In this document: one piece after another, positions 1-64,000 of the stretch | How positions within the stretch are numbered: position 1 is the stretch's first letter | Layout: every line of letters starts with the position of its first letter | From: an archaeon | GTDB taxonomy: Archaea; Thermoproteota; Nitrososphaeria; Nitrososphaerales; Gagatemarchaeaceae | NCBI GenBank assembly: GCA_021827865.1 | Contig: JAKAUC010000009.1 | Coordinates: forward strand, 496,001-560,000 | Reading direction: 5' to 3' | DNA length: 64,000 bases | Position numbers and translations under genes: made by a program | The notes under the pieces: generated by a model | The model's input: only the letters and a program-made list of their open reading frames with translations | Database searches by the model: none | Told to the model about the DNA's origin: nothing

Positions 1-978
1 GGCAGGAAGAGGCTGCTGCAGATATTCAGCCTCCTAATGGTCGCGGCGGGTGCAGTCCTGGCGCTGGACGAGGCCGCCGCCGCAATACTCCTGGCATGCC
101 TGGCGGGAAACATCAGCAGCACGGGGACGGAGGCGGGACCGTTCCAGTCCATCGAAGCCGGGATCCTCCCCGACCTGAGCGGAGAGGGGTCGAGCGTCAG
201 AGCCTTCGGGAGGTACAACATGATAGGCTACTCGGCGGCCGCCCTTGGACAGCTCGCTTCTTCGGGCCCAGGCATCCTCGGGAACAGCGCGGTTGCGTTC
301 CACGTTGTGTTCGCCGGGTTCGCAGTCGTGGGGGTGGTCCTCTTCGCTGTCTACAGCAGGCTGAAGGGCATGGAAGGGAGCCGCGCAGCGAGGCCAGGCC
401 TGGCTAACCTCAGCCAGGCGGCGAGGAAGGACCTCGTGCGGCTCTCGGGGCTGTTCTCCGTGGACTCGCTCGGCGGGGTCTTCGTCACGACATACCTCCT
501 ATCGATCTGGTTCAGCTCGACCTTCGGCCTCCAGCTCGAGTACCTCGGGCCCATATTCTTCGTCGCTAGCTTGGTCACCGCGGCCTCGACCTACGGGGCG
601 GCCATGATCGCCCTGCGAATCGGCAACCTGAGAACCATGGTCTACACCCACCTCGCGTCGAATGGGTTCCTCATCCTCATGGGGCTCGCTGGGTCCCTCC
701 CGCTCGCGCTCCTCTTCCTCTTCCTCCGCCAGAGCGTGTCGCAGATGGACGTCCCGACGAGGCAGGCGCTGATGACAGAGATGTTCCAGAAGGAGGAGAG
801 GGTCCAGGCCTACGCGGTCACCAACACCCTGCGGAGCGCTGGTTCGTTCGTGGGCGGCCCAGCCTCGGCGGTGATGCTCGGGCTTGGGTTGGTGTCGGCG
901 CTCCCGTTCGCGGGTGGGGTCACCAAGATCGGCTATGACCTTCTGACCTTCGCCAGCTACAGGAAGAGATACCGCTAG
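1..978 (+). CDS. MFS transporter, 5'-truncated by window edge
   Basis: Frame is open from base 1 (GRKRLLQIFSLLMVAAG...). Multiple hydrophobic TM segments; MFS-like C-terminal half. Confidence 0.75.
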   Translation, partial: GRKRLLQIFSLLMVAAGAVLALDEAAAAILLACLAGNISSTGTEAGPFQSIEAGILPDLSGEGSSVRAFGRYNMIGYSAAALGQLASSGPGILGNSAVAFHVVFAGFAVVGVVLFAVYSRLKGMEGSRAARPGLANLSQAARKDLVRLSGLFSVDSLGGVFVTTYLLSIWFSSTFGLQLEYLGPIFFVASLVTAASTYGAAMIALRIGNLRTMVYTHLASNGFLILMGLAGSLPLALLFLFLRQSVSQMDVPTRQALMTEMFQKEERVQAYAVTNTLRSAGSFVGGPASAVMLGLGLVSALPFAGGVTKIGYDLLTFASYRKRYR

Positions 979-1264
979 TGCAGCGAGGCTCCCAAGACTG
1001 GGAGTCGGGCCCAGGGCGTTAGATCAGAAGGCGGACCCCGGAGCCCCTAGCAGTCCCGCATCTCGAACGACTGCGACGAACACTCAGTGGACGCTAAGTC
1101 GGTGCAGGCCTCCGGGGAGTGGAGGCGTTCCAATCCCAGGGGACGCGGCATGAGGACGGCAGAGGGAGCATCTGCACGGACTTGAGCCGTGCGGAAGGAC
1201 CACTTCCTACACCAGGACCACCGCACATACGTGGACCGATGTGATTCGGAGAGGGCCGCGCCGG

Positions 1265-2578
1265 CTAGACCTCGGAGGCGCCCGTGAAGTCCCAGCCTGG
1301 TATCGAGGCAGGGGGCTCCCTTGGTCGGAACCCATCGAAGAAGCCTGCTTCCCCGAGCTCCTTCACCACCATGGCCGAGAAGGCTGGCGCTCCAGTCGCC
1401 CCGGGGGAGTTGAAGTTGACGACGTGGGCTGAGCCTTCGCCCTTGAAGAGGAGCGCCTCGGGGACGAAGCCCGACCTGTCGACGACGGAGCTCCTTACCC
1501 CGAAGACGACCCTCCCGTTCAGGAGGGAAGGCGACAGGGCCGGGATGAACCTCCTCACCCTGGCACACATCGCCCGCTTAGAGAGGGAGCTCCGCCACTC
1601 CCCTGCTACGAGGGAGAGGAAGTCCGAGTTGGCGAAGAGCCTCGCCTTCGGCCCCGGGGGACGTTCCAGGAACCGGGGTAGGGAGGAGAGCCCTAACCCT
1701 GAATAGACGTAGGGCCCAGGGACGACCACGGCGTTGGGCCCTATTTGCCGGGACCCGTCCGCCCTCACCACGAAGTGGGGGTCGAGGAATGGATACTGCG
1801 GGAACTCCGGCGGTCGGTAGATGTTCGAGGTCACCCTCGAGGCGAAGGGTTCGTCCACCACCCAGTACTCCCCCCTGAAGTGCAGGGCGGCGAGCCCCCG
1901 GCCGAAGCCGAGGGAGTGGGCGATCTTCAACGCCCCCCCGCCTGCGGCGTTGACCAAGAGCCTGCAGCGGACCGTGGTGGATGACCCGCCCGAGCGGAAC
2001 GTCGCCTGGACGGCCCCCGGCCTCCTGGCCGCCGATACCAGCTCCTGCCCTGCGAGGAACCTCACCCCCCTGGCGAGATCACGCCTCCAGACGCTGCGGG
2101 TGAAAGCGCCGAAGTCGACAGAGACGTCAGTCTTTGAGAAAAGGGCCCCCCTGCACCTGACCTCAGGCTCCCTCGACCTGACCCCGGCCCCGTCGAGGAA
2201 CTCCATCTCTCCCTCGTCCATTCCGTTCTCAACCCCCCAGGTGCGGTACTTCTCCACCGTCCTGACCTCACGCTCGTCCACCGCCACGTTGTAGGTGCCG
2301 ATGGGCCTCCAGGGGAGGCCGTCGACCTTGGCGAGGGACTCCCAGAGTCTGCGGGAGAGCAGAGCGGTCCGCGCGAAGACGCGCTTTTTCGCAGGGTCCA
2401 GATAGTATGGCCTGTGTATCACCCCGGTGTTCCTGGACGAGGTGTGCGCCCCCGGTGACCGGGCTACGTCCGCCAGGGCTATGGTGCAGTCATAGAGTCC
2501 GGAGAGCCAGTAGGCCGTGGTGGCTCCGAGAATCCCCGCCCCCACCACGAGTATGTCGAAGTCCGACGCCTCGGCCAT
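1265..2578 (-). CDS. FAD-dependent oxidoreductase (DAO / L-2-hydroxyglutarate oxidase-like)
   Basis: N-terminal dinucleotide-binding motif DILVVGAGILGATTAYWLS; HTSSRNTGVIHRPYYLDP typical of LhgO/GlpA-like DAO proteins. Confidence 0.8.
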   Translation of the reverse strand: MAEASDFDILVVGAGILGATTAYWLSGLYDCTIALADVARSPGAHTSSRNTGVIHRPYYLDPAKKRVFARTALLSRRLWESLAKVDGLPWRPIGTYNVAVDEREVRTVEKYRTWGVENGMDEGEMEFLDGAGVRSREPEVRCRGALFSKTDVSVDFGAFTRSVWRRDLARGVRFLAGQELVSAARRPGAVQATFRSGGSSTTVRCRLLVNAAGGGALKIAHSLGFGRGLAALHFRGEYWVVDEPFASRVTSNIYRPPEFPQYPFLDPHFVVRADGSRQIGPNAVVVPGPYVYSGLGLSSLPRFLERPPGPKARLFANSDFLSLVAGEWRSSLSKRAMCARVRRFIPALSPSLLNGRVVFGVRSSVVDRSGFVPEALLFKGEGSAHVVNFNSPGATGAPAFSAMVVKELGEAGFFDGFRPREPPASIPGWDFTGASEV

Positions 2579-2617
2579 GACCCACTGCGGGGAGGACGGA
2601 GCGTTAAGGGTCTTGGC

Positions 2618-2923
2618 CTAGATCCCCTTCAGGTACCCGTTGGCGTCGAGCCACTGGGTGTGCGCCTGGATGTACCGCCAGAGGATGTCCGCCTTCGCGT
2701 TGTCGAAGTCCCAGGGAGCGACAAGTACGATGTCCCCCTCGCGTATCCACATCCTCCGCTTCAGTTTCCCCCTGATCCTGCACATCCTCGTCACGCCGTC
2801 CGCGCACTTCACGATCACCTGGTCCCCACCGGTCATTTTGATGGCCCTGCCGAGTATCTCCCCCTGCTGGGGCATCACGAGCTCCTTCAGGTTTGCTTCG
2901 CTGAGGACCTTTCTCTTTCCCAA
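2618..2923 (-). CDS. eif1A: Translation initiation factor aIF-1A
   Basis: S1/OB-fold with GDQVIVKCADGVTRMCRIRGKLKRRMWIREGDIVLVAPWDF, characteristic of eIF1A. Confidence 0.93.
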   Translation of the reverse strand: MGKRKVLSEANLKELVMPQQGEILGRAIKMTGGDQVIVKCADGVTRMCRIRGKLKRRMWIREGDIVLVAPWDFDNAKADILWRYIQAHTQWLDANGYLKGI

Positions 2924-2956
2924 GAAGTCTCATCCGACGCCGCCGGCGGGATGATA

Positions 2957-4177
2957 TTAATGATATCGGCGCCAGCGGCCCGGTCTGCCCCGTTGCTTCT
3001 CGCCGCGGCCGTGCCTCCATGGCCTGGGGCCCTTCGAGGAGAGCGCTGGCCTCGACCTCTTCCTGGCGTCTTCTTCGCGCAGGGGATTGATGGGCGCCTT
3101 GGCGAGGGCCGCTATGCGGGCGAAATCCCCTTCTTCGTCCGAGCTCACGAAGGTGTAGGATCGGCCGACGTCTCCGGCCCTGGCCGTCCTTCCCACCCTG
3201 TGGAAGTACACCGTGGGGTCTTCGGGGACGTCGTAGTTGATGACGCAGTCAACCTGGCGGACGTCGATTCCCCTGCTCGCGACGTCGGTCGCGACCAGCA
3301 CGTCTGCCTTCCCCGCCCTGAATAGCCCCATGGAGTGGTCGCGCTGATTCTGGGAGAGGTCGCCATGGAGAGAGACCACGCTGAGGAAACGCCTCTCCAG
3401 CTCCCTGGCGAGCCTGATGGTGCCATACCTCGTCCTGCAGAAGACGACGGCGCTCTTGCGGTTCTCCTTCTCGAGGATGTCGAGCAGGAGCTGGAGCTTC
3501 TGGTCCCGCTCGGTCCTGGCGTAGAACTGCTCCAGGGTCTCCGCGGAAGGCTCGTTCTCGTCCACCATCACCCTGATTGGGTCGGGGACGTACCTCTGGG
3601 AGAGCTGAACTATCGACCTCGGCATGGTGGCAGAGAACAGGGCCGTCTGCCTCGCGTTGGGTGTCTTGTCGAGTATGAAGTCGACGTCTTCGATGAAACC
3701 CATGTCGAGCATCACATCCGCCTCGTCGAGGACCACGAACTTGACGGAGTCGAGCCTGAGCGTCCCCCTCTTGATGTGGTCGATGGTCCGTCCGGGCGTC
3801 CCGACGACGATGTGCGCGCCCCTCCTGAGGGCGTCCAGCTGGACGTTCATCGACTGCCCTCCGTAGATGGTCACCACCCTCACTGTCGTGTATGACCCAA
3901 TCTTCTGGAGTTCGAGCGTTATCTGGACAGCGAGCTCTCTCGTGGGAGCGAGCACCAGGGCCTGCACCCGCGCCACCGAGGGGTCGACGGCCTGCACCAC
4001 GGGGATACCGAAGGCGAGGGTCTTCCCCGAGCCGGCCTTCGCCTGGCCTATGAAGTTCCTCCCCTCCAGGAGCGGCCCTATGGCCTGGGCTTGTATGGGG
4101 AAGGGCCTGACATAGCCGGAGGAAGCGACCCCTTTCCTGATGGCCGGGTGCAGGGGAAACGCTTCAAAGCCGCTCAA
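2957..4177 (-). CDS. DEAD-box RNA helicase
   Basis: Q-motif, AKAGSGKT, PTRELA, DEAD (VVLDEADVMLD), SAT, HRVGRTAR motifs. Confidence 0.95.
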   Translation of the reverse strand: MSGFEAFPLHPAIRKGVASSGYVRPFPIQAQAIGPLLEGRNFIGQAKAGSGKTLAFGIPVVQAVDPSVARVQALVLAPTRELAVQITLELQKIGSYTTVRVVTIYGGQSMNVQLDALRRGAHIVVGTPGRTIDHIKRGTLRLDSVKFVVLDEADVMLDMGFIEDVDFILDKTPNARQTALFSATMPRSIVQLSQRYVPDPIRVMVDENEPSAETLEQFYARTERDQKLQLLLDILEKENRKSAVVFCRTRYGTIRLARELERRFLSVVSLHGDLSQNQRDHSMGLFRAGKADVLVATDVASRGIDVRQVDCVINYDVPEDPTVYFHRVGRTARAGDVGRSYTFVSSDEEGDFARIAALAKAPINPLREEDARKRSRPALSSKGPRPWRHGRGEKQRGRPGRWRRYH

Positions 4178-4303
4178 GTACGTGCACCTCCAGACGGATG
4201 TCCTTCCACTTTAACTGGGCCGCTCCGGTTGCCCGTATTTAAGACAGGGAAAGCCCCCCTCCTTCAGTAGTGGATAAGAAGAGGGCGCGCAAGGGGCATC
4301 TCC

Positions 4304-4450
4304 ATGGAGGAACCAGCTCTCCAGGTCAAGGGCCCGCCCAAGGAGTGCCCCCAGTGCGGGGCTAAGGTCAGGCTCTATCGGACCCCCAGGGGGCTCCGCT
4401 GCGGCGACTGCGTAAAGAAGATGGATTCTGCCGGGCTGGGGTTCAGGTAG
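4304..4450 (+). CDS. 48-aa CPxCG-type zinc-ribbon microprotein (not in ORF track)
   Basis: ATG..TAG reads MEEPALQVKGPPKECPQCGAKVRLYRTPRGLRCGDCVKKMDSAGLGFR; two CxxC knuckles (CPQC / CGDC). Confidence 0.7.
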   Translation: MEEPALQVKGPPKECPQCGAKVRLYRTPRGLRCGDCVKKMDSAGLGFR

Positions 4451-4487
4451 AAGGCCCCGGCCGGGGGCATAATGGCAGTGCACGTGT

Positions 4488-5795
4488 TTGTCGCTCCTAT
4501 CCAGATATGGTCTGCAAGGACTCCAGAGGGAGTCCTGGGTGCTGTTCGCGATAAGGACCCTAAACTCGCTCGGCTTCTCCATGGCGATGCCGTTCTTCGG
4601 CCTCTACCTCGCCGAGGTCAGGGGGATCGACCTGGCGTCCACGGGCCTGGTTTACTTCGCCGCGGGGGCGCTCAACCTGGGGAGCCAGCTCCTGGGAGGG
4701 AGGTTGACCGACGCCGTGGGCCCCAAGAAGGTCATGCTCGCTGGGTACTTCACTTCCATCGCCACCTCCGTCGCCCTCGGGTTCATGGTGCTCGACAACA
4801 GCGCCGCGCTGTACTTCTTCGTCCTTTACCCCCTCTTCTCGTTCCTCAGGGGCTTCTCCAACCCTGCGACCGGGTCGATAATCGCTGGGCAGCCTGTCAG
4901 CCAGATCCGGCCTGGGTACAACCTGCTCACCATCGGCGGGAACCTCGGCTTCGCGATAGGGCCGGCGGTTGGGGGGCCCATCACCCAGGCCTTCGGCTAC
5001 GACTCGGTCTTCTTCATCAGCGCCGCCATGGTGGTCCCGGTCATCCTGCTCACCATTTTCCTGATTCGCGGGGGGGTCAGGCGGTCCGGGGACCCGCGCG
5101 AGGGGGATGCGAGGCGGATGCTTTCGTGGAAGAAGGACACGAGCATCATCGCGTTCCTGCTCCTCATGGCGTGCCTCTACTTCGCCGTGGGATATGAGAT
5201 CCAGCCGCTGGCCCTCTACACCGGGGTCCTACTGCACTTCACCAACACGCAGATCGGCTACCTCTTCGCAACCAACGGCGCAGTCATCGTCATCCTGCAG
5301 CTCCCCCTGATTAGCATGGTCCAGAGGGCCAGGACCCTCGCTTTCCCCCTGCTGCTGTCTCCGCTCCTCCTCGTGGCGAGCTTCGTGATGGCCGGGCTGT
5401 CCACCAGTTTCCTGCAGTACGAGGCCGTGATGGTCGTGCTCACCCTCGGGGAAATCATGGCCACGGTTCCGTCGCAGACGGTGATTGCCCTCTTTTCGAA
5501 GTCCGGCAACAGGGGGACATACCAGGGCTACTACTACGCTGCCACCTCGTCGGGGAGGTCGATCGCCGCGGCCGTCGGGCCGGCCAGCTTCCAGCTCCTT
5601 AGCTTCGACCCGGCCTGGGGCTGGTACGCTCTCGCGGGATTCGCCGCTGCCGTGTTCTGCGGGTTCGCGGTCGTCGGGCCTGGGCTCCAGCGGGAATACG
5701 AGGGACTTTCAAAGCCAAAGGGCGGAGGGGAGGCGGAAGAGAAAGCGCCAGGGGTCCCGCCCCCGGCGAAGTTGAATCCGTCTCCTCCAGGGTGA
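4488..5795 (+). CDS. MFS transporter
   Basis: About 12 hydrophobic segments; GGRLTDAVGPKKVM loop 2-3 motif. Confidence 0.88.
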   Translation: MSLLSRYGLQGLQRESWVLFAIRTLNSLGFSMAMPFFGLYLAEVRGIDLASTGLVYFAAGALNLGSQLLGGRLTDAVGPKKVMLAGYFTSIATSVALGFMVLDNSAALYFFVLYPLFSFLRGFSNPATGSIIAGQPVSQIRPGYNLLTIGGNLGFAIGPAVGGPITQAFGYDSVFFISAAMVVPVILLTIFLIRGGVRRSGDPREGDARRMLSWKKDTSIIAFLLLMACLYFAVGYEIQPLALYTGVLLHFTNTQIGYLFATNGAVIVILQLPLISMVQRARTLAFPLLLSPLLLVASFVMAGLSTSFLQYEAVMVVLTLGEIMATVPSQTVIALFSKSGNRGTYQGYYYAATSSGRSIAAAVGPASFQLLSFDPAWGWYALAGFAAAVFCGFAVVGPGLQREYEGLSKPKGGGEAEEKAPGVPPPAKLNPSPPG

Positions 5796-5957
5796 CGCTC
5801 GGGTCTCAGCATAAGGCGGGCTCATTCCATGCTCGCCCTGGACCATCCGTCGGGCACTGATCGACCCCAGGAGCCGTCTTTCTGGGTAGGGCAGAGCTCC
5901 CGCTGGGTTCTCAAAAAACAGAAGGAGGGTCCCAGGCCTCTCGGCCCAGGACTGTCT

Positions 5958-8279
5958 CTATACGTTGACCGGTTGGTAGTAGATTTGGTTGTAGAAGCTG
6001 CCCACGAACTCGTTGTCGACGACGCCGTGGACGTAGGGCTGCAGGAAGAAGAAGTTCGTTGGGAAGCCCGCGTTGGGCTGCCCTGCAGGAATCTCTGGGA
6101 TTGGTGTGTAGATCCATATCTGGTTCTGTTGTGCCATCTTGTACAGCGTGCTAGCGCAGGTCTGCGCTTGAGCCGTAGACGCTGGGAACTCGCATGCCAG
6201 TGCCTCTGCGTTGACGGTGGAGTTGGTGTAGAACCCGTTGTACGGTGACGGGGTCATCAGTGGGAAGAACATGCCCAGGAATGGGTCGTTGAAGTCAGCG
6301 CCCCAGCCTATGAGTTGGACCGCTGGATAGGTCTGTGCTTTGGAGTCGAGTATGTCGAGCTCCGTTGTGGTGGTCCCGAACGGCACCGCGGTGATGCCGA
6401 ACTGGCTCAGTGAGTTCTGGATCACGGTGAGCGTGACCTCCAGAGCGCCTGTGAGAGGGACTGCGTAGTACAGCTTGAACGGCTGTAGCTGCGAACCCTT
6501 CTGGTCACCGATTATGGTCCCTGCGGCCAGCGTCGTCCCGTTGGACAGCGTCAAGGCAGTGGAGAGGACCGTGTAGGTGTGCGACTGCAGGCCGAACTCT
6601 TGGAAGTAGTTGACGGCCGCAGTGGTGTTCTCCTGAGGGAGCGGGTAGTTCGGTAGGTTGTAGTATGCGTAGGCCGGCGTCAGCGGACCGACGAAGTATC
6701 CGTCGTAGGCTGTGTTGTTGAAGTAGTTAGGCTGGTTGAGCGCCGTGTAGTTCAGCGCGGACGCCATACCCTGCCTGAAGCTGGTGAAGTTGGTCGGAGA
6801 CTGGTAGGTGTTGAACTGGGCGAAGAGCGCGTAGGGGAATGCGCCAATCCCCCTCAATATCTGGTTGAAGGAGAAGGTGGATCTCACGTTAGCCGGGAGG
6901 CCGTCATACATCGCGTTGTAGTTGAACGGCGCCTCGGTAGAAATCTGTGCCTTGTTGGTGCTAAAGTCACCCTCGGCCTGGGCGTCTGTCGAGAACGGTG
7001 CTATGACTACGGTGTTGATGCTGGCTGGTCTTGCGATGACAGGGACGTTCGTGGCAGACGACTGACCCGCCCAGTAGTTGGGGGTAGCTGTCAGCACGAC
7101 CGGGTTGTTCCCAGCCCCTACCGACGATACGATGTAGGGGCCGGTCCCGATCCCGCCGTGGGTGTCGAAGTATGAGTTGGCTGTGTTGTTGGCGACTCCT
7201 CCGTGGGCGTCGACGAACGCAGGCTCGACCATCTGCTGGCCGTCGAACCCTGCCCACAGTTGTGGACCGAATGGCCCGAGGGTCCTCAGATAGTTGGCGC
7301 TGAAGTAGGACGTCGAGTTGGCCACGTATGCCTGCTCAGGGTACGCCATGATGGCGGCCTGGGTGGTGTTGGAGGGACTAAAGTTGGAGAGCATCTGGTT
7401 CAGCGCTCTCACTGCCAGGTTAACGGCCGCCGGTGTATCAGCTGCCGTCTGGAGTCCAGTCACAGACTGGATCGCGGCCCTGAGACCCCACGGGATTTGA
7501 TTGCCCATGGCGTTGTAGGAGTAGCTGCCAGACCCGAACTGGGCGCCCGCGGTCTCGTTGTAGGACACTTCGTTCCAGTTGTACAGGCTGACACCGGAAG
7601 GCGCGTTGATGTACTGGGTGCGCACGATCGAGAACCACTGGTCGTATGCTGTTGCTGGTGTCCCGTCCGAGAACGTGACGCCCGACCTGATGTGGAAGAC
7701 GTTCGTGCAGCCACCGTTGGTGATCCAGTACTGGTCTGCGATGACCGGGAGGAGCTGGCTGCCGCTGTTGCCGTTGTACATGACCAGGTTCTGGAAGACT
7801 GCGTTGTAGTATGGAAGGTCCTGCGAGTAGAACCCAGCTGCTGGGTCCAGGTAGTCCGGCGGAGCCCCTGTTGACTCATCGACCAGCTGGTTAGCGTTGG
7901 TCGGCCCATACTGGCCTGCGCCAGTGGTGGGCGGAGTGGAGGTGACCGGGTAGTTGTAGTTCGCAGACGAGTTTGCGGCGGTGTAGGTGAACGACTGGGT
8001 AGGGGGGACTGTCCCCGATATCGCAGAGGTGCACGATGCCACCGTCAGCGGCGTCTGTGGCGCTGAGGTCGAGGAGCTCGACTGGCTTGTCGAAGAGACC
8101 GAGTGGGTACTTGACGAGGCCGTGCTGGTAGTTGACGATGTCGAAGTCGTCGAGGTCGTTGTCTTCGAAGGCGATGTGGTGAGGACGAAGTAGCCGGCGG
8201 CGGCCGCGATGACGAGGATTACGACGATGATGGCGACTGTTGCAGTTGTGGTAAGTGCTTTGCGTCTGGTAATTTTCAT
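5958..8279 (-). CDS. ABC transporter substrate-binding protein, family 5 (peptide/oligosaccharide type), TM-anchored with Ser/Thr linker
   Basis: N-terminal TM then a TTTSTTSTSSTTST linker; DYLDPAAGF, SDGTPATAYD and GTGPYIV motifs of SBP_bac_5. Confidence 0.85.
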   Translation of the reverse strand: MKITRRKALTTTATVAIIVVILVIAAAAGYFVLTTSPSKTTTSTTSTSSTTSTASSSTHSVSSTSQSSSSTSAPQTPLTVASCTSAISGTVPPTQSFTYTAANSSANYNYPVTSTPPTTGAGQYGPTNANQLVDESTGAPPDYLDPAAGFYSQDLPYYNAVFQNLVMYNGNSGSQLLPVIADQYWITNGGCTNVFHIRSGVTFSDGTPATAYDQWFSIVRTQYINAPSGVSLYNWNEVSYNETAGAQFGSGSYSYNAMGNQIPWGLRAAIQSVTGLQTAADTPAAVNLAVRALNQMLSNFSPSNTTQAAIMAYPEQAYVANSTSYFSANYLRTLGPFGPQLWAGFDGQQMVEPAFVDAHGGVANNTANSYFDTHGGIGTGPYIVSSVGAGNNPVVLTATPNYWAGQSSATNVPVIARPASINTVVIAPFSTDAQAEGDFSTNKAQISTEAPFNYNAMYDGLPANVRSTFSFNQILRGIGAFPYALFAQFNTYQSPTNFTSFRQGMASALNYTALNQPNYFNNTAYDGYFVGPLTPAYAYYNLPNYPLPQENTTAAVNYFQEFGLQSHTYTVLSTALTLSNGTTLAAGTIIGDQKGSQLQPFKLYYAVPLTGALEVTLTVIQNSLSQFGITAVPFGTTTTELDILDSKAQTYPAVQLIGWGADFNDPFLGMFFPLMTPSPYNGFYTNSTVNAEALACEFPASTAQAQTCASTLYKMAQQNQIWIYTPIPEIPAGQPNAGFPTNFFFLQPYVHGVVDNEFVGSFYNQIYYQPVNV

Positions 8280-8577
8280 TCTCGGACTGAAAAGTCGTCT
8301 AATTTACTTTAAGGATTGTTGACGATTTTGGATTTTACTTAAACTTTGTTGACATCTGAGGGTGTTGCGTCTGGACCGAACCGATTCCTGACACGATGGA
8401 TCCAAAATGTGCAGGGCGGCGTCGCCCTGGGTCAGACACCAGTACCGTCAGATCAGCCTGCCGCTCGTCGGCCCCCCGGCTCCAAAGGAGGAACAACGAA
8501 CGCATAACTGAGTTTGCGCCCAGACCGCCATGCAGAATCTCATCGAAGGTCAATCTGCTGTGCCTGTCGTATGTCAG

Positions 8578-8591
8578 CCGCCATTTGGCGG
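8578..8591. promoter_or_regulatory. Candidate operator CCGCCA-TT-TGGCGG upstream of TATA box (8599-8605)
   Basis: Perfect 6-bp inverted repeat; same core and same 9-nt gap to the TATA sequence as the site at 10945-10962. Confidence 0.6.
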
Positions 8592-8636
8592 TACTTGATT
8601 TATATCCTAATGCAGACAGTTCGCCCACCGATATGC

Positions 8637-9911
8637 ATGGAATTCGGCGGGCCCTCGCTGTCGGCCCCTGACTGGAACCCACCCGTCGGGAATCCGGCGG
8701 AGAACGCTGCGCTGTGGAAGGTTGTGCTAAGAGCGTTCGGATTCACTAACGACCCGTTCAGCGCAGAGTATGTCTTGACCAGGCCCGGACTATTGTCTGC
8801 GCAGACAAGGCTAAGCCTCTCGCGTCTGGCGAAGCGTGTGCGTTCTGGGACGGATGTGTTGCTTGTGGGACCTGACGGTTCAGGGAAGACGCTGTTGCTG
8901 AGCCTGCTGGCGAAGGGCCTTAACCAGACCGGTAAGAGTGAGAAGGTTGGTTCGTCCGGCGCTGTTTGCTCAGGGTGGCAGCTTGAACATAACTGGGCGA
9001 AGAAGCCCCGCCGTGCAAGCCTAGCAGGTTCCTCTGAGAGGAATCAGCTGAAGCAGCATGGCCCGCTCATCGTCGACGACTGCGACCGGGTGGTTGGACA
9101 GATCATGGAGGGAAGGAGCCACCCGACTCACCCCAGGAGCGTCCTCCCGAAATACGTCCTGAGCGTCTCTTACATAACATATCGTGGCTTGCTACGCATG
9201 AGGTCAGTCCCAGAGGGGTTCGTCGTTCAGTTGCTGCCGCGTTTCGAAAGGCGAGAGATAGAGTTGATGCTCAGGCTTTCCGTGGAATCCTGCGCCATGG
9301 ATGGAGACCCCTACGAACCCGACGCATATCAGGCAATCTCGGAACGGGCCATGGGCCTCCCCGGGCTTGCCGCGGACCTCGCCGGCGCCTGTCTCTGGAT
9401 AGGAGGTTGGGCAGGGGTGACGAGGATTTCAAAGGCGCTTGTGGCCATGGTGGCAGAACGCCTCTCTTACGACGACGCGAACAAGCTGCTCACTGGTAGG
9501 CTTGAGCTCCAAGGAAATGAAGCGAGAGTCGCCCATGAAGTGCTCAGGCGGTGCTACACCGATGGGGAGATGCGCAAGAGCGACATCGTCAAGGGGCTTA
9601 GGAACCTGGCGAGGTCGACGGCCTACAGCGGCCTTGCGAACCTAGTGGAGGAACACCTCCTCTACGCCGTACAGCGTGGCTATCGCGTCTGCTATGGAAT
9701 CCCCAAGCCGGTTAGAGCGGCGCTACAGACGGTCGAAGCCAGGAGAACTGCCGGCGCGGAGACAAGGCATCTGGAAGATCATGACGATGCAGCCGGGAGG
9801 CTCGGACAGGCCCCGAGTATTCGTGGTCCCGAATTGGAGGCACACCTGCTGCGTCGTCAAATGGCTGCGCCCAGCTTAAATCGTGCAGACCTCTTCCGCG
9901 CCCCGCAATGA
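8637..9911 (+). CDS. AAA+ ATPase with C-terminal winged helix (ORC/ExeA-like fold)
   Basis: Walker A VGPDGSGKT, Walker B PLIVDDCD. Start moved to ATG 8637, consistent with a near-leaderless transcript from TATA 8599-8605. Confidence 0.75.
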   Translation: MEFGGPSLSAPDWNPPVGNPAENAALWKVVLRAFGFTNDPFSAEYVLTRPGLLSAQTRLSLSRLAKRVRSGTDVLLVGPDGSGKTLLLSLLAKGLNQTGKSEKVGSSGAVCSGWQLEHNWAKKPRRASLAGSSERNQLKQHGPLIVDDCDRVVGQIMEGRSHPTHPRSVLPKYVLSVSYITYRGLLRMRSVPEGFVVQLLPRFERREIELMLRLSVESCAMDGDPYEPDAYQAISERAMGLPGLAADLAGACLWIGGWAGVTRISKALVAMVAERLSYDDANKLLTGRLELQGNEARVAHEVLRRCYTDGEMRKSDIVKGLRNLARSTAYSGLANLVEEHLLYAVQRGYRVCYGIPKPVRAALQTVEARRTAGAETRHLEDHDDAAGRLGQAPSIRGPELEAHLLRRQMAAPSLNRADLFRAPQ

Positions 9912-10633
9912 TACAGATTACGATCAAGCTGAAGCCGAAGTGGGATCTGCTGAGCCTCACCGAGAGGTATCCTACCCTCACCATCTACGACTGGTGCAAC
10001 TTCACCACGGACTTCTATCAGGTGCGGACAGCCACAGACGCGGACTGGGAGGAAGCCGTCAAGGCGTTCCTCAGCCTCAGGAAGAAGCTCGGCTTCGCGT
10101 TGCAGAAGCGAGTCGAGGCAGGGCCGAATTCCAATGTCTTCGTAATGAGCTGCAAACACACGAGGCGCGGGTCCATCGAGCAAGTCATGCAGAACCACAG
10201 TTGCATGCCAGTGTTTCCACTCGTCTACCACAAGGGCTGGTTGGAGCTGAGGGGGATCTGTCTGGACGAGACGAAGCTGCCCGCGATGTTTGCGCGGCTT
10301 GAAAGGTTGGGGGAGCTCAGAGTGGAGAAGAGAGGCAGAATGAACTCCAACCTCCTAAGAGAGAACATGCTGATCCCAACGAGCGCCCTTGTGTCCGGGT
10401 TGACGCTGAAACAAGCCGAGTCACTCCTGGCTGCCGTGGACTTTGGGTACTACAACGTCCCAAGAAAAGTGAGGTTTGAGGACATCGCAGGAACGATGGA
10501 AGTCCCCCGGACTACCTACGAAGAGCACGTCCGCAAGGCGGAGGGCAAAGTGATCGGAGCGGTCGCGCCGTACCTCGCTATCTTTTTCGGTAAGCATCCG
10601 CTGAACGAGCAGGAGGACCACCGCAGGGTTTGA
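9908..10633 (+). CDS. HTH_10 (bacterio-opsin-activator/Bat-like) transcriptional regulator
   Basis: C-terminal GLTLKQAESLLAAVDFGYYNVPRKVRFEDIAGTMEVPRTTYEEHVRKAE matches the HTH_10 pattern; ATGA overlap with upstream AAA gene. Confidence 0.85.
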   Translation: MIQITIKLKPKWDLLSLTERYPTLTIYDWCNFTTDFYQVRTATDADWEEAVKAFLSLRKKLGFALQKRVEAGPNSNVFVMSCKHTRRGSIEQVMQNHSCMPVFPLVYHKGWLELRGICLDETKLPAMFARLERLGELRVEKRGRMNSNLLRENMLIPTSALVSGLTLKQAESLLAAVDFGYYNVPRKVRFEDIAGTMEVPRTTYEEHVRKAEGKVIGAVAPYLAIFFGKHPLNEQEDHRRV

Positions 10634-10648
10634 GGCGGCCTTTGCTGG

Positions 10649-10906
10649 CTACCCACCGCGCCTGATGCTCGCGTAGACTAGCAGGTACCCCCTCAGGGTG
10701 GGCCGGTAGTACTTCAGCCTCGCGCTCGCTCGCGCGCATTCCACCAAGCCCTCTTGACGGAGGTTCCCCAGACATCTGCTGATCACGCTCAGATGCTTGC
10801 GCTCGAAGGAGGCCAACTCCGTCGGCGTTTGCGGCCCAGCGGTCAGGCGGCAGAGTAGGCGGAAGCTGATCGTCGTCCTGGCGGCTTCGCCGCCTTCTGG
10901 ATTCAT
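10649..10906 (-). CDS. Winged-helix transcriptional regulator
   Basis: TPTELASFERKHLSVISRCLGNLRQEGLVECARASARLKYYRPTLRGYLLV wHTH pattern; leaderless promoter geometry. Confidence 0.75.
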   Translation of the reverse strand: MNPEGGEAARTTISFRLLCRLTAGPQTPTELASFERKHLSVISRCLGNLRQEGLVECARASARLKYYRPTLRGYLLVYASIRRGG

Positions 10907-10944
10907 TGCGATGGAGTCAAAGAGGGCAGAGAGTATAGCAATTG

Positions 10945-10962
10945 TGCCGCCAGATGGCGGCA
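10945..10962. promoter_or_regulatory. Candidate operator TGCCGCCA-GA-TGGCGGCA upstream of wHTH TATA box
   Basis: Perfect 8-bp inverted repeat; minus-strand TATA (GCTATACT) at about 10933-10940. Confidence 0.65.
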
Positions 10963-11273
10963 GAGCCTGCCATTGGGCCGCGTTCCTCTCAAACGCCCCG
11001 AACCGGACGGCATGGAAGACCCTTCAGGATTTTCGAATCTGAGGATTAAGGGTCGAAGCCTCGAAATGCGGGCCCCGCTGCCGCTTCGGTATGAACCTGG
11101 CTATGATTTTCGCCCCGTCTTGCCGTCCGCACCCGAAGTGTCTGAAGAAGCCACTTTCGCTGTAGACCCAATAGCTAGCGCGGCCGGCCCCGCGTTTCAT
11201 CCCCGTTCCAGCCCGTGCGGGAACGGCTGTTCCTCGGGGTTCCTAATCTCCCCTGCCTTGGTACCGCAGGCCG

Positions 11274-12353
11274 ATGAAGAAAACATACGTCATGACATTC
11301 GCGATCGCAACGGCCCTTGTGATGGTACTGGCGGCCGGGATCGCACTTACCTACCAGTCGAGCCAATCGAGCCAGTCGAGCCAATCAACGAAGTCAGGGA
11401 CATCCCAGTCTAGCCAATCAAAGTCAGGGACTTTGGCGGTCATGGGCGCAGACCCGGCCGTCGCCTCGTCAGGCGTGAGCGACGCCACCATCGCCTACAG
11501 TTCCGTCTATGCCCACCAGGCCGGCTACGCCATGGCGAGCGGCTGGACCCAGGTCGGCGGCTCCGGGACCATGGACCTGATGTCGTCTCAGGGCACCGCA
11601 CAGACCCTCGCCTCATCCCAAGTCAATGCCACGAGCTACGATGCATTCAGGTTCAACGTCGACTCCTGCAAAGTCGTCTACCAGGGCACCACCTACACTG
11701 CAGCTGTAGCTTCGAGCACCATAACCGCCCAATCCCAGAACAGAGTCAGCGTCAACTCCAGCTCCTCGGCAGCCGCGCTAGTGGACCTCAGGACATTCAT
11801 CGAAAACACGGCAACATCGTCGAACCCCCAGTTCGTCTTCAGCGCCACTGCAATGGCAGCGGCGGTCCCCCCACAGGCCGCGGTATCCCTTTCGCTTCAG
11901 ATCGGGGCCACGGCCGACCTGTCGAGTCAGGCGTGGTGGAGCTCGTTCGTCTCCGAGACCAGCACCAACCTGATCGTCCATGGGACCATTTCAGGGAGCA
12001 CAATGACCCTCAACCTGCAGAACTCGGGAAGCGCCAACGCCGAAGTCCAGGAGATAATCGTGACTCCGCTCTCAGCGACAGCCACGCTTTCGGCAAGCCT
12101 CCCGTCGTCCCTCAGCGGGTCTGCAGTCTTCACGGTCGGCAGCTCTGGCTCTGTACAGCAAGCCTCCACCCTCCAGGCCTCGACACTCCTCAACGGGGGC
12201 GTCACGGTCGCTTCGGGAGGTTCGACCAGCCTGGACTACAGCGGGAACGCCATCTCAGGCGCCCAGCTGACCGGGATAGTGACGGGTCAGGAGTACATTG
12301 TCACCTGCATCGGCGCCAACACCTATGCCAGTACCACAGTGGTGGCCTCCTAA
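11274..12353 (+). CDS. Secreted/membrane-anchored Ser-rich protein (pilin/S-layer-like) with QSSQSS repeat linker
   Basis: N-terminal hydrophobic segment, tandem SQS repeats, Ser/Thr/Ala-rich beta-type domain. Confidence 0.65.
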   Translation: MKKTYVMTFAIATALVMVLAAGIALTYQSSQSSQSSQSTKSGTSQSSQSKSGTLAVMGADPAVASSGVSDATIAYSSVYAHQAGYAMASGWTQVGGSGTMDLMSSQGTAQTLASSQVNATSYDAFRFNVDSCKVVYQGTTYTAAVASSTITAQSQNRVSVNSSSSAAALVDLRTFIENTATSSNPQFVFSATAMAAAVPPQAAVSLSLQIGATADLSSQAWWSSFVSETSTNLIVHGTISGSTMTLNLQNSGSANAEVQEIIVTPLSATATLSASLPSSLSGSAVFTVGSSGSVQQASTLQASTLLNGGVTVASGGSTSLDYSGNAISGAQLTGIVTGQEYIVTCIGANTYASTTVVAS

Positions 12354-12384
12354 GGCCACCCCCCATTTTCTTGGTGATTCCATA

Positions 12385-12639
12385 ATGACAAGCGCGGACA
12401 GGTTCAAGGCGACCCCGATGGGAGCCCCCTGGGAGAACCTCCCAGAGGCTTCGAATGCGCGTACCGAGGTCCATCTCAGGCTTCTCATGGAAGAGAGGCC
12501 CTCCTCGAAGCCGGTGGAGCTCGACTACACCCTCTGGGAACTGGAAGGGCGCCTCAGGCTGACCCCGACCAGCCTCAGGCTGGAACGACCGTTCCAAAGG
12601 GTTCCTTATCCCAGGTCCTCAGGTGACTTCCGACCATGA
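12385..12639 (+). CDS. 84-aa hypothetical protein translationally coupled to downstream secreted protein
   Basis: MTSADRFKATPMGAPWENLPEASNARTEVHLRLLMEERPSSKPVELDY...; ATGA overlap with the gene at 12636. Confidence 0.45.
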   Translation: MTSADRFKATPMGAPWENLPEASNARTEVHLRLLMEERPSSKPVELDYTLWELEGRLRLTPTSLRLERPFQRVPYPRSSGDFRP

Positions 12640-14489
12640 ACCTGACCCCGGCGCGGAAGAGGCTCACAATCCCGGTGCTCTGCCTTCTCGTGGCTGGCCT
12701 CCTCGCCCCCATCCCGATTGCCGGGATGCCGAGGGCGTCCGCCCAAAGCGCCAGTCAGCTTTCGACTCTCATTGCCGCAACAGAAGGGTCAGGCGCCTAC
12801 GCCCGCTCCGTAGTAGGTTACGCCTCGTCCCAGGGGCTTTCCGTGTCTTCGTCCCAGGCGCTCCTTAGCCAGGGTGACGGGCTTCTTGCTGCCGCCCAGC
12901 AAGACGCCGTGTCTGGCAACCTAGCCGCAGGCATCGGATTGGCGCAGGCTGCGATGAAAGACTACGCCTCAGCAGCGGCCGCGGCAAGCCTGGCGATTAG
13001 CAGCGCGGGTCTCTCGGCGACGGTCGAGTACACCGTGGTGGAGCAGGCGATAGTCGAAGTCAACGCGACCGTGAACGCGGCGGCTTCGGTAGCTTCGGCC
13101 GCCTGCGCCGGGGCCGGGATCTCGTCCCCAGGAGGAGAGGCGTTCGTCCAGGCTTGCACTCGGCTGGACGCCCGGATTGATGGTGCGGCCGCCAATCTGA
13201 CTCAGGCTGCGGCGCTGGCAGCCCAGGCCGACGGCCAGGCGAGCGCCACGGCCAGCTTCTCCCAGGCGATGGGCCTCGTGGAAGCTGCCAGGGCGGGCAT
13301 GAACTCGACGCAGTCTGAGTTCATGGCGGTCGCGTCCTACGGCTATACCCAGAGGGCCGACGCATACGTGAGCGCCGTGGTCGACCCGCAATACGCCCAG
13401 GCGAACGCTACCATAGGGTCTGAGCAGTCAGCGGTCACAGGTCTCTCCGGATACCAGACCAGCTGGAACGCATACTCCCAGTCACAGGCTTCAGCGACGG
13501 CCAGCATAATCTCGTCCGCCTCCGCACTCGACGGGGCAATCTCTCAGGTCAACACGGGTGCAGTCTCGACCAGCGTCTCCGCAGCGTCGACGACGGCTGG
13601 AAAGGTCAACTCAGACATGTCCATCCTGCTCAATTTAGCAGGAATCATGACGTTCACAAACCTGGTTCAGGCCATCCAGGCATGCGAGACGGCGACGACG
13701 TCCTACAGCAATACCCTGGCTTCCGCCGGCGCTTGGAGCGAGGCCTATTCCGGGACCCCGTTGGCTTCTTTCTCCAGCTACCTGGGTACGGGGACCTCGG
13801 ACGTCGTGGCCGTCCAGTCCGCCGGAAGCGCCTACGTCTCGGACTACCAGACCGTGGTCGCGGACCTGACGCCCATCCTATCCGCACTCCCCGCCGCTCA
13901 GACCGTCTACGGCAACCTCACCAGCCTGCAGGTGTCGGGTACCGTGGACGGCGCGAACACCGCATTCGGCCATGAGACCGCCGCGATGGGGACCGTCCAA
14001 GCTGACGCCTCGTCCCTCAACACATCCGTCTCTACTAGCGAGACGGCGATTCTAGTGAGCGGTGACCTCCTTGCGGCCGCGTCGGGAGCTTCCGCGTCAG
14101 GGGGCGCCTATCTCAACGCTACCGTCAGGTACTCTTTGGGGCAGGTCTCCACCTACGCGTCGGCGACTGCCCAAGCAGCACAGGCCTTCGTCGCGTCGGC
14201 CCAGGCCTGCCTCCGGGCATCCATAGGGACGTACCTCAGCGCTGACACGTCTCTCAGCGCGTCTGGCGCGTCCCTTGGCACCCAGACCAAAGGTTCTGTG
14301 AGCGCGACTACGGCTGCAGCGACCTACTTGGAAGGCGACTCGAGAGTCAGGATTGCGGCCGTTGCAGCCGGTCGGGCGGATCTGACCCAAGCGCTGCAGT
14401 TCTTCTCGAGTCAGAACATCTCTGCGGGGGCCGCTGCCGTTGCCCAGGCTAACCTGGAGTTCCAAGCGGCATCAGGCGCCTCCGCCTAG
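12636..14489 (+). CDS. 617-aa secreted Ala/Ser-rich helical protein
   Basis: Signal-like N-terminus (LTIPVLCLLVAGLLAPIPIAG), low-complexity A/S/T/Q helices throughout. Confidence 0.7.
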   Translation: MNLTPARKRLTIPVLCLLVAGLLAPIPIAGMPRASAQSASQLSTLIAATEGSGAYARSVVGYASSQGLSVSSSQALLSQGDGLLAAAQQDAVSGNLAAGIGLAQAAMKDYASAAAAASLAISSAGLSATVEYTVVEQAIVEVNATVNAAASVASAACAGAGISSPGGEAFVQACTRLDARIDGAAANLTQAAALAAQADGQASATASFSQAMGLVEAARAGMNSTQSEFMAVASYGYTQRADAYVSAVVDPQYAQANATIGSEQSAVTGLSGYQTSWNAYSQSQASATASIISSASALDGAISQVNTGAVSTSVSAASTTAGKVNSDMSILLNLAGIMTFTNLVQAIQACETATTSYSNTLASAGAWSEAYSGTPLASFSSYLGTGTSDVVAVQSAGSAYVSDYQTVVADLTPILSALPAAQTVYGNLTSLQVSGTVDGANTAFGHETAAMGTVQADASSLNTSVSTSETAILVSGDLLAAASGASASGGAYLNATVRYSLGQVSTYASATAQAAQAFVASAQACLRASIGTYLSADTSLSASGASLGTQTKGSVSATTAAATYLEGDSRVRIAAVAAGRADLTQALQFFSSQNISAGAAAVAQANLEFQAASGASA

Positions 14490-14490
14490 G

Positions 14491-15423
14491 CTAGCTCCTG
14501 GCCTCCCTTTCGTTCACAAGCTCAATCTGGTTCTGTGAGCCCACTTTGGTGACTTTCACATACCCCATCCTCTCGAGACGTTTAATCTGCCTCCAGGCTG
14601 AGGTCTTGGGGAGGGCGAACCTCGTCCTTATCTCCGGCTCCAGGACCTTTCCCCCCTTCTCCCTGATGAAGCCCAGCACCTGAACGTCGTCGGGGCGCAG
14701 GTCCCCCCGGTTAGGCACGTACCTCCGCCTGCGCCAAAGGGCGAATGCTACTCCGACGGCGAAAGCCGCGGCCAGGGCTCCCGCCGCGAGCTCCACCTGC
14801 CCCGCTCCCGGCTGACTTGACGCCCCTGTCTGATACGTCGTCGGCTGGCCGACTGTCGTTGACGACACCCCGACGAAGGGAACACCATAGCTGATATCCC
14901 AGTTGCCGGCGGGCAGGGTCAACTCAGGAGAGGTCCCCGCCTTGCTTATTGTGTAGGGGGGTAATGCAGGAACACCCGACGCAGAGGTCAGGGTCGACAG
15001 GGGCGGAAGCACCACGGTCGAGTTGAAGGCGGCGCGGTAAGTCAGCGTCCAGACCGTGCCATTCTTCGAAGTCAGCGAACTGGTGTCATAGGCCAGGGTC
15101 ACCGAGCTAGCCCCGAGGGAGTAGACCGTCAGGTTGCTCCCCCCGGACGCGAAACCGTACGAGAGCGGAGACCCGTTCTGGTCAGTGGCGACCAGGTCCG
15201 AGACCGCGGCAGAGAGCAGCGGCACCTGGACCGAGGTGGCGTTGGGGTCGACGGCGAACGACTGGCGGACGTGCACGTATCCGTCAGCGTAGACTGTCAG
15301 TGTAAGCGACCTGCTGGTCAGTCCAGCCGAAGAGGAGGCGAAGGCGAGCAGGATGACGATGCCTGCGGAAAAGACAAGGAGACGCGGGCGCTTCACGTAG
15401 GTGTTCGACTCACTGAGGCGCAA
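14491..15423 (-). CDS. One-component membrane sensor: signal/TM, ectodomain, TM, cytosolic winged helix
   Basis: TM at both ends of the ectodomain; RRRRYVPNRGDLRPDDVQVLGFIREKGGKVLEPEIRTRFALPKTSAWRQIKRLERMGYVKV wHTH at C-terminus. Confidence 0.75.
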   Translation of the reverse strand: MRLSESNTYVKRPRLLVFSAGIVILLAFASSSAGLTSRSLTLTVYADGYVHVRQSFAVDPNATSVQVPLLSAAVSDLVATDQNGSPLSYGFASGGSNLTVYSLGASSVTLAYDTSSLTSKNGTVWTLTYRAAFNSTVVLPPLSTLTSASGVPALPPYTISKAGTSPELTLPAGNWDISYGVPFVGVSSTTVGQPTTYQTGASSQPGAGQVELAAGALAAAFAVGVAFALWRRRRYVPNRGDLRPDDVQVLGFIREKGGKVLEPEIRTRFALPKTSAWRQIKRLERMGYVKVTKVGSQNQIELVNEREARS

Positions 15424-15503
15424 GTCTGCTAAAAGCCTTAGCGGGCGGGCTCACTCGATGACCTGCTTCGGCTCGCGTGTGATATTCGACTGAGTCATGG
15501 ATG

Positions 15504-15611
15504 CGCCCTGGCCGGGATTTTCGTCTCGGCGATTTCGAACCCGGGTCGCTGCCGCTCTGCCGGCTCTGAACCGATGACAGGGCAGCATACTGACCTCTAT
15601 ACGACCAGGGC
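15504..15611 (-). tRNA. tRNA-Asp(GTC) interrupted by two introns (20 nt at 37/38; about 16 nt in T-loop near 59/60)
   Basis: Manual fold: GCCCTGG/CCAGGGC acceptor, CTGCC-CTGTCA[TCGGTTCAGAGCCGGCAGAG]C-GGCAG, CCGGG-TTCGAA[ATCGCCGAGACGAAAA]T-CCCGG, discriminator G, no CCA; mature length 72 nt. TATA-like GCTTAAAACC at 15635-15644. Confidence 0.9.
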
Positions 15612-15646
15612 GCTAGAAAACGGTCATCTCAAGGTGGTTTTAAGCT

Positions 15647-15781
15647 TCATACCCGCTCGAGGAAGTTGTCCCCGCTCTGCAACGGAGCTGGGCCGTGCTT
15701 GTGAATAGAGCCGCAGCGCTCCAGGTGCCGCTTGAACTTCTTCGCACTGATCAGCTTACCGCATTTTGGGCAGACTGGCAT
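15647..15781 (-). CDS. 44-aa C2HC zinc-finger microprotein (not in ORF track)
   Basis: Reads MPVCPKCGKLISAKKFKRHLERCGSIHKHGPAPLQSGDNFLERV; CxxC-x12-H-x3-C. Confidence 0.65.
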   Translation of the reverse strand: MPVCPKCGKLISAKKFKRHLERCGSIHKHGPAPLQSGDNFLERV

Positions 15782-15862
15782 GGTTGCAGCCCGTCAGCCG
15801 TGGTGTATACGCCTTGCCTTCGGGCCGGAAGGGTTGAATCCAGGGCAGAACGACGCGCGGTC

Positions 15863-16444
15863 GTGGGGGCCGTGAAACGTTGCGGCTGGTCTTTGCTCGA
15901 CGAGCCGCTGTACCAGGAGTACCACGACAAGGAGTGGGGGGTCCCGCTGCACGACGACCGGCTGCTGTTCGAGTTCCTGGTGCTCGAGGGCGCCCAGGCG
16001 GGCCTCAGCTGGTACACCATACTCAGGAAGCGGGAGAACTACCGGAGGGCATTCGAGGGGTTCGACCCGAAGAGGGTCGCGAAGTACGACCGGCGGAAGG
16101 TCGGCAGGCTGCTGTCGGACCCCGGCATCGTCAGGAACAGGCTGAAGATCAACTCTGCAGTCCAGAACGCCAGGGCGTTCTTGGAGGTCCAGGACGAGTT
16201 CGGTTCGTTCGACGAATACATCTGGAGGTTCGTCGGCGGGAGGCCAAAGACGAACAGGTGGCGGACGCTTAAGGAGATTCCTGCGGTGACCCCCGACGCC
16301 CAGGCATTGAGCAAGGACCTCGTGATCAGGGGTTTCGGGTTCGTGGGACCCACCATCTGCTATGCCCACATGCAGGCCACAGGGATGGTGAACGACCACG
16401 TCACGAGCTGCTTCAGGCACAGGGAGATCGCGGAGCTCTCCTAG
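15863..16444 (+). CDS. tag: DNA-3-methyladenine glycosylase I
   Basis: RCGWSLLDEPLYQEYHDKEWGVPLHDDRLLFEFLVLEGAQAGLSWYTIL...YAHMQATGMVNDHVTSCFRH. GTG start preferred over the ORF-track start, which overlaps the C2HC ORF. Confidence 0.92.
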   Translation: MGAVKRCGWSLLDEPLYQEYHDKEWGVPLHDDRLLFEFLVLEGAQAGLSWYTILRKRENYRRAFEGFDPKRVAKYDRRKVGRLLSDPGIVRNRLKINSAVQNARAFLEVQDEFGSFDEYIWRFVGGRPKTNRWRTLKEIPAVTPDAQALSKDLVIRGFGFVGPTICYAHMQATGMVNDHVTSCFRHREIAELS

Positions 16445-17331
16445 ATCAGGTCCAAGCCCCTGAGGCCGTCGATGACCCTCTTCCCCTCCGTTTTCTCCAG
16501 GGGCAGAAGGGGGCGCCTCGGCAAGCCGCAGTCTACCCCCCTCTCCCTGAGTATCTCATAGTAGGCGGAGATTTGGCCCTGCTTCACCAGGTCCTTGAAC
16601 GCCTGCACCTGCCTCTGTGCCGACAGCGCGGCCGCGTGGTCCCCTCTCCGGTCCGCCGCCAGCATTGACTTGAAGAGCTCAGGGAGCGCGTTCGCCCCCC
16701 CTGAGACCAGGCCGTCGGCGCCTGAGTTGATCGCGAACAATCCGTACTCTTCGGTCCCGTTCATCACCGCGAAGGCATCCGGGACCGCGTCTATGAGGTC
16801 GAGTAGATGGAGGAAGTCCCGTGAAGAGTCCTTGATTCCCGATAGGGTCCCCGCCTTGGCGAGGTCGGCCACCGCCTTCGCCTGGAGGCTGTTCCCTGTG
16901 AACTGGGGTATGTTGTAGGCAAGTACTGGTACATCTACCGCGTCGGCGACCGCCTCGAAGTGCTTCGCCACCGCCCGCTCGCCGGGCTTGTAGTAGTACG
17001 GCGTCAGGGTCGCCACGGCGTAGGCCCCTGCGCCTGCGGCATGCCGCGCCAGCTCGACGGTCGAAGGCGTGTCCGGAGCACCTACCTGGACCACGACGGG
17101 GACTTTCCTGCGACAAGACTCTATGACGGTCTCGGCCACCGTCTTTCTCTCCTCAAGGCTGAGCATGGGTCCGAGGCCCGTGCTCCCGCAGGGGAAGATG
17201 CCTTCGGTCCCCTTCGAGACTTGGAAGCGCACCAGCTTCGCCAGCCGGTCTGCGTCCACGTTCCCGTTGTCGTCGAAGGGAGTCAGGAGCGCTGTGAAGA
17301 GTCCTTTGACCTTGGAGGCTGACCGGGTCAT
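16441..17331 (-). CDS. DapA / N-acetylneuraminate lyase family aldolase
   Basis: GSTGLGPMLSLEER, YYYKPGE, YNIPQFTG, GIKDSS motifs of the DHDPS family. Confidence 0.9.
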   Translation of the reverse strand: MTRSASKVKGLFTALLTPFDDNGNVDADRLAKLVRFQVSKGTEGIFPCGSTGLGPMLSLEERKTVAETVIESCRRKVPVVVQVGAPDTPSTVELARHAAGAGAYAVATLTPYYYKPGERAVAKHFEAVADAVDVPVLAYNIPQFTGNSLQAKAVADLAKAGTLSGIKDSSRDFLHLLDLIDAVPDAFAVMNGTEEYGLFAINSGADGLVSGGANALPELFKSMLAADRRGDHAAALSAQRQVQAFKDLVKQGQISAYYEILRERGVDCGLPRRPLLPLEKTEGKRVIDGLRGLDLI

Positions 17332-17674
17332 CTGGGCCCTGGTCTTTCCCGGTGGGACTTATCTTTGGCGCCCCGTAGCGCCGCCGGCTCCTGCCGTGGT
17401 CAGCAGGAACGGGGCTTAGCTCTTGGAAGCCTCGTCCCCCAGTTTCTTCCCCGGGGCCCCCAAGACCGACTCCTCCCCTTCCTTCAGCAGGGAGCCGACG
17501 AACGTGCCCCCGGCCTGGGCGGACGCCAGCGCGGTAGGTGGAGCTCAATCACGCGGACATCTCGACCGTCGAGCCTGCGCTCGACGTACTTCGGTGCTCG
17601 CGAAGACGGCCGAGTTCGTCTTGGTCTCGGGGGAAGCCCCGCTTGAAAACCCTATAACACCTCCTGGCAAAACG

Positions 17675-17755
17675 ATGGCAAGTCAGTTCTTGAATTCGTG
17701 GCCCCTGGAGCCGCAGCCATTTCGGCCGCCCGCCTATCAGGCAGGAGGAACATAG
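17675..17755 (+). CDS. Candidate 26-aa leader peptide upstream of membrane protein
   Basis: MASQFLNSWPLEPQPFRPPAYQAGGT; TATA-like CCTATAAC at 17651; stop lies 2 nt before the GTG of the next ORF, with AGGAGG inside the peptide's 3' end. Confidence 0.35.
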   Translation: MASQFLNSWPLEPQPFRPPAYQAGGT

Positions 17756-17757
17756 AA

Positions 17758-18417
17758 GTGATCCACCCGTACTTCATCCAGAACTCCTTCCTGAGTCTTG
17801 TCAGCGGATCGGTGGCCCTGGCGGTCAGCTACTACGCGTTCCGATACAGGAAGGTGACTGGCTCAAGCTTCCTCAGGCTTCTCAGCGTGGGATTCATGCT
17901 GCTCGGGGTCGGCCTCCTGGCGCAGGGGTCGATCTACCTGCTGGCCGAGTTCAACGTCGGAAGGTTCGCCAACAGGGAAGCTCTGGTCTACGGCGCGACG
18001 GGCGTGTACCTCGTCCTCCAGTCAGCCGCCTACCTCCTCATAGGTACCGGGTACACGATACGCGTCCAGAGGGGGCAACCCTCGGATGGGAACGGCGCTG
18101 CCGCCGCGGTGGTCGTTGCACAAGCTACGCCCCTGTTGTTCGGTACCCTAGTCCTCGACGTCGGCGAACTTGTCATATTGGTGCTCGTGTCCTTCGTCGT
18201 CTTTCAGGGGATCATGGCGTATTCGGAGCAGAAGAACAGACTTTCGCTCTACGTGCTCCTAGCATTCGCTCTGATAGCGCTATCACATTTGGGGGAGCTG
18301 CTGGCCAGCCTGCTCGGGTCCGGGGACCTGTATCTGCTTGGCGGGGTGGCGCAGCTCACAGGGTTCTGCCTCCTCCTATTTTTCGTGAACAGGAGTGGAA
18401 GAGTTGGCTCAGCCTGA
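17758..18417 (+). CDS. Multi-TM archaeal membrane protein
   Basis: Several hydrophobic helices; SD-like GGAGG upstream of GTG. Confidence 0.65.
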   Translation: MIHPYFIQNSFLSLVSGSVALAVSYYAFRYRKVTGSSFLRLLSVGFMLLGVGLLAQGSIYLLAEFNVGRFANREALVYGATGVYLVLQSAAYLLIGTGYTIRVQRGQPSDGNGAAAAVVVAQATPLLFGTLVLDVGELVILVLVSFVVFQGIMAYSEQKNRLSLYVLLAFALIALSHLGELLASLLGSGDLYLLGGVAQLTGFCLLLFFVNRSGRVGSA

Positions 18418-18688
18418 GAAGCAGAGGAGCACCATCAGAATCTACCTTGACATCCTGAGCGCGACCGCCGAAGAAGGCAACGCGAAAACGACCAGGATAC
18501 TGCAGAGGGCGAACCTCCCCCACGACAGGCTCATGAAGCACCTCGCCGAGCTGCAGAAGAGAGACCTCCTCACCGAGGTCAACAACGAAGGTAACCGGTA
18601 CTATACTATCACCACCAAGGGCCAGGATTTCGTGAAGGAAGTCAGGCGGGCCCAGAGCTTCCTCTCCGCCTTCGGCGTGTACATCTGA
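18395..18688 (+). CDS. Winged-helix protein (HTH_45-like)
   Basis: YLDILSATAEEGNAKTTRILQRANLPHDRLMKHLAELQKRDLLTEVNNEGNRYYTITTKGQDFVKEVRR; overlaps upstream membrane gene by 23 nt. Confidence 0.8.
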   Translation: MEELAQPEKQRSTIRIYLDILSATAEEGNAKTTRILQRANLPHDRLMKHLAELQKRDLLTEVNNEGNRYYTITTKGQDFVKEVRRAQSFLSAFGVYI

Positions 18689-18802
18689 GGTCGGAGCTGC
18701 GGCTCCTGAACGTTGCGTTCACACCTAGCGTTCTCTGTGAATATATAGGCCGCGAGGGACGTTCGAGGGGTTGACTGGAGCCCTGTTGAGCGTGTGTAGC
18801 GG

Positions 18803-20080
18803 ATGAAGGACCCAGTCATAATCTTCGGCGGGGACGGCTATATCGGTTGGCCATTGGCTCTGCACCTGGCCTGGCGCACCGAGAGGGACGTCGTGATAGT
18901 CGACAACCTTGTGACCCGGCGGCTGGTGGAGTCGGCGGGGTCGGACTCCCTGGTCCCGATCGGGAGCCCGTCATCGCGCATGCTCGCCTACGAGCGCGCG
19001 TCGGGGAAGGGCAACCTGACATTCGTCCGGGCGGACGCTAGGGATCCGAAGGAAGTGGACTGGGTCATCTCGAAGTACCAGCCCGAAAGCGTCGTCCATC
19101 TGGCGCAGCAGAGGAGCGCGCCGTTCAGCATGATAGACCAGGAGCACGCGCTCTACACGGAGCTGAACAACATAGCCACGAACCTGAACATTGTCTTCTC
19201 GATGACGAGGCACGTCCCCGGAGCCCACCTGCTGAAGATGGGGACGATGGGGGAGTATGGGACCCCGAACATAGAGATCACAGAGGGCCCGGTTGAGATA
19301 CGGCGGGACGGCCGGAGGCACAGGGCGATGTTCCCCAGGGCGGCGCAGAGCTGGTACCACCTCAGCAAGGTCTTCGACACCTACAACGTGATGTTGGCCA
19401 ACAAGATACACGGTCTCAGGGCCACCGACGTGATGCAGGGGGTGGTCTATGGGAGCCAGACCAACGAAATCGTCGACGAGTCGCTTTCCACGCGGTTCGA
19501 CCTTGACTCGGTCTGGGGGACAATCATCAACAAGTACGTCGCCCAGGCGGTGGTCTACAACAAGCTCCTCATCTATGGGAAGGGGAGGCAGACGAGGGGG
19601 TACCTCTCCCTCTACGACAGCATAAAGTGCCTGAGCCTGCTCCTCGACAACCCCCCGGCCGAGGGCGAATACAGAGTGGTCAACCAAATCGACGAGACCT
19701 TCGATACCCTGCAGCTCGCGAAGAAGGTGAAGGCCATCGCCGAGGAGTTCGGGTATAGGGTGGGCTTTGAGAAGGTGAGGAACCCCCGCGTCGAGAGCGA
19801 GAACCACTTTTACAAGGTGCAGCGCAAGGTCCTCCCCTCCCTCGGGTTCTCGAGGACCAGGCAAATCGACGACGTCATCAGGGAGATATTCCAGGTTGTA
19901 GTGAAGTACAAGCCCAGGGCCATGAAGATGAAAGCCTTGCTGGCGCCCTCAGTGACCTGGGCGGGACGCAAGAAGATCACCTCGGACTCGTTCCAGCTGC
20001 CGAGGGACCTCACAGGCTGGCCAGCGTCGCACGAGCTGATAGAACTGGCTAAAGACCAGGCCGCCAAGGTTCCATCGTAG
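18803..20080 (+). CDS. agl3: UDP-sulfoquinovose synthase (SQD1/Agl3 family SDR)
   Basis: GGDGYIGW Rossmann motif, KMGTMGEYGTPNIEITEG (SQD1 signature as I recall it), YHLSK catalytic YxxxK. Confidence 0.85.
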   Translation: MKDPVIIFGGDGYIGWPLALHLAWRTERDVVIVDNLVTRRLVESAGSDSLVPIGSPSSRMLAYERASGKGNLTFVRADARDPKEVDWVISKYQPESVVHLAQQRSAPFSMIDQEHALYTELNNIATNLNIVFSMTRHVPGAHLLKMGTMGEYGTPNIEITEGPVEIRRDGRRHRAMFPRAAQSWYHLSKVFDTYNVMLANKIHGLRATDVMQGVVYGSQTNEIVDESLSTRFDLDSVWGTIINKYVAQAVVYNKLLIYGKGRQTRGYLSLYDSIKCLSLLLDNPPAEGEYRVVNQIDETFDTLQLAKKVKAIAEEFGYRVGFEKVRNPRVESENHFYKVQRKVLPSLGFSRTRQIDDVIREIFQVVVKYKPRAMKMKALLAPSVTWAGRKKITSDSFQLPRDLTGWPASHELIELAKDQAAKVPS

Positions 20081-20141
20081 GCGCTTGGACGGGACACCAG
20101 CAGCGGCAGCCAGTGGGCGGCAGGAAGCCTCAGGCACCGGC

Positions 20142-21188
20142 ATGGAATGTCTCCTCGTCGCTCCCATCGACCCCCTCACCGGCGGGCCCAGGACGGGGGC
20201 CCTCAGGAGGCTCCTGAATCCGCCCCCAGGGGTCAGGTACAGGCTTGCGACCGACCGGCTGAGGTACCCGAAGCGCGCAGCCCGCTACGAGTTCAATCCC
20301 GTGAACGCCGCACTGGGTGCAGCGCGCTTCGCCCTGGAGCATCTCATCCCTATCGACCAGAAGGGGGCGGCAATAGTCCACTCCTTCTTCTGGGACGTCA
20401 GGAAGTTCGACCGCCGCTGGGTGCACGAAAGCGACCAGTCATTCGGTCAGTTCATGCGCGGTTACAACAACATAGGCGGGGCGGTGCGCCGCCTGGCCAA
20501 CCAGGGGTTCTCTTCGTACCTGAACTCCAGGTGGTGTGCCGGAGTGGTGACCTGGTCTGAGTGGGCGAAAAGGGGCTTCGCCGAGGACGGGGTGGACCCC
20601 TCGAAGGTCTTCGTGATCCCACCCCCCTTCGAGACCGTCAACTACCGGAGGGAACACCAGGGGTGCAACGTGCTCTATCTGGGGAGGGAGTTCAGGAGGA
20701 AGGGGGGTGACGCCACCCTCCGGGCCTTCGGGTCGCTGGAGGGCGCCGCCGGGTGCAGGCTTACGTTCGTAGGCCCCCTGGGGACGGCCGAGGCCAGGGG
20801 GATGGTCAGATTGGACCCGCGGATCAGCCAGTCCGACAGCCTCCCTGGAGCGACCCTGCGGGACGAGGTCTGGCCGTCCGCGGACATCTTCGTGCTCCCG
20901 ACCAAGGCCGATGCCTTCGCCCTGGCCGTCGTCGATGCCATGAGGAGAGGGATCCCAGTGGTCGCGACGAGGATACCCGCCATCGCCGAGGTGGTCCAGG
21001 AAGGGGTCACCGGGCTCCTGTCCGATGTGGGGGACGAAGACGGCCTGGGCAGGAACCTTCAGAGGCTCGTCGACGACCCCGAGCTGAGGCGGAGGATGGG
21101 CGAGAGCGCGAAGGAGAGGGCCGAATCGCTCTTCGCCCCGGAGAGGGTGGGCCCCTCTCTCAGAGAGGTGTACCGGCTCGGGGAGTGA
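20142..21188 (+). CDS. Glycosyltransferase family 4
   Basis: GT-B features: FVIPPPFETVNY, LYLGREFRRKGG, DIFVLPTKADAFALAVVDAMRRGIPVVATRIPAIAEVV. Confidence 0.88.
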   Translation: MECLLVAPIDPLTGGPRTGALRRLLNPPPGVRYRLATDRLRYPKRAARYEFNPVNAALGAARFALEHLIPIDQKGAAIVHSFFWDVRKFDRRWVHESDQSFGQFMRGYNNIGGAVRRLANQGFSSYLNSRWCAGVVTWSEWAKRGFAEDGVDPSKVFVIPPPFETVNYRREHQGCNVLYLGREFRRKGGDATLRAFGSLEGAAGCRLTFVGPLGTAEARGMVRLDPRISQSDSLPGATLRDEVWPSADIFVLPTKADAFALAVVDAMRRGIPVVATRIPAIAEVVQEGVTGLLSDVGDEDGLGRNLQRLVDDPELRRRMGESAKERAESLFAPERVGPSLREVYRLGE

Positions 21189-21200
21189 GGGCGAGACACG

Positions 21201-22379
21201 TTGAGCGCCCCTTCGCAGCCGAGCTACATGCGCCCCGGGTTCGCCATCGCACTCGCCCTGCGTCTGTTGACGTCCTCGCTTGTGATAGTGATCCCTCTGT
21301 ACGCCATATCGCTGGGGTCTAGCCCTTCAGACGCAGGGGAGCTCGTGATCCTCCTGTGGCTGGGGAACGGGGTCGGGGCGGCAGCCGCCACCCTCGCCAT
21401 CAGGGACCAGTCAGCATCTACGGCGGTCGGGTTCGGGGTCCTCGGCGCCTCCATGCTCTTCCTTGGCCTGATGGTCCCGAGCGCCTCCCTCTCGCTGGGG
21501 GCGCTAGCTTCTGGCATCGGCATGGGGCTCCCCCAGCCGTTCCTCTCCTCGGTCATGCACCTGGACTCTGCGCCGGACCGGCCTTTCACCGGCCTTGGGA
21601 TGTACTCCACGGCCCTGGGGGTCGGGCTGGTCCTCGGCCCCCTCTTGGCCTACGGGGTCCACGGGCTCTATGGGTTCCCCGGCGTCTTCGGAGCTCTAGC
21701 CCTCGTCGCCGCCCTGGGCGTCATCGGGGCCTGGGCGGGGAGGGGAGCGCTGGCGGGGCGCCTCAAGCCGCCGGTCCCCTCGCTGCCCGCTTGGGCCCGC
21801 GCCCTTGGGAGGCCAGGGTTCAGGCGTGCTTTTACCGTGAACCTCCTGTACTCGCTCCTCCTCCCCATATTCCTCTCGTACGGCGGGATCTACGCCGAAG
21901 AAAAGTTCGGCCTCTCGCCTGGGGCCGCCCTCCTCCTATTCACCCTGGTCTTCATGGTGTCCATCGGCGCCCGCCTCGCCTCCGTCCGAATGGCTCGCGG
22001 CCTCGGGAGGGTGCTTCTAGCCTCGGTGGGTCTCCTCGTCGCCTCGGCGCTGTGCGTAGGTCTCGCCTCTTCGTGGCCTTTGTTCGTGGTTGGTATGCTC
22101 CTCTTCAGCATACCGCACGCCATGGTCTTCCCGGTGGCGAACTTCCTCGCATTCAGGTCTGTTGAACCTGGGGAAGTGGTCAATGCAAGCTATGCGTTCC
22201 AAGCGTCGTCAGGGGTGGCGGAGATACTGTCGCCCGCCCTGGCCGTGGTCCTGATTCCGTTCGTGGGGGTGGGGGGCGTCTTCCTGGTCGGAGCAGCCGT
22301 AGCTGGGGCGGCCTTTTTGGCGGCCGCGTCGAAGCCGGACGACCCATGGGCACCCTTGTCGCGGACAGGCCCGGCCTAG
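21201..22379 (+). CDS. MFS transporter
   Basis: About 12 TM segments, MFS-like. Confidence 0.8.
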   Translation: MSAPSQPSYMRPGFAIALALRLLTSSLVIVIPLYAISLGSSPSDAGELVILLWLGNGVGAAAATLAIRDQSASTAVGFGVLGASMLFLGLMVPSASLSLGALASGIGMGLPQPFLSSVMHLDSAPDRPFTGLGMYSTALGVGLVLGPLLAYGVHGLYGFPGVFGALALVAALGVIGAWAGRGALAGRLKPPVPSLPAWARALGRPGFRRAFTVNLLYSLLLPIFLSYGGIYAEEKFGLSPGAALLLFTLVFMVSIGARLASVRMARGLGRVLLASVGLLVASALCVGLASSWPLFVVGMLLFSIPHAMVFPVANFLAFRSVEPGEVVNASYAFQASSGVAEILSPALAVVLIPFVGVGGVFLVGAAVAGAAFLAAASKPDDPWAPLSRTGPA

Positions 22380-22588
22380 ACGTAGGCCCATCGCTGTGGT
22401 CCTGGGGCCCCCATAGCGGACCATACGGCGGAACGCCGGCGCTGGACCGGCCGCGGTCGCCCTGGCCCGTCAGCCACGAGGAGGCGCCTCGAGCAGGTCT
22501 CAGTGAAGCGCAAGCTTGCTGCGCCCCTTCGTCGCCGTCGCGAGGCTCTATCGTTAAATCACTGTCGGAGCTGGCAGCCCTCGGAAGC

Positions 22589-23029
22589 TTGAGCAAGCAA
22601 GACTCCGGACAGGGGCTTGAAGTTAGAGGGAACACCCTGAGGGTGTACCTGTACATCCTCCAGCATGGGCCCTGCGAGCTGAAGGACGTCCAGGGGGGGC
22701 TGGGGTTCTCCACAGCCTCGCTGGCCTCCTATCACCTCCGGCGCCTGATCGACGGGGGGTACGCCGCCCAAGACGGCTATGGCAGATACCTGGCGTCCAA
22801 GGACGCGGCCGGGCAGATCCTTGAGGGGTACGTGAAGGTGGGGGCCGTGGTGGTCCCCCAGCTGCTCTTCGTCTCCGTCCTGTTCACTCTGCTGGTGGGT
22901 TACTTCTCGTTCATGGCCTACGGCTCGGCGTCCTACGTCCCCTTGCTCGTCGCGTCCTCCATCGCCCTGGTGGCGGTGGTGTGGTACGAGACGGCCAGGG
23001 TGTGGCGCCGGCTCGCCTCGTGGAAGTGA
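22589..23029 (+). CDS. Winged-helix protein with two C-terminal TM helices
   Basis: TLRVYLYILQHGPCELKDVQGGLGFSTASLASYHLRRLIDGGYA wHTH, then two TM helices. In-frame TTG at 22589 lies at a leaderless distance from a TATA-like GTTAAATC. Confidence 0.65.
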   Translation: MSKQDSGQGLEVRGNTLRVYLYILQHGPCELKDVQGGLGFSTASLASYHLRRLIDGGYAAQDGYGRYLASKDAAGQILEGYVKVGAVVVPQLLFVSVLFTLLVGYFSFMAYGSASYVPLLVASSIALVAVVWYETARVWRRLASWK

Positions 23030-23150
23030 GGCAGCCCGTGAGGGCGTGAGACGGACGGGGCGTTCAAGCCAGTTGAAAGCCAGTGGGGACCCCCCCCGGC
23101 CGAGGTTCAATGGCCTAGCAATATCCGGGGACAAAACGCTAGGTACGCCG

Positions 23151-24470
23151 ATGTCCGTAGGAAAACAAGCACTGAAGTACACTGCGGCCGCAGTTGCGGT
23201 CGCTGCCATCATCATAGTCGGGTCCACGCTCTACCTGGGCGTGAACCTCGGAACTGCAACCACGTCCAGCACGGCGGGCGCCCAAGGCGGCACCGGCACA
23301 CAGCTGGCGATCCAGCTCACGGACCCACCCATCGTCCCCAAAGGGACAACCTCCCTCAACCTGACCTACTCAGCCATAGCCCTACTGGCGGGAGAACCCT
23401 CGGCGAGTGGCCAGCAGACGACCACCACCGTGTCGGTGACCCCCCAGGGGGGGTCTGCGACGGTAGACCTGCTCAGCCTTCAGAACATATCTCAGACCAT
23501 AGCTTTGGCTAAGCTCCCCAGCGGCTCTACAGTCTACTCCTTCACCCTCACCGTGACCAGCATCCATATCGACGTCAACGGGACCACTTCCGCGGTCACG
23601 CTGGCTACCGGAGGGAGCTCGCTGACGGTGACCTTGGCCAGGCCGGCGTCACTCGCTGGAAGCAGCATAGCGCTCCTCCAGCTGAACCCGGTGATAGTGA
23701 ACACCCCCACAGGCTACCAGATGATCCCGTCCGCGGTGGGCATTGTCAGGGCCTCGACGTCCGCGAACGACAGCCAGGACCAGATAGGGTACAGACAGCA
23801 CCTCAACTCGGAGGACCAGAACCAGCTCCAGCTCGCTAAGGGCAACCTGAGCGCGGTCCTCGGCGCCCTGTCGGTATCAGGAAACACCACCACAGTCTCG
23901 GTCCAAGTCAACAACACCGGGAGCATACCAGTGGTACTCAACGCCATAAGCGTCCACGGGAACTTCACGGTCTCCGGGCTCTCCTGCTCTCAGAACAACG
24001 GGAACTCCAACTCCCAGGAGTCTGACGGAGGGAGCTCAGGGTCCTCGAACACAACCACCACGACGCAGGGCTCGAACTCGAACGACAATGCAAAGTCCGA
24101 CAACCACAACAAGGACGGCAACCAGAACAACGGCTGCGAGGCCGAGCACATGAACCAAGTCGTGTTCGTCCCCCTCAACTCCACCGTGTCCGGGACCGGA
24201 TGCGTCGCGCTGAAGATGCAGCTGGTGACCGGGGACTCTGGCGAGAACGGGAGCCACGGATTGACCCTGTCGGCAGGACAGTGCGTCGCACTGACCTTCA
24301 CTGGCCCGATCACGGTCGGCCAGTCCGGGTTCGCCTTGGTCCCGTCCACCCATTCGGGCCAGGTATACATCGTCCACGTCATCGCATCACAAGGGGCCAA
24401 CGCGCAACTTTCATGCGCGCTCCCTGTCACGCCAACAAGCTGCAGTGTACTACACGACAACGAAGACTGA
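23151..24470 (+). CDS. DUF4382-like secreted protein with Asn/Ser-rich insertion
   Basis: TM anchor; LAIQLTDPPIVPKGTTSLNLTYSAIALLAG typical of DUF4382; poly-N/S linker. Confidence 0.65.
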   Translation: MSVGKQALKYTAAAVAVAAIIIVGSTLYLGVNLGTATTSSTAGAQGGTGTQLAIQLTDPPIVPKGTTSLNLTYSAIALLAGEPSASGQQTTTTVSVTPQGGSATVDLLSLQNISQTIALAKLPSGSTVYSFTLTVTSIHIDVNGTTSAVTLATGGSSLTVTLARPASLAGSSIALLQLNPVIVNTPTGYQMIPSAVGIVRASTSANDSQDQIGYRQHLNSEDQNQLQLAKGNLSAVLGALSVSGNTTTVSVQVNNTGSIPVVLNAISVHGNFTVSGLSCSQNNGNSNSQESDGGSSGSSNTTTTTQGSNSNDNAKSDNHNKDGNQNNGCEAEHMNQVVFVPLNSTVSGTGCVALKMQLVTGDSGENGSHGLTLSAGQCVALTFTGPITVGQSGFALVPSTHSGQVYIVHVIASQGANAQLSCALPVTPTSCSVLHDNED

Positions 24471-24755
24471 GTGGCTCGTGGTCCGTCCACGGGTCACCTC
24501 TCCCGTTTTGTATTGATTTTAGACTCAGAAAGCATACCTATTGGGCAAGGTGGAGGTTCCCACCCTGTATCCGGACGGCCAGCTCCTGGAGCGGGTCGGC
24601 GGGGAGCCTGCAAGAGCGCTTCCGTTTGTCGGCCTGAACCAGCAGGAAAGGCGGGGGCAACAAGTAGACACGGGATCCTGTGAACTGCACCATGCACCCG
24701 GCGCGGGACGTCTCATCGTTCCATGCGAGGTCGGCCCCGGGCTGAGGCGACCTGC

Positions 24756-25472
24756 TTAGTCTGAGAGCTCGGCTTCGCCCAGCGGCGAGGCCCTCCTGTA
24801 GTAGACATCCCCGCTCGGGTCAAGGTAGCGGACAAGCAGGCGCTGTGAAGCGAGGCGGTCGCAGGCAGCCTGGACCTCGTCTGGGTCCAAGTCGACCTTG
24901 TACTCCCCCTCCACTGACTCCTCGGCCTCCAGCACGCCCTTCTCCTGCATATCAGCCAGAACGTGGAGGACCTTCCCTTCGAGGGAGTCGGCAGACGGCG
25001 TCGGCGGCAGAGCGGCGAACTTCTGGGTCCCGTCCCTTATCCCTTGTATCACCGACGCCCAGTCGTTCAGGTTCTTCTTTCTCCTACCGGTGAGGGTCTC
25101 GGTGAACACCAGGCCGTGTGCTCCCCCCTCGTCCTTCCAGGAGACTTCGAGGCTGGGCCTTCCAAGCTCGCCTTTGTGCCCCCTCGCAGTTGCGGCCGAC
25201 AGAGGGATGAAGACGTTCGGGGCCTGGTTCGGGATGCTTGCCAAGTCCTCGACTTCGGAATAGAGAAGCAAATGCTCGGCGTAGTAGCCAATGGGTAACT
25301 CTTCGCCCCTGTCGTTGGTGCAAGCGAAAATCAGGCGCTCGCTGGTGAGGACGAGAGTGCCCTCCCTGACGCCTACCCCAAACTCAGCCTTCAGCTCCTT
25401 CGAAACCCCCCCGGCCCTCAGCTCGGTCCCCTGCTCCTGGGCCAGGATCACCTCAGGTTGTACGTCGCTCAT
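24756..25472 (-). CDS. GRAM/PH-like domain protein with C-terminal wHTH-like region
   Basis: GTLVLTSERLIFACTNDRGEELPIGYYAEHLLLYSEVEDL GRAM-like; C-terminal LLVRYLDPSGDVYYRR wing-like. Confidence 0.5.
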   Translation of the reverse strand: MSDVQPEVILAQEQGTELRAGGVSKELKAEFGVGVREGTLVLTSERLIFACTNDRGEELPIGYYAEHLLLYSEVEDLASIPNQAPNVFIPLSAATARGHKGELGRPSLEVSWKDEGGAHGLVFTETLTGRRKKNLNDWASVIQGIRDGTQKFAALPPTPSADSLEGKVLHVLADMQEKGVLEAEESVEGEYKVDLDPDEVQAACDRLASQRLLVRYLDPSGDVYYRRASPLGEAELSD

Positions 25473-25871
25473 ATGACTTTGAGCATGTTGGCCTCGGATG
25501 ATAAGGGTTCTGCGCTTGGAGCGGGTCCTGCGAACATGCCGGGTCCGGGGGCGAGAAATGGAGCGGCGGGAGGAGAGGGCGCCGCATGCCTACCGCCGGG
25601 AGCCAGGTCCGGTGTCTGCCATGAAGTCCCTTGGGAAGCTGGAGTTCATCGCCAGCGAGGCAGCCACCGACAGGTGCCGGCCCTTTCCGGCGCCGAGAAT
25701 CGCACCCCGCCAAAGCGAGACATCGGGGCAGACGATGCCAAAAATGATGGGGAGGTTATTCAGCTGGAACGACGCTCGCCGTCCTCTCCACTCCGATGGT
25801 CCTGGCCGCAACAAGTCGCGGCCATCACGAACGGCCAGTCAGACGACCATGGCCTGCCTACGACCGCGTTA

Positions 25872-26009
25872 TCAGTAGCGTCCGCTTCCACAGAGGCATT
25901 CGGCGCATGTGGTCACCTTCCCGCAGGAGCTACACTTCTCGAAGGAATGGTAGTGCTCGTCAAAATCCTTGCTCTGCGGGCATTCCAGGTGATCCTTACA
26001 GACGAACAT
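25872..26009 (-). CDS. 45-aa Cys-rich microprotein (not in ORF track)
   Basis: Reads MFVCKDHLECPQSKDFDEHYHSFEKCSSCGKVTTCAECLCGSGRY; CxxC pairs plus His. Confidence 0.6.
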   Translation of the reverse strand: MFVCKDHLECPQSKDFDEHYHSFEKCSSCGKVTTCAECLCGSGRY

Positions 26010-26145
26010 CGGAACGCCTGGCTATGTGCCCCCTCATTAACCTACGAACGGGCTGCACCAGGCTGCCAGAGGGTGCCAGGGGAGGCCCAACCTGCGCCCA
26101 GGATGCACCAGGGCTCGCCAGACGCGTTTATGAGAGCCAGCGCCC

Positions 26146-28734
26146 TTGGCCACGGAGGGAACTGTGACGGGCCAGGAGGATGCGCGGGGGACTGTCCATT
26201 TCCTCGGGCACAGCCACTTGGACGCGGCCTGGCTCTGGTCGTTCGAGGAGACGAAAAGGGTCCTCGGCGAGGGATGCGAGAACGTCCTGGGACTGTTGGA
26301 GAAGCACCACTTCACCTTCTGCCAGAGCAGCGCCCAGTACTACAAGTGGCTGGAGGAAGAGCATCCCGGGACTTTCGAGAAGGTGAGGAAGAGGGTGAAG
26401 GAGGGGTCCTGGGAGATCGTCGGCGGGGCCTGGGTGGAGTCCGACGCGAACATGCCGTCCGGCGAGGCCCTGGTTCGGCAATACCTTCTCGGGAAGCGGT
26501 ACTTCGCCCGCAAGTTTGGGGTCGACGTGAAGGTCGCCTGGTACCCGGACTCCTTCGGGTTCCCCTGGACTCTCCCCCAGATAATGCGGAGGTCCGGGAT
26601 GGAGTTTTTCCTGACCCAGAAGCTGAACTGGAACGACACTGTGGCCTTCCCGCATTACTTCTTCAGGTGGACCTCCCCCGACGGCTCTTCGATACTTGCC
26701 CACGAGATGGTGGGGGCCTACGACGAGAGGGTGGAGGAAGTGAGGATACTCGACCAGTTGAGGCGGCTGAAGGCGCGCCATCAGGTAGAGGACCTGCTCG
26801 TCCTCTTCGGGGAAGGGGACCATGGGGGCGGCGTGTCTGATGAGATGGTGCAGAGGGCGCTGGGATTCGTCCGCGGGGAGAGGCCGGTCAAGGGGAGGTT
26901 CGCGGCCTCGGAAGACTATCTGAAGCGAGCGGCGGGGAAGCTCGGCATGGCCGGGCTCCCCGAGGTCAAGGACGAGCTCTACTTCCAGTTCCACCGAGGT
27001 ACGTACACGACCCAGGCCCGGACCAAGAGGAACAACAGGAAGGCAGAGTGCCTGCTGGAGGCGGCCGAGAAGTTCGCGACGGTGGCGCACCTGGAGGGGC
27101 TGCCCTATCCAGCCGGCGAGCTCAACGAGGCCTGGGAGAGGCTGCTCCTGAACCAGTTCCACGACGTCCTTCCTGGCTCCTCCGTTCCGGAGGTCTACGC
27201 TGACTCCCAGAAGGACTTCGATTGGGTCTTCGCTACGGCGAACCGCCTCGTTTCGGAGTCTCTGAAGGCCATATCCTACCAGGCCGACACATCGGGAGAG
27301 GGTAGACCGATCCTCGTCTTCAACCCCCTTTCGTGGAGCAGGAGCGGCCTGGTGGAGCTGCCGGCGGGTGCGCTGATGGAAGGGGACGCCGTGACGGACT
27401 GCGAGGGGCAGGTGGTCGCATCACAGATGGTCGACGGAGGGAAGCTCATCTTCAGGGCCGACGATGTGCCCCCCGTCGGCTACAAGGAGTACAGGGCGGC
27501 TCCTGCGGGAGGGAAGCCGCCAAAGACGACCCTCACCGTGGAGGAGGGCAAGGGAGAGGTCAGGCTCGAGAACGAACATCTATCAGTTGCGGTAGACCGA
27601 AAGACAGGACTGGTGAAGAGCGTCACAGACAAGGACGCCCGCAGGGAGGCCCTGAAAGGCCCCGGCGGGGTGATCCAAATCTTCGAGGACGCCCCGGTGA
27701 AGGGGAGGACCTGCGTCAGCTCGCGAACAGACGCGGCCATCTTCGACGCCTGGGAGGTTTTCATCTATCAGCAGGAAGGCGGGGTGAGGCGCGTGGAGTT
27801 AGACGCCCCCGACGAAGTGAAGTTGGTCGAGAGCGGGCCCGTGAGGGCCAGGATCAGGACGGTGTACAGGTATTCCCAGAAAGGGAGGGAGGACTCGCTG
27901 TTCGCCCAGGAAGTCGTGCTCTGCGCCGGTTCCCCTCTGGTCGAGTTCAAGCTCGACGTCGACTGGCACGCGGAGCACAGGCTCGCCAAGGTGGCGTTCC
28001 CGCTGGCAGTGCATGGCGACTTCACGACCTACGAGATCCCCTACGGGCACATCACGCGGAGGAACCCTGTCTCGCCTGAAGCGACACTGGTCGAGAGGTC
28101 GAAGTACGAGGCGCCGGGCCAGAAGTGGATCGACCACGGCTCAGAGGATGGGGCCTACGGGGTGAGCCTTCTCAACGACTGCAAATATGGGTTCGACGTG
28201 GCCAACGACGTCATGCGGATGACCCTCCTTAGGAGCGCCGAGTATCCGTTCAGGCTGCGCGCCGGGTTCGGCCTGCCGCCCGTGGAGGGGGCCGAAGGAC
28301 AGCTGACCGACCAGGGCATACATGAGGCGGCCTATGCCCTCTATCCTCACGCTTCGGGTTTCGGGGAGGCGCTGACAGCGAGGAAAGCGTACGAGTTCAA
28401 CTATCCTCTGATGCCTTTGGTGGCAGAGAGCCACCAAGGGCGCCTGCCGAAGTCGATGTCCTTCGTCTCAGCCCATCCTGACAACGTCATCTTGACTGTA
28501 CTCAAGAAAGCGGAGGACTCGGATGCCGTTGTCCTGCGGCTCTATGAGACATCGGGCAGGGCTGCCGAGGCGGCGATCAGGCTGGCCTGGCCCATCGAGG
28601 GCGCGGCGTCGACGAACCTGCTTGAGGGATACGAGAGGGAGGTCTCCACCGAAGGCGGAAAGATCGCGCAGGAAGTCTCGGCCAGCGAGATCGCGACCGT
28701 CAGGGTAGATCTCAAACGGCCCAGTCGAACTTGA
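26146..28734 (+). CDS. GH38 alpha-mannosidase
   Basis: HFLGHSHLDAAWLW, GAWVESDANMPSGEALVRQ, WYPDSFGFPWTLPQI, LLNQFHDVLPGSS motifs. Confidence 0.93.
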   Translation: MATEGTVTGQEDARGTVHFLGHSHLDAAWLWSFEETKRVLGEGCENVLGLLEKHHFTFCQSSAQYYKWLEEEHPGTFEKVRKRVKEGSWEIVGGAWVESDANMPSGEALVRQYLLGKRYFARKFGVDVKVAWYPDSFGFPWTLPQIMRRSGMEFFLTQKLNWNDTVAFPHYFFRWTSPDGSSILAHEMVGAYDERVEEVRILDQLRRLKARHQVEDLLVLFGEGDHGGGVSDEMVQRALGFVRGERPVKGRFAASEDYLKRAAGKLGMAGLPEVKDELYFQFHRGTYTTQARTKRNNRKAECLLEAAEKFATVAHLEGLPYPAGELNEAWERLLLNQFHDVLPGSSVPEVYADSQKDFDWVFATANRLVSESLKAISYQADTSGEGRPILVFNPLSWSRSGLVELPAGALMEGDAVTDCEGQVVASQMVDGGKLIFRADDVPPVGYKEYRAAPAGGKPPKTTLTVEEGKGEVRLENEHLSVAVDRKTGLVKSVTDKDARREALKGPGGVIQIFEDAPVKGRTCVSSRTDAAIFDAWEVFIYQQEGGVRRVELDAPDEVKLVESGPVRARIRTVYRYSQKGREDSLFAQEVVLCAGSPLVEFKLDVDWHAEHRLAKVAFPLAVHGDFTTYEIPYGHITRRNPVSPEATLVERSKYEAPGQKWIDHGSEDGAYGVSLLNDCKYGFDVANDVMRMTLLRSAEYPFRLRAGFGLPPVEGAEGQLTDQGIHEAAYALYPHASGFGEALTARKAYEFNYPLMPLVAESHQGRLPKSMSFVSAHPDNVILTVLKKAEDSDAVVLRLYETSGRAAEAAIRLAWPIEGAASTNLLEGYEREVSTEGGKIAQEVSASEIATVRVDLKRPSRT

Positions 28735-28849
28735 TTTGCAGCTAGCCCGGGTTCACCATTACCAGTGGGTCGTAATCTGAGGCAGCCGAAGCCCCTCTTC
28801 GGGCGAACTCGAAGTGGATTGCCGAATGGATGGGCGGGGATTCGGAACT

Positions 28850-29350
28850 TCAGAACACGAATTTTACCAGGGTTCGGTGCATCCTGGGGTTCTTCCACGC
28901 GTGGGCTACCTTCGGTGCCACTCGATAGACGACTTGACCGGACCCCTTGGACCAATCGGGCGTATACTCGTATTTCTGAGTGTAGCTCGCCTGCAGCTTC
29001 TTCAGCTTCGAGGCAGACCGCTCGACTGAAGCTATCCCTTCCACGATCACGGTGTCGCTTCCGTCCTGCAGGTGCATGACAACATTCGGGTTCCTTGAGA
29101 GATTGACACCTTTTACCGATTGAGGATCGGTTTCGAAGTGGAAGGCGTAGTCCGTCCACACCCCCCAGACAGGGACGGCGTGAGGTCGTCCGTCAGGGCG
29201 TGTGGTCGAAACCCAGTAGATCTCCTCTTGCTCCAACTTCTCTCTCGCGTGGTCCCAGGTAATCCACATCCTCGGGTCGTTTGGCACATGCCATTCGGTT
29301 GGGAACTCAGGCCGGACGCGGCGGGGAGGTCCGCCTCTGCCCGGAGTCAT
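28850..29350 (-). CDS. Pyridoxamine 5'-phosphate oxidase-like / F420-binding PPOX-fold protein
   Basis: EEIYWVSTTRPDGRPHAVPVWGVW; ATGA overlap with upstream gene. Confidence 0.85.
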   Translation of the reverse strand: MTPGRGGPPRRVRPEFPTEWHVPNDPRMWITWDHAREKLEQEEIYWVSTTRPDGRPHAVPVWGVWTDYAFHFETDPQSVKGVNLSRNPNVVMHLQDGSDTVIVEGIASVERSASKLKKLQASYTQKYEYTPDWSKGSGQVVYRVAPKVAHAWKNPRMHRTLVKFVF

Positions 29351-29925
29351 GGCGTCACCCCAACCACTCTAAAGCCGATGTCGTCGCCGTAGTTCGACGG
29401 CCCAAAGCCTAGTTTGACGTTCAAGATCCCGAGAGACTCTACCCAACGGGAGTTCTTCAAGGGCCCGGCGTCCACGGGCAGGAACCCGATGGCCCGCCCA
29501 ATATCCATGACCTCCCTCTTCGCGTCAGGGTCGTCCCCGGCGACGAACAAGCTGATGGCTTCGCCCTTTACCCTCCCAGTGGCCATGTGCTTGGCGAAGA
29601 CCGTGTTGAAGGCCTTCACCACCTTCGCATCGGGAGCCTTTCTTTGCAGTTCTTCGGCTCGGCTGATGGCAGGCGTCTCTTCCCCGAAGTCGTTGGTGAC
29701 ATCAACGAGAATCTTCCCTTTGGCGCCGTCGCCCATCTCTTTCAGGACCTCGCCAATGGCGGAAAGAGGAACGGCCAGGATGACCACATCTCCCCAACCC
29801 GCAGCGTCTCTGACCCGTGTGGGTTCGTGGGGCGCCGTCTTCACCTCGTATCCCGGCTTTTTCTCGATCCCATTCCTCAGGGCGGTCCCCACCTCGCCAG
29901 TCCCGATGATACAGACTTTGGTCAT
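29347..29925 (-). CDS. NADP-dependent F420-oxidoreductase-like protein
   Basis: MTKVCIIGTGEVGTALRNGIEK, VKAFNTVFA, VAGDDPDAKREV. Confidence 0.8.
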   Translation of the reverse strand: MTKVCIIGTGEVGTALRNGIEKKPGYEVKTAPHEPTRVRDAAGWGDVVILAVPLSAIGEVLKEMGDGAKGKILVDVTNDFGEETPAISRAEELQRKAPDAKVVKAFNTVFAKHMATGRVKGEAISLFVAGDDPDAKREVMDIGRAIGFLPVDAGPLKNSRWVESLGILNVKLGFGPSNYGDDIGFRVVGVTP

Positions 29926-29957
29926 TCGATCCCACCCCCTTAGAGACGACGCATCGC

Positions 29958-30461
29958 TCATGGGGGCCACCGCTTTCCGTCGAAGAGCTCGCTGGGAGGA
30001 AGGAGCCAGACAAGCTCTCCCTTCCCAGGGCCGGGGAGGGATTTGCATTGGAAGCATGCGATTGACCCCAGGTACAGTCCGACTTTCGAGGGTCCCCCGA
30101 TGAGGTCCGCGATCAGATTGTCGATCAAAGGCTGGGTGGAGACGAGCAGGACGCTGCCGACCCTGTTCAGCCTACGGAGCATGGCGTACACCGCCTTCGG
30201 TTCGCCCTCCGGGAGCAGACAGTCGTCATCCGAGAGCTTAGACTCCTTGCCCAGGGCCTTGGCGACAACCTGGGCCGTCTCCATCGCTCTGAGCAAGGGG
30301 CTTGAGACCACCGCGTCAGGGTCGAACCCGAGCTCTCTCTTTGCCGCGGCCACGATCGCCTCGGCCCACCTTCTCCCCTGAGGGGTGATGTGGCGCTCCT
30401 CCACCTTCGGCAGCCCCTCGCCGAAGGGAATCCGTGCGTGCCTCATGACGTAGACTATCAA
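29958..30461 (-). CDS. sixA: Phosphohistidine phosphatase SixA-like
   Basis: VYVMRHARIPFGEG...SSPLLRAMETAQVVAKAL histidine phosphatase motifs. Confidence 0.85.
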   Translation of the reverse strand: MIVYVMRHARIPFGEGLPKVEERHITPQGRRWAEAIVAAAKRELGFDPDAVVSSPLLRAMETAQVVAKALGKESKLSDDDCLLPEGEPKAVYAMLRRLNRVGSVLLVSTQPLIDNLIADLIGGPSKVGLYLGSIACFQCKSLPGPGKGELVWLLPPSELFDGKRWPP

Positions 30462-30958
30462 GACCCCGCCCCCGCCTTCCTGATCGGAACCTGGAGCTCG
30501 ATCTGACTCTTGGCCGAAGGGTCAGTCCACGGATTCCCCACGAAAACTTCGCGAGTCGGGCCGGCCTCCTCGAACTCGCCGAGCTTAGTCCTCCAGTCGA
30601 GCCAACACTCCAGGCCATGGAAGACCAGCCTGTCCGAAACCACCTTCGGGTCAAACGTTACGCTCGCCACGAGTTGAGGCTGCAGGAAGTTGGTCTCGAT
30701 CCTTGCCGGGGGCGCGCGAATCTTCCCCTTGTACTCGATGCTAGCCCACCACCTGCGCCGATCTGCGGGCATGCCAATCTCGTATTTGTCAAGGTAGATC
30801 CTGAACCACCTGGCGGTCTTGACGTTGTTGTCTGTCGCCCACGACTCCAGCTCCGTGAATTCGGGGCGGAGCATGTCGTCTCCAGTCCATGGCCCTGTGT
30901 ATGTCCTGACGATTACCCTGCGGCCGGGTTCCCGCTTCGTAACGATGTCGACGACCAT
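30458..30958 (-). CDS. GyrI/effector-binding-domain-like protein
   Basis: Alternating strand pattern resembling SOUL/GyrI-like proteins; ATGA overlap with sixA. Confidence 0.45.
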   Translation of the reverse strand: MVVDIVTKREPGRRVIVRTYTGPWTGDDMLRPEFTELESWATDNNVKTARWFRIYLDKYEIGMPADRRRWWASIEYKGKIRAPPARIETNFLQPQLVASVTFDPKVVSDRLVFHGLECWLDWRTKLGEFEEAGPTREVFVGNPWTDPSAKSQIELQVPIRKAGAGS

Positions 30959-31043
30959 CCGAGTCGATATGTGGTTGCGGGATTGATAATAAGCGATCCT
31001 CTTTGCTATAGGTTCTTATAACTACATGTAATGATGATGCCGA

Positions 31044-31280
31044 ATGTCGCAGGAAAAAGAAGAGGTTACCTCGAGCTTCAGGCCCCGCATGACTACGATT
31101 GCGATAGCGGTCTATGACAGGGCGAGGCTCGACAGACTGAAGGTTCACAGACGGGAGCCTTACGGAGACGTCGTAAGCAGGCTCATCGATCACGCCGAGA
31201 AGACAGGGACTCTGAGAGGCCCGCAATACCTTAGGGGTCTCATCGACTCGCTTACGGATCAGTCCCGGACCATGTCGTGA
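31044..31280 (+). CDS. Ribbon-helix-helix / VapB-like antitoxin-type protein
   Basis: MTTIAIAVYDRARLDRLKVHRREPYGDVVSRLIDHAEKTG; TATA (TCTTATAAC) about 27 nt upstream of ATG. Confidence 0.65.
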   Translation: MSQEKEEVTSSFRPRMTTIAIAVYDRARLDRLKVHRREPYGDVVSRLIDHAEKTGTLRGPQYLRGLIDSLTDQSRTMS

Positions 31281-31519
31281 GTCCTGAGATAGGAAGCTTC
31301 AGACCTTCGGATGGAGAATACATCCCCCTGGAATGAGTTGGGGGTGCGGCCGGACTCCCTGAACCAAGTCGCCCCCCACCCCCTGTGAAGGCAGGCCCGT
31401 CGTTGACCCTTCGTGTGTACCAAGGGCTGGTATCGGGAGCAATGGTTCAGGCAACGCGAATGGATATTCCGCGAGCAGGAGGAGAGATGCTTAAGAGTCC
31501 GGGCGCTGTCCTGAATGTG

Positions 31520-31876
31520 ATGAGCTCCAACAAGAAGCTCGTCGAGAGATATCTGACAACCACCGACAAGTCGAGACTCGGCGAGCTACTGGCCGACGAT
31601 GTCGAATGGGTGGAATGGGTCGACGGAGTCAGCGCCTCAGGAGTGATTACGCGAGGGAAAGAGGCCCACATCAAGAACTTTGGCGACGACGAGCTCCGGG
31701 GCGAGCTCCACAGGCTTACCGAGGAGGGCAATGTAGTGGTGGCTGAAGGCACGGCTCACGTGACCAAGAAGGACGGCGCCAAGCTTTCAGTCCGGTATGT
31801 CGACATCTTCGAGGTGGAGCGCGGGAAGATCAAGCGGAAGTCGTCGTTTGGAGCCCTTATCAAGGAACCCGCTTAG
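31520..31876 (+). CDS. SnoaL/NTF2-like protein
   Basis: NKKLVERYLTTTDKSRLGELLADDVEWVEWVDG; internal Met used as start. Confidence 0.75.
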   Translation: MSSNKKLVERYLTTTDKSRLGELLADDVEWVEWVDGVSASGVITRGKEAHIKNFGDDELRGELHRLTEEGNVVVAEGTAHVTKKDGAKLSVRYVDIFEVERGKIKRKSSFGALIKEPA

Positions 31877-31904
31877 GATGGCTTCTTCCTCCGGGCATCC
31901 GACA

Positions 31905-32435
31905 ATGTCTGAGGTCGAATCAATCCGTGCGTGGTTCGCCTACATCGAACGAGCCCGTCAAGGCTACCTCGAGGCCTTTTCGAAGTTGCCGGCAGTGGAA
32001 CTTTCACGCGACCGGGGAGCATCGTATCCTACGCTCCTCGACATTTTCGGCCACACCCAGGGCGGATTCTACTTCTGGATGAAGGATTGCGCACATTTCG
32101 AGTTTCCACCTCAGGAGCCGGATAGTAGCACCCCTCCCAGCCTCTCAGATGTCCGGAAGGACGAGAAGTATATTCAGGCTCAGATCAGGCGCATAATGGC
32201 GGAGCTGACCGAAGCGGACCTGACCCGGACGATCCATAGGGAGGAGGGGCAAGGATCAACCCACGATTGCGACATACCGATCCGCGAAGTGTTCTCGCAT
32301 CTCATCGAAGAAGAGCTCCAGCACCGCGGCGAGATCAATGCGCTTCTATGGCAGATCGGCGTGGAGGCACCGGTATTCGACTGGATAGATTGGAGCCACG
32401 AGGTCGGTCGGATCCGGGATTCCAGTTCGAAGTGA
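31905..32435 (+). CDS. DinB-like protein
   Basis: IRAWFAYIERARQGYLEAF...LLDIFGHTQGGFYFWM...VFSHLIEEELQHRGEINALLWQ. Confidence 0.82.
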   Translation: MSEVESIRAWFAYIERARQGYLEAFSKLPAVELSRDRGASYPTLLDIFGHTQGGFYFWMKDCAHFEFPPQEPDSSTPPSLSDVRKDEKYIQAQIRRIMAELTEADLTRTIHREEGQGSTHDCDIPIREVFSHLIEEELQHRGEINALLWQIGVEAPVFDWIDWSHEVGRIRDSSSK

Positions 32436-32807
32436 ACTCAGGCCTCTCTGCGGCGGCGCTCTGATTTCCCGTTCCGGGGCCGACGGTCGCGGAGGAACCC
32501 GCTCCGGTGAATCGGGGGAGACGCAGGCGACCTCGTCGCAGGCCCTCACTGGATGGAGGAGGAATCCCGCCGCGGTGTTGAGGGAATCCCGCAGGAGTTG
32601 TGGTACCGGGCCCTGAATGCGCCGTCCTCCTCCAAGGGGTGGGAGCACTCGGATACGCCCCTTTTCCTCTGTCCTTGGGGGACGCCTCCCGAGGCGCCGG
32701 CCCCGTTTAACGGCCAGCATCGAACCCGGGTGAGTGCGGGCCCGGATTGAATCGACCCTTGGGCGTACCAACCAAGGTTACAATATTTCAGTGGATGCGG
32801 TTACCTG

Positions 32808-33443
32808 CTATCGATGCTTCCTCAATCGTGCCCTATTGATGATCGACTCGACAACCTCGGACTTCGCGTCAGCGTAGTTCTGAGTGTAATTCCAGTTTCT
32901 TCGGGCCAACTCGCATTTCGTTCTGAGGTAGAGTTCCATGTCTTCCCGGTTCCTGCGGAGCCGGTCTCTGAATACTAGCATTCTCTCTATCTCGTCGTCG
33001 CCTTTGCTGAATACATGTAGATTGATGTTGGTGCCCTTGAGCAGACGGTGTTCATGCCAATTGGGCTCTCGGATTCTGAGCACGTATCCGGTGGATGCGA
33101 GCGCAGGAACGTATGATGCTTCGTCAGCAGAGTCGTCTACTACCAATAGGATGTCGATGATTGGCTTTGCAGCGAGGCCAGGGACGGAGGTAGAGCCAAC
33201 ATGTTCTATTGACAATGCGTTCTGTGCCAGGGCACGCTTGATCCGTTGTCTCTCCTTGGCAAACAACTTCGGCCAGGCTGGATTGTACTCGCTTAGAGTT
33301 ACCGGCCCATCCAATTTCTTGGGAGGAGCTCCGACGTGAGCTCTCGCGAATTCATCTTCACGCTTTCGTTGGAAGCCTTGTACTTTCCTGAAGGCAGAAT
33401 TCACGTCGAAATCCGATACAGAGAGGTAATTGAAGAATACCAA
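32808..33443 (-). CDS. GrpB family (UPF0157) nucleotidyltransferase-like protein
   Basis: YNPAWPKLFAKERQRIKRAL...IEHVGSTSVPGLAAKPIIDILLVV. Confidence 0.9.
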   Translation of the reverse strand: MVFFNYLSVSDFDVNSAFRKVQGFQRKREDEFARAHVGAPPKKLDGPVTLSEYNPAWPKLFAKERQRIKRALAQNALSIEHVGSTSVPGLAAKPIIDILLVVDDSADEASYVPALASTGYVLRIREPNWHEHRLLKGTNINLHVFSKGDDEIERMLVFRDRLRRNREDMELYLRTKCELARRNWNYTQNYADAKSEVVESIINRARLRKHR

Positions 33444-33551
33444 ACTCTCGACAAACCGGCAACGTAAAGAGGACGATCAGATGTCTGCGGATTCAGAATA
33501 GCCCGAAACACCCTTTTCTGACGGAACAAAGCCTGATTCGAGCTTATCACG

Positions 33552-33659
33552 CGGGCCCGACGGGAATCGAACCCGTTTAGGGGCGTCGGCTGACCCTCGG
33601 GTTAAAAGCCCGATGCTCTACCTGAGTTCTCTCCATTTCTGGAACTAAGCTACGGGCCC
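33552..33659 (-). tRNA. tRNA-Lys(TTT) interrupted by two non-canonical introns (about 19 nt in D-loop; about 15 nt in variable region)
   Basis: Manual fold: GGGCCCG/CGGGCCC acceptor, GCTTAG[TTCCAGAAATGGAGAGAAC]TCAGGTAGAGC D-arm, TCGGG-CTTTTAA-CCCGA anticodon arm, GGGTC[AGCCGACGCCCCTAA]ACGGG-TTCGATT-CCCGT, discriminator G; mature length 74 nt. TATA-like GTAAAATAC about 28 nt upstream. Confidence 0.9.
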
Positions 33660-33688
33660 GCGTCACCCGTCGCAATGCGCCCCGTATT

Positions 33689-34555
33689 TTACTGTGAACC
33701 GCCCTGGGGGAACAGGCTCCGGACCGTCTTCATGGTCTTCCTCTCGGCTGCCTCGTCCCTGTATGGGGTCTCCATTATGATCGGCCTTTCCGCGACCCCC
33801 GGGTAACGGAGGAACTCCCTGATCCCGCTGCGTCCTATGTTCCCATCCCCGATGTTCTCGTGCCTGTCGAGTCTGCTCCCGAGCGCGCCCTTGGAGTCGT
33901 TGAGATGTACGGCCTTGAGCCTCTCGAGCCCGACCACCTCGTCGAAGAGCCCCATGGAGCTCTCCACCGCGGCCTTCGAAGCGAGGTCGAAACCTGACGC
34001 GTACATGTGGCAGGTGTCAAGGCAGACCCCCATTCGGCCATCCTCCTTGACCCTGTCGAGTATCATCTCCAGCTCCTCGAACCTCGCTCCGACGCTGTTC
34101 TTCTGTCCCGCCATGTTCTCCAGCAGTATCGCAGTGTCCCCGCCGCTCCCTGCTATCGCCTCGTTACAGGCCTCGGCTATGTTGGCGACCCCCACCGCCG
34201 TTCCCTTCCCCAGATGGCTCCCCAGGTGGATCACGAGGTAGTCTATCCCCAGTACGTCGCACCGCTTGACCTCCTCGTCGAGGGAGTAGCGGCTGATCTT
34301 CGCGGTCGACCTCTCGGGGGAGGCCAGGTTCGGGAGGTAGGGCATGTGGTCCACGATCTTCCGGAAGCCCGACTCGTTCCTCTTCCCGCGGAAGGCGGTG
34401 ATCGTCTCGTCAGGTATGGGGCTGAACTTCCACTGGTTCGGGTTCCTGGTGAATATCTGGAATGTGCTTGCCCCGATCTCCTTCGCCCGGTCGAAGGCGA
34501 GGTCCATGGATCCCGCAATGGAGACGTGAAGCCCCAGCATGGGCTCTGAGGTCAA
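33689..34555 (-). CDS. nfo: Endonuclease IV (AP endonuclease)
   Basis: GLHVSIAGSMDLAFDRAKEIGASTFQIFTRNPNQW; VCLDTCHMYASGFD; HLNDSKGALGSRLDRHENIGDG. Confidence 0.96.
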   Translation of the reverse strand: MTSEPMLGLHVSIAGSMDLAFDRAKEIGASTFQIFTRNPNQWKFSPIPDETITAFRGKRNESGFRKIVDHMPYLPNLASPERSTAKISRYSLDEEVKRCDVLGIDYLVIHLGSHLGKGTAVGVANIAEACNEAIAGSGGDTAILLENMAGQKNSVGARFEELEMILDRVKEDGRMGVCLDTCHMYASGFDLASKAAVESSMGLFDEVVGLERLKAVHLNDSKGALGSRLDRHENIGDGNIGRSGIREFLRYPGVAERPIIMETPYRDEAAERKTMKTVRSLFPQGGSQ

Positions 34556-34618
34556 TGTGCTTCAAAAGAGGGCGGAGTGTGGGTTTATGAACCCACGCTC
34601 TCGCTTCGTGTTTCTTGC

Positions 34619-35050
34619 CTAGCGCTTCTTGGGCTTGGCGAGGGTCTTCTTGACACCGGAGGCGCCCCGTACCGGGGCCGTCCTGCGCCTGTATGTCCGC
34701 GTCGGCTTCTTCGCGAGCGTCGGAGCCGCGAACGAAGTCGATGACGGAGCGGAGTAGGTGACCGGCGCTGGCGCTGGCTGTACCGACTCATAGCGCGCTG
34801 GCGCTGGAGCTGGTGAAGGGGATGGTGCAGGCTCTGCCGCGACCGGCGTCTCCGCGGTTGGGACTTCCTTGGCCTGCTCCGTCGCGGTTGTGATTGCGCT
34901 TGTGGTTGTCGATGGTGACGGCGCTGCCCTAGTCTTCCGGTGTCCGAGGTAGCCCTTCGTCCCCGCGTAGACTACGGCGACCGCGCCCACGCAGGTACCA
35001 AGCAAGATGGTGGCTATTTCTGGGACCATACTGATGATACGCCCTATCAT
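34619..35050 (-). CDS. Membrane-anchored Pro/Ala-rich protein with strongly basic C-terminal tail
   Basis: N-terminal TM, P/A/S/T spacer, tail TRTYRRRTAPVRGASGVKKTLAKPKKR. Confidence 0.65.
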   Translation of the reverse strand: MIGRIISMVPEIATILLGTCVGAVAVVYAGTKGYLGHRKTRAAPSPSTTTSAITTATEQAKEVPTAETPVAAEPAPSPSPAPAPARYESVQPAPAPVTYSAPSSTSFAAPTLAKKPTRTYRRRTAPVRGASGVKKTLAKPKKR

Positions 35051-35126
35051 GGCTCTTCACCGCCTGAGTCAAACAGTATCAACAAGTCCGTAACGATGAT
35101 TCGACCAAATTCGGCCGTCGGGAGGC

Positions 35127-35540
35127 CTACAGGATGCCCAGCAGCGCGTCCAGGGAGAACGCCCCGGACCCGATCAGGAGGATGGCGACCGAAAGCACGA
35201 GGTAGACGAAGTCGAGCTCGAACCCAGGCTTCCCCCCAGCCCCCATGAACCCCGCCTTCATCTTGCTGGACTTCATGAGGATGATGGCAGCGAACTGGAT
35301 GGCGAAGAACGCAGCGACCACCGGGACCAGGAGGCCCACAATCAGGAAGATGCCCCCGAAGAACTCAAGCAGGGTCACAAGCCTCGCCGCCGCCGCTGGG
35401 ACCCCCATGGTGGCTACCCAATCCCCCGACTGCTTCCCCCAGCCCCCCTTCACCTTGGGCAGTCCGTGGGCCACCATAGCTGCGCCCACTGCGACCCTGA
35501 GGATTAGCGATGTGTAGTCGGGGCTGATTAGAGCGGACAA
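35127..35540 (-). CDS. DoxX family membrane protein
   Basis: LRVAVGAAMVAHGLPKVKGG...RLVTLLEFFGGIFLIVGLLVPVVAAFFAIQFA. Confidence 0.88.
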   Translation of the reverse strand: MSALISPDYTSLILRVAVGAAMVAHGLPKVKGGWGKQSGDWVATMGVPAAAARLVTLLEFFGGIFLIVGLLVPVVAAFFAIQFAAIILMKSSKMKAGFMGAGGKPGFELDFVYLVLSVAILLIGSGAFSLDALLGIL

Positions 35541-35651
35541 GTTGATGTGGTAGCCAAGAAATACTGGTTAAAGAAGTTGACTGATGCAGGCCTCCGGCGG
35601 GCTTGGCAGCGGGCGCGAACGCCTAAAGCGGCCAGGGCAGGGAGCGGGTGC

Positions 35652-36230
35652 GTGAGCAGCCTTGCTATCGACGGGGCGAAGACGGCCCTCGTCGTCATCG
35701 ACCTGCAGAAGGGGATAACGTCCATGGACGCCCAGCCCAACCCCACCAGTACGGTGGTAGCCAACGCGGCCCTGCTGGCTGGCGCATTCAGGGAGCGCGG
35801 CATGCCGGTATACCTTGTCCGCGTGTCGCAGTCCAGGGGGACCTCCCTTAGCGTGTTGTCCGACACATCCTTCCCGTCCAGAGGAGAGATGCCACCAGAC
35901 TGGGCAGACATCGTCCCCGAGCTCGGGCCCGCCCCCTCCGACGTGGTGATCACGAAGCGCCAGTGGGGGGCGTTCTACGGCACGGACCTCGAGCTGAGGC
36001 TCAGGCGGGGAAGCACGGACTCCATAGTCCTCTGTGGCATAGCGACCACGTACGGTGTCGAGAGCACGGCGAGGTTCGCCTACGAGTACGGCTTTCAGCA
36101 GTTGTTCGCCGAGGACGCCATGTCCGACCGCTCGGCCGACGCCCACAGGAACGCGGTGGAGTTCGTCCTGAAGAGGATAGGCAGGGTCAGGAAGACCCAG
36201 GAGATCCTCGACGCCCTCCCGCGACCTTGA
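35652..36230 (+). CDS. Isochorismatase-family cysteine hydrolase
   Basis: TALVVIDLQKGI, VITKRQWGAFYGTDLELRLRRGSTDSIVLCGIATTYGVESTAR. Confidence 0.9.
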   Translation: MSSLAIDGAKTALVVIDLQKGITSMDAQPNPTSTVVANAALLAGAFRERGMPVYLVRVSQSRGTSLSVLSDTSFPSRGEMPPDWADIVPELGPAPSDVVITKRQWGAFYGTDLELRLRRGSTDSIVLCGIATTYGVESTARFAYEYGFQQLFAEDAMSDRSADAHRNAVEFVLKRIGRVRKTQEILDALPRP

Positions 36231-36273
36231 TTCCAGGGGTCTCGCTTATATCTCAGCGCGTGTCGCGTGAGAC

Positions 36274-36654
36274 GTGATGCTGCAGATACAGTGGGACAAA
36301 ATCATAACCGAGATCTTCAAGTTCGACCGAAGGTTGAGGTCGGCCCAGATTCTGGACCAGAGCGGGAGGCATGTCGCCGGAGGGATGAGGAAGGGAATCC
36401 CCTCGCTGGAGCCCCAGAGCGAGGACATCAGGCTCATCGCGGGCATAACCATACAGATCAATAACGACAGGACCTGGGACCGCTACTTCGGGAAGAACCA
36501 GTACACTTTCAACAAGAGGGAGAGGCTGAACATCATGACGTTCTACCTCGGGGACAAGCTGGTGCTGGTCTCTGCCGAGCCGGATTTCACCCTCCAGCAG
36601 GCACAGGACCTGAGAAACCAGATAATAACGAACCACGCTGACTTGGCGAGATAA
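36274..36654 (+). CDS. Roadblock-like small protein (DUF6659-like)
   Basis: SAQILDQSGRHVAGGMRKGIPSLEPQSEDIRLIAGITIQIN. Confidence 0.5.
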   Translation: MMLQIQWDKIITEIFKFDRRLRSAQILDQSGRHVAGGMRKGIPSLEPQSEDIRLIAGITIQINNDRTWDRYFGKNQYTFNKRERLNIMTFYLGDKLVLVSAEPDFTLQQAQDLRNQIITNHADLAR

Positions 36655-36672
36655 AATAGGAAGAGTCAGGTC

Positions 36673-36852
36673 TCAGGTGAGACCTAGCTCAGGGAACTTC
36701 GCCTTGACGAGCCCGAGCTCGCCTTGGAGCGTCCTGATGCGCTCGGCGTACTTCTTCATGTCAGCGGCGTTGTTCTGGACCTTGGCGACCTTGTAGCCGC
36801 GCCAGGCCTTCTTCAGAGCACCCCAGGACTGACCCTTCGTGTACTGCGACAT
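36673..36852 (-). CDS. 59-aa basic helical protein (not in ORF track)
   Basis: MSQYTKGQSWGALKKAWRGYKVAKVQNNAADMKKYAERIRTLQGELGLVKAKFPELGLT; TATA (GCTTATATCG) and SD (GGGAGGGG) upstream. Confidence 0.75.
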   Translation of the reverse strand: MSQYTKGQSWGALKKAWRGYKVAKVQNNAADMKKYAERIRTLQGELGLVKAKFPELGLT

Positions 36853-37190
36853 GAGAGAGTACCCCTCCCTGAGACGATATAAGCATTAACGCCTCATGCA
36901 GCATGGCTTGGGCCGTTAGTTGTGGCGCCCATGGCATGAGGGGTGAACCATGGCTGTAGCCAGCCCATCCCCCCCCACCCATGCATCTCATTGAGCCCAG
37001 CCACAGGATACTTCGATGGAGGCTGGAACGTCAGGCTTGAGGTCATGAAGCAGATCAATTGCCTTGAGGCCATCGGCCGCCGCCATGCGGGCCACATCGT
37101 GTAACAGACTCCCGATGCGCAAGAAAAGACCCGAAAGGACCACCCGGAGCTCAAGCTGGGCCGCCTCCGCCTCCCAGGGAATGTGGCTAT

Positions 37191-37610
37191 TCAGTCAGCG
37201 TCGAAGGGGTCCTTGGCGGGCGCCGACTCCTTCACTTCGAACGGGATTCTGTTCCCGTTGTGGTCATAGACTCCGAGGTTGTCGACCGTGGCATATGGGT
37301 ACCCCATTATCACCATGAGCTTCCCGGTGGCGTGGAGCAGGTCCTGGTGGGAAGGCCTGTGGTTCCCAGAGGGGTGGGAGTGGGCGACCCCGACGTAGGA
37401 GAAGTCTACCGGGAGCATCCACCAGCTGAACGACGAGAACGCGGCCCCGTGGCTGGCGAGGGGCGGGATCACCACCCCGGTCACCTCTACCACCCCTTTC
37501 TTCGACTTGCCCCTGAGGAGGAGGATCCCCTCGTTGGGGTAGGCCATGGCTGAGTAGCTGAACAGGCTGTCCACCACCTGCTTCTGGAAGATGACCTTCT
37601 CTAGGACCAT
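37191..37610 (-). CDS. JAB/MPN+ (JAMM) metalloprotease
   Basis: JAMM motif AHSHPSGNHRPSHQDL. Confidence 0.88.
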   Translation of the reverse strand: MVLEKVIFQKQVVDSLFSYSAMAYPNEGILLLRGKSKKGVVEVTGVVIPPLASHGAAFSSFSWWMLPVDFSYVGVAHSHPSGNHRPSHQDLLHATGKLMVIMGYPYATVDNLGVYDHNGNRIPFEVKESAPAKDPFDAD

Positions 37611-37619
37611 CCCGCCCGC

Positions 37620-38207
37620 CTACTTCAGGAGGCCGAGGAAGTTGGCCACCACCCTATCCCCGTCAGGATTAGCCTGAGTGTACCGCTCCGGGTGGAACTG
37701 GACACCGTAGAGGGCGCGGGTCCTGTGCTTCATGGCCGCGATGGCGCTGGTCTCGCTTCTGGCCAGGAGGGTGAACCCGTCCGGGACCGACTTCACCACC
37801 TCGTACCTCGACTCCAGGAGGGTGAGGGACCTCGGGAGCCCACCGAACAGCGGGTCGTCGGCCAGGACCGTTGTCTTCACCATCTCGAGGACGTGCCTCT
37901 TGTCTTTCACCACCTCGGCGCCGAAGGCGTGGGCCATGAGTTGGTGGCCGAAGCAGATGCCGAGGATGGGGACGCGGGCGTCAAGCACCGCCTGGGCCTC
38001 GGCCTGGAACTTGTCCTTGGTCCGGGTGTCTGTCATCATCTCGGGGGAGCCGCTCAGAGCGACGCCGTCGAAGGAGTCGAACCTGGCGGCCGACGCCTCA
38101 CCCCACTCGACGGCGGCCACATCGGCGCCGTTCCCCGCCAGGCACTTTTCCAGGGCCCCGGCGCGGTCCCTGGCAGGGTAGTTGTTCACCACGAGGACCT
38201 TGGCCAA
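37620..38207 (-). CDS. Class I glutamine amidotransferase (GMP synthase subunit A-like)
   Basis: VPILGICFGHQLMAHAFG nucleophile elbow; YGVQFHPE. Confidence 0.9.
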   Translation of the reverse strand: MAKVLVVNNYPARDRAGALEKCLAGNGADVAAVEWGEASAARFDSFDGVALSGSPEMMTDTRTKDKFQAEAQAVLDARVPILGICFGHQLMAHAFGAEVVKDKRHVLEMVKTTVLADDPLFGGLPRSLTLLESRYEVVKSVPDGFTLLARSETSAIAAMKHRTRALYGVQFHPERYTQANPDGDRVVANFLGLLK

Positions 38208-38317
38208 TGCGAATCAAGGAGTGTCTTCAAGATAAGAACTTTCACGGAAACAGCAAGAACCTCAGAACAGTTTAAAAGGCCAAGGAATTCGTTGGCAAAA
38301 AGGAGCAAGGCAAGAAA

Positions 38318-39064
38318 ATGTTTGCACCTTCGGCAGGATACGACAGGGCGATCACCATATTCTCGCCCGACGGTAGGCTGTACCAGGTGGAGTACGCGCT
38401 GGAGACGGTCAGGAGAGGGAACCTGGCGGTGGGCGTCCAAACCAAGCACGGAGTCGTGCTGGCTGTGGAAGAGAAGCAGAGGAAGCTCCAGAGCGCAGAG
38501 TCGGTCATCAAGATGTTCCAGATCGACGACCACGTCGGTGCGGTCGGGGCCGGCTACATCCCTGACGCGAGGATACAGGTGGACAACGCCCGGGTCCTGG
38601 CGCAGAGCAACAGGCTGATCTACGACGAGCCGGTCGACGTCGAAGCCATAGCCAAGCGCATCGCTGACATGAACCAGCAGTACACGCAGTACGCCGGCGT
38701 TAGGCCATTCGGTGTCTCCCTCATCATAGCGGGGGTCGACGAAGCGGGGCCGGTGGTCTACCTCGCCGATCCGACGGGGACGTATTCAGGGTTCCATGCC
38801 ATCGCCATAGGGCAGGGGAGCGACCAGGTGAACGACTACCTGGAGAAGAACTACTCGTCGGACCTGAACCTTGAGGGGGCTGTCACGCTGGCCATCGAGT
38901 GCATCTATCTCGTGAGCGAGGACAAGAGCGGGACATCGCACATCAAGGTCGCCGTCGTGGAGGCTGGGACCAAGAAGTGGAGGCGCCTCGCTGAGGCGGA
39001 GATAGGTAAGAGCGCTTCTAGTGCCAAGACGAAGTCAGACAAGCCTCCGGCCAAGAGCTCCTGA
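38318..39064 (+). CDS. psmA: Proteasome subunit alpha
   Basis: GYDRAITIFSPDGRLYQVEYALETVRRGNLAVGV. Confidence 0.98.
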   Translation: MFAPSAGYDRAITIFSPDGRLYQVEYALETVRRGNLAVGVQTKHGVVLAVEEKQRKLQSAESVIKMFQIDDHVGAVGAGYIPDARIQVDNARVLAQSNRLIYDEPVDVEAIAKRIADMNQQYTQYAGVRPFGVSLIIAGVDEAGPVVYLADPTGTYSGFHAIAIGQGSDQVNDYLEKNYSSDLNLEGAVTLAIECIYLVSEDKSGTSHIKVAVVEAGTKKWRRLAEAEIGKSASSAKTKSDKPPAKSS

Positions 39065-39079
39065 GTAGCGTCGGCTCAG

Positions 39080-39820
39080 ATGAGCGGATCCTTCGGTCGG
39101 AGCGGCGGAGACTTCAAGCCGAGGACCCACGAATCCTCAAAGTTCACCACGGTCAAGCTCGTCGTCGGAGGGGAACACTACGAGATACTGGTCAATCCTG
39201 ACTCGGCCCTGTCGTTCAAGCAGGGGAGGAACGTCGAGCCTTCTACCGTGATTGCAGTGGACGAGGTCTACTCGGACTCGAGGAAGGGACTCAGGGCCAG
39301 CAGCGAGAAGCTGAAGCTCCACTTCGGGACCGACGACCATGCGAAGGCTGCCCTCGAGATATTGAAGAGAGGGGAGCTGAACCTTACCCAGGAACAGAGG
39401 AAGAAGCTCACGGAAGAGAAGAGGCGGGCGATAATAGCGGCCATCTCGAAGAACTTCGTCGACCCGAGGACAATGCTCCCGCACCCCCCGACGAGGATAG
39501 ACCAGGCTATGCTGGAGGCCCGGGTGTCGGTTGACCCGTTCCAGGACGCCAACGAGCAGATGAAGACTGTGGTGGACGCATTGAGGACCATACTTCCGCT
39601 GAAGTCGGAGAAGGTCAGGCTACAGGTGAAGGTGGCTGCCCAGTACACCGGCCAGGCCATCGGGGTCATGAAGAACTACGGCGAGATAGTCAAGGAGGAC
39701 TGGCTGGCCGACGGGACGCTCTCCGCAATAGTAGAAATACCCGCCGGCGGACAGCCCGGCCTGCTGGACCGCCTCGGCTCGACCACGAAGGGGGCCGCTC
39801 AGGTCACAGTGGTGAAATAG
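39080..39820 (+). CDS. sbds: SBDS ribosome maturation protein
   Basis: VVGGEHYEILVNPDSALSFKQGR...KRRAIIAAISKNFVDPRTMLPHPPTRID. Confidence 0.96.
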   Translation: MSGSFGRSGGDFKPRTHESSKFTTVKLVVGGEHYEILVNPDSALSFKQGRNVEPSTVIAVDEVYSDSRKGLRASSEKLKLHFGTDDHAKAALEILKRGELNLTQEQRKKLTEEKRRAIIAAISKNFVDPRTMLPHPPTRIDQAMLEARVSVDPFQDANEQMKTVVDALRTILPLKSEKVRLQVKVAAQYTGQAIGVMKNYGEIVKEDWLADGTLSAIVEIPAGGQPGLLDRLGSTTKGAAQVTVVK

Positions 39821-39822
39821 AG

Positions 39823-40509
39823 ATGCCAATGATACAAAGGAAACAGGTAATCCCGGGAGACGTCGTAGCCAAGGGGAACTACCGCTACGGGAGTTACATC
39901 GAGAAGCACGGAGACGAGTATGTGGCCCTCAGGGTGGGGGTCGCAGAGGTGCTGAGGGACGAGATCAAGCTCAACCCCCTCACCGGGCCTTACCTCCCGC
40001 ACACCGACGACGAGGTGATAGGCAAGGTGGTGGACATCAACGGGTTCGGGTGGGTGGTGGACATCAACTCGTGCTTCGACGGATTCCTCCCCGCCTCATT
40101 CGTCTTCGGGAGGGACTTCTCCCCCGCGACCCACGACCTGTCGAGCAAGTTCAGGGTGGGCGACATCATCGGGACAAGGATAGAGACCTCCGAGAGGTCC
40201 AGGGACCCTCAGCTGAGCATCAGGGGCCAGGGCTACGGGAAGATAGAGTCAGGGGAAATCGTTAAGATATCACCAACGAAGGTCCCCCGAGTAATCGGGA
40301 GAAGAGGTGCGATGATCAACCTAATCAGCGAGAGGACGGGGTGCGACGTCAGGGTGGGCCAGAACGGAGTGGTGGTCGTGGACGGGAGCCCTGAAGGCAT
40401 CATGAAAGCAGTGAAGGCCATCATGCTCGTGGAGGAGGAGACCCACGCGCCGGATCTGATGTCGAAGGTGGAGGAGGCTCTGGGAGGGAGCGCAGTTGGC
40501 GGGAACTAA
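39823..40509 (+). CDS. rrp4: Exosome subunit Rrp4
   Basis: S1 and KH domains: PGDVVAKGNYRYGSYIEK...GEIVKISPTKVPRVIGRRGAMINLI. Confidence 0.96.
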   Translation: MPMIQRKQVIPGDVVAKGNYRYGSYIEKHGDEYVALRVGVAEVLRDEIKLNPLTGPYLPHTDDEVIGKVVDINGFGWVVDINSCFDGFLPASFVFGRDFSPATHDLSSKFRVGDIIGTRIETSERSRDPQLSIRGQGYGKIESGEIVKISPTKVPRVIGRRGAMINLISERTGCDVRVGQNGVVVVDGSPEGIMKAVKAIMLVEEETHAPDLMSKVEEALGGSAVGGN

Positions 40510-41251
40510 GAAGAAGCTCATAGACGAGCACGGGATCCGGCTCGACGGGAGGAAGTGGAACGAGCTCAGGCCCATAAAGCTGCAGGTGGGCATAATGAAG
40601 AACGCCGACGGGTCAGCCTACATCGAGTGGGGGAAGAACAAGATCATGGCCGCGGTGTACGGGCCGAAGGAGGTGCACCCCAAGCACCAGGTGCTCCCGG
40701 ACAGGGCGCTGCTGAGGTGCAGGTACCACATGGCCCCCTTCTCCGTTGACGAGAGGAAGAACCCGGCGCCGTCGAGGAGGGAGATTGAAATCTCGAAGGT
40801 GATCAGGGAGGCGCTGGTGCCGGCGGTGATAGTGGAAGACTACCCGAGGACTGCCATCGAGGTGTGGGTCGAGGTGCTCCAGTCGGACGGAGGGTCGAGG
40901 GTCGCCGGAATCACGGCGGCGTCGCTGGCCCTGGCTGACGCGGGGATCAACATGCGCGACCTCGTGGTCGGGTGCTCCTGCGGCCTCATCGGAGAGCAGG
41001 TGGTCTCTGACCTCGACGACACCGAGGATAAGGAAGGGAATGGAGACATGCCCGTGGCCATAATGCCGAACCTCGGCCAGGTGGGGCTCCTCCAGGTGGA
41101 CGGGGTCTACACGCGGGAGAACTTCCAGAAGGCATTCGAGCTTGCCATCGAGAAGGGGAAGGAGATCTACCAGATGCAGAGGGAAGCTCTGACGACGAGG
41201 TTCTTCGGCGGCGAAGCGCAGTCGACCGAAGTAGAGGAGGCGGCCGAGTAG
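40496..41251 (+). CDS. rrp41: Exosome subunit Rrp41
   Basis: RLDGRKWNELRPIKLQVGIMKNADGSAYIEWGKNKIMAAVYGPKE. Confidence 0.97.
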   Translation: MAGTKKKLIDEHGIRLDGRKWNELRPIKLQVGIMKNADGSAYIEWGKNKIMAAVYGPKEVHPKHQVLPDRALLRCRYHMAPFSVDERKNPAPSRREIEISKVIREALVPAVIVEDYPRTAIEVWVEVLQSDGGSRVAGITAASLALADAGINMRDLVVGCSCGLIGEQVVSDLDDTEDKEGNGDMPVAIMPNLGQVGLLQVDGVYTRENFQKAFELAIEKGKEIYQMQREALTTRFFGGEAQSTEVEEAAE

Positions 41252-42064
41252 ATGTCGATGAAGAAGAACTATGTGGTAGAGACGATCAGGAAGGCGCAGA
41301 TGGTGCAGCTCCTGGCCAACGGGAAACGTCTCGACGGGAGGGGCCTCGACCAGCCCAGGGAGCTGAAGATCGAGACAGGCGTCATTCCGAAGGCCAACGG
41401 CTCGGCCAGGGTGACCCTGGGGAACACTCAGGTCATAGCAGGGGTGAAGATAGCCACGGGGATCCCCTTCCCTGACACGCCGGACAAGGGGATACTGATG
41501 GTCAACGCCGAGATACTCCCCTTGTCATCCCCCTACGCCGAGGCGGGGCCACCCAGCGAGGACGCCATCGAGCTGGCGAGGGTGACGGACAGAGGGATAC
41601 GCGAGTCTGAGATGGTCGACATGAGCAAGCTCAGCCTGATCCCGGGGAAGTCGGTCATCGCAGTGTTCGTAGACTGCAACGTCATGAACGTCGACGGGAA
41701 CCTGTTCGACGCAACCAGCTACGCCGTGGTGTCCGCCCTCAGGACCGCCAAGATGAAGAAGTACGTGGTCAAGGACGACAAGGTCGAGACGACCGACGAG
41801 CTGATCCCCGTCCCTGTAGAGAGGAACCCCGTGTCGGTGACAGTAGCCAGGATAGGCGACAGGCTGGTGGTCGACCCCAGCGCCGAGGAGGAAGGGTCAA
41901 TGGACATGAGGATCACCATCACCACGGACGACGACGGGAACATCTGCGCCAGCCAGAAGGGCGAGGCTAGCACCATCACCCCGGAGCAGGTGCTCCAGGC
42001 GGCGGACACCTCCATCAAGGTCGGCAAGGCGATCAGGGCCCAGATACTGGAGGCGACCAGGTAG
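41252..42064 (+). CDS. rrp42: Exosome subunit Rrp42
   Basis: RLDGRGLDQPRELKIETGVIPKANGSARVTLGNTQVIAGVK. Confidence 0.97.
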   Translation: MSMKKNYVVETIRKAQMVQLLANGKRLDGRGLDQPRELKIETGVIPKANGSARVTLGNTQVIAGVKIATGIPFPDTPDKGILMVNAEILPLSSPYAEAGPPSEDAIELARVTDRGIRESEMVDMSKLSLIPGKSVIAVFVDCNVMNVDGNLFDATSYAVVSALRTAKMKKYVVKDDKVETTDELIPVPVERNPVSVTVARIGDRLVVDPSAEEEGSMDMRITITTDDDGNICASQKGEASTITPEQVLQAADTSIKVGKAIRAQILEATR

Positions 42065-42288
42065 TGCCGAAGGCAAACGAGAGCCTAAAGGGCCTGGGCG
42101 CGAAGTACGGCGGCACCCTCAGGAAGAGGTACGCCAGGGTCTGGAGAACCCTGAAGCAAGCGAGGGAGTGCCCGTCGTGCGCGAGCATGAAGCTCGCCCG
42201 GAGCTCTTCAGGCATCTGGAAGTGCAAGTCCTGCGGCTACACCGTGGCCGGAGGGGCCTATGAGCTCGCGCAGGCGAAGTCGAGATAG
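42064..42288 (+). CDS. rpl37ae: Ribosomal protein L37Ae
   Basis: CPSCASMKLARSSSGIWKCKSCGYTVAGGAY. Confidence 0.96.
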   Translation: MPKANESLKGLGAKYGGTLRKRYARVWRTLKQARECPSCASMKLARSSSGIWKCKSCGYTVAGGAYELAQAKSR

Positions 42289-42499
42289 CCCCATCGAGTC
42301 AGTCGGGCTGAAGATCACTTTCCGAGCCGACAGGCGGACCGCCGCGAAGATAGCCGAGAAGGTCCCCTCAGCGGTCGTCAGGGGGGGCCTGTGCGTAGTG
42401 AGCATCGAAGGGGATGGGCCCGGGGATGTGGCGGAGAAGGCGAGGGCGGTCCTCGAGCAGGTGAGATCCGTCGAATCTGCGTCGAAAGGCTTTAAGTAG
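42260..42499 (+). CDS. pcc1: KEOPS subunit Pcc1-like
   Basis: Position in superoperon; LKITFRADRRTAAKIAEKV...ALEQVRS-like Pcc1 pattern. Confidence 0.75.
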   Translation: MSSRRRSRDSPIESVGLKITFRADRRTAAKIAEKVPSAVVRGGLCVVSIEGDGPGDVAEKARAVLEQVRSVESASKGFK

Positions 42500-42523
42500 A
42501 GACAGGGGTCGCTGGTCCGAAAG

Positions 42524-42910
42524 TTGAGCCAACCAGAACTTCCGCCGCTCCTCCGAGAGCAGCTCGCGAGGTACGACCAGGCGCAACAGAACCTGCAGGC
42601 CGTGCTGGCCCAGAAGCAGCAGGTCGAGCTCGAGCTAAGCGAGACGGAGAAGGCGCAGGAGGAGCTCGGCAAAGCGACGGACTCGGAGGCGGTGTACAAG
42701 TTCGCGGGGAACCTGCTGATCAAGACCAAGAAGGAGGACGTGGTGAAGGAGCTCAATGAGAAGAAGGAGCTGGCAAACACCAGGAAGATGGTCCTGGCGA
42801 AGCAGGAGTCGAGGTTCAGGGAGAGCCTCAAGGACCTCCAGACCAAGATAGACGAGGCCGTGAAGGCGAGGCCGCCGCAGGCGCAGCAGCAGCCGCCCGG
42901 GGACGCATAG
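42524..42910 (+). CDS. pfdB: Prefoldin subunit beta
   Basis: Coiled coil QLARYDQAQQNLQAVLAQKQQVELELSETEKAQEELGKATDSEAVYKFAGNLLIKTKKEDVVKELNEKKE. Confidence 0.95.
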   Translation: MSQPELPPLLREQLARYDQAQQNLQAVLAQKQQVELELSETEKAQEELGKATDSEAVYKFAGNLLIKTKKEDVVKELNEKKELANTRKMVLAKQESRFRESLKDLQTKIDEAVKARPPQAQQQPPGDA

Positions 42911-42923
42911 ACCGTGGCGACCC

Positions 42924-43928
42924 TTGGCCCTTGAAGCGAAACCGGAAGAATTCCCCTTCCTAGAGCCCTCGGTCCTCAGGAAGGCGGCCGTAGTCTGCCA
43001 TAGGAACGCCGATGCGGACGCCTACCTCTCGGCCTACGCCCTCTCCACGCTCATCGGAGCCCTGGCCCCCGGTTGCGAGGTCCACATTGCTACGCCGGGG
43101 GGGATGACGACCCTGACCCAGAAGCTCAGCGCGAAGTTCCCCCACAGAATCGCCGAGGGGAGCGGGGGGGACTACGACCTCTACGTCGCCGTGGACGTGG
43201 GGGACGAAGAGCTGCTGAACGAGTGGAAGGAGAAGTTCAGGGCGAGCCCGGGGGTGAAGGTCCTCGTGGACCACCACCCGCACAGGGGAGGGGACCTCTA
43301 CGGCCACGCAATCGTTGAAGAGGCGGCGACCTCGGCCGCTGAGGTGGTCTGCGGGCTCTTCGAGCGCAAGGGGGTGACCCCGGACCCCCAGACAGCCCAG
43401 GCGCTCCTGGAGGCGATGCTCTTTGACTCCTCTCACCTGGCCATTGCAGGGCCCTCCGGACTCCGGGCTGCTGTGAAGTTGATTGATGCGGGGGCGGACC
43501 TGGCCCTGGCGAGGCGGGAGCTCCGCAGCGAGCCTGACTATGGTGAGGTCCTGGCGAAGCTGAAGGGGGCGCAGAGGATCACGATATTCAGGGCGGGGAC
43601 ATGGGTGGTGGCGACCAGCCACGTCGGCTCGTTCCAGGCCCACGTCGCCAGGTCCCTGATCTACCTCGGGGCCGACCTGGGGCTGGTGGGCGGGGAGTCG
43701 GATGGGGAGACCAGGGTGAGCCTGAGGGCGACCCAGAGGCTCCACGAAGCGACCGGCGTGAAGCTGGGGTCCCAGGTTGCCGAGGAGATGGCGAAGAGGC
43801 TCGGAGGGCACGGCGGCGGACATGCGACCGCCGCTTCATTCTCCACGCCCACGGCGGAGGAGGACACGGTGCAGGCGACCTTGAAGCGGCTCGAGGAGCT
43901 CCTCGGTGAGCTGAAGAAGCTGGACTAG
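42924..43928 (+). CDS. DHH-family phosphoesterase
   Basis: VVCHRNADADAYLSAYAL, VAVDVGDEE, VLVDHHPHRGG, GGHGGGHATAASF. Confidence 0.92.
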   Translation: MALEAKPEEFPFLEPSVLRKAAVVCHRNADADAYLSAYALSTLIGALAPGCEVHIATPGGMTTLTQKLSAKFPHRIAEGSGGDYDLYVAVDVGDEELLNEWKEKFRASPGVKVLVDHHPHRGGDLYGHAIVEEAATSAAEVVCGLFERKGVTPDPQTAQALLEAMLFDSSHLAIAGPSGLRAAVKLIDAGADLALARRELRSEPDYGEVLAKLKGAQRITIFRAGTWVVATSHVGSFQAHVARSLIYLGADLGLVGGESDGETRVSLRATQRLHEATGVKLGSQVAEEMAKRLGGHGGGHATAASFSTPTAEEDTVQATLKRLEELLGELKKLD

Positions 43929-44494
43929 GAGTATCTGGCGGACGCCCTGCTCTTCAGGAACCCCTCGAAAGAGAGCTTGAACCAAGGCGTGTAGAGGTCC
44001 GGGTGCGCCCGCATATCAGCGGCCACGTCAGCGACCCTGGCCCACCTCACCGAAGACATCTCGTCCCCGTTGGGCACGATCTTCCCGTCGAAGTCTCCCA
44101 CCAGGACCCTGCAGAACTCGTTCTCGGCGTTGGGTCCCTGGGGAGCGAAATAGACGAACGAGTGCACGTCCTCCAGCCCCCCCACGGTCGCGCTCAGCTC
44201 TTCCTTCGCCCGGCGCGAAGCCGCCTGCTGGTATGTCTCCCCAGGGTAGACGTGGCTCGTGAAAGAGACGTCCCAGGCGCCCGGCCAGAGGAGCTTCTTC
44301 TGACTGCGCTGCTGCAGCAGAAGCTTCCCGTCGTGGAAGATCAGCGCGGTGTACGCTCTGTGCCGCCTCCCCCTCCCCGCGTGGCAGTTCTCGCGCGTAT
44401 CAGTCCCCAGCTCGTTGTCATTGTCGTCCACGAGTATCAGTATCTCTTGCTTGGCCAACTCTCCCGCATCCCCCATGGATTCTAGATAAGCCAA
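43925..44494 (-). CDS. NUDIX hydrolase (IPP isomerase-like)
   Basis: LILVDDNDNELGTDTRENCHAGRGRRHRAYTALIF; TSHVYPGETYQQAASRRAKEEL. Confidence 0.85.
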   Translation of the reverse strand: MAYLESMGDAGELAKQEILILVDDNDNELGTDTRENCHAGRGRRHRAYTALIFHDGKLLLQQRSQKKLLWPGAWDVSFTSHVYPGETYQQAASRRAKEELSATVGGLEDVHSFVYFAPQGPNAENEFCRVLVGDFDGKIVPNGDEMSSVRWARVADVAADMRAHPDLYTPWFKLSFEGFLKSRASARYS

Positions 44495-44529
44495 TCGGGC
44501 TTTTAATCTCAGCCCCCGGAGGGCGCCTG

Positions 44530-44952
44530 ATGCGCCTGTCGGTGACGGGGACGGTGTTCAGCGGAATGGGGAAGGGGAAGTACTACGTCGGCCACCCTGA
44601 GTACCAGAGGCGCTTCAGGGAGCGGCTGGGCTATTCCCCCTACCCGGGGACACTCAACGTGAAGCTCGAAGACGGGGCGCTGATACGGAAGCTTGAGGAG
44701 ATTAGGAAAGCGGACGGGGTGAAGATAGAGGGGTTCACGCTGGGAGGGGAGTCGTTCAGCTCCCTGACGTGCTTTGAAGGTGAATTGAGAGGGGAGAAGG
44801 TCACGCTCCTCTTCATCGACATCACCTACTACAACGAGACGGTCGCTGAGCTGGTCTCACCGGCCTACCTCAGGGGGAAGCTCGGCTTGAAGGACGGCGA
44901 GTACGTGACCTTCAGCGTCGACGTGCCCACCCCTCGCCAAGGTAGGCCATGA
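44530..44952 (+). CDS. ribK: Archaeal CTP-dependent riboflavin kinase (stand-alone)
   Basis: GTVFSGMGKGKYYVGHPEYQRRFRERLGYSPYPGTLNVKL. Confidence 0.92.
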   Translation: MRLSVTGTVFSGMGKGKYYVGHPEYQRRFRERLGYSPYPGTLNVKLEDGALIRKLEEIRKADGVKIEGFTLGGESFSSLTCFEGELRGEKVTLLFIDITYYNETVAELVSPAYLRGKLGLKDGEYVTFSVDVPTPRQGRP

Positions 44953-45625
44953 CGGCGCACTCGTCGCCGTCCTTCAGCCCCAAAGACCTCCTGAGGTTGA
45001 CCGGGGAGATCACTTCGAGGACCGAGCTGTCGTGATGGGTCCTCTCGATGGCCAGGACCGCGCCGGGGTGCCTCCCGGCCACCTTCGCCCTGAAGCACTT
45101 CACCCCACCGTAGGACCTCTTGCCGTCGCTGAAGCCCGGGATCTCGATCCCCTTCAGCAAGTCCAGGCGCCTCCGCTGCCCTATCATCGCTTCGCTGGTA
45201 AGACGCAAGTTGAGGGTTCCGGGGAACGGCTCGAAGCCGAGGGCCCCGGCGAAGCCTTCGGCATACCCCTTCATCGAGACATAGTACGCCCCCTCGTTCA
45301 GCCCGGTGAAGACGGTCCCTCGGAACTGCATCGTGTCCTTCCCTCGCTCCAGGTTGGAGCCCACCTCCGCGAGGAAGGTCTCCACAGCGTCCAGGCCGCT
45401 CTCGGTCAGCCTCACGGCCAGGCCCCGCCCTGAGTGTGCCCTCTCGGCCAGGCCCGCCCTCTGCAGGGCGGCGAGCCTCAGGGAAGCAGCCTGCTGACTG
45501 AGGCCCATAGATTCGCCCAACATCCGCGTGGTGACGTTGGAGAAAGAGCGGACGGCGCCGAGCTTCACCAGGTGGAGGAGGGCGGTAAGCTGCTCCGAGC
45601 TCACCCCGGCGTTCTGTCTTGGCAT
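44912..45625 (-). CDS. rbkR: RbkR: winged-helix regulator fused to riboflavin kinase domain
   Basis: N-terminal HTH (TTRMLGESMGLSQQAASLRLAALQRAGLA) and C-terminal GTVFTGLNEGAYYVSMKGYAEGFAGALGFEPFPGTLNLRL. Confidence 0.92.
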   Translation of the reverse strand: MPRQNAGVSSEQLTALLHLVKLGAVRSFSNVTTRMLGESMGLSQQAASLRLAALQRAGLAERAHSGRGLAVRLTESGLDAVETFLAEVGSNLERGKDTMQFRGTVFTGLNEGAYYVSMKGYAEGFAGALGFEPFPGTLNLRLTSEAMIGQRRRLDLLKGIEIPGFSDGKRSYGGVKCFRAKVAGRHPGAVLAIERTHHDSSVLEVISPVNLRRSLGLKDGDECAVMAYLGEGWARRR

Positions 45626-45636
45626 CTACAAGTACA

Positions 45637-45650
45637 TTGGTAGCTACCAA
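45637..45650. promoter_or_regulatory. Candidate RbkR operator, perfect palindrome TTGGTAGCTACCAA
   Basis: 14-bp perfect palindrome between divergent rbkR and the ECF transporter operon. Confidence 0.75.
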
Positions 45651-45653
45651 AGC

Positions 45654-45667
45654 GTTATAAGTATAAC
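45654..45667. promoter_or_regulatory. Near-symmetric bidirectional TATA element GTTATAAGTATAAC
   Basis: Lies about 25-32 nt from the ATG at 45686 and from the start region of rbkR on the other strand. Confidence 0.6.
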
Positions 45668-45685
45668 TGGGCGCGCGGCCCCAGC

Positions 45686-46384
45686 ATGGGCACTGTATCG
45701 AGGGGGCGTCTTGACACCGCTTCCATCGCCGGGAGCGCGATATTCAGCGCCCTGGCGCTCATCCTCGCGGCAGGGTCCCAGGCCATGGGCCTGAACTTCC
45801 CTCTCGTGCCATACCTCCAGTTCGACCTCGGCGAGGTCGCCATCATACTTGCTTTCTTCATCTTCGGCCCCGCCCCCGCCCTGGTCTCTTCGTTCGTGGA
45901 GTTCGCGGGGCTGATGGTCTTCGGCCAGCAGATACCTCTGGGCCCCCTGCTGAAGCTGTTCGCCCTGGTGTCCACGGTCGCGGGACTCTGGGCCGGGTCC
46001 AAGATCGCTGCCCGGGGCGGGAGGACCAGTTTCCTCAGGCTCGCGGGGTGGAGCACGGCGCTGGGAGGAGCCGTAAGGGCGCTGGTGATGACGGTGCCTA
46101 ACTTCTACCTTGTCGTTTACATTTACGGCCTCCCGGCCATCGAAGCGTTCGTGAAGGCGCCCTTCGCCGCGATAGGGATCGGGCTGACCTCCTCCAACGC
46201 CCTGCTGGTGGTCCTCGCGTTCACTGGGGTGTTCAACATCATTCAGCTGGCGGCCGTGATGGGGATCTCGTCCCTGGTCCTCAGGGTCCCGTCGGTCCCA
46301 AGGCTGAGGGTCGGGGGGAGGACCCCCTGGTTCGCCGACGTGGTGGCGCCCCCGGCCGTGACACCCCCCAGGGATAGGCGCTAG
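45686..46384 (+). CDS. ECF transporter substrate-binding (S) component, RibU-like
   Basis: Multi-TM; LNFPLVPYLQFDLGEVAIILAFFIFGPAPALVSSFVEFAG. Confidence 0.8.
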   Translation: MGTVSRGRLDTASIAGSAIFSALALILAAGSQAMGLNFPLVPYLQFDLGEVAIILAFFIFGPAPALVSSFVEFAGLMVFGQQIPLGPLLKLFALVSTVAGLWAGSKIAARGGRTSFLRLAGWSTALGGAVRALVMTVPNFYLVVYIYGLPAIEAFVKAPFAAIGIGLTSSNALLVVLAFTGVFNIIQLAAVMGISSLVLRVPSVPRLRVGGRTPWFADVVAPPAVTPPRDRR

Positions 46385-46404
46385 CCCGATACGGTGGCGG
46401 CCGC

Positions 46405-47250
46405 ATGGGAGACATACTCGAGGTCGAGGGGCTCAGCTTCAGGTACCCAGAGGCGCCTAGGAACGCCGTCTCAGGCTTCGACCTAGCGATCCCCGAGGGT
46501 GAGATAGTTGTGCTGGCCGGCCCGTCGGGGTGCGGCAAGTCCACCCTCCTCAGGACAGTGAACGGGCTGATCCCTCACATGTACGGCGGGGAGTACTCTG
46601 GGGACGTGCGCGTAGCCGGCTCCAGCGTCAAGGACTCGAACATGCGCGACCTCGCCCAGTCGGTCGGGTTCCTGTTCCAGAACCCGGAGAACCAGATATT
46701 CATGTTCTCGGTCGAGAGGGACGTGGCGTTCGGCCTCGAGAACCTCGGCGTCCCCAGGAGCGACATGAGGGCGAGGGTGGACGAAGCCCTGAGGCTCCTG
46801 AAGATCGGAGACCTGGCGCAGCGGGCCCCCCACGAGCTCTCCGACGGGCAGAAGCAGAGGGTCGCCCTGGCGGGGGTCCTCGCGATGCGGCCCAAGCTTG
46901 TGATACTCGACGAGCCGACCTCCCTGCTCGACCCCAAGACGGCTTCCGAGCTGGTCGCCCTGGTGGCCAGGCTCAGGAGGGAGCTGGGGACCACCTTCGT
47001 GGTCGTGGAGCACCGCCTTGACCTACTCGTGGAGGTAGCGGACAGGCTGGTCGTCATGGACGGAGGGAAGAAGGTGCTCGAGGGGACCCCCAGGGACGTG
47101 TTGTTCGGAGAGGAAGCCGAGGCCCATGGGGTGGCTGTCCCCGCGATCACCAGGGTGCAGAAGATGCTCGCTGGCAAGGTGGGCGTGAGCGCTGATAGGC
47201 TGCTCGCCCCCTCCGAGCTCGCCGCTGCCGTGGAGGGGAGAGGGGCATGA
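46405..47250 (+). CDS. ecfA1: ECF transporter ATPase A1
   Basis: GPSGCGKSTLL, LSDGQKQRVALAG, LVILDEPTSLLD. Confidence 0.93.
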   Translation: MGDILEVEGLSFRYPEAPRNAVSGFDLAIPEGEIVVLAGPSGCGKSTLLRTVNGLIPHMYGGEYSGDVRVAGSSVKDSNMRDLAQSVGFLFQNPENQIFMFSVERDVAFGLENLGVPRSDMRARVDEALRLLKIGDLAQRAPHELSDGQKQRVALAGVLAMRPKLVILDEPTSLLDPKTASELVALVARLRRELGTTFVVVEHRLDLLVEVADRLVVMDGGKKVLEGTPRDVLFGEEAEAHGVAVPAITRVQKMLAGKVGVSADRLLAPSELAAAVEGRGA

Positions 47251-48059
47251 TAGAGTTCATGGACGTAACCTTCGTCCACCAGAACGGGGTCAGGGCGCTA
47301 GATGGAGTGAGCCTCAGGGTGGAGGCGGGTGAGGTGGTCGCCCTGGTTGGGGAGAACGGCGCCGGGAAGACGACCCTCGTGAAGCATGTGACGGGGCTGC
47401 TCAAGCCTGCGTCTGGGAGCGTCCTCGTCGACGGGGTCGACACGCGGAAGGCGAGCACGGCCCAGCTGTCGCGGAAGGTCGGAGTGGCTTTTCAGAACCC
47501 AGACCACCAGCTCTTTTCAGAGACCGTAGAGGAGGAGATGTCGTTCGCCCTCAGAAACTTCGGGTACTCGCCGGAGCTGGTCCAGAACCGCGTCTCCTGG
47601 GGGCTCGAGCTCTTCGGCCTGGAGGAGTACAGGAAGTCGTCCCCCCTTGTCCTCAGCGGGGGGGAGAAGAAGCGTCTCACCCTGGCGTGCATCCTGGCCT
47701 GGGACCCCCAGATGGTGATACTCGACGAGCCGACGGTGGGCCAGGACTCGATCCAGAAAGAGAAACTGGCGGGGACAATACAGATGCTGATGTCAACGGG
47801 GAAGACCATTGTGGTGGTCTCGCACGACATCGAGTTCCTCTGGCCGATGCAGCCGAGGGTTGTGGTGATGAAGGGAGGGAAGGTGGTGGGGGACGGCCCC
47901 GCCCGCGAGCTCATGCAGGACAGGGAGCTGCTGGACTCCGCCAGGGTTGCGCAGCCCCAGCTGGTGGAGTTCTATCAGCTGCTGGAAAGGAGGCCCCGGG
48001 CCCCCTTCGTCCACCCCCTGGACGCGGGGCGCTGGGTCGAGGAGGGCATTCGGCCATGA
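47247..48059 (+). CDS. ecfA2: ECF transporter ATPase A2
   Basis: GENGAGKTTL, LSGGEKKRLTLA, MVILDEPTVGQD; ATGA overlap upstream and downstream. Confidence 0.93.
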   Translation: MIEFMDVTFVHQNGVRALDGVSLRVEAGEVVALVGENGAGKTTLVKHVTGLLKPASGSVLVDGVDTRKASTAQLSRKVGVAFQNPDHQLFSETVEEEMSFALRNFGYSPELVQNRVSWGLELFGLEEYRKSSPLVLSGGEKKRLTLACILAWDPQMVILDEPTVGQDSIQKEKLAGTIQMLMSTGKTIVVVSHDIEFLWPMQPRVVVMKGGKVVGDGPARELMQDRELLDSARVAQPQLVEFYQLLERRPRAPFVHPLDAGRWVEEGIRP

Positions 48060-48802
48060 TGTGGCTGAGCGGCGGGTTCATCTTCAGGAGGGGGGAGTCG
48101 TTCTACCACAGGCTGGACCCCAGGACGAAGCTGTTGAACTCCGCGCTGATGTTCGTGACGACCCTCCTCGCGAGGTCTGTCTTCGAGATGGCCCTGGTCA
48201 TCGGGTTCATGGTCGGGCTCTCGGCCGCCGCCACGGTCCTAAAGAGGGTGGCAAGGACCATGGCGTTCACCGGGCTGTTCTCCGGATTCATCTTCGTCGT
48301 GAACATAGTGTTCACCAGGAACCTGGATACGTCTCTGCTCTACGCCATCAGGTTCATAGCCATAGTGGTCTCCACCAGCCTCTTCTTCATCACCACCTCC
48401 CCGGACGAGCTCGAGCAGGTGATGAAGATGTTCAGGCTCCCCAGGGACGTCGTCTTCGCCTTCGTGACCGCCGTCAGGTTCATACCCGTGATGATGCTTG
48501 ACACGATGCAGATCATGGACGCCCAGAAGTCGAGGGGGCTGGAGCTGGAGAAGGGCAACCTGGTTCGGAGGGTAAGGAACATGATCCCCATACTGATCCC
48601 CCTGGTGGTCAACTCGGTGGTGAGGAGCGGGGAGCTGGCCGAGGCCATGGAGTCCAGGGCGTACGGAGCCGTCCCCAGGCCGACCTCCCTCCTGGTCTAC
48701 AGGGCGAGGGGGACGGACATCGGGGCCGCCTGCGCCGCCGTGGCGCTGTTCGCCCTGGTCTCCTACTCCTTTTATTTCGTGATCCCAGTGCACTTCCCGT
48801 GA
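48056..48802 (+). CDS. ecfT: ECF transporter T component
   Basis: HRLDPRTKLLNSALM..., AQKSRGLELEKGNLVRRVRNMIPILIPL (Ala-Arg-Gly region). Confidence 0.9.
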   Translation: MMWLSGGFIFRRGESFYHRLDPRTKLLNSALMFVTTLLARSVFEMALVIGFMVGLSAAATVLKRVARTMAFTGLFSGFIFVVNIVFTRNLDTSLLYAIRFIAIVVSTSLFFITTSPDELEQVMKMFRLPRDVVFAFVTAVRFIPVMMLDTMQIMDAQKSRGLELEKGNLVRRVRNMIPILIPLVVNSVVRSGELAEAMESRAYGAVPRPTSLLVYRARGTDIGAACAAVALFALVSYSFYFVIPVHFP

Positions 48803-49485
48803 TACCCGCCCGGGTGGTGGCCGACGAGAGGGAGAAGGCGAGCGGCGTCCCCGACGAACTGGCGAAGCTGAACGTCAGGGTCTACTTCAGCAGGCTCCCG
48901 GTGGCCGACTACGTCCTCAACCCCGAGGTGGCGGTCGAGAGGAAATCGGTGAGGGACCTGGTGTCCTCGGTCTACGACTCGCGCATATTCTATCAGGCTG
49001 CGAAGATCTCCGCGGCCTACGCCAAGCCGTTCCTCCTCGTCGAGGGGGACTCCAAGGAGGTGGAGGGCCTGGCACGGAACCTAAAGTCGTTCTACGGCGC
49101 CATTGCGAACGTGACCATCGCCTACGGGCTGAGGGTGCTCTACACTGCCAACCCCAGGGAGACTGCCTTGGCCATCTCAGAGCTCCTGGTCCACGCGAGG
49201 GCGAAACCGCTCGCAAGGCTGCCATCCGAGGTCCCCCGCAAGGCGCAGAGCGCCCCCCTGCAGCAGGTCTACCTGGTGTCGTCTCTCCCGGGGGTAGGCA
49301 GGAGGCTGGCCGAGAAGCTCCTGGCCAAGTACGGCACCCCCAGGCGCGTGATGGCCCTCACGGCCGGGGAGCTCGCCATGACGGACGGCATCGGGTGGAA
49401 GAGGGCGGAGAAGATCAAGGGGGTGTTGGACTCGAAGTATGCGAGGTACGTCGAGACTTCCCCCCAGTCGAGGCTGGAAGAGTGA
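48799..49485 (+). CDS. xpf: XPF/ERCC4-type nuclease with tandem HhH
   Basis: VVADEREKASGVPDEL...VAVERKSVRDLVSSVYDSRIFYQ (ERKxxxD); SLPGVGRRLAEKLLAKYGT. Confidence 0.95.
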   Translation: MIPARVVADEREKASGVPDELAKLNVRVYFSRLPVADYVLNPEVAVERKSVRDLVSSVYDSRIFYQAAKISAAYAKPFLLVEGDSKEVEGLARNLKSFYGAIANVTIAYGLRVLYTANPRETALAISELLVHARAKPLARLPSEVPRKAQSAPLQQVYLVSSLPGVGRRLAEKLLAKYGTPRRVMALTAGELAMTDGIGWKRAEKIKGVLDSKYARYVETSPQSRLEE

Positions 49486-50114
49486 AGGTCGCCGTGCTCG
49501 GTGGGACCGGCCGCATGGGGGGCGCCATCGCCATGCAGCTTTCCAGGAGGAACGAGGTGGTGATAGGCTCCAGGGACCGGGCGCGGGCGCAGGAGGCGGC
49601 CGGGAAGGTCGATGGGGCCACGGGGACAGACAACCTTGGCGCGGCGCTCGCGGCGGAGGTCGCCGTCTTCGCGATGCCCTACGAGGGCCTGGGGGCGGCA
49701 TCAGAGCTCGCCTCCGCGCTGGCAGGGAAGCCCGTAGTGTCCGCAGTCAACCCCCTGAAGCTGGAGGGAGGGTTCTTCAGGTACGCCCTGGAGAAGGGCT
49801 CTGCTGCTGAGGAGCTGGCCAGGCTCCTCCCCGGGAGCAGAATCGCCACTGCGTTCAACCACGTCTCCTCCCTCTTCTTCGAGAAGGGAGAGCCGGTGGC
49901 CATGGACATCCTTGTGGCCACGGACTCCAGGGAGACCTTCGAGGTGGTCGCGGGGCTCGTGAGGTCGGTCCCGAATCTCAGGCCGCTCCACGCCGGCCCG
50001 CTCTCCGAGGCGCGCGTCATCGAACAGATGACCCCGCTGGAGCTCAACCTCGCCAAGCTCAATAGGACCGGGAGCCTGACAACGAGGTTCGTCTCGGTCA
50101 GGGACGAGAGGTAG
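49482..50114 (+). CDS. npdG: NADPH:F420 oxidoreductase-like (NpdG)
   Basis: VKVAVLGGTGRMGGAIAMQLSRRNEVVIGSRD; GTG start overlaps xpf stop. Confidence 0.88.
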   Translation: MKVAVLGGTGRMGGAIAMQLSRRNEVVIGSRDRARAQEAAGKVDGATGTDNLGAALAAEVAVFAMPYEGLGAASELASALAGKPVVSAVNPLKLEGGFFRYALEKGSAAEELARLLPGSRIATAFNHVSSLFFEKGEPVAMDILVATDSRETFEVVAGLVRSVPNLRPLHAGPLSEARVIEQMTPLELNLAKLNRTGSLTTRFVSVRDER

Positions 50115-50280
50115 GAAGCCCCTGCGTGGTCGACAGCTTGGGATGTACGATTCTGGGAGCCGTCGACGACGCTCCCTCCGCCGTGCAGAGCCTGAGCGCC
50201 ATAGCCCCTCCCTGAACAATCGGCGGACCGCAGGCACTGAAAGCCGGCTTTGGATTCTCTGAACCCGTCGGGCTCCGCGC

Positions 50281-50823
50281 CTAGGTTCCTGGGTACCGGC
50301 TCAGCTCCCCCTCCTGCCAGCCTGCATAGAGGATGGGCCTGTACCTGTGATAGTCCCAGAAGCCGCTGAACCCCCCTGTGGTGTATGCGGCTTCCACGCT
50401 CGCGACAAGGAGCAGATGGTCGCCGAGCCGGCTCGTCGACAGCAGCCTGCACTCCAAGGTCGCCACGGCAGCGCCGAGGACTGGGACCTTCAGCTTCATC
50501 CCATCCGAATGCGCCAGCCCGGCCTGCGCGAGCTTGTCCTTCACCGCCGCGCCGCTGGTTGTGGCCAGCTTCGAAAGGGCGGAAGCGTCCTCCCTGTCAA
50601 GAACTGAGAGGGAGAAGCAGCGCGACCTCCTGGCGAGCCGGCAGGTGAAGCCCTGGGGGGAGCACGCCACAGCGACGATGGGGGGCTTCTCCGACACTGA
50701 GAGATAGGACACCACGGGCATGGCGGAGGCCCTCCCCCCCGCCTTCGCGGCCATCACCAGGGGCACCTGCGGGTAGAAGAGGCGGTGGACCAGCGACGGG
50801 TCGACTTTCATGGCCTGAAGCAC
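50281..50823 (-). CDS. Flavin reductase-like domain protein
   Basis: VPLVMAAKAGGRASAMPVVSYLSVSEKPPIVAVACSPQGFTCRLARRSRCFSLSVL. Confidence 0.85.
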   Translation of the reverse strand: MLQAMKVDPSLVHRLFYPQVPLVMAAKAGGRASAMPVVSYLSVSEKPPIVAVACSPQGFTCRLARRSRCFSLSVLDREDASALSKLATTSGAAVKDKLAQAGLAHSDGMKLKVPVLGAAVATLECRLLSTSRLGDHLLLVASVEAAYTTGGFSGFWDYHRYRPILYAGWQEGELSRYPGT

Positions 50824-51002
50824 GAGGGTGGCTGTTAGTTAAGGGGAGGTTCTGAGATGGAGAGGACGGCCATGGTGGAGCCCCGCACAGAGCACCGGAC
50901 AACGGGGTCGTCGCTCGGGGGGACAGGACTCGGCCAGGCGGTACACGGGAGCGCGACCGCCTCGGCCCCGGTTCCTTCGAAGACTCCGAGGGCAGCCAGG
51001 GC

Positions 51003-53390
51003 CTAGTTCCGCGGCTCCTTGGCGAGGAGCCTCCGGCGGAGGCTGGAGTTGTTCTTGAGGCCCTCCATCGCTCTTGTGAGGCTGGAGCCTCCCTGCTTCA
51101 TCCTCCTGCCGGAGAGGAACCGCTTCACCTCGGCCTCCCTTCCGACTCCGCACACTGGCAAGAGGCGCATCATATAGAGGTAGAACTGCTGAGACCCCCC
51201 GTACATGTCGTAGATGGCATCGTAGTTCTTCGTAAGCCACTTCCAGTAGACGTCCCGGGCGCCGGTGTTCAGGGCCCCATACAACATCGGGTAGGCGGAG
51301 TCAGAGCGGCTGACCTCCCCGCTCATTCCCAGGTCCAGGGTCTCCTCGACCAGTGAAGGGTCCCTGAAGGAGCAGAGGGCCCCGTAGATCTTCGCCCTGT
51401 CTACCTCCCCCTGCATGGTCTTCACCATATGCACCAGGGGCCCCTTGGCCTTCTCCCCATGGGTTATCGCATAGGCAGAGGCGACGGCGCCCCTGAGGTT
51501 CGGGTCGAGGTCACGGTAGCGGTCGAACTTCTGGGCCAGCTTCGCAGCGTAGGCTCCGTCGACGGCCACGTACTGCGAGGTTAGGTCCTCCCTGGAGGCG
51601 CCGAGGTACTCCGGCTCGCCGGCCCTGGGCTCTTCGCCGATGCTGGCCATGAGCGGCGGATAGAACTTCGGATAGACCCCCCGGAGCCCTGGTGAGTCCC
51701 AGGCGATGGCGTTGAGGAGCCTGAGCTGCCCGGCAGCCACCTGGACGGTGACGTTGTCGGGCGCTCCTCCGCAGAGACATATGAACCTGAAGTACTCCTC
51801 CCGGCTGATCTCTCCTGCCTGCAGGAAGAGGAAGAGGTCGTTGATCAGGCCCGCCCTGTCGTGGGCGCCCAGCTTGGCGAAGCGTGCCGCCAGCCTCTGG
51901 TACCCCTTCTTGTCATAGAGAGTGACGTGGAAGCTGCTCCTCCCGGGGTTGAGTAGGACGTCCGAGTCTGGGTCCACATCGAGGGTCATCGACCTCTTGT
52001 CGAAGAACACCCTCCGCTCCTTCCCCCCGGCGGTGACGGCCGTCGTGATGGGCCAGGGGGACGCTGGAACGCTCCCTGTTATCAGAAACCTCTTCTGAGA
52101 GACCTGGATCTTCTTGCCTGCGGAGCGGACCCTCACCACCGGGAAGCCTGGCCTGGTCAGCCATTCCTTGGCGACCTTGGCCACCGGGAGGCTCGAGGCC
52201 CGGCCGAGGGAGTCCCAGAGGTCCTTGCCTGAAGCGTTGGAGAAGCTGAACTTCCTGAGGTAGTCTGAGACCCCCTTCCTGAAGGCGTCCTCCCCCACAT
52301 AGGATTCGAGCATCCTCAGTATGCTCGCCCCCTTGTTGTAGCTGACCGCGTCGAACATGTGCATGGCTTCCTCGACTTTCCTGACGTGGGCCTGCACAGG
52401 GTGAGTCGTCTTGACCGCGTCGAGGTTGAGCGCCGCCAAGGTCTCGTCCATGAGAAAGATGCTCATGGTGTCCCACTCGGGCCTGAGCCTGTCAGTCATC
52501 TTGTACCCCATGAGGGTGGCGAAGCTCTCGTTCAGCCAGAGGTCATCCCACCACTTCATAGTCACCAGGTCGCCGAACCACTGGTGCGCCACCTCGTGGA
52601 CCATGGACATGGCCCCCCTGTTCTTCTGGCGGAAGGCGGCGGCCTCCGTGACAAGGGCATAGCTCTCCCGGGATGAGATTGCCCCCCAGTTCTCCATGGC
52701 CCCGGTGTGGTACTCTGGGAGGGCGACCACGTGGAGCTTCTTCAACGGGTATGGGACCCCATAGTAGCCCGCAAAGTCGTGGACGGACCCGGCGACCATC
52801 CTGAGGGCGAGCGCAGAGTTCTCCGCTTGGCCTGGGCGGGTGGCGGTGATCACCTCGACGTCGCCGGCGCGGGTCCGCGTCTCCTCCATTTCCCCTATCG
52901 CGAAGAAGAAGAGGTAGGTCGACATCAGGGGGGTCTCTTCGAAGACGTGCCGCGTCCGCCCCCTTCCCAGGTCCTCGACCCGGGACGCCTGGGTGTTGGC
53001 GATGACCTTGAGCCCCGAGTCCGTGGTAATCTCCAGCCTGAAATGGGCCTTGTAGGTGGGCTCGTCGACGCAGGGGAAGACGGTCCTCGCCTCGGCGGGT
53101 TCCAGGTCTGTGGCCAGGATGTAGTCCTTGCCGTACTTCGACTTGTAGAGGCCGAATATGACCTCGTCGGACACTTGTTTGGTGTAGGATACGTCCACCC
53201 TGGACCGCTTGCTCGGGACCCCCGGGATGACTAGCTTGGACCGCTTCTTGTCATGCCTGAACTTCGCCGCTTTTCCGTCGACCTTCACGGAACTGACATC
53301 CAGGGCTGAGCAGTCCAGCGAGAACGGGGAGGCCGCGCCTTTGACCGCGATCGTCTCTTCGCCTTTCACGAAGGCCTTCCGGAAGTCCAC
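51003..53390 (-). CDS. M1 family aminopeptidase (tricorn-interacting-factor-like)
   Basis: GAMENWG, HEVAHQWFGDLVTMKWWDDLWLNESFA. Confidence 0.96.
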   Translation of the reverse strand: MDFRKAFVKGEETIAVKGAASPFSLDCSALDVSSVKVDGKAAKFRHDKKRSKLVIPGVPSKRSRVDVSYTKQVSDEVIFGLYKSKYGKDYILATDLEPAEARTVFPCVDEPTYKAHFRLEITTDSGLKVIANTQASRVEDLGRGRTRHVFEETPLMSTYLFFFAIGEMEETRTRAGDVEVITATRPGQAENSALALRMVAGSVHDFAGYYGVPYPLKKLHVVALPEYHTGAMENWGAISSRESYALVTEAAAFRQKNRGAMSMVHEVAHQWFGDLVTMKWWDDLWLNESFATLMGYKMTDRLRPEWDTMSIFLMDETLAALNLDAVKTTHPVQAHVRKVEEAMHMFDAVSYNKGASILRMLESYVGEDAFRKGVSDYLRKFSFSNASGKDLWDSLGRASSLPVAKVAKEWLTRPGFPVVRVRSAGKKIQVSQKRFLITGSVPASPWPITTAVTAGGKERRVFFDKRSMTLDVDPDSDVLLNPGRSSFHVTLYDKKGYQRLAARFAKLGAHDRAGLINDLFLFLQAGEISREEYFRFICLCGGAPDNVTVQVAAGQLRLLNAIAWDSPGLRGVYPKFYPPLMASIGEEPRAGEPEYLGASREDLTSQYVAVDGAYAAKLAQKFDRYRDLDPNLRGAVASAYAITHGEKAKGPLVHMVKTMQGEVDRAKIYGALCSFRDPSLVEETLDLGMSGEVSRSDSAYPMLYGALNTGARDVYWKWLTKNYDAIYDMYGGSQQFYLYMMRLLPVCGVGREAEVKRFLSGRRMKQGGSSLTRAMEGLKNNSSLRRRLLAKEPRN

Positions 53391-53479
53391 GTCGAGCCTC
53401 AGGTCGTAGGATAAGATCTCCGTTCTCTAGCCGCCGGCCCTCTGGCCGCCGAAACCCCCCTTAAAGGATGCCTGACGGC

Positions 53480-55672
53480 CTACTCCTTGTCTATGAATTC
53501 TTCGGCCTTCGGCGGATCCGGCGGGAGGCCCTTACGCTTCCTGATCTCCGTGACCAGCCCCCAGAGCATGTTCTGAGGGACCGCCTGCCAGGTCTTGAAG
53601 TGGGTGTTCCAGACCGCCTTGCCTGCCGTTGCCCCCCTCATCTTCTCGCTGAGGTCGAAGGTCTCGGCGGCGGGGATCTCACCCTCCACGACCGTCATGA
53701 CCTCCTTCTGGTCTATCCTCACGAGCTTGCCCCTCTTGGAGCTGATTACCCCGGTGACCGCACCGATCAGCTCGGAGGGCCCCTTCACCTCTATCCCAAG
53801 TATCGGCTCGAGCAGCGTGGGGTTGGCAGAGAGCATAGCGCCGAGTATCGCGCGCCTGGAAGCCGGCATCAGCTGGGCGTAGGTCCTGTGGGCGGGGTCC
53901 TCGTGAGGGACGAAGTTGGTGAGCGCCACCTTCACTCCCCTGGTGAACTCGTAGGCGAGCGGACCGTTCTTCATGATGTCGTCGAAGCCCGCCCTGATGG
54001 AGTCCATGGACTCCTGCAGGAATTGGACCCCCTTCGTCACTTCGGTGAGCACGTTTCCCCTCTCGTCTACGGCCTGGAAGTTGCGCGCCTGGTCCGGATC
54101 CCAGCCGTGGTCGCGGAGTGTCTTGATAACCGCCTTCTTCTCCACGTTTTCGCCGATGGTGCCGTTGCGGATCAGCTCTATGACCTCCGGCTCCAGTGGC
54201 TCCACCTCGACGAAGATCTTGTTGTGGCGGTTAGGAGACCTGGACATTATGGGCCCCGCCCTCGCGCGGATGGTCTCCCTGTAGTTGATTATCGGCGGCG
54301 ACGTGACTATCTCGAGGCCTGCCTGCTGGATCTGGGTAGTGGCGATCTCGAGGTGAAGGACCCCCATGCCTGACATCAGTGTCTCTCCAGACTCTTGGTT
54401 GATGGTGACCACCAGGTTGGGGTCCTCGATGTTCAGCCTCCTCATGACTTCGACCAGCTTGGGGAGGTCGCGCGGGTGCTTCGCCTCCACCGCGACGGTG
54501 ACCACAGGCTCGCTCACGTAGTGGATGGACTCGAAGGTGGCAACGTCCTTCCTGTTGGATATCGTCTCCCCGGACCTGATGTCGAGGCCGAGGAGGGCCG
54601 GGATGTTGCCCGCAGGTAGCGAGTCGACGATCTCCCTCTGGAAGCCCATGAATATCTGGACGGACTGGATTTTCCCCTCCCGCTTGGAGTTGAGCAGGTA
54701 TATCTGATCCCCGTTGGTGACGCTCCCCGAGAAGAGGCGCCCCGTGGCGACCAAGCCGGCCGCCGGGTCGACCACCACATTGGTGACCATCATTACGGTG
54801 GGGCCGTTCTCGTCGCAGGCGAGCAGGGCTTTGCCTATATCGCTGGTTAGGTCCCCTTGCGGCCAGATCTTGGGGATGCGGTAGGCCTGGGCGACGTGGG
54901 GGGGCGGGTGGTGCCTGACGACCATGCCTAGGAGCGCTTCGTGGAGCGGGAGCTTCTTGCCCAGCTCCTCGGGGGTGGAGCTCGTGTAGGCGTTGATTAT
55001 GTCCTTGAAGGACATCCCCGCGGCCTTCGCCATGTCGAAGTTGAAGCCCCATTTGTCCTTGGAGGAGCCGAAAGCGACCTGGGCGTCCTGGACCGACACC
55101 TTCCACTTCTGCTTGTATTCGGGCTCAGCGTAGGTCTCGACGAGGCGGTTGAAGTCTCTGACTATGCCGAAGAGCCACTCCTGCATCTTCTCCGGGGTGA
55201 GGCGGAGCTCCTTGATGAGCCGGTCAATCTTGTTGATGTAGACGACGGGGCGCACCCTCTCCTCAAGCGCCTGGCGGGTGACCGTCTCTGTCTGGGTCAT
55301 TATCCCCTCGACGGCATCCACGACCACTATGGCGCCGTCCACGGCCCTCAGCGAGCGGGTCACCTTCCCGGTGAAGTCGATGTGCCCAGGTGTATCGATG
55401 AGGTTGATGACGTAGGGCGTGCCATCCTTCTCATAGTAGAGCGTCACGTTGGCGGCCTTGATGGTCATCTGCCTCTGCTGCTCGAGCTCCATGTAATCCA
55501 GGGCCAGGGCCTGCCCCGCCACAGAAGGCGACAGCATCCCCGTTGCTGCCAGCAGGCTGTCGCTAGTGGTCGTCTTCCCGTGGTCCACGTGGGCTATGAT
55601 CCCCAGGTTGCGGATCTGCTCCCTGTTGTGGACTATCTTGAGAGCCTCAGCTGTGGTCTTGAAACGCGGCAT
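53480..55672 (-). CDS. fusA: Elongation factor 2
   Basis: AHVDHGKTTTSDSLLA, DTPGHIDFTGKV, NKIDR; full EF-2 architecture. Confidence 0.98.
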   Translation of the reverse strand: MPRFKTTAEALKIVHNREQIRNLGIIAHVDHGKTTTSDSLLAATGMLSPSVAGQALALDYMELEQQRQMTIKAANVTLYYEKDGTPYVINLIDTPGHIDFTGKVTRSLRAVDGAIVVVDAVEGIMTQTETVTRQALEERVRPVVYINKIDRLIKELRLTPEKMQEWLFGIVRDFNRLVETYAEPEYKQKWKVSVQDAQVAFGSSKDKWGFNFDMAKAAGMSFKDIINAYTSSTPEELGKKLPLHEALLGMVVRHHPPPHVAQAYRIPKIWPQGDLTSDIGKALLACDENGPTVMMVTNVVVDPAAGLVATGRLFSGSVTNGDQIYLLNSKREGKIQSVQIFMGFQREIVDSLPAGNIPALLGLDIRSGETISNRKDVATFESIHYVSEPVVTVAVEAKHPRDLPKLVEVMRRLNIEDPNLVVTINQESGETLMSGMGVLHLEIATTQIQQAGLEIVTSPPIINYRETIRARAGPIMSRSPNRHNKIFVEVEPLEPEVIELIRNGTIGENVEKKAVIKTLRDHGWDPDQARNFQAVDERGNVLTEVTKGVQFLQESMDSIRAGFDDIMKNGPLAYEFTRGVKVALTNFVPHEDPAHRTYAQLMPASRRAILGAMLSANPTLLEPILGIEVKGPSELIGAVTGVISSKRGKLVRIDQKEVMTVVEGEIPAAETFDLSEKMRGATAGKAVWNTHFKTWQAVPQNMLWGLVTEIRKRKGLPPDPPKAEEFIDKE

Positions 55673-55993
55673 GATACCTTGCGACCCTTGAAACGACCAT
55701 TCGGGAACGGGTTATGAAGCTTTCCGTAGACTCCCTGGCTAGCCCGCCCAGCGAGGCGGGAGCCGCCTTCCCGGGCGCTGCCACCTCCAGCTTCCGACCG
55801 CCGCCGCACGAAGGACTAGCTGGCCAACACTGCACCGGCTACGCCGAAGGTCACGCGCTCATGGACGAGCCAGATGGGATCCACGCCCTCCCAGAACATG
55901 GAGGGGTCGTAGAAGCTGCCCAGCAGCCATTCGGCCATGGAGAGGCCGCCATAGGGCCGGGACGAGGATAGCCAGCCCTCCAACCGTGACTTG

Positions 55994-56170
55994 TTAGGCG
56001 CCCACCACGTGGTAATTCGGGTTCCGAGCGTAGGCCTGGCAACCGCACCCATCGACCGTGCACCTCCCCCGCTTGGTCGCGTAGATTGTCTTGAAGAGCA
56101 CCTCGTGGGCGTCGGCGAGATGGCGGCAGTTGCACACCCCTGATCCCGTCTTCTCCCGGATCCTCCCCAA
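55994..56170 (-). CDS. Candidate 58-aa Cys-rich microprotein (TTG start)
   Basis: GRIREKTGSGVCNCRHLADAHEVLFKTIYATKRGRCTVDGCGCQAYARNPNYHVVGA; CxCxxH...C...CxC. Confidence 0.4.
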   Translation of the reverse strand: MGRIREKTGSGVCNCRHLADAHEVLFKTIYATKRGRCTVDGCGCQAYARNPNYHVVGA

Positions 56171-56454
56171 GCCGACCGGGGCTCTCGGACACGCGTCGAC
56201 TTATGAAGGCTTCGAGGCGGGCAGCTCGCCGGAGCTTCTCCACGAAGGTCTGTTCAAGTCGTGGAAAACGCATGGGGCCATTATCAGCAGACAGGAGGGC
56301 TGGGCCCAGCGGTCGGCCTTGGACCCGGCGAGCGTCCTCCTCGAGGGTTGGGCATTCGCAATTGTCTGGCTGGTAGGGATGCTGCACCTCGATGGAGACT
56401 GGGCTGGCGCCGATCGCCTTCGCGGTCGCCGTCCTCGTGAGGGCCCCGGCGGCC

Positions 56455-57486
56455 TCACCTGTAGATTCTGGCCACAGCCCTCAGCTGCGCCCTCGTGAGC
56501 CTGACTTCGGCCCCGCCAGGAGTCTCGACTGTCACCTTCCCACCCTCCTCGCCCTTGGTCCTGATCTTGTCCGCCAGCGGCTCCGCCCGTGACGCGTCCA
56601 TGGCAGCGAGGAAGGTGGAGTACTCGTCGGGACCGGGCCATCCGTTCTTCTCGCCTATCTTCTCCACCACTTCGGCGAGGAGCGGTGGCCTGGGGACGGA
56701 GAGGTCCGAAGCTGGTATCGACGCCGGTCCGCCTTGGGCCGAGACCCTGAAGGCTCGATGCGAGACGACCACCCCCTCTCTGGCCCTGAGCGCGAAGACG
56801 TCGAAGGGGAGGGAAGCGACTCCCTCGAGGTCGACCGTGCCCATGTTGAGCCTGTCTAGAGTGAGGGACAGCCTCCGGACGGCGTCCGCGCTGTCCAACG
56901 GGAGCAGATGTGCCCCTCTCTGGGAGAGCATCCTGGAGCAACTCTGCAGGTCCCTGATCACCCTCTCCTCGGCTTGCCCGTACCTGAGGGCGCAGACCGC
57001 GACGATCAAGAAAGCCGATGGAGCCCTCCCGGCGAAGACCAGGAGCCGGCCATCCATGGCGGTGATCCCCCGCGTCTGATCCCGTGACTCGAGCTTGACC
57101 TCGGCTACCGTGTACCACCGGAACGGGAAGGCCTTGCTCCTTAGGAGGACCGAGTCTTTCACAGGGACCACCAGGCTCGTTAGTCCCCCAATGCGGAGGA
57201 TGGGCCAGAAGACGACCGCCAGGCCGGCCACGAGGAAGACCAGGGGGGAGAGGGTTCCGCCTGCGCCCAGTGCGATGACCGACAACAAGAGCAGCACCCC
57301 ACCCAGGACGAGTCGGCCCCGGGCTCGATGAGGTCTCGGAAGCACTTCCTGCCTGAGAGGGGCGGCCCTCGGGCGCCTGAGAGAATAGACGAGATAGATC
57401 AGAACGATGAGAGAGACGGGCCAGGCCCCCAGGCCGAATGCGAAGATGCCGACGAGGGCGGCCAAGATGCGGAGGAACCAACCCAT
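56455..57486 (-). CDS. Membrane protein with C-terminal soluble domain
   Basis: MGWFLRILAALVGIFAFGLGAWPVSLIVLIYLVYSL and further TMs; ATG shares one base with upstream stop (TGATG). Confidence 0.65.
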   Translation of the reverse strand: MGWFLRILAALVGIFAFGLGAWPVSLIVLIYLVYSLRRPRAAPLRQEVLPRPHRARGRLVLGGVLLLLSVIALGAGGTLSPLVFLVAGLAVVFWPILRIGGLTSLVVPVKDSVLLRSKAFPFRWYTVAEVKLESRDQTRGITAMDGRLLVFAGRAPSAFLIVAVCALRYGQAEERVIRDLQSCSRMLSQRGAHLLPLDSADAVRRLSLTLDRLNMGTVDLEGVASLPFDVFALRAREGVVVSHRAFRVSAQGGPASIPASDLSVPRPPLLAEVVEKIGEKNGWPGPDEYSTFLAAMDASRAEPLADKIRTKGEEGGKVTVETPGGAEVRLTRAQLRAVARIYR

Positions 57487-58496
57487 CAGTGGAATCCTTC
57501 CCCATCCTGGCGGGCATAGGCGAACCTGGTGTACTCCTCGAGGGCGGGGTGCCTGGCAGCCCAGAAGGCCTTGGTGCACCCCTCCTTCTCATCGGGGTTG
57601 AGCGCCTCGGGGCCCCTGTCCTTGTTCCTCGTCGCCGTGGACTTTGTGAGCTCGAGGGAGAACTTGGCGTCGTGGCCGAGGATGACCCCGCCGTAGGGAA
57701 TCCGGTCCCAGGGGTTGATGGGGTCGATGGAGACATGGCTGGTGACGAGGACGGCGATCCCGAAGTCGGCGCAGAGGCGCTGGGCGTGGGCCAGGAGCAT
57801 GGCGAGGCCAGCGCTCCGTGCGGGCAGGTCCTGGGTGCTCGGGAACGACGCCTTGAAGGGCGCTGAAATCGAGTCGTAGACCAGCAGCCTGGCCCCGGTC
57901 TCCCTGATTATGTGGTGAAGAGCGGATTGGTAGGTGGGGGTCTGCCTCATCTTCAGCTCCACCCTCCCCCCGCTCGAGACCTCCTTGGCGGCGTCTATGC
58001 CGTGGAGGTTCAACAGGTCCACTACCTCCGGGGTCTGGAATATGAGGACCGAGGGCCCCTTCGGAGGGAGTTCTACGAAGAAGTCCGGGGAGAAGATGTC
58101 CGCCACCGCGCCGAGATGGGCGTCGGTGTAGGAGACCCCGAGGTGGCCGAGGGCCACGTCGACCGCGTTGATGAGCTGCCCTCTCGTCACTGGCTTCCTC
58201 CTGGGGGACACCTTGGGCGCCCTCTCGAGCTTCACCTCCGCGACGTTGAGCTCCTTCCCGAACCTTTTGGCCATCCTTTCGCGCCAGTAGGGGACGAGGT
58301 AGCTCGAGTAAGACTGCTCCGTGTCGAGGATGACTGCGCTCCCACCCACCGCGGCCACAGAGCAGGCGGCCTGGAAGGAGATTATGCTCTTACCCAGCGC
58401 CTTCTCACCGAAAATCTGAGTCACGGTCCCTGCGGCGAGGCCTCCGTCGGTCAGGGAGTCAACTGCCGAGCAGCCGGTGGCGAGATGTTCCATCAC
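57486..58496 (-). CDS. RadB/RecA-like ATPase
   Basis: Walker A GEKALGKS, Walker B ARLLVYDS, VLVTSHV; RecA-superfamily layout. Confidence 0.8.
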   Translation of the reverse strand: MMEHLATGCSAVDSLTDGGLAAGTVTQIFGEKALGKSIISFQAACSVAAVGGSAVILDTEQSYSSYLVPYWRERMAKRFGKELNVAEVKLERAPKVSPRRKPVTRGQLINAVDVALGHLGVSYTDAHLGAVADIFSPDFFVELPPKGPSVLIFQTPEVVDLLNLHGIDAAKEVSSGGRVELKMRQTPTYQSALHHIIRETGARLLVYDSISAPFKASFPSTQDLPARSAGLAMLLAHAQRLCADFGIAVLVTSHVSIDPINPWDRIPYGGVILGHDAKFSLELTKSTATRNKDRGPEALNPDEKEGCTKAFWAARHPALEEYTRFAYARQDGEGFH

Positions 58497-59719
58497 ATGC
58501 TCAGCCCCTGAAGGAGCCGCCTCCCCGCCTCTGTCACCGTGTATGAGAGTATCTTCGGACCGCCCCCGCCCTCCTTCGGCTCGAGTAAGAGGTACCCTTC
58601 CGAGTGGAGCCTGTCCACCTCCGCCGCGACGTCGGCCGCAAGGAACTGGGGAGAGAGGTATGAGACAATGGACTGTCTGTTTGCAGCATCATATCTTGAA
58701 ACCTCGTCGAGGATCGCCCTCGTGAGCTCTGGGCTTGCCCTCGTCGGAGTGCTCTGAGGGAGGCCAACGGACGCGCGTTTCGACCTTATGAAGCGGGGTG
58801 CGAAACCCAGAGATGCTCCGGAGCGGTCGTCGCAGACTGTGTAGGAGCACGCGAGGGCAGCGGCCTGTCTTGGGGTCCTGAGGTGGTTCCATGCCTCGCT
58901 GGAGTAGAGCCTCACTGGCATGGAGTCCGTGAGTTGGTCGCTCAACAGAGCCGGCAGCGGGGTCGAGAGGATGAGGTGGATCTGAGACTCCAGGAGCCCT
59001 GCGAGGAGCTTCCCAGAGTGCTGGAGGCGGGCGAGGTTCCTGAAGAGGCGGTGGGCCCCTGTGACAAGAAGGGCGTCGGGGCCCGAGGCGGCTCTCGAGA
59101 GGAGGTACACGAGCTTGGCGAGGTAGAGCCCTGCGGCGAGCTCGGCCGCCTGGGGGTAGGGGGCCGTCGCAAAGCTCACGAGTGCTCCCCCTTCCGTCAG
59201 TGAGTCGAAGGACTCCCCCCTGGTCGCGTCGAGGTGGCGGAGGGCGCCGATCCTCCCCCTCAGCTTGTCGACGTAGTAGCCCCTGAACCCTTCGACCGCC
59301 CCGAGGACGTCGTACAGCGAGGTGGGGGTGGCGAGGTCGTCCTGCTCCGAGAGCCTCTGCAGGGCGGCTGAGAGGATCGCCTCCTCCTCTGATGCGAGGT
59401 CCAGGGCCGCGGCGTAGGCGGAGGCGACGAGTTGACCGTGGGTCGCGTCCTCTCCCTCAAGGTGGAATGACTCGTAGAGCATTGCGCGGTAGTCGAGGGC
59501 GCGGTAGTAGCCGCGGACCTCCTGAGACACCGAGCCGTCGAGGTCCAGGACTGTCAGCCTCGACCCCGCTTCGGCCCCTGCGTAGGCGAAAAGAGTCGCC
59601 ATGGGACCGGCCTCCCTCCCCAGGATGAGGATGCGGTCTCCCAGCCCCCGGACCCCGACGCGGCCCCTGGTCCCATCCAGGGCGTATCCAAGCCAGCCTG
59701 CGGCGCCGTGTGCGTTCAA
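58493..59719 (-). CDS. Predicted degenerate HerA/VirB4-like ATPase with C-terminal winged helix
   Basis: RILILGREAGPMATLFAY (no GKT/S), RLTVLDLDG, ALLVTGAHRLFRNL (Walker-B-like without DE), IHLILSTPLPALLSDQL; C-terminal wHTH; TTG start with leaderless TATA geometry. Confidence 0.55.
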   Translation of the reverse strand: MNAHGAAGWLGYALDGTRGRVGVRGLGDRILILGREAGPMATLFAYAGAEAGSRLTVLDLDGSVSQEVRGYYRALDYRAMLYESFHLEGEDATHGQLVASAYAAALDLASEEEAILSAALQRLSEQDDLATPTSLYDVLGAVEGFRGYYVDKLRGRIGALRHLDATRGESFDSLTEGGALVSFATAPYPQAAELAAGLYLAKLVYLLSRAASGPDALLVTGAHRLFRNLARLQHSGKLLAGLLESQIHLILSTPLPALLSDQLTDSMPVRLYSSEAWNHLRTPRQAAALACSYTVCDDRSGASLGFAPRFIRSKRASVGLPQSTPTRASPELTRAILDEVSRYDAANRQSIVSYLSPQFLAADVAAEVDRLHSEGYLLLEPKEGGGGPKILSYTVTEAGRRLLQGLSM

Positions 59720-59758
59720 CGGATGGATGCGCCCGGGGTTTGCTTAAGGCGCTGACGC

Positions 59759-59793
59759 ACAACTTGTTAGAACAACTTGTACTGACAACTTGT
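59759..59793. promoter_or_regulatory. Three tandem ACAACTTGT sites at exact 13-bp period
   Basis: Sites at 59759-59767, 59772-59780, 59785-59793; each is ACAA-N-TTGT dyad-symmetric. Confidence 0.75.
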
Positions 59794-59823
59794 TCTTATC
59801 GTCCCCCTCCGCGCTGAAGGCGG

Positions 59824-60087
59824 TTGAAGAACAGGGACACGACGGTGATCCTCTGGGTCCTCCTCAGGGCGCTTGCGTCGGGCCCCCAGATCCCGTCCAA
59901 GCTGGCCCGGGTCGCCAACGTCCCGTTCGGCAGGCTCGAAGAATACCTTGGAACCCTTGCAGCCAGGGGGTTGGTGAGGGTGGAACCGGCGGATGGGCAC
60001 GAGATGTACTCCATCACCCTGGTCGGGATGGACGCGCTTAACCATCTCGACTCGGGCCTTAGGATGCTCTTCCCCGCCCTGGAGTGA
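59824..60087 (+). CDS. Winged-helix transcriptional regulator
   Basis: ASGPQIPSKLARVANVPFGRLEEYLGTLAARGLVRVEPADGHEMYSITLVGMDALNHL; TTG start 27 nt after TTCTTATCG. Confidence 0.75.
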   Translation: MKNRDTTVILWVLLRALASGPQIPSKLARVANVPFGRLEEYLGTLAARGLVRVEPADGHEMYSITLVGMDALNHLDSGLRMLFPALE

Positions 60088-60095
60088 CAAGTTGT
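60087..60095. promoter_or_regulatory. Fourth copy (reverse complement) ACAAGTTGT upstream of TATA of next gene
   Basis: ACAAGTTGT followed by GGTTATAAG at 60104-60111. Confidence 0.6.
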
Positions 60096-60113
60096 GAGCA
60101 TGGGTTATAAGCG

Positions 60114-60503
60114 GTGGAGGACATGAAGCGGGCCATGCCCGAAGAAAAGGACGCCGGCGTCTCGATAATCGAACTCCAGGAGGAATTCATACAGCACATG
60201 GAGCGGGGCGGGAAGAAGATCAGGCTCCTATCCCTCGTCGCCACCATAGTCGGCGCCTATTTTGCAGTCAGCTACTTCGTCCAGCTGGTGGTCCTCCCCT
60301 ACGGACTGGGGATTACAAGCCAGACGGTGGACCTGGTGAACCCGGGCCTGGTGGGGCTTGGCATCCTGAGCCTCGCCATCTCGCTGCTTTGGTGCTACGC
60401 CGGGGTGAGGAACCTCCTGTTCGAGAGGAAGCTCGCTGAAAGGATCAGGGAAGTGAGGGAGCTCCAGGCGGAGAGCGCGAAGAAGTACGGGCTCGGGACC
60501 TGA
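60114..60503 (+). CDS. Small membrane protein with two TM helices and coiled coil
   Basis: LLSLVATIVGAYFAVSYFVQLVVLPYG; LVGLGILSLAISLLWCYAGVRNLLFERKLAERIREVRELQAE. Confidence 0.7.
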   Translation: MEDMKRAMPEEKDAGVSIIELQEEFIQHMERGGKKIRLLSLVATIVGAYFAVSYFVQLVVLPYGLGITSQTVDLVNPGLVGLGILSLAISLLWCYAGVRNLLFERKLAERIREVRELQAESAKKYGLGT

Positions 60504-60745
60504 CTAGGGCGGTCGTGGACCTCTCCGCCATCGGGGTCAAGGTCTTCCTGGCCCAGGGCCCCCAGGAGCGGGGCACGTCAGGAACTCGACGAGGCGTACC
60601 CATTCATGAAGGAGGGCCGCGAGGTCGTCACAAAACTCGCCTGAGGGCACAGGAGGAGGCCCGAGGTCACGTCGTTCACCCAGGCCGCTGTGGTGGCGGC
60701 CGCACCTGCGCAACATTAATCATGCGGGCCCCCTGATCCACCACC

Positions 60746-61129
60746 ATGCAACTTTCAAACCAGGCGAGGGAGCTTTTGGACGGGAAGAACTTCGCATGCG
60801 TGGCGACGATCATGCCCGACGGATCCCCCCAGGTGGCGCCGGTTTGGGTCGAGCGGGACGGGGACACAGTGGTGCTGAACGCCACCGAGTCTAGGCAGCG
60901 CACAAGGAACCTCAAGAGGGACCCGCGGGTCGCCCTCGCGGTTTTCGACATGGCCAACCCGTACAAGAAAGTGCTGATCCGCGGCAGAGCCGTAGAGATA
61001 ACGCGGGAGGGAGCCGAGGATCATATCGACAGGCTGTCTGTGAAATACAACGGGAGGGAGTACCCTGACCACAGCCTTGACGACCCCAGGACCATCATCA
61101 GGATAGTCCCGGAGCGCGTCACACACTGA
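60746..61129 (+). CDS. PPOX-class (F420/FMN-dependent) oxidoreductase
   Basis: NFACVATIMPDGSPQVAPVWVERDGDTVVLNATESRQRTRNLKRDPRVALAVFD. Confidence 0.9.
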   Translation: MQLSNQARELLDGKNFACVATIMPDGSPQVAPVWVERDGDTVVLNATESRQRTRNLKRDPRVALAVFDMANPYKKVLIRGRAVEITREGAEDHIDRLSVKYNGREYPDHSLDDPRTIIRIVPERVTH

Positions 61130-61174
61130 GGCTGCGGGGCCAGGGACCTTCGGCGGGGGAGCGCCCGCCCTGGT

Positions 61175-62635
61175 CTATTTCTCTGGCTGCTTCCTGAAGA
61201 CGTAGTTCTTGGAGGCCAAGGAGAAGATTATCGCCAGGAACATGGCCGCTATGCCGAGGTAGAACACGTAGTCGAAAGCGGTAGCGTTCGGGAAAGACAA
61301 GGGAATCAGGACCCCGTCGTGGGGGACCCGGATGGTCGTGGTATAGGTGCTCATGATGGTCGTGGCGACCACCGGCCCTATGGCGCCCCCTATGTTCCTG
61401 AGCATCGTGTTGAGGCCCAACCCAGTGGCCACTGTCTCCCTGGGGAGTGAGACGCTGATCATGTTGACAATTGGGATTATGACCGCCACCGCCCCGACCA
61501 TAGAGATCGCCACGGCTATGACGACGTCGGTGGTGGTCGCCCTGTTGTAGACGAACAGCGTGAAGCCGGCTATGGCTATCGCCCCTCCGACCACCAGGGC
61601 GGGCTTGGGCCCGGCTTTGGTGACGACCCTCCCCACAAGCGGTCCCGCTATCAGCATGAGGACTGCCGCCGGCCCGATGGTCAGCCCGGCCGAGATAGGG
61701 TCGAGCCCGAGGCCGAGGGGGGCCGGGTCTTCGGCGTAGAAGGTGACAGCGAAGAAAAGCATGAAGAGCCCGATCCCAGAGATTATGCCGATGCCGTTGG
61801 CCACCAGGACGTTCCGTATGCGGAGGAGGTTGAGCTGTATCAGTGGGTTGGACTTCCTGCTCTCGGCGACGAAGAACCCGACGGTCAGGGCGAGCCCCGC
61901 CCCAAGCGCTCCCAGGCCGTAGGGCGAGTACCACCCGTCATAGGGCCCCTCGGTCAGGTAAAGGAGGACCAGGGAGACCCCCGCCATGAGAAGGACCACC
62001 GTCTCGTAGCCCACCTTGCGGCCGGTCCCGGGATGCCCCCGCGGAAGGAACCGGGCGACGACGGCGAAGAGTACCAGGCTGAGGATGAAGGCCGAGTGGA
62101 AGGCCCACTGCCAGCCGAAGTCCTGGATGATGTAAGAGCCCCCTATGAGCCCTGCGGCAGCCCCGATGGCGAAGGTCGCGCTTACCACCCCCTGGGCGGT
62201 CGCAATCCTTTCGTTCGGGAATGTCTCCGCGATAATGGCGAGCGCGAGCGGGACTATGGCGAACCCAATCCCCTGGATAGCCCTGGCAGCTATGAGGAAG
62301 TAGATCGTGGGGGAAAAGCCAGCCATCCCGACGCCGGCGGTGTAGAAGACCAGGGCGATCAGGAACATCCTCTTCTTGCCGTAGCTGTCACCCCACTTCC
62401 CGAACAGTGGTGAGACGGCCGAACCCACGATCAGGAAGGCGGAAGTGATCCAAGCCACAGTCCCCTCGGTGGTCGAGAAGAACGTCTGGATTGTTAGTAT
62501 TCCAGGGATAATCATCGTCTCTACATAGTTCAGCAGCAGCGACACGCCCACCATCGCGAGTAACGCCCTGAGCTGATGGGACGTTGTCCCATTGGGGATC
62601 CCAGGTTGAGCGGCGTCGGTCGACTGAGGCTGCAT
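61175..62635 (-). CDS. MFS transporter, DHA2-like (14-TM)
   Basis: TEGTVAWITSAFLIVGSAVSPLFGKWGDSYGKKRMF; many TM segments. Confidence 0.92.
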   Translation of the reverse strand: MQPQSTDAAQPGIPNGTTSHQLRALLAMVGVSLLLNYVETMIIPGILTIQTFFSTTEGTVAWITSAFLIVGSAVSPLFGKWGDSYGKKRMFLIALVFYTAGVGMAGFSPTIYFLIAARAIQGIGFAIVPLALAIIAETFPNERIATAQGVVSATFAIGAAAGLIGGSYIIQDFGWQWAFHSAFILSLVLFAVVARFLPRGHPGTGRKVGYETVVLLMAGVSLVLLYLTEGPYDGWYSPYGLGALGAGLALTVGFFVAESRKSNPLIQLNLLRIRNVLVANGIGIISGIGLFMLFFAVTFYAEDPAPLGLGLDPISAGLTIGPAAVLMLIAGPLVGRVVTKAGPKPALVVGGAIAIAGFTLFVYNRATTTDVVIAVAISMVGAVAVIIPIVNMISVSLPRETVATGLGLNTMLRNIGGAIGPVVATTIMSTYTTTIRVPHDGVLIPLSFPNATAFDYVFYLGIAAMFLAIIFSLASKNYVFRKQPEK

Positions 62636-63006
62636 CTTTCGCAGGCCCCTTCGGGGGTTCGTTATAAAATGCCCTGAGTCCTTTTCCGTGTTCCCGGCCC
62701 CCGAGAATCGGGCCTCACTCCTGGATGCTAATCGGAGCCCGCTTCCGCCGGAGCTTTAGAGAAGAGATGTGCCATGACCGCGGGGACGGGTGACGACCTC
62801 CCGAAGATGCGGACGGCCGACGACGAGACGGACAAGAAGGTGAGAGCGGAGCTCGACCAGTAGCTCAGTAGGGTGCAACCAAAAAGGGGGAGCCTGTCCT
62901 GGCCTGCGCCACCAAACTGGTCATCGGCCGGGGGCCCCCCGGTCCACCCTGAGGCCAGGCCATGCGAAGGAGACCCGGGCGGAATGGGTTGCAGGGGGCC
63001 GGAGAT

Positions 63007-63738
63007 TCACGTCGATTTTGCATCCTTCCTCAGCACTATCCTGACGTCCACCGCCAGCGTCCCCCTCGGATAGACGAAGAGCGGGTTGATGTCGATGGAG
63101 TCGATCTCAGGGACGTCCGTGATGAGCCTCCCAACCGCGACCAGCGTCTCGGCTGCCGCACCGACATCCAGTGGGGGCGACCCCCTGAACCCGGCCAGGA
63201 GCCTGGACGCCTTGGTCCCACCCATCATGTCCAGGGCCTCCCCCTTCGTGAGGGGGGCGAGGCGGAAGGACACGTCCCTGAACAGCTCCACGTAGACGCC
63301 CCCCAGGCCGAACATCACGGCGGGACCGAATTGGGGGTCGCGCGTAGCGCCCGCCACGAACTCGTGGCCCCTGGGCGCCATGCGCTGCACCAGAATCCCT
63401 TCCACGACGGCCTCGGGCTCCGCCCGCTTCACGTTGCCCAGGATTTCGGCGTAAGCCGCCCTGACTCCTGCCGCGGAGCTGACCCCCGCCTTCACTCCCC
63501 CCACGTCGGACTTGTGGAGGATGTCCTTGGAGACCACCTTCAAGACGACCGGGAACCCGAGAGCCTTTGCCCTGAGGACGGCCTCCTTTCCGGACCGAGC
63601 CAGCGCCGACTCGGCGACCCGGATCCCATATGCCGCGGCCACCCTGTCGGCCTCGGACTCCAAGAGCCCCCGCCGGCCGGACCTCGCCGCGGCAGCGACA
63701 ACCCTCGACACCGTTTTGTGGGCGTCACGCCGGGTCAT
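63007..63738 (-). CDS. ADP-forming acetyl-CoA synthetase, beta (ATP-grasp) subunit
   Basis: GFPVVLKVVSKDILHKSDVGGVKAG; VMFGLGGVYVELFRDVSFRLAPL. Confidence 0.93.
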   Translation of the reverse strand: MTRRDAHKTVSRVVAAAARSGRRGLLESEADRVAAAYGIRVAESALARSGKEAVLRAKALGFPVVLKVVSKDILHKSDVGGVKAGVSSAAGVRAAYAEILGNVKRAEPEAVVEGILVQRMAPRGHEFVAGATRDPQFGPAVMFGLGGVYVELFRDVSFRLAPLTKGEALDMMGGTKASRLLAGFRGSPPLDVGAAAETLVAVGRLITDVPEIDSIDINPLFVYPRGTLAVDVRIVLRKDAKST

Positions 63739-64000
63739 CGCAGCTCGCCTCCGCCTTTGAACTTCTCCAGTTGCCTGTGGCGGGCCATGAGTGCGTACAT
63801 GGCGTCCACCGCCCGCTCGGCGCTTGGATAGACCGCGAACCTCTTCTCGAGCATCCTCGAATAGGCGACCTGCGAGAGGTGTCCACCGACGAAGGCGGCG
63901 GTGATCGGCTTCTCCAAGATGTCCCTGTCCCTGGCGTCCAGCATCGCCTGGGCTACGAGAATGGGGTCTATGTTGGCCGTCTGGCAGAAGAGGGCGATTA
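63735..64000 (-). CDS. ADP-forming acyl-CoA synthetase, CoA-binding alpha subunit, truncated by window edge
   Basis: IALFCQTANIDPILVAQAMLDARDRDILEKPITAAFVGG...RFAVYPSAERAVDAMYALMARH; frame open to 64000; ATGA overlap with beta subunit. Confidence 0.85.
   Translation of the reverse strand, partial: IALFCQTANIDPILVAQAMLDARDRDILEKPITAAFVGGHLSQVAYSRMLEKRFAVYPSAERAVDAMYALMARHRQLEKFKGGGELR

Follow-up and report, generated by a model that had tools for sequence, protein, structure and literature searches.

The closest described counterparts of the tRNA genes considered here come from two archaeal groups. For Thaumarchaeota, tRNAscan-SE 2.0 includes a covariance model that was trained on introns of this group, 107 non-canonical introns have been counted (PMC8450103), and genomes that combine multiple non-canonical tRNA introns with a heteromeric (alpha-beta)2 splicing endonuclease (EndA) have already been described (PMC8450103, PMC4090602); the phylum, the motif (bulge-helix-bulge, BHB) and the occurrence of several introns per gene are the same as in the present case. 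Thermoproteales carry 0.84 introns per tRNA gene, compared with 0.21 in archaea overall (PMC8450103), and their intron sets (Sugahara 2008; Fujishima 2010), as far as these are described in the papers that cite them (PMC4033280, PMC8450103), resemble the present one in having many doubly interrupted genes, scattered positions and an (alpha-beta)2 EndA. However, Thermoproteales are hyperthermophiles of another lineage, whereas the hosts studied here are from acidic soils and comparable places, and growth optima of about 33-41 °C have been predicted for related MAGs (PMC10640624). In the open-access literature searched, no paper was found that describes tRNA introns in this non-ammonia-oxidising family or that gives, for Thaumarchaeota, a value close to one intron per tRNA gene, and the word intron is absent from the main text of the Gagatemarchaeaceae genome paper. 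The kind of intron is known; it is the density in a non-thermophilic family that seems to be new and unreported.

The best protein matches of the organism are Nitrososphaerota MAGs. For one exosome protein, SubAcS15-57, SubAcS15-15, AcS4-109 and AcS1-13 (all from the Gagatemarchaeaceae paper) show 70-88% identity, and such matches suggest that the organism belongs to Ca. Subgagatemarchaeum or is close to it. The 1113-nt spans of Rrp41 matches in relatives probably reflect the adjacent Rrp42 paralogue and not an intron.

A preliminary description of this DNA had proposed a tRNA-Lys(TTT) gene with two non-canonical introns and no canonical one; removal of a 19-nt D-loop insert and a 15-nt variable-region insert would leave a 74-nt tRNA with every stem fully paired. 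A script that combines the tRNA consensus with BHB geometry, and to which no boundaries were supplied, returned exactly these two inserts as its top parse, on the minus strand (the preliminary description had named no strand), and yielded the same fully paired tRNA-Lys(UUU) (GGGCCCGTAGCTTAGTCAGGTAGAGCATCGGGCTTTTAACCCGAGGGTCACGGGTTCGATTCCCGTCGGGCCCG), in which the consensus residues of the D-loop and T-loop are present; the next-best parses leave the variable-region intron unchanged and shift the D-loop intron. Specifically, the 108-base gene runs from 33659 to 33552 of the window (i.e. the whole 64-kb stretch of DNA that was analysed) and begins with exon 1 (33645-33659), which is constant in congeners and comprises the 5′ strand of the acceptor stem, positions 8-9, the 5′ strand of the D-stem, A14 and G15. 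A 19-nt non-canonical D-loop intron follows between nucleotides 15 and 16 (33626-33644; TTCCAGAAATGGAGAGAAC). Exon 2 (33592-33625), delimited by the parse and by the congeners, holds the remaining D-arm, an uninterrupted anticodon arm with the anticodon UUU (TTT in the gene; 33604-33606, from the parse) and GGGTC of the variable region, and is separated by a 15-nt non-canonical variable-region intron (33577-33591; AGCCGACGCCCCTAA) from exon 3 (33552-33576), to which the parse assigns the T-arm, the 3′ strand of the acceptor stem and the discriminator G. Upstream, a TATA-like box (TAAAATA, 33685-33691, approximately -32 to -26) is conserved at this distance in almost every homologue.

Standard tools deal poorly with this gene. 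ARAGORN detected no tRNA anywhere in the window, and the Rfam tRNA model gave the gene 27.7 bits with partial coverage (the cut-off being 29 bits), which is how interrupted genes behave.

For the splicing motifs, a strict BHB was defined as two 3-nt bulges on opposite strands with a 4-bp helix between them and the cut sites inside the bulges, while HBh′ and similar relaxed forms were also accepted. The variable-region intron forms, together with its flanking exons, a full BHB of the strict symmetric type, with an outer helix CCCG:CGGG (4 bp), a central helix AGGG:CCCU (4/4), bulges UC^A and AA^A, and an inner helix of 2-3 bp (GC:GC or longer). This structure is the predicted minimum-energy fold of the fragment and is also found within the fold of the whole precursor. 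Across alleles, the outer helix is paired in 100% and the central helix in 97% of cells, and when the partners are slid as a control, whole-structure pairing drops from 91.5% to 60% or less. Since the outer helix unites the 3′ half of the anticodon stem with the 5′ half of the T-stem, refolding of the precursor would have to follow splicing.

The D-loop intron combines an inner helix UCC(A):(U)GGA and a bulge AG^U with a central helix formed by D-stem positions 11-13 (CUU) and GAG of the intron, G10 being mostly opposite A. It lacks an outer helix, in most species only three of the four central pairs are formed (the divergent L095 and L096 have 4/4), and its geometry fits the relaxed motif rather than the strict one; its cleavage would therefore depend on relaxed specificity. 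The broad-specificity endonuclease that had been suggested for this genome is thus needed for one of the two introns, but not for the other, with its strict motif. The AGTT/AACT pairing that had been proposed to flank the D-loop hairpin had to be given up, as it is lost in L084 and L092-L094, in which the intron begins with A and no compensating change is seen; the pairing of D-stem CUU with intron GAG, plus the inner helix, fits better. A shifted boundary (AGT^...^CAGG) would give the same product here, but across species it would yield mature tRNAs of different sequence; with AG^...^TCAGG the mature tRNA stays the same.

Shuffling the intron letters matched the observed central-plus-inner helix score in 0.15% of cases for the D-loop intron and 0.11% for the variable-region intron. 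Over alleles that are related and hence not independent, the mean helix score was 6.36 for the D-loop (16 alleles; shuffled 2.05, sd 0.29) and 6.35 for the variable region (11 alleles; shuffled 1.83, sd 0.31). Covariation in the motifs is weak, since most pairs are invariant, and this is partly due to one strand being exon. Together with the fixed exons and the empty sites of relatives described below, the helix scores mark both inserts as introns and not noise.

The splicing machinery that such introns would require is encoded in the host genome. Two types of endA gene, which the preliminary description had linked to non-canonical introns, are indeed there: L001 (185 aa) and L002 (181 aa). 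The former, the alpha subunit, aligns over its full length with the EndA of A. pernix (3p1z_B, E=3e-43) and keeps the Tyr, His and Lys triad as well as the loop lysine, K40 aligning with A. pernix K44 and the crenarchaea-specific loop being ungapped; the likeness to the (alpha-beta)2 enzyme of A. pernix (3p1z, 3ajv) thus covers both the catalytic subunit and the specific-loop lysine. The latter lacks the catalytic His and is a divergent structural subunit, with 5x89 and 1a79 as its best PDB matches. RtcB is encoded as well, and catalytic EndA, non-catalytic EndA and RtcB together look like the set expected for (alpha-beta)2 tRNA splicing. For crenarchaeal enzymes of this type, relaxed cutting and the role of the specific loop are established (PMC4033280, PMC12397907). 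Within the order, all genomes with a completeness of 90% or more and a contamination of 5% or less gave an EndA match, and the majority gave two; each of the 30 catalytic subunits that were inspected carries the specific loop with its lysine.

Genome-wide proliferation of short introns, anticipated from the two tRNAs of the window, was evident in a census of the host genome, in which 42 tRNA genes were resolved, 32 of them interrupted (11 twice), with 43 introns of median length 17 nt. Canonical 37/38 introns number 16 (17 with tRNA-Trp, the boundary of which is uncertain), and more than half of the 43 are non-canonical: 11 in the D-loop, 7 in the variable region and the rest in the anticodon stem, D-stem and T-loop. 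The resulting density of about 1.02 introns per tRNA gene, compared with 0.84 in Thermoproteales (PMC8450103), is approximate, because (i) several assignments needed manual adjustment (Trp, Leu-TAA L030, Gly-TCC and the second intron of Lys-CTT), (ii) the loci L035 and L045 are left out of the 42 and (iii) the assembly has an estimated contamination of 7.5%, so that duplicated isotypes may include foreign genes. The census is based on Rfam hits and pattern hits only and is incomplete; a scan of the genome with a short T-arm pattern for missed tRNAs was dropped owing to an excess of chance matches. The second tRNA of the window, tRNA-Asp(GUC) (about 15504-15611, minus strand), is doubly interrupted, as had been claimed for both window tRNAs, with a 37/38 intron (20 nt) and a T-loop intron (16 nt) that both form a full BHB. 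A plain T-arm scan missed it, because its T-loop is interrupted; it came to light when candidate introns were spliced out before the search.

Some loci are more intricate. L046 (G000 C11, near 16375-16505, minus strand), a probable tRNA-Trp(CCA), has a 57-nt anticodon-loop intron with box C/D-like motifs and an uncertain boundary; box C/D motifs are known in archaeal tRNA-Trp introns. The tRNA-like L035 (G000 C16:10469-10593) and L045 (G000 C11:30279-30342), for which a two-to-three-intron parser gave no solution, perhaps contain more introns or are split genes.

In a rough comparison, tRNA hits of at least 55 bits number 10-11 each in three genomes of the same family (G000, G005 and G048), but 19 and 27 in genomes of other families (G031 and G033, respectively). 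The other families of the order thus look less interrupted, and the density probably arose separately from that of Thermoproteales. EndA as the cause of the proliferation is not supported, because it is found order-wide, yet in the other families a larger number of tRNAs score high and look uninterrupted. With two EndA genes in most well-completed genomes of the order and the loop lysine in the 30 alpha subunits inspected, the enzyme permits the introns but does not explain their excess in this family.

The same gene with both inserts is present in 20 genomes of the same genus; MAS4_bin.35, YP1.bin46, REEA66, SubAcS15-15 and AcS4-109 are among the relatives that have it. In an alignment of the 16 distinct sequences, the exon columns are invariant except for one D-loop base (T/C, differing in two genomes), while the insert columns vary in sequence and length, with 16 D-loop and 11 variable-region alleles. 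Invariant exons beside drifting inserts indicate strong purifying selection on the exons. The gene was not found in four congeners (G001, G009, G013 and G042; two of them >90% complete), which may have assembly gaps or more heavily interrupted genes. In three genomes from two genera of the same family (G050, G046 and G052), the D-loop site is empty and joined exactly at AG/YCAGG, and the variable-region intron is retained; in G034, of another family, both sites are empty and an intron lies elsewhere in the gene. Relatives that are naturally uninterrupted join their exons at the places of the predicted excision. In other families of the order (L248 in G035, L247 in G036, L244 in G037 and L242 in G034), the tRNA-Lys(UUU) introns lie in very different places (T-loop, anticodon stem, 37/38 and D-stem), which points to a fast turnover of intron positions in this gene.

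Perfect copies (20-25 nt) of exon 3 occur away from the gene in four genomes (L102 in G022, L103 in G023, L105 in G006 and L252 in G047), ending at or near the junction of the variable-region intron. They resemble the attachment sites of integrated elements. In G022 the copy lies 7.2 kb downstream of the tRNA gene, but visual inspection of the ORFs in the stretch between the copies (L261) revealed no integrase.

Could the inserts be retained, so that the variable region is a long arm of the class II type and the D-loop is simply larger than usual? A retained variable region of 20 nt does parse almost as well (29.17 versus 29.3 before intron terms), but tRNA-Lys is a class I tRNA, the relatives described above lack the D-loop insert (L231, L237, L240) or both (L242), sequence and length of the inserts drift while the exons are fixed, and the BHB involves the flanking exons instead of forming a self-contained arm. 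Retention is therefore highly improbable. Hardly more credible is a decaying pseudogene, with AAA codons read by another tRNA. While the genome has a tRNA-Lys(CUU) (L037) and standard finders miss the UUU gene, an anticodon CUU normally does not read AAA, and a DNA search of the host genome found no second tRNA-Lys(UUU); decay is likewise at odds with the conserved promoter and with exons that stay essentially invariant in 20 genomes where only the inserts drift. The reading to which we assign a probability of roughly 95%, as far as genome comparison can tell, is that of a functional gene for tRNA-Lys(UUU) that carries two introns of the archaeal, protein-spliced type at non-canonical positions, as one instance of a lineage-wide accumulation of short tRNA introns in a family of the Nitrososphaerales, which is probably Gagatemarchaeaceae.

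A separate question is where such introns come from. The 15/16 D-loop introns might be one family that has spread between tRNA genes by transposition, a process that has been proposed for Thermoproteales. An intron at exactly 15/16 is found in no fewer than eight genes, which represent six isotypes (two Met, two Lys, Asn, Gly-TCC, Arg-TCT and Glu-TTC), with a common layout of AG^(A/T), a hairpin and a purine-rich 3′ end. However, the exon strands that these genes have in common (D-stem GCTC/GCTT plus AG) would impose this layout on any bulge-helix motif, no clear sequence is shared beyond the needs of pairing, and 16-39 nt are too short to prove descent, so that spread from a single source is possible but doubtful. 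Equally tentative is the wider proposal that a mesophilic or acid-soil lineage of Nitrososphaerota independently reached an intron density like that of hyperthermophiles, partly because one class of tiny D-loop introns spread at 15/16 to six tRNA isotypes, with the (alpha-beta)2 EndA already long in place.

For the two introns of tRNA-Lys(UUU), processing may be pictured as follows. An archaeal promoter would drive transcription, exon and intron strands of the folding precursor would form the BHB motifs, the heteromeric (alpha-beta)2 endonuclease would cut in the bulges, RtcB would ligate the exons and the spliced RNA would then refold into the 74-nt cloverleaf, presumably in this order.

Generic tRNA finders miss genes interrupted in this way and will report missing tRNAs. 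The gain and loss of single introns can be dated in this family, because it comprises dozens of related species that have, lack or have modified a given intron. The lineage further helps to separate an enzyme that permits introns from one that causes them, since across the order the type of EndA stays the same and the number of introns apparently does not. Finally, the findings suggest that the proliferation of tRNA introns is not tied to hyperthermophiles.
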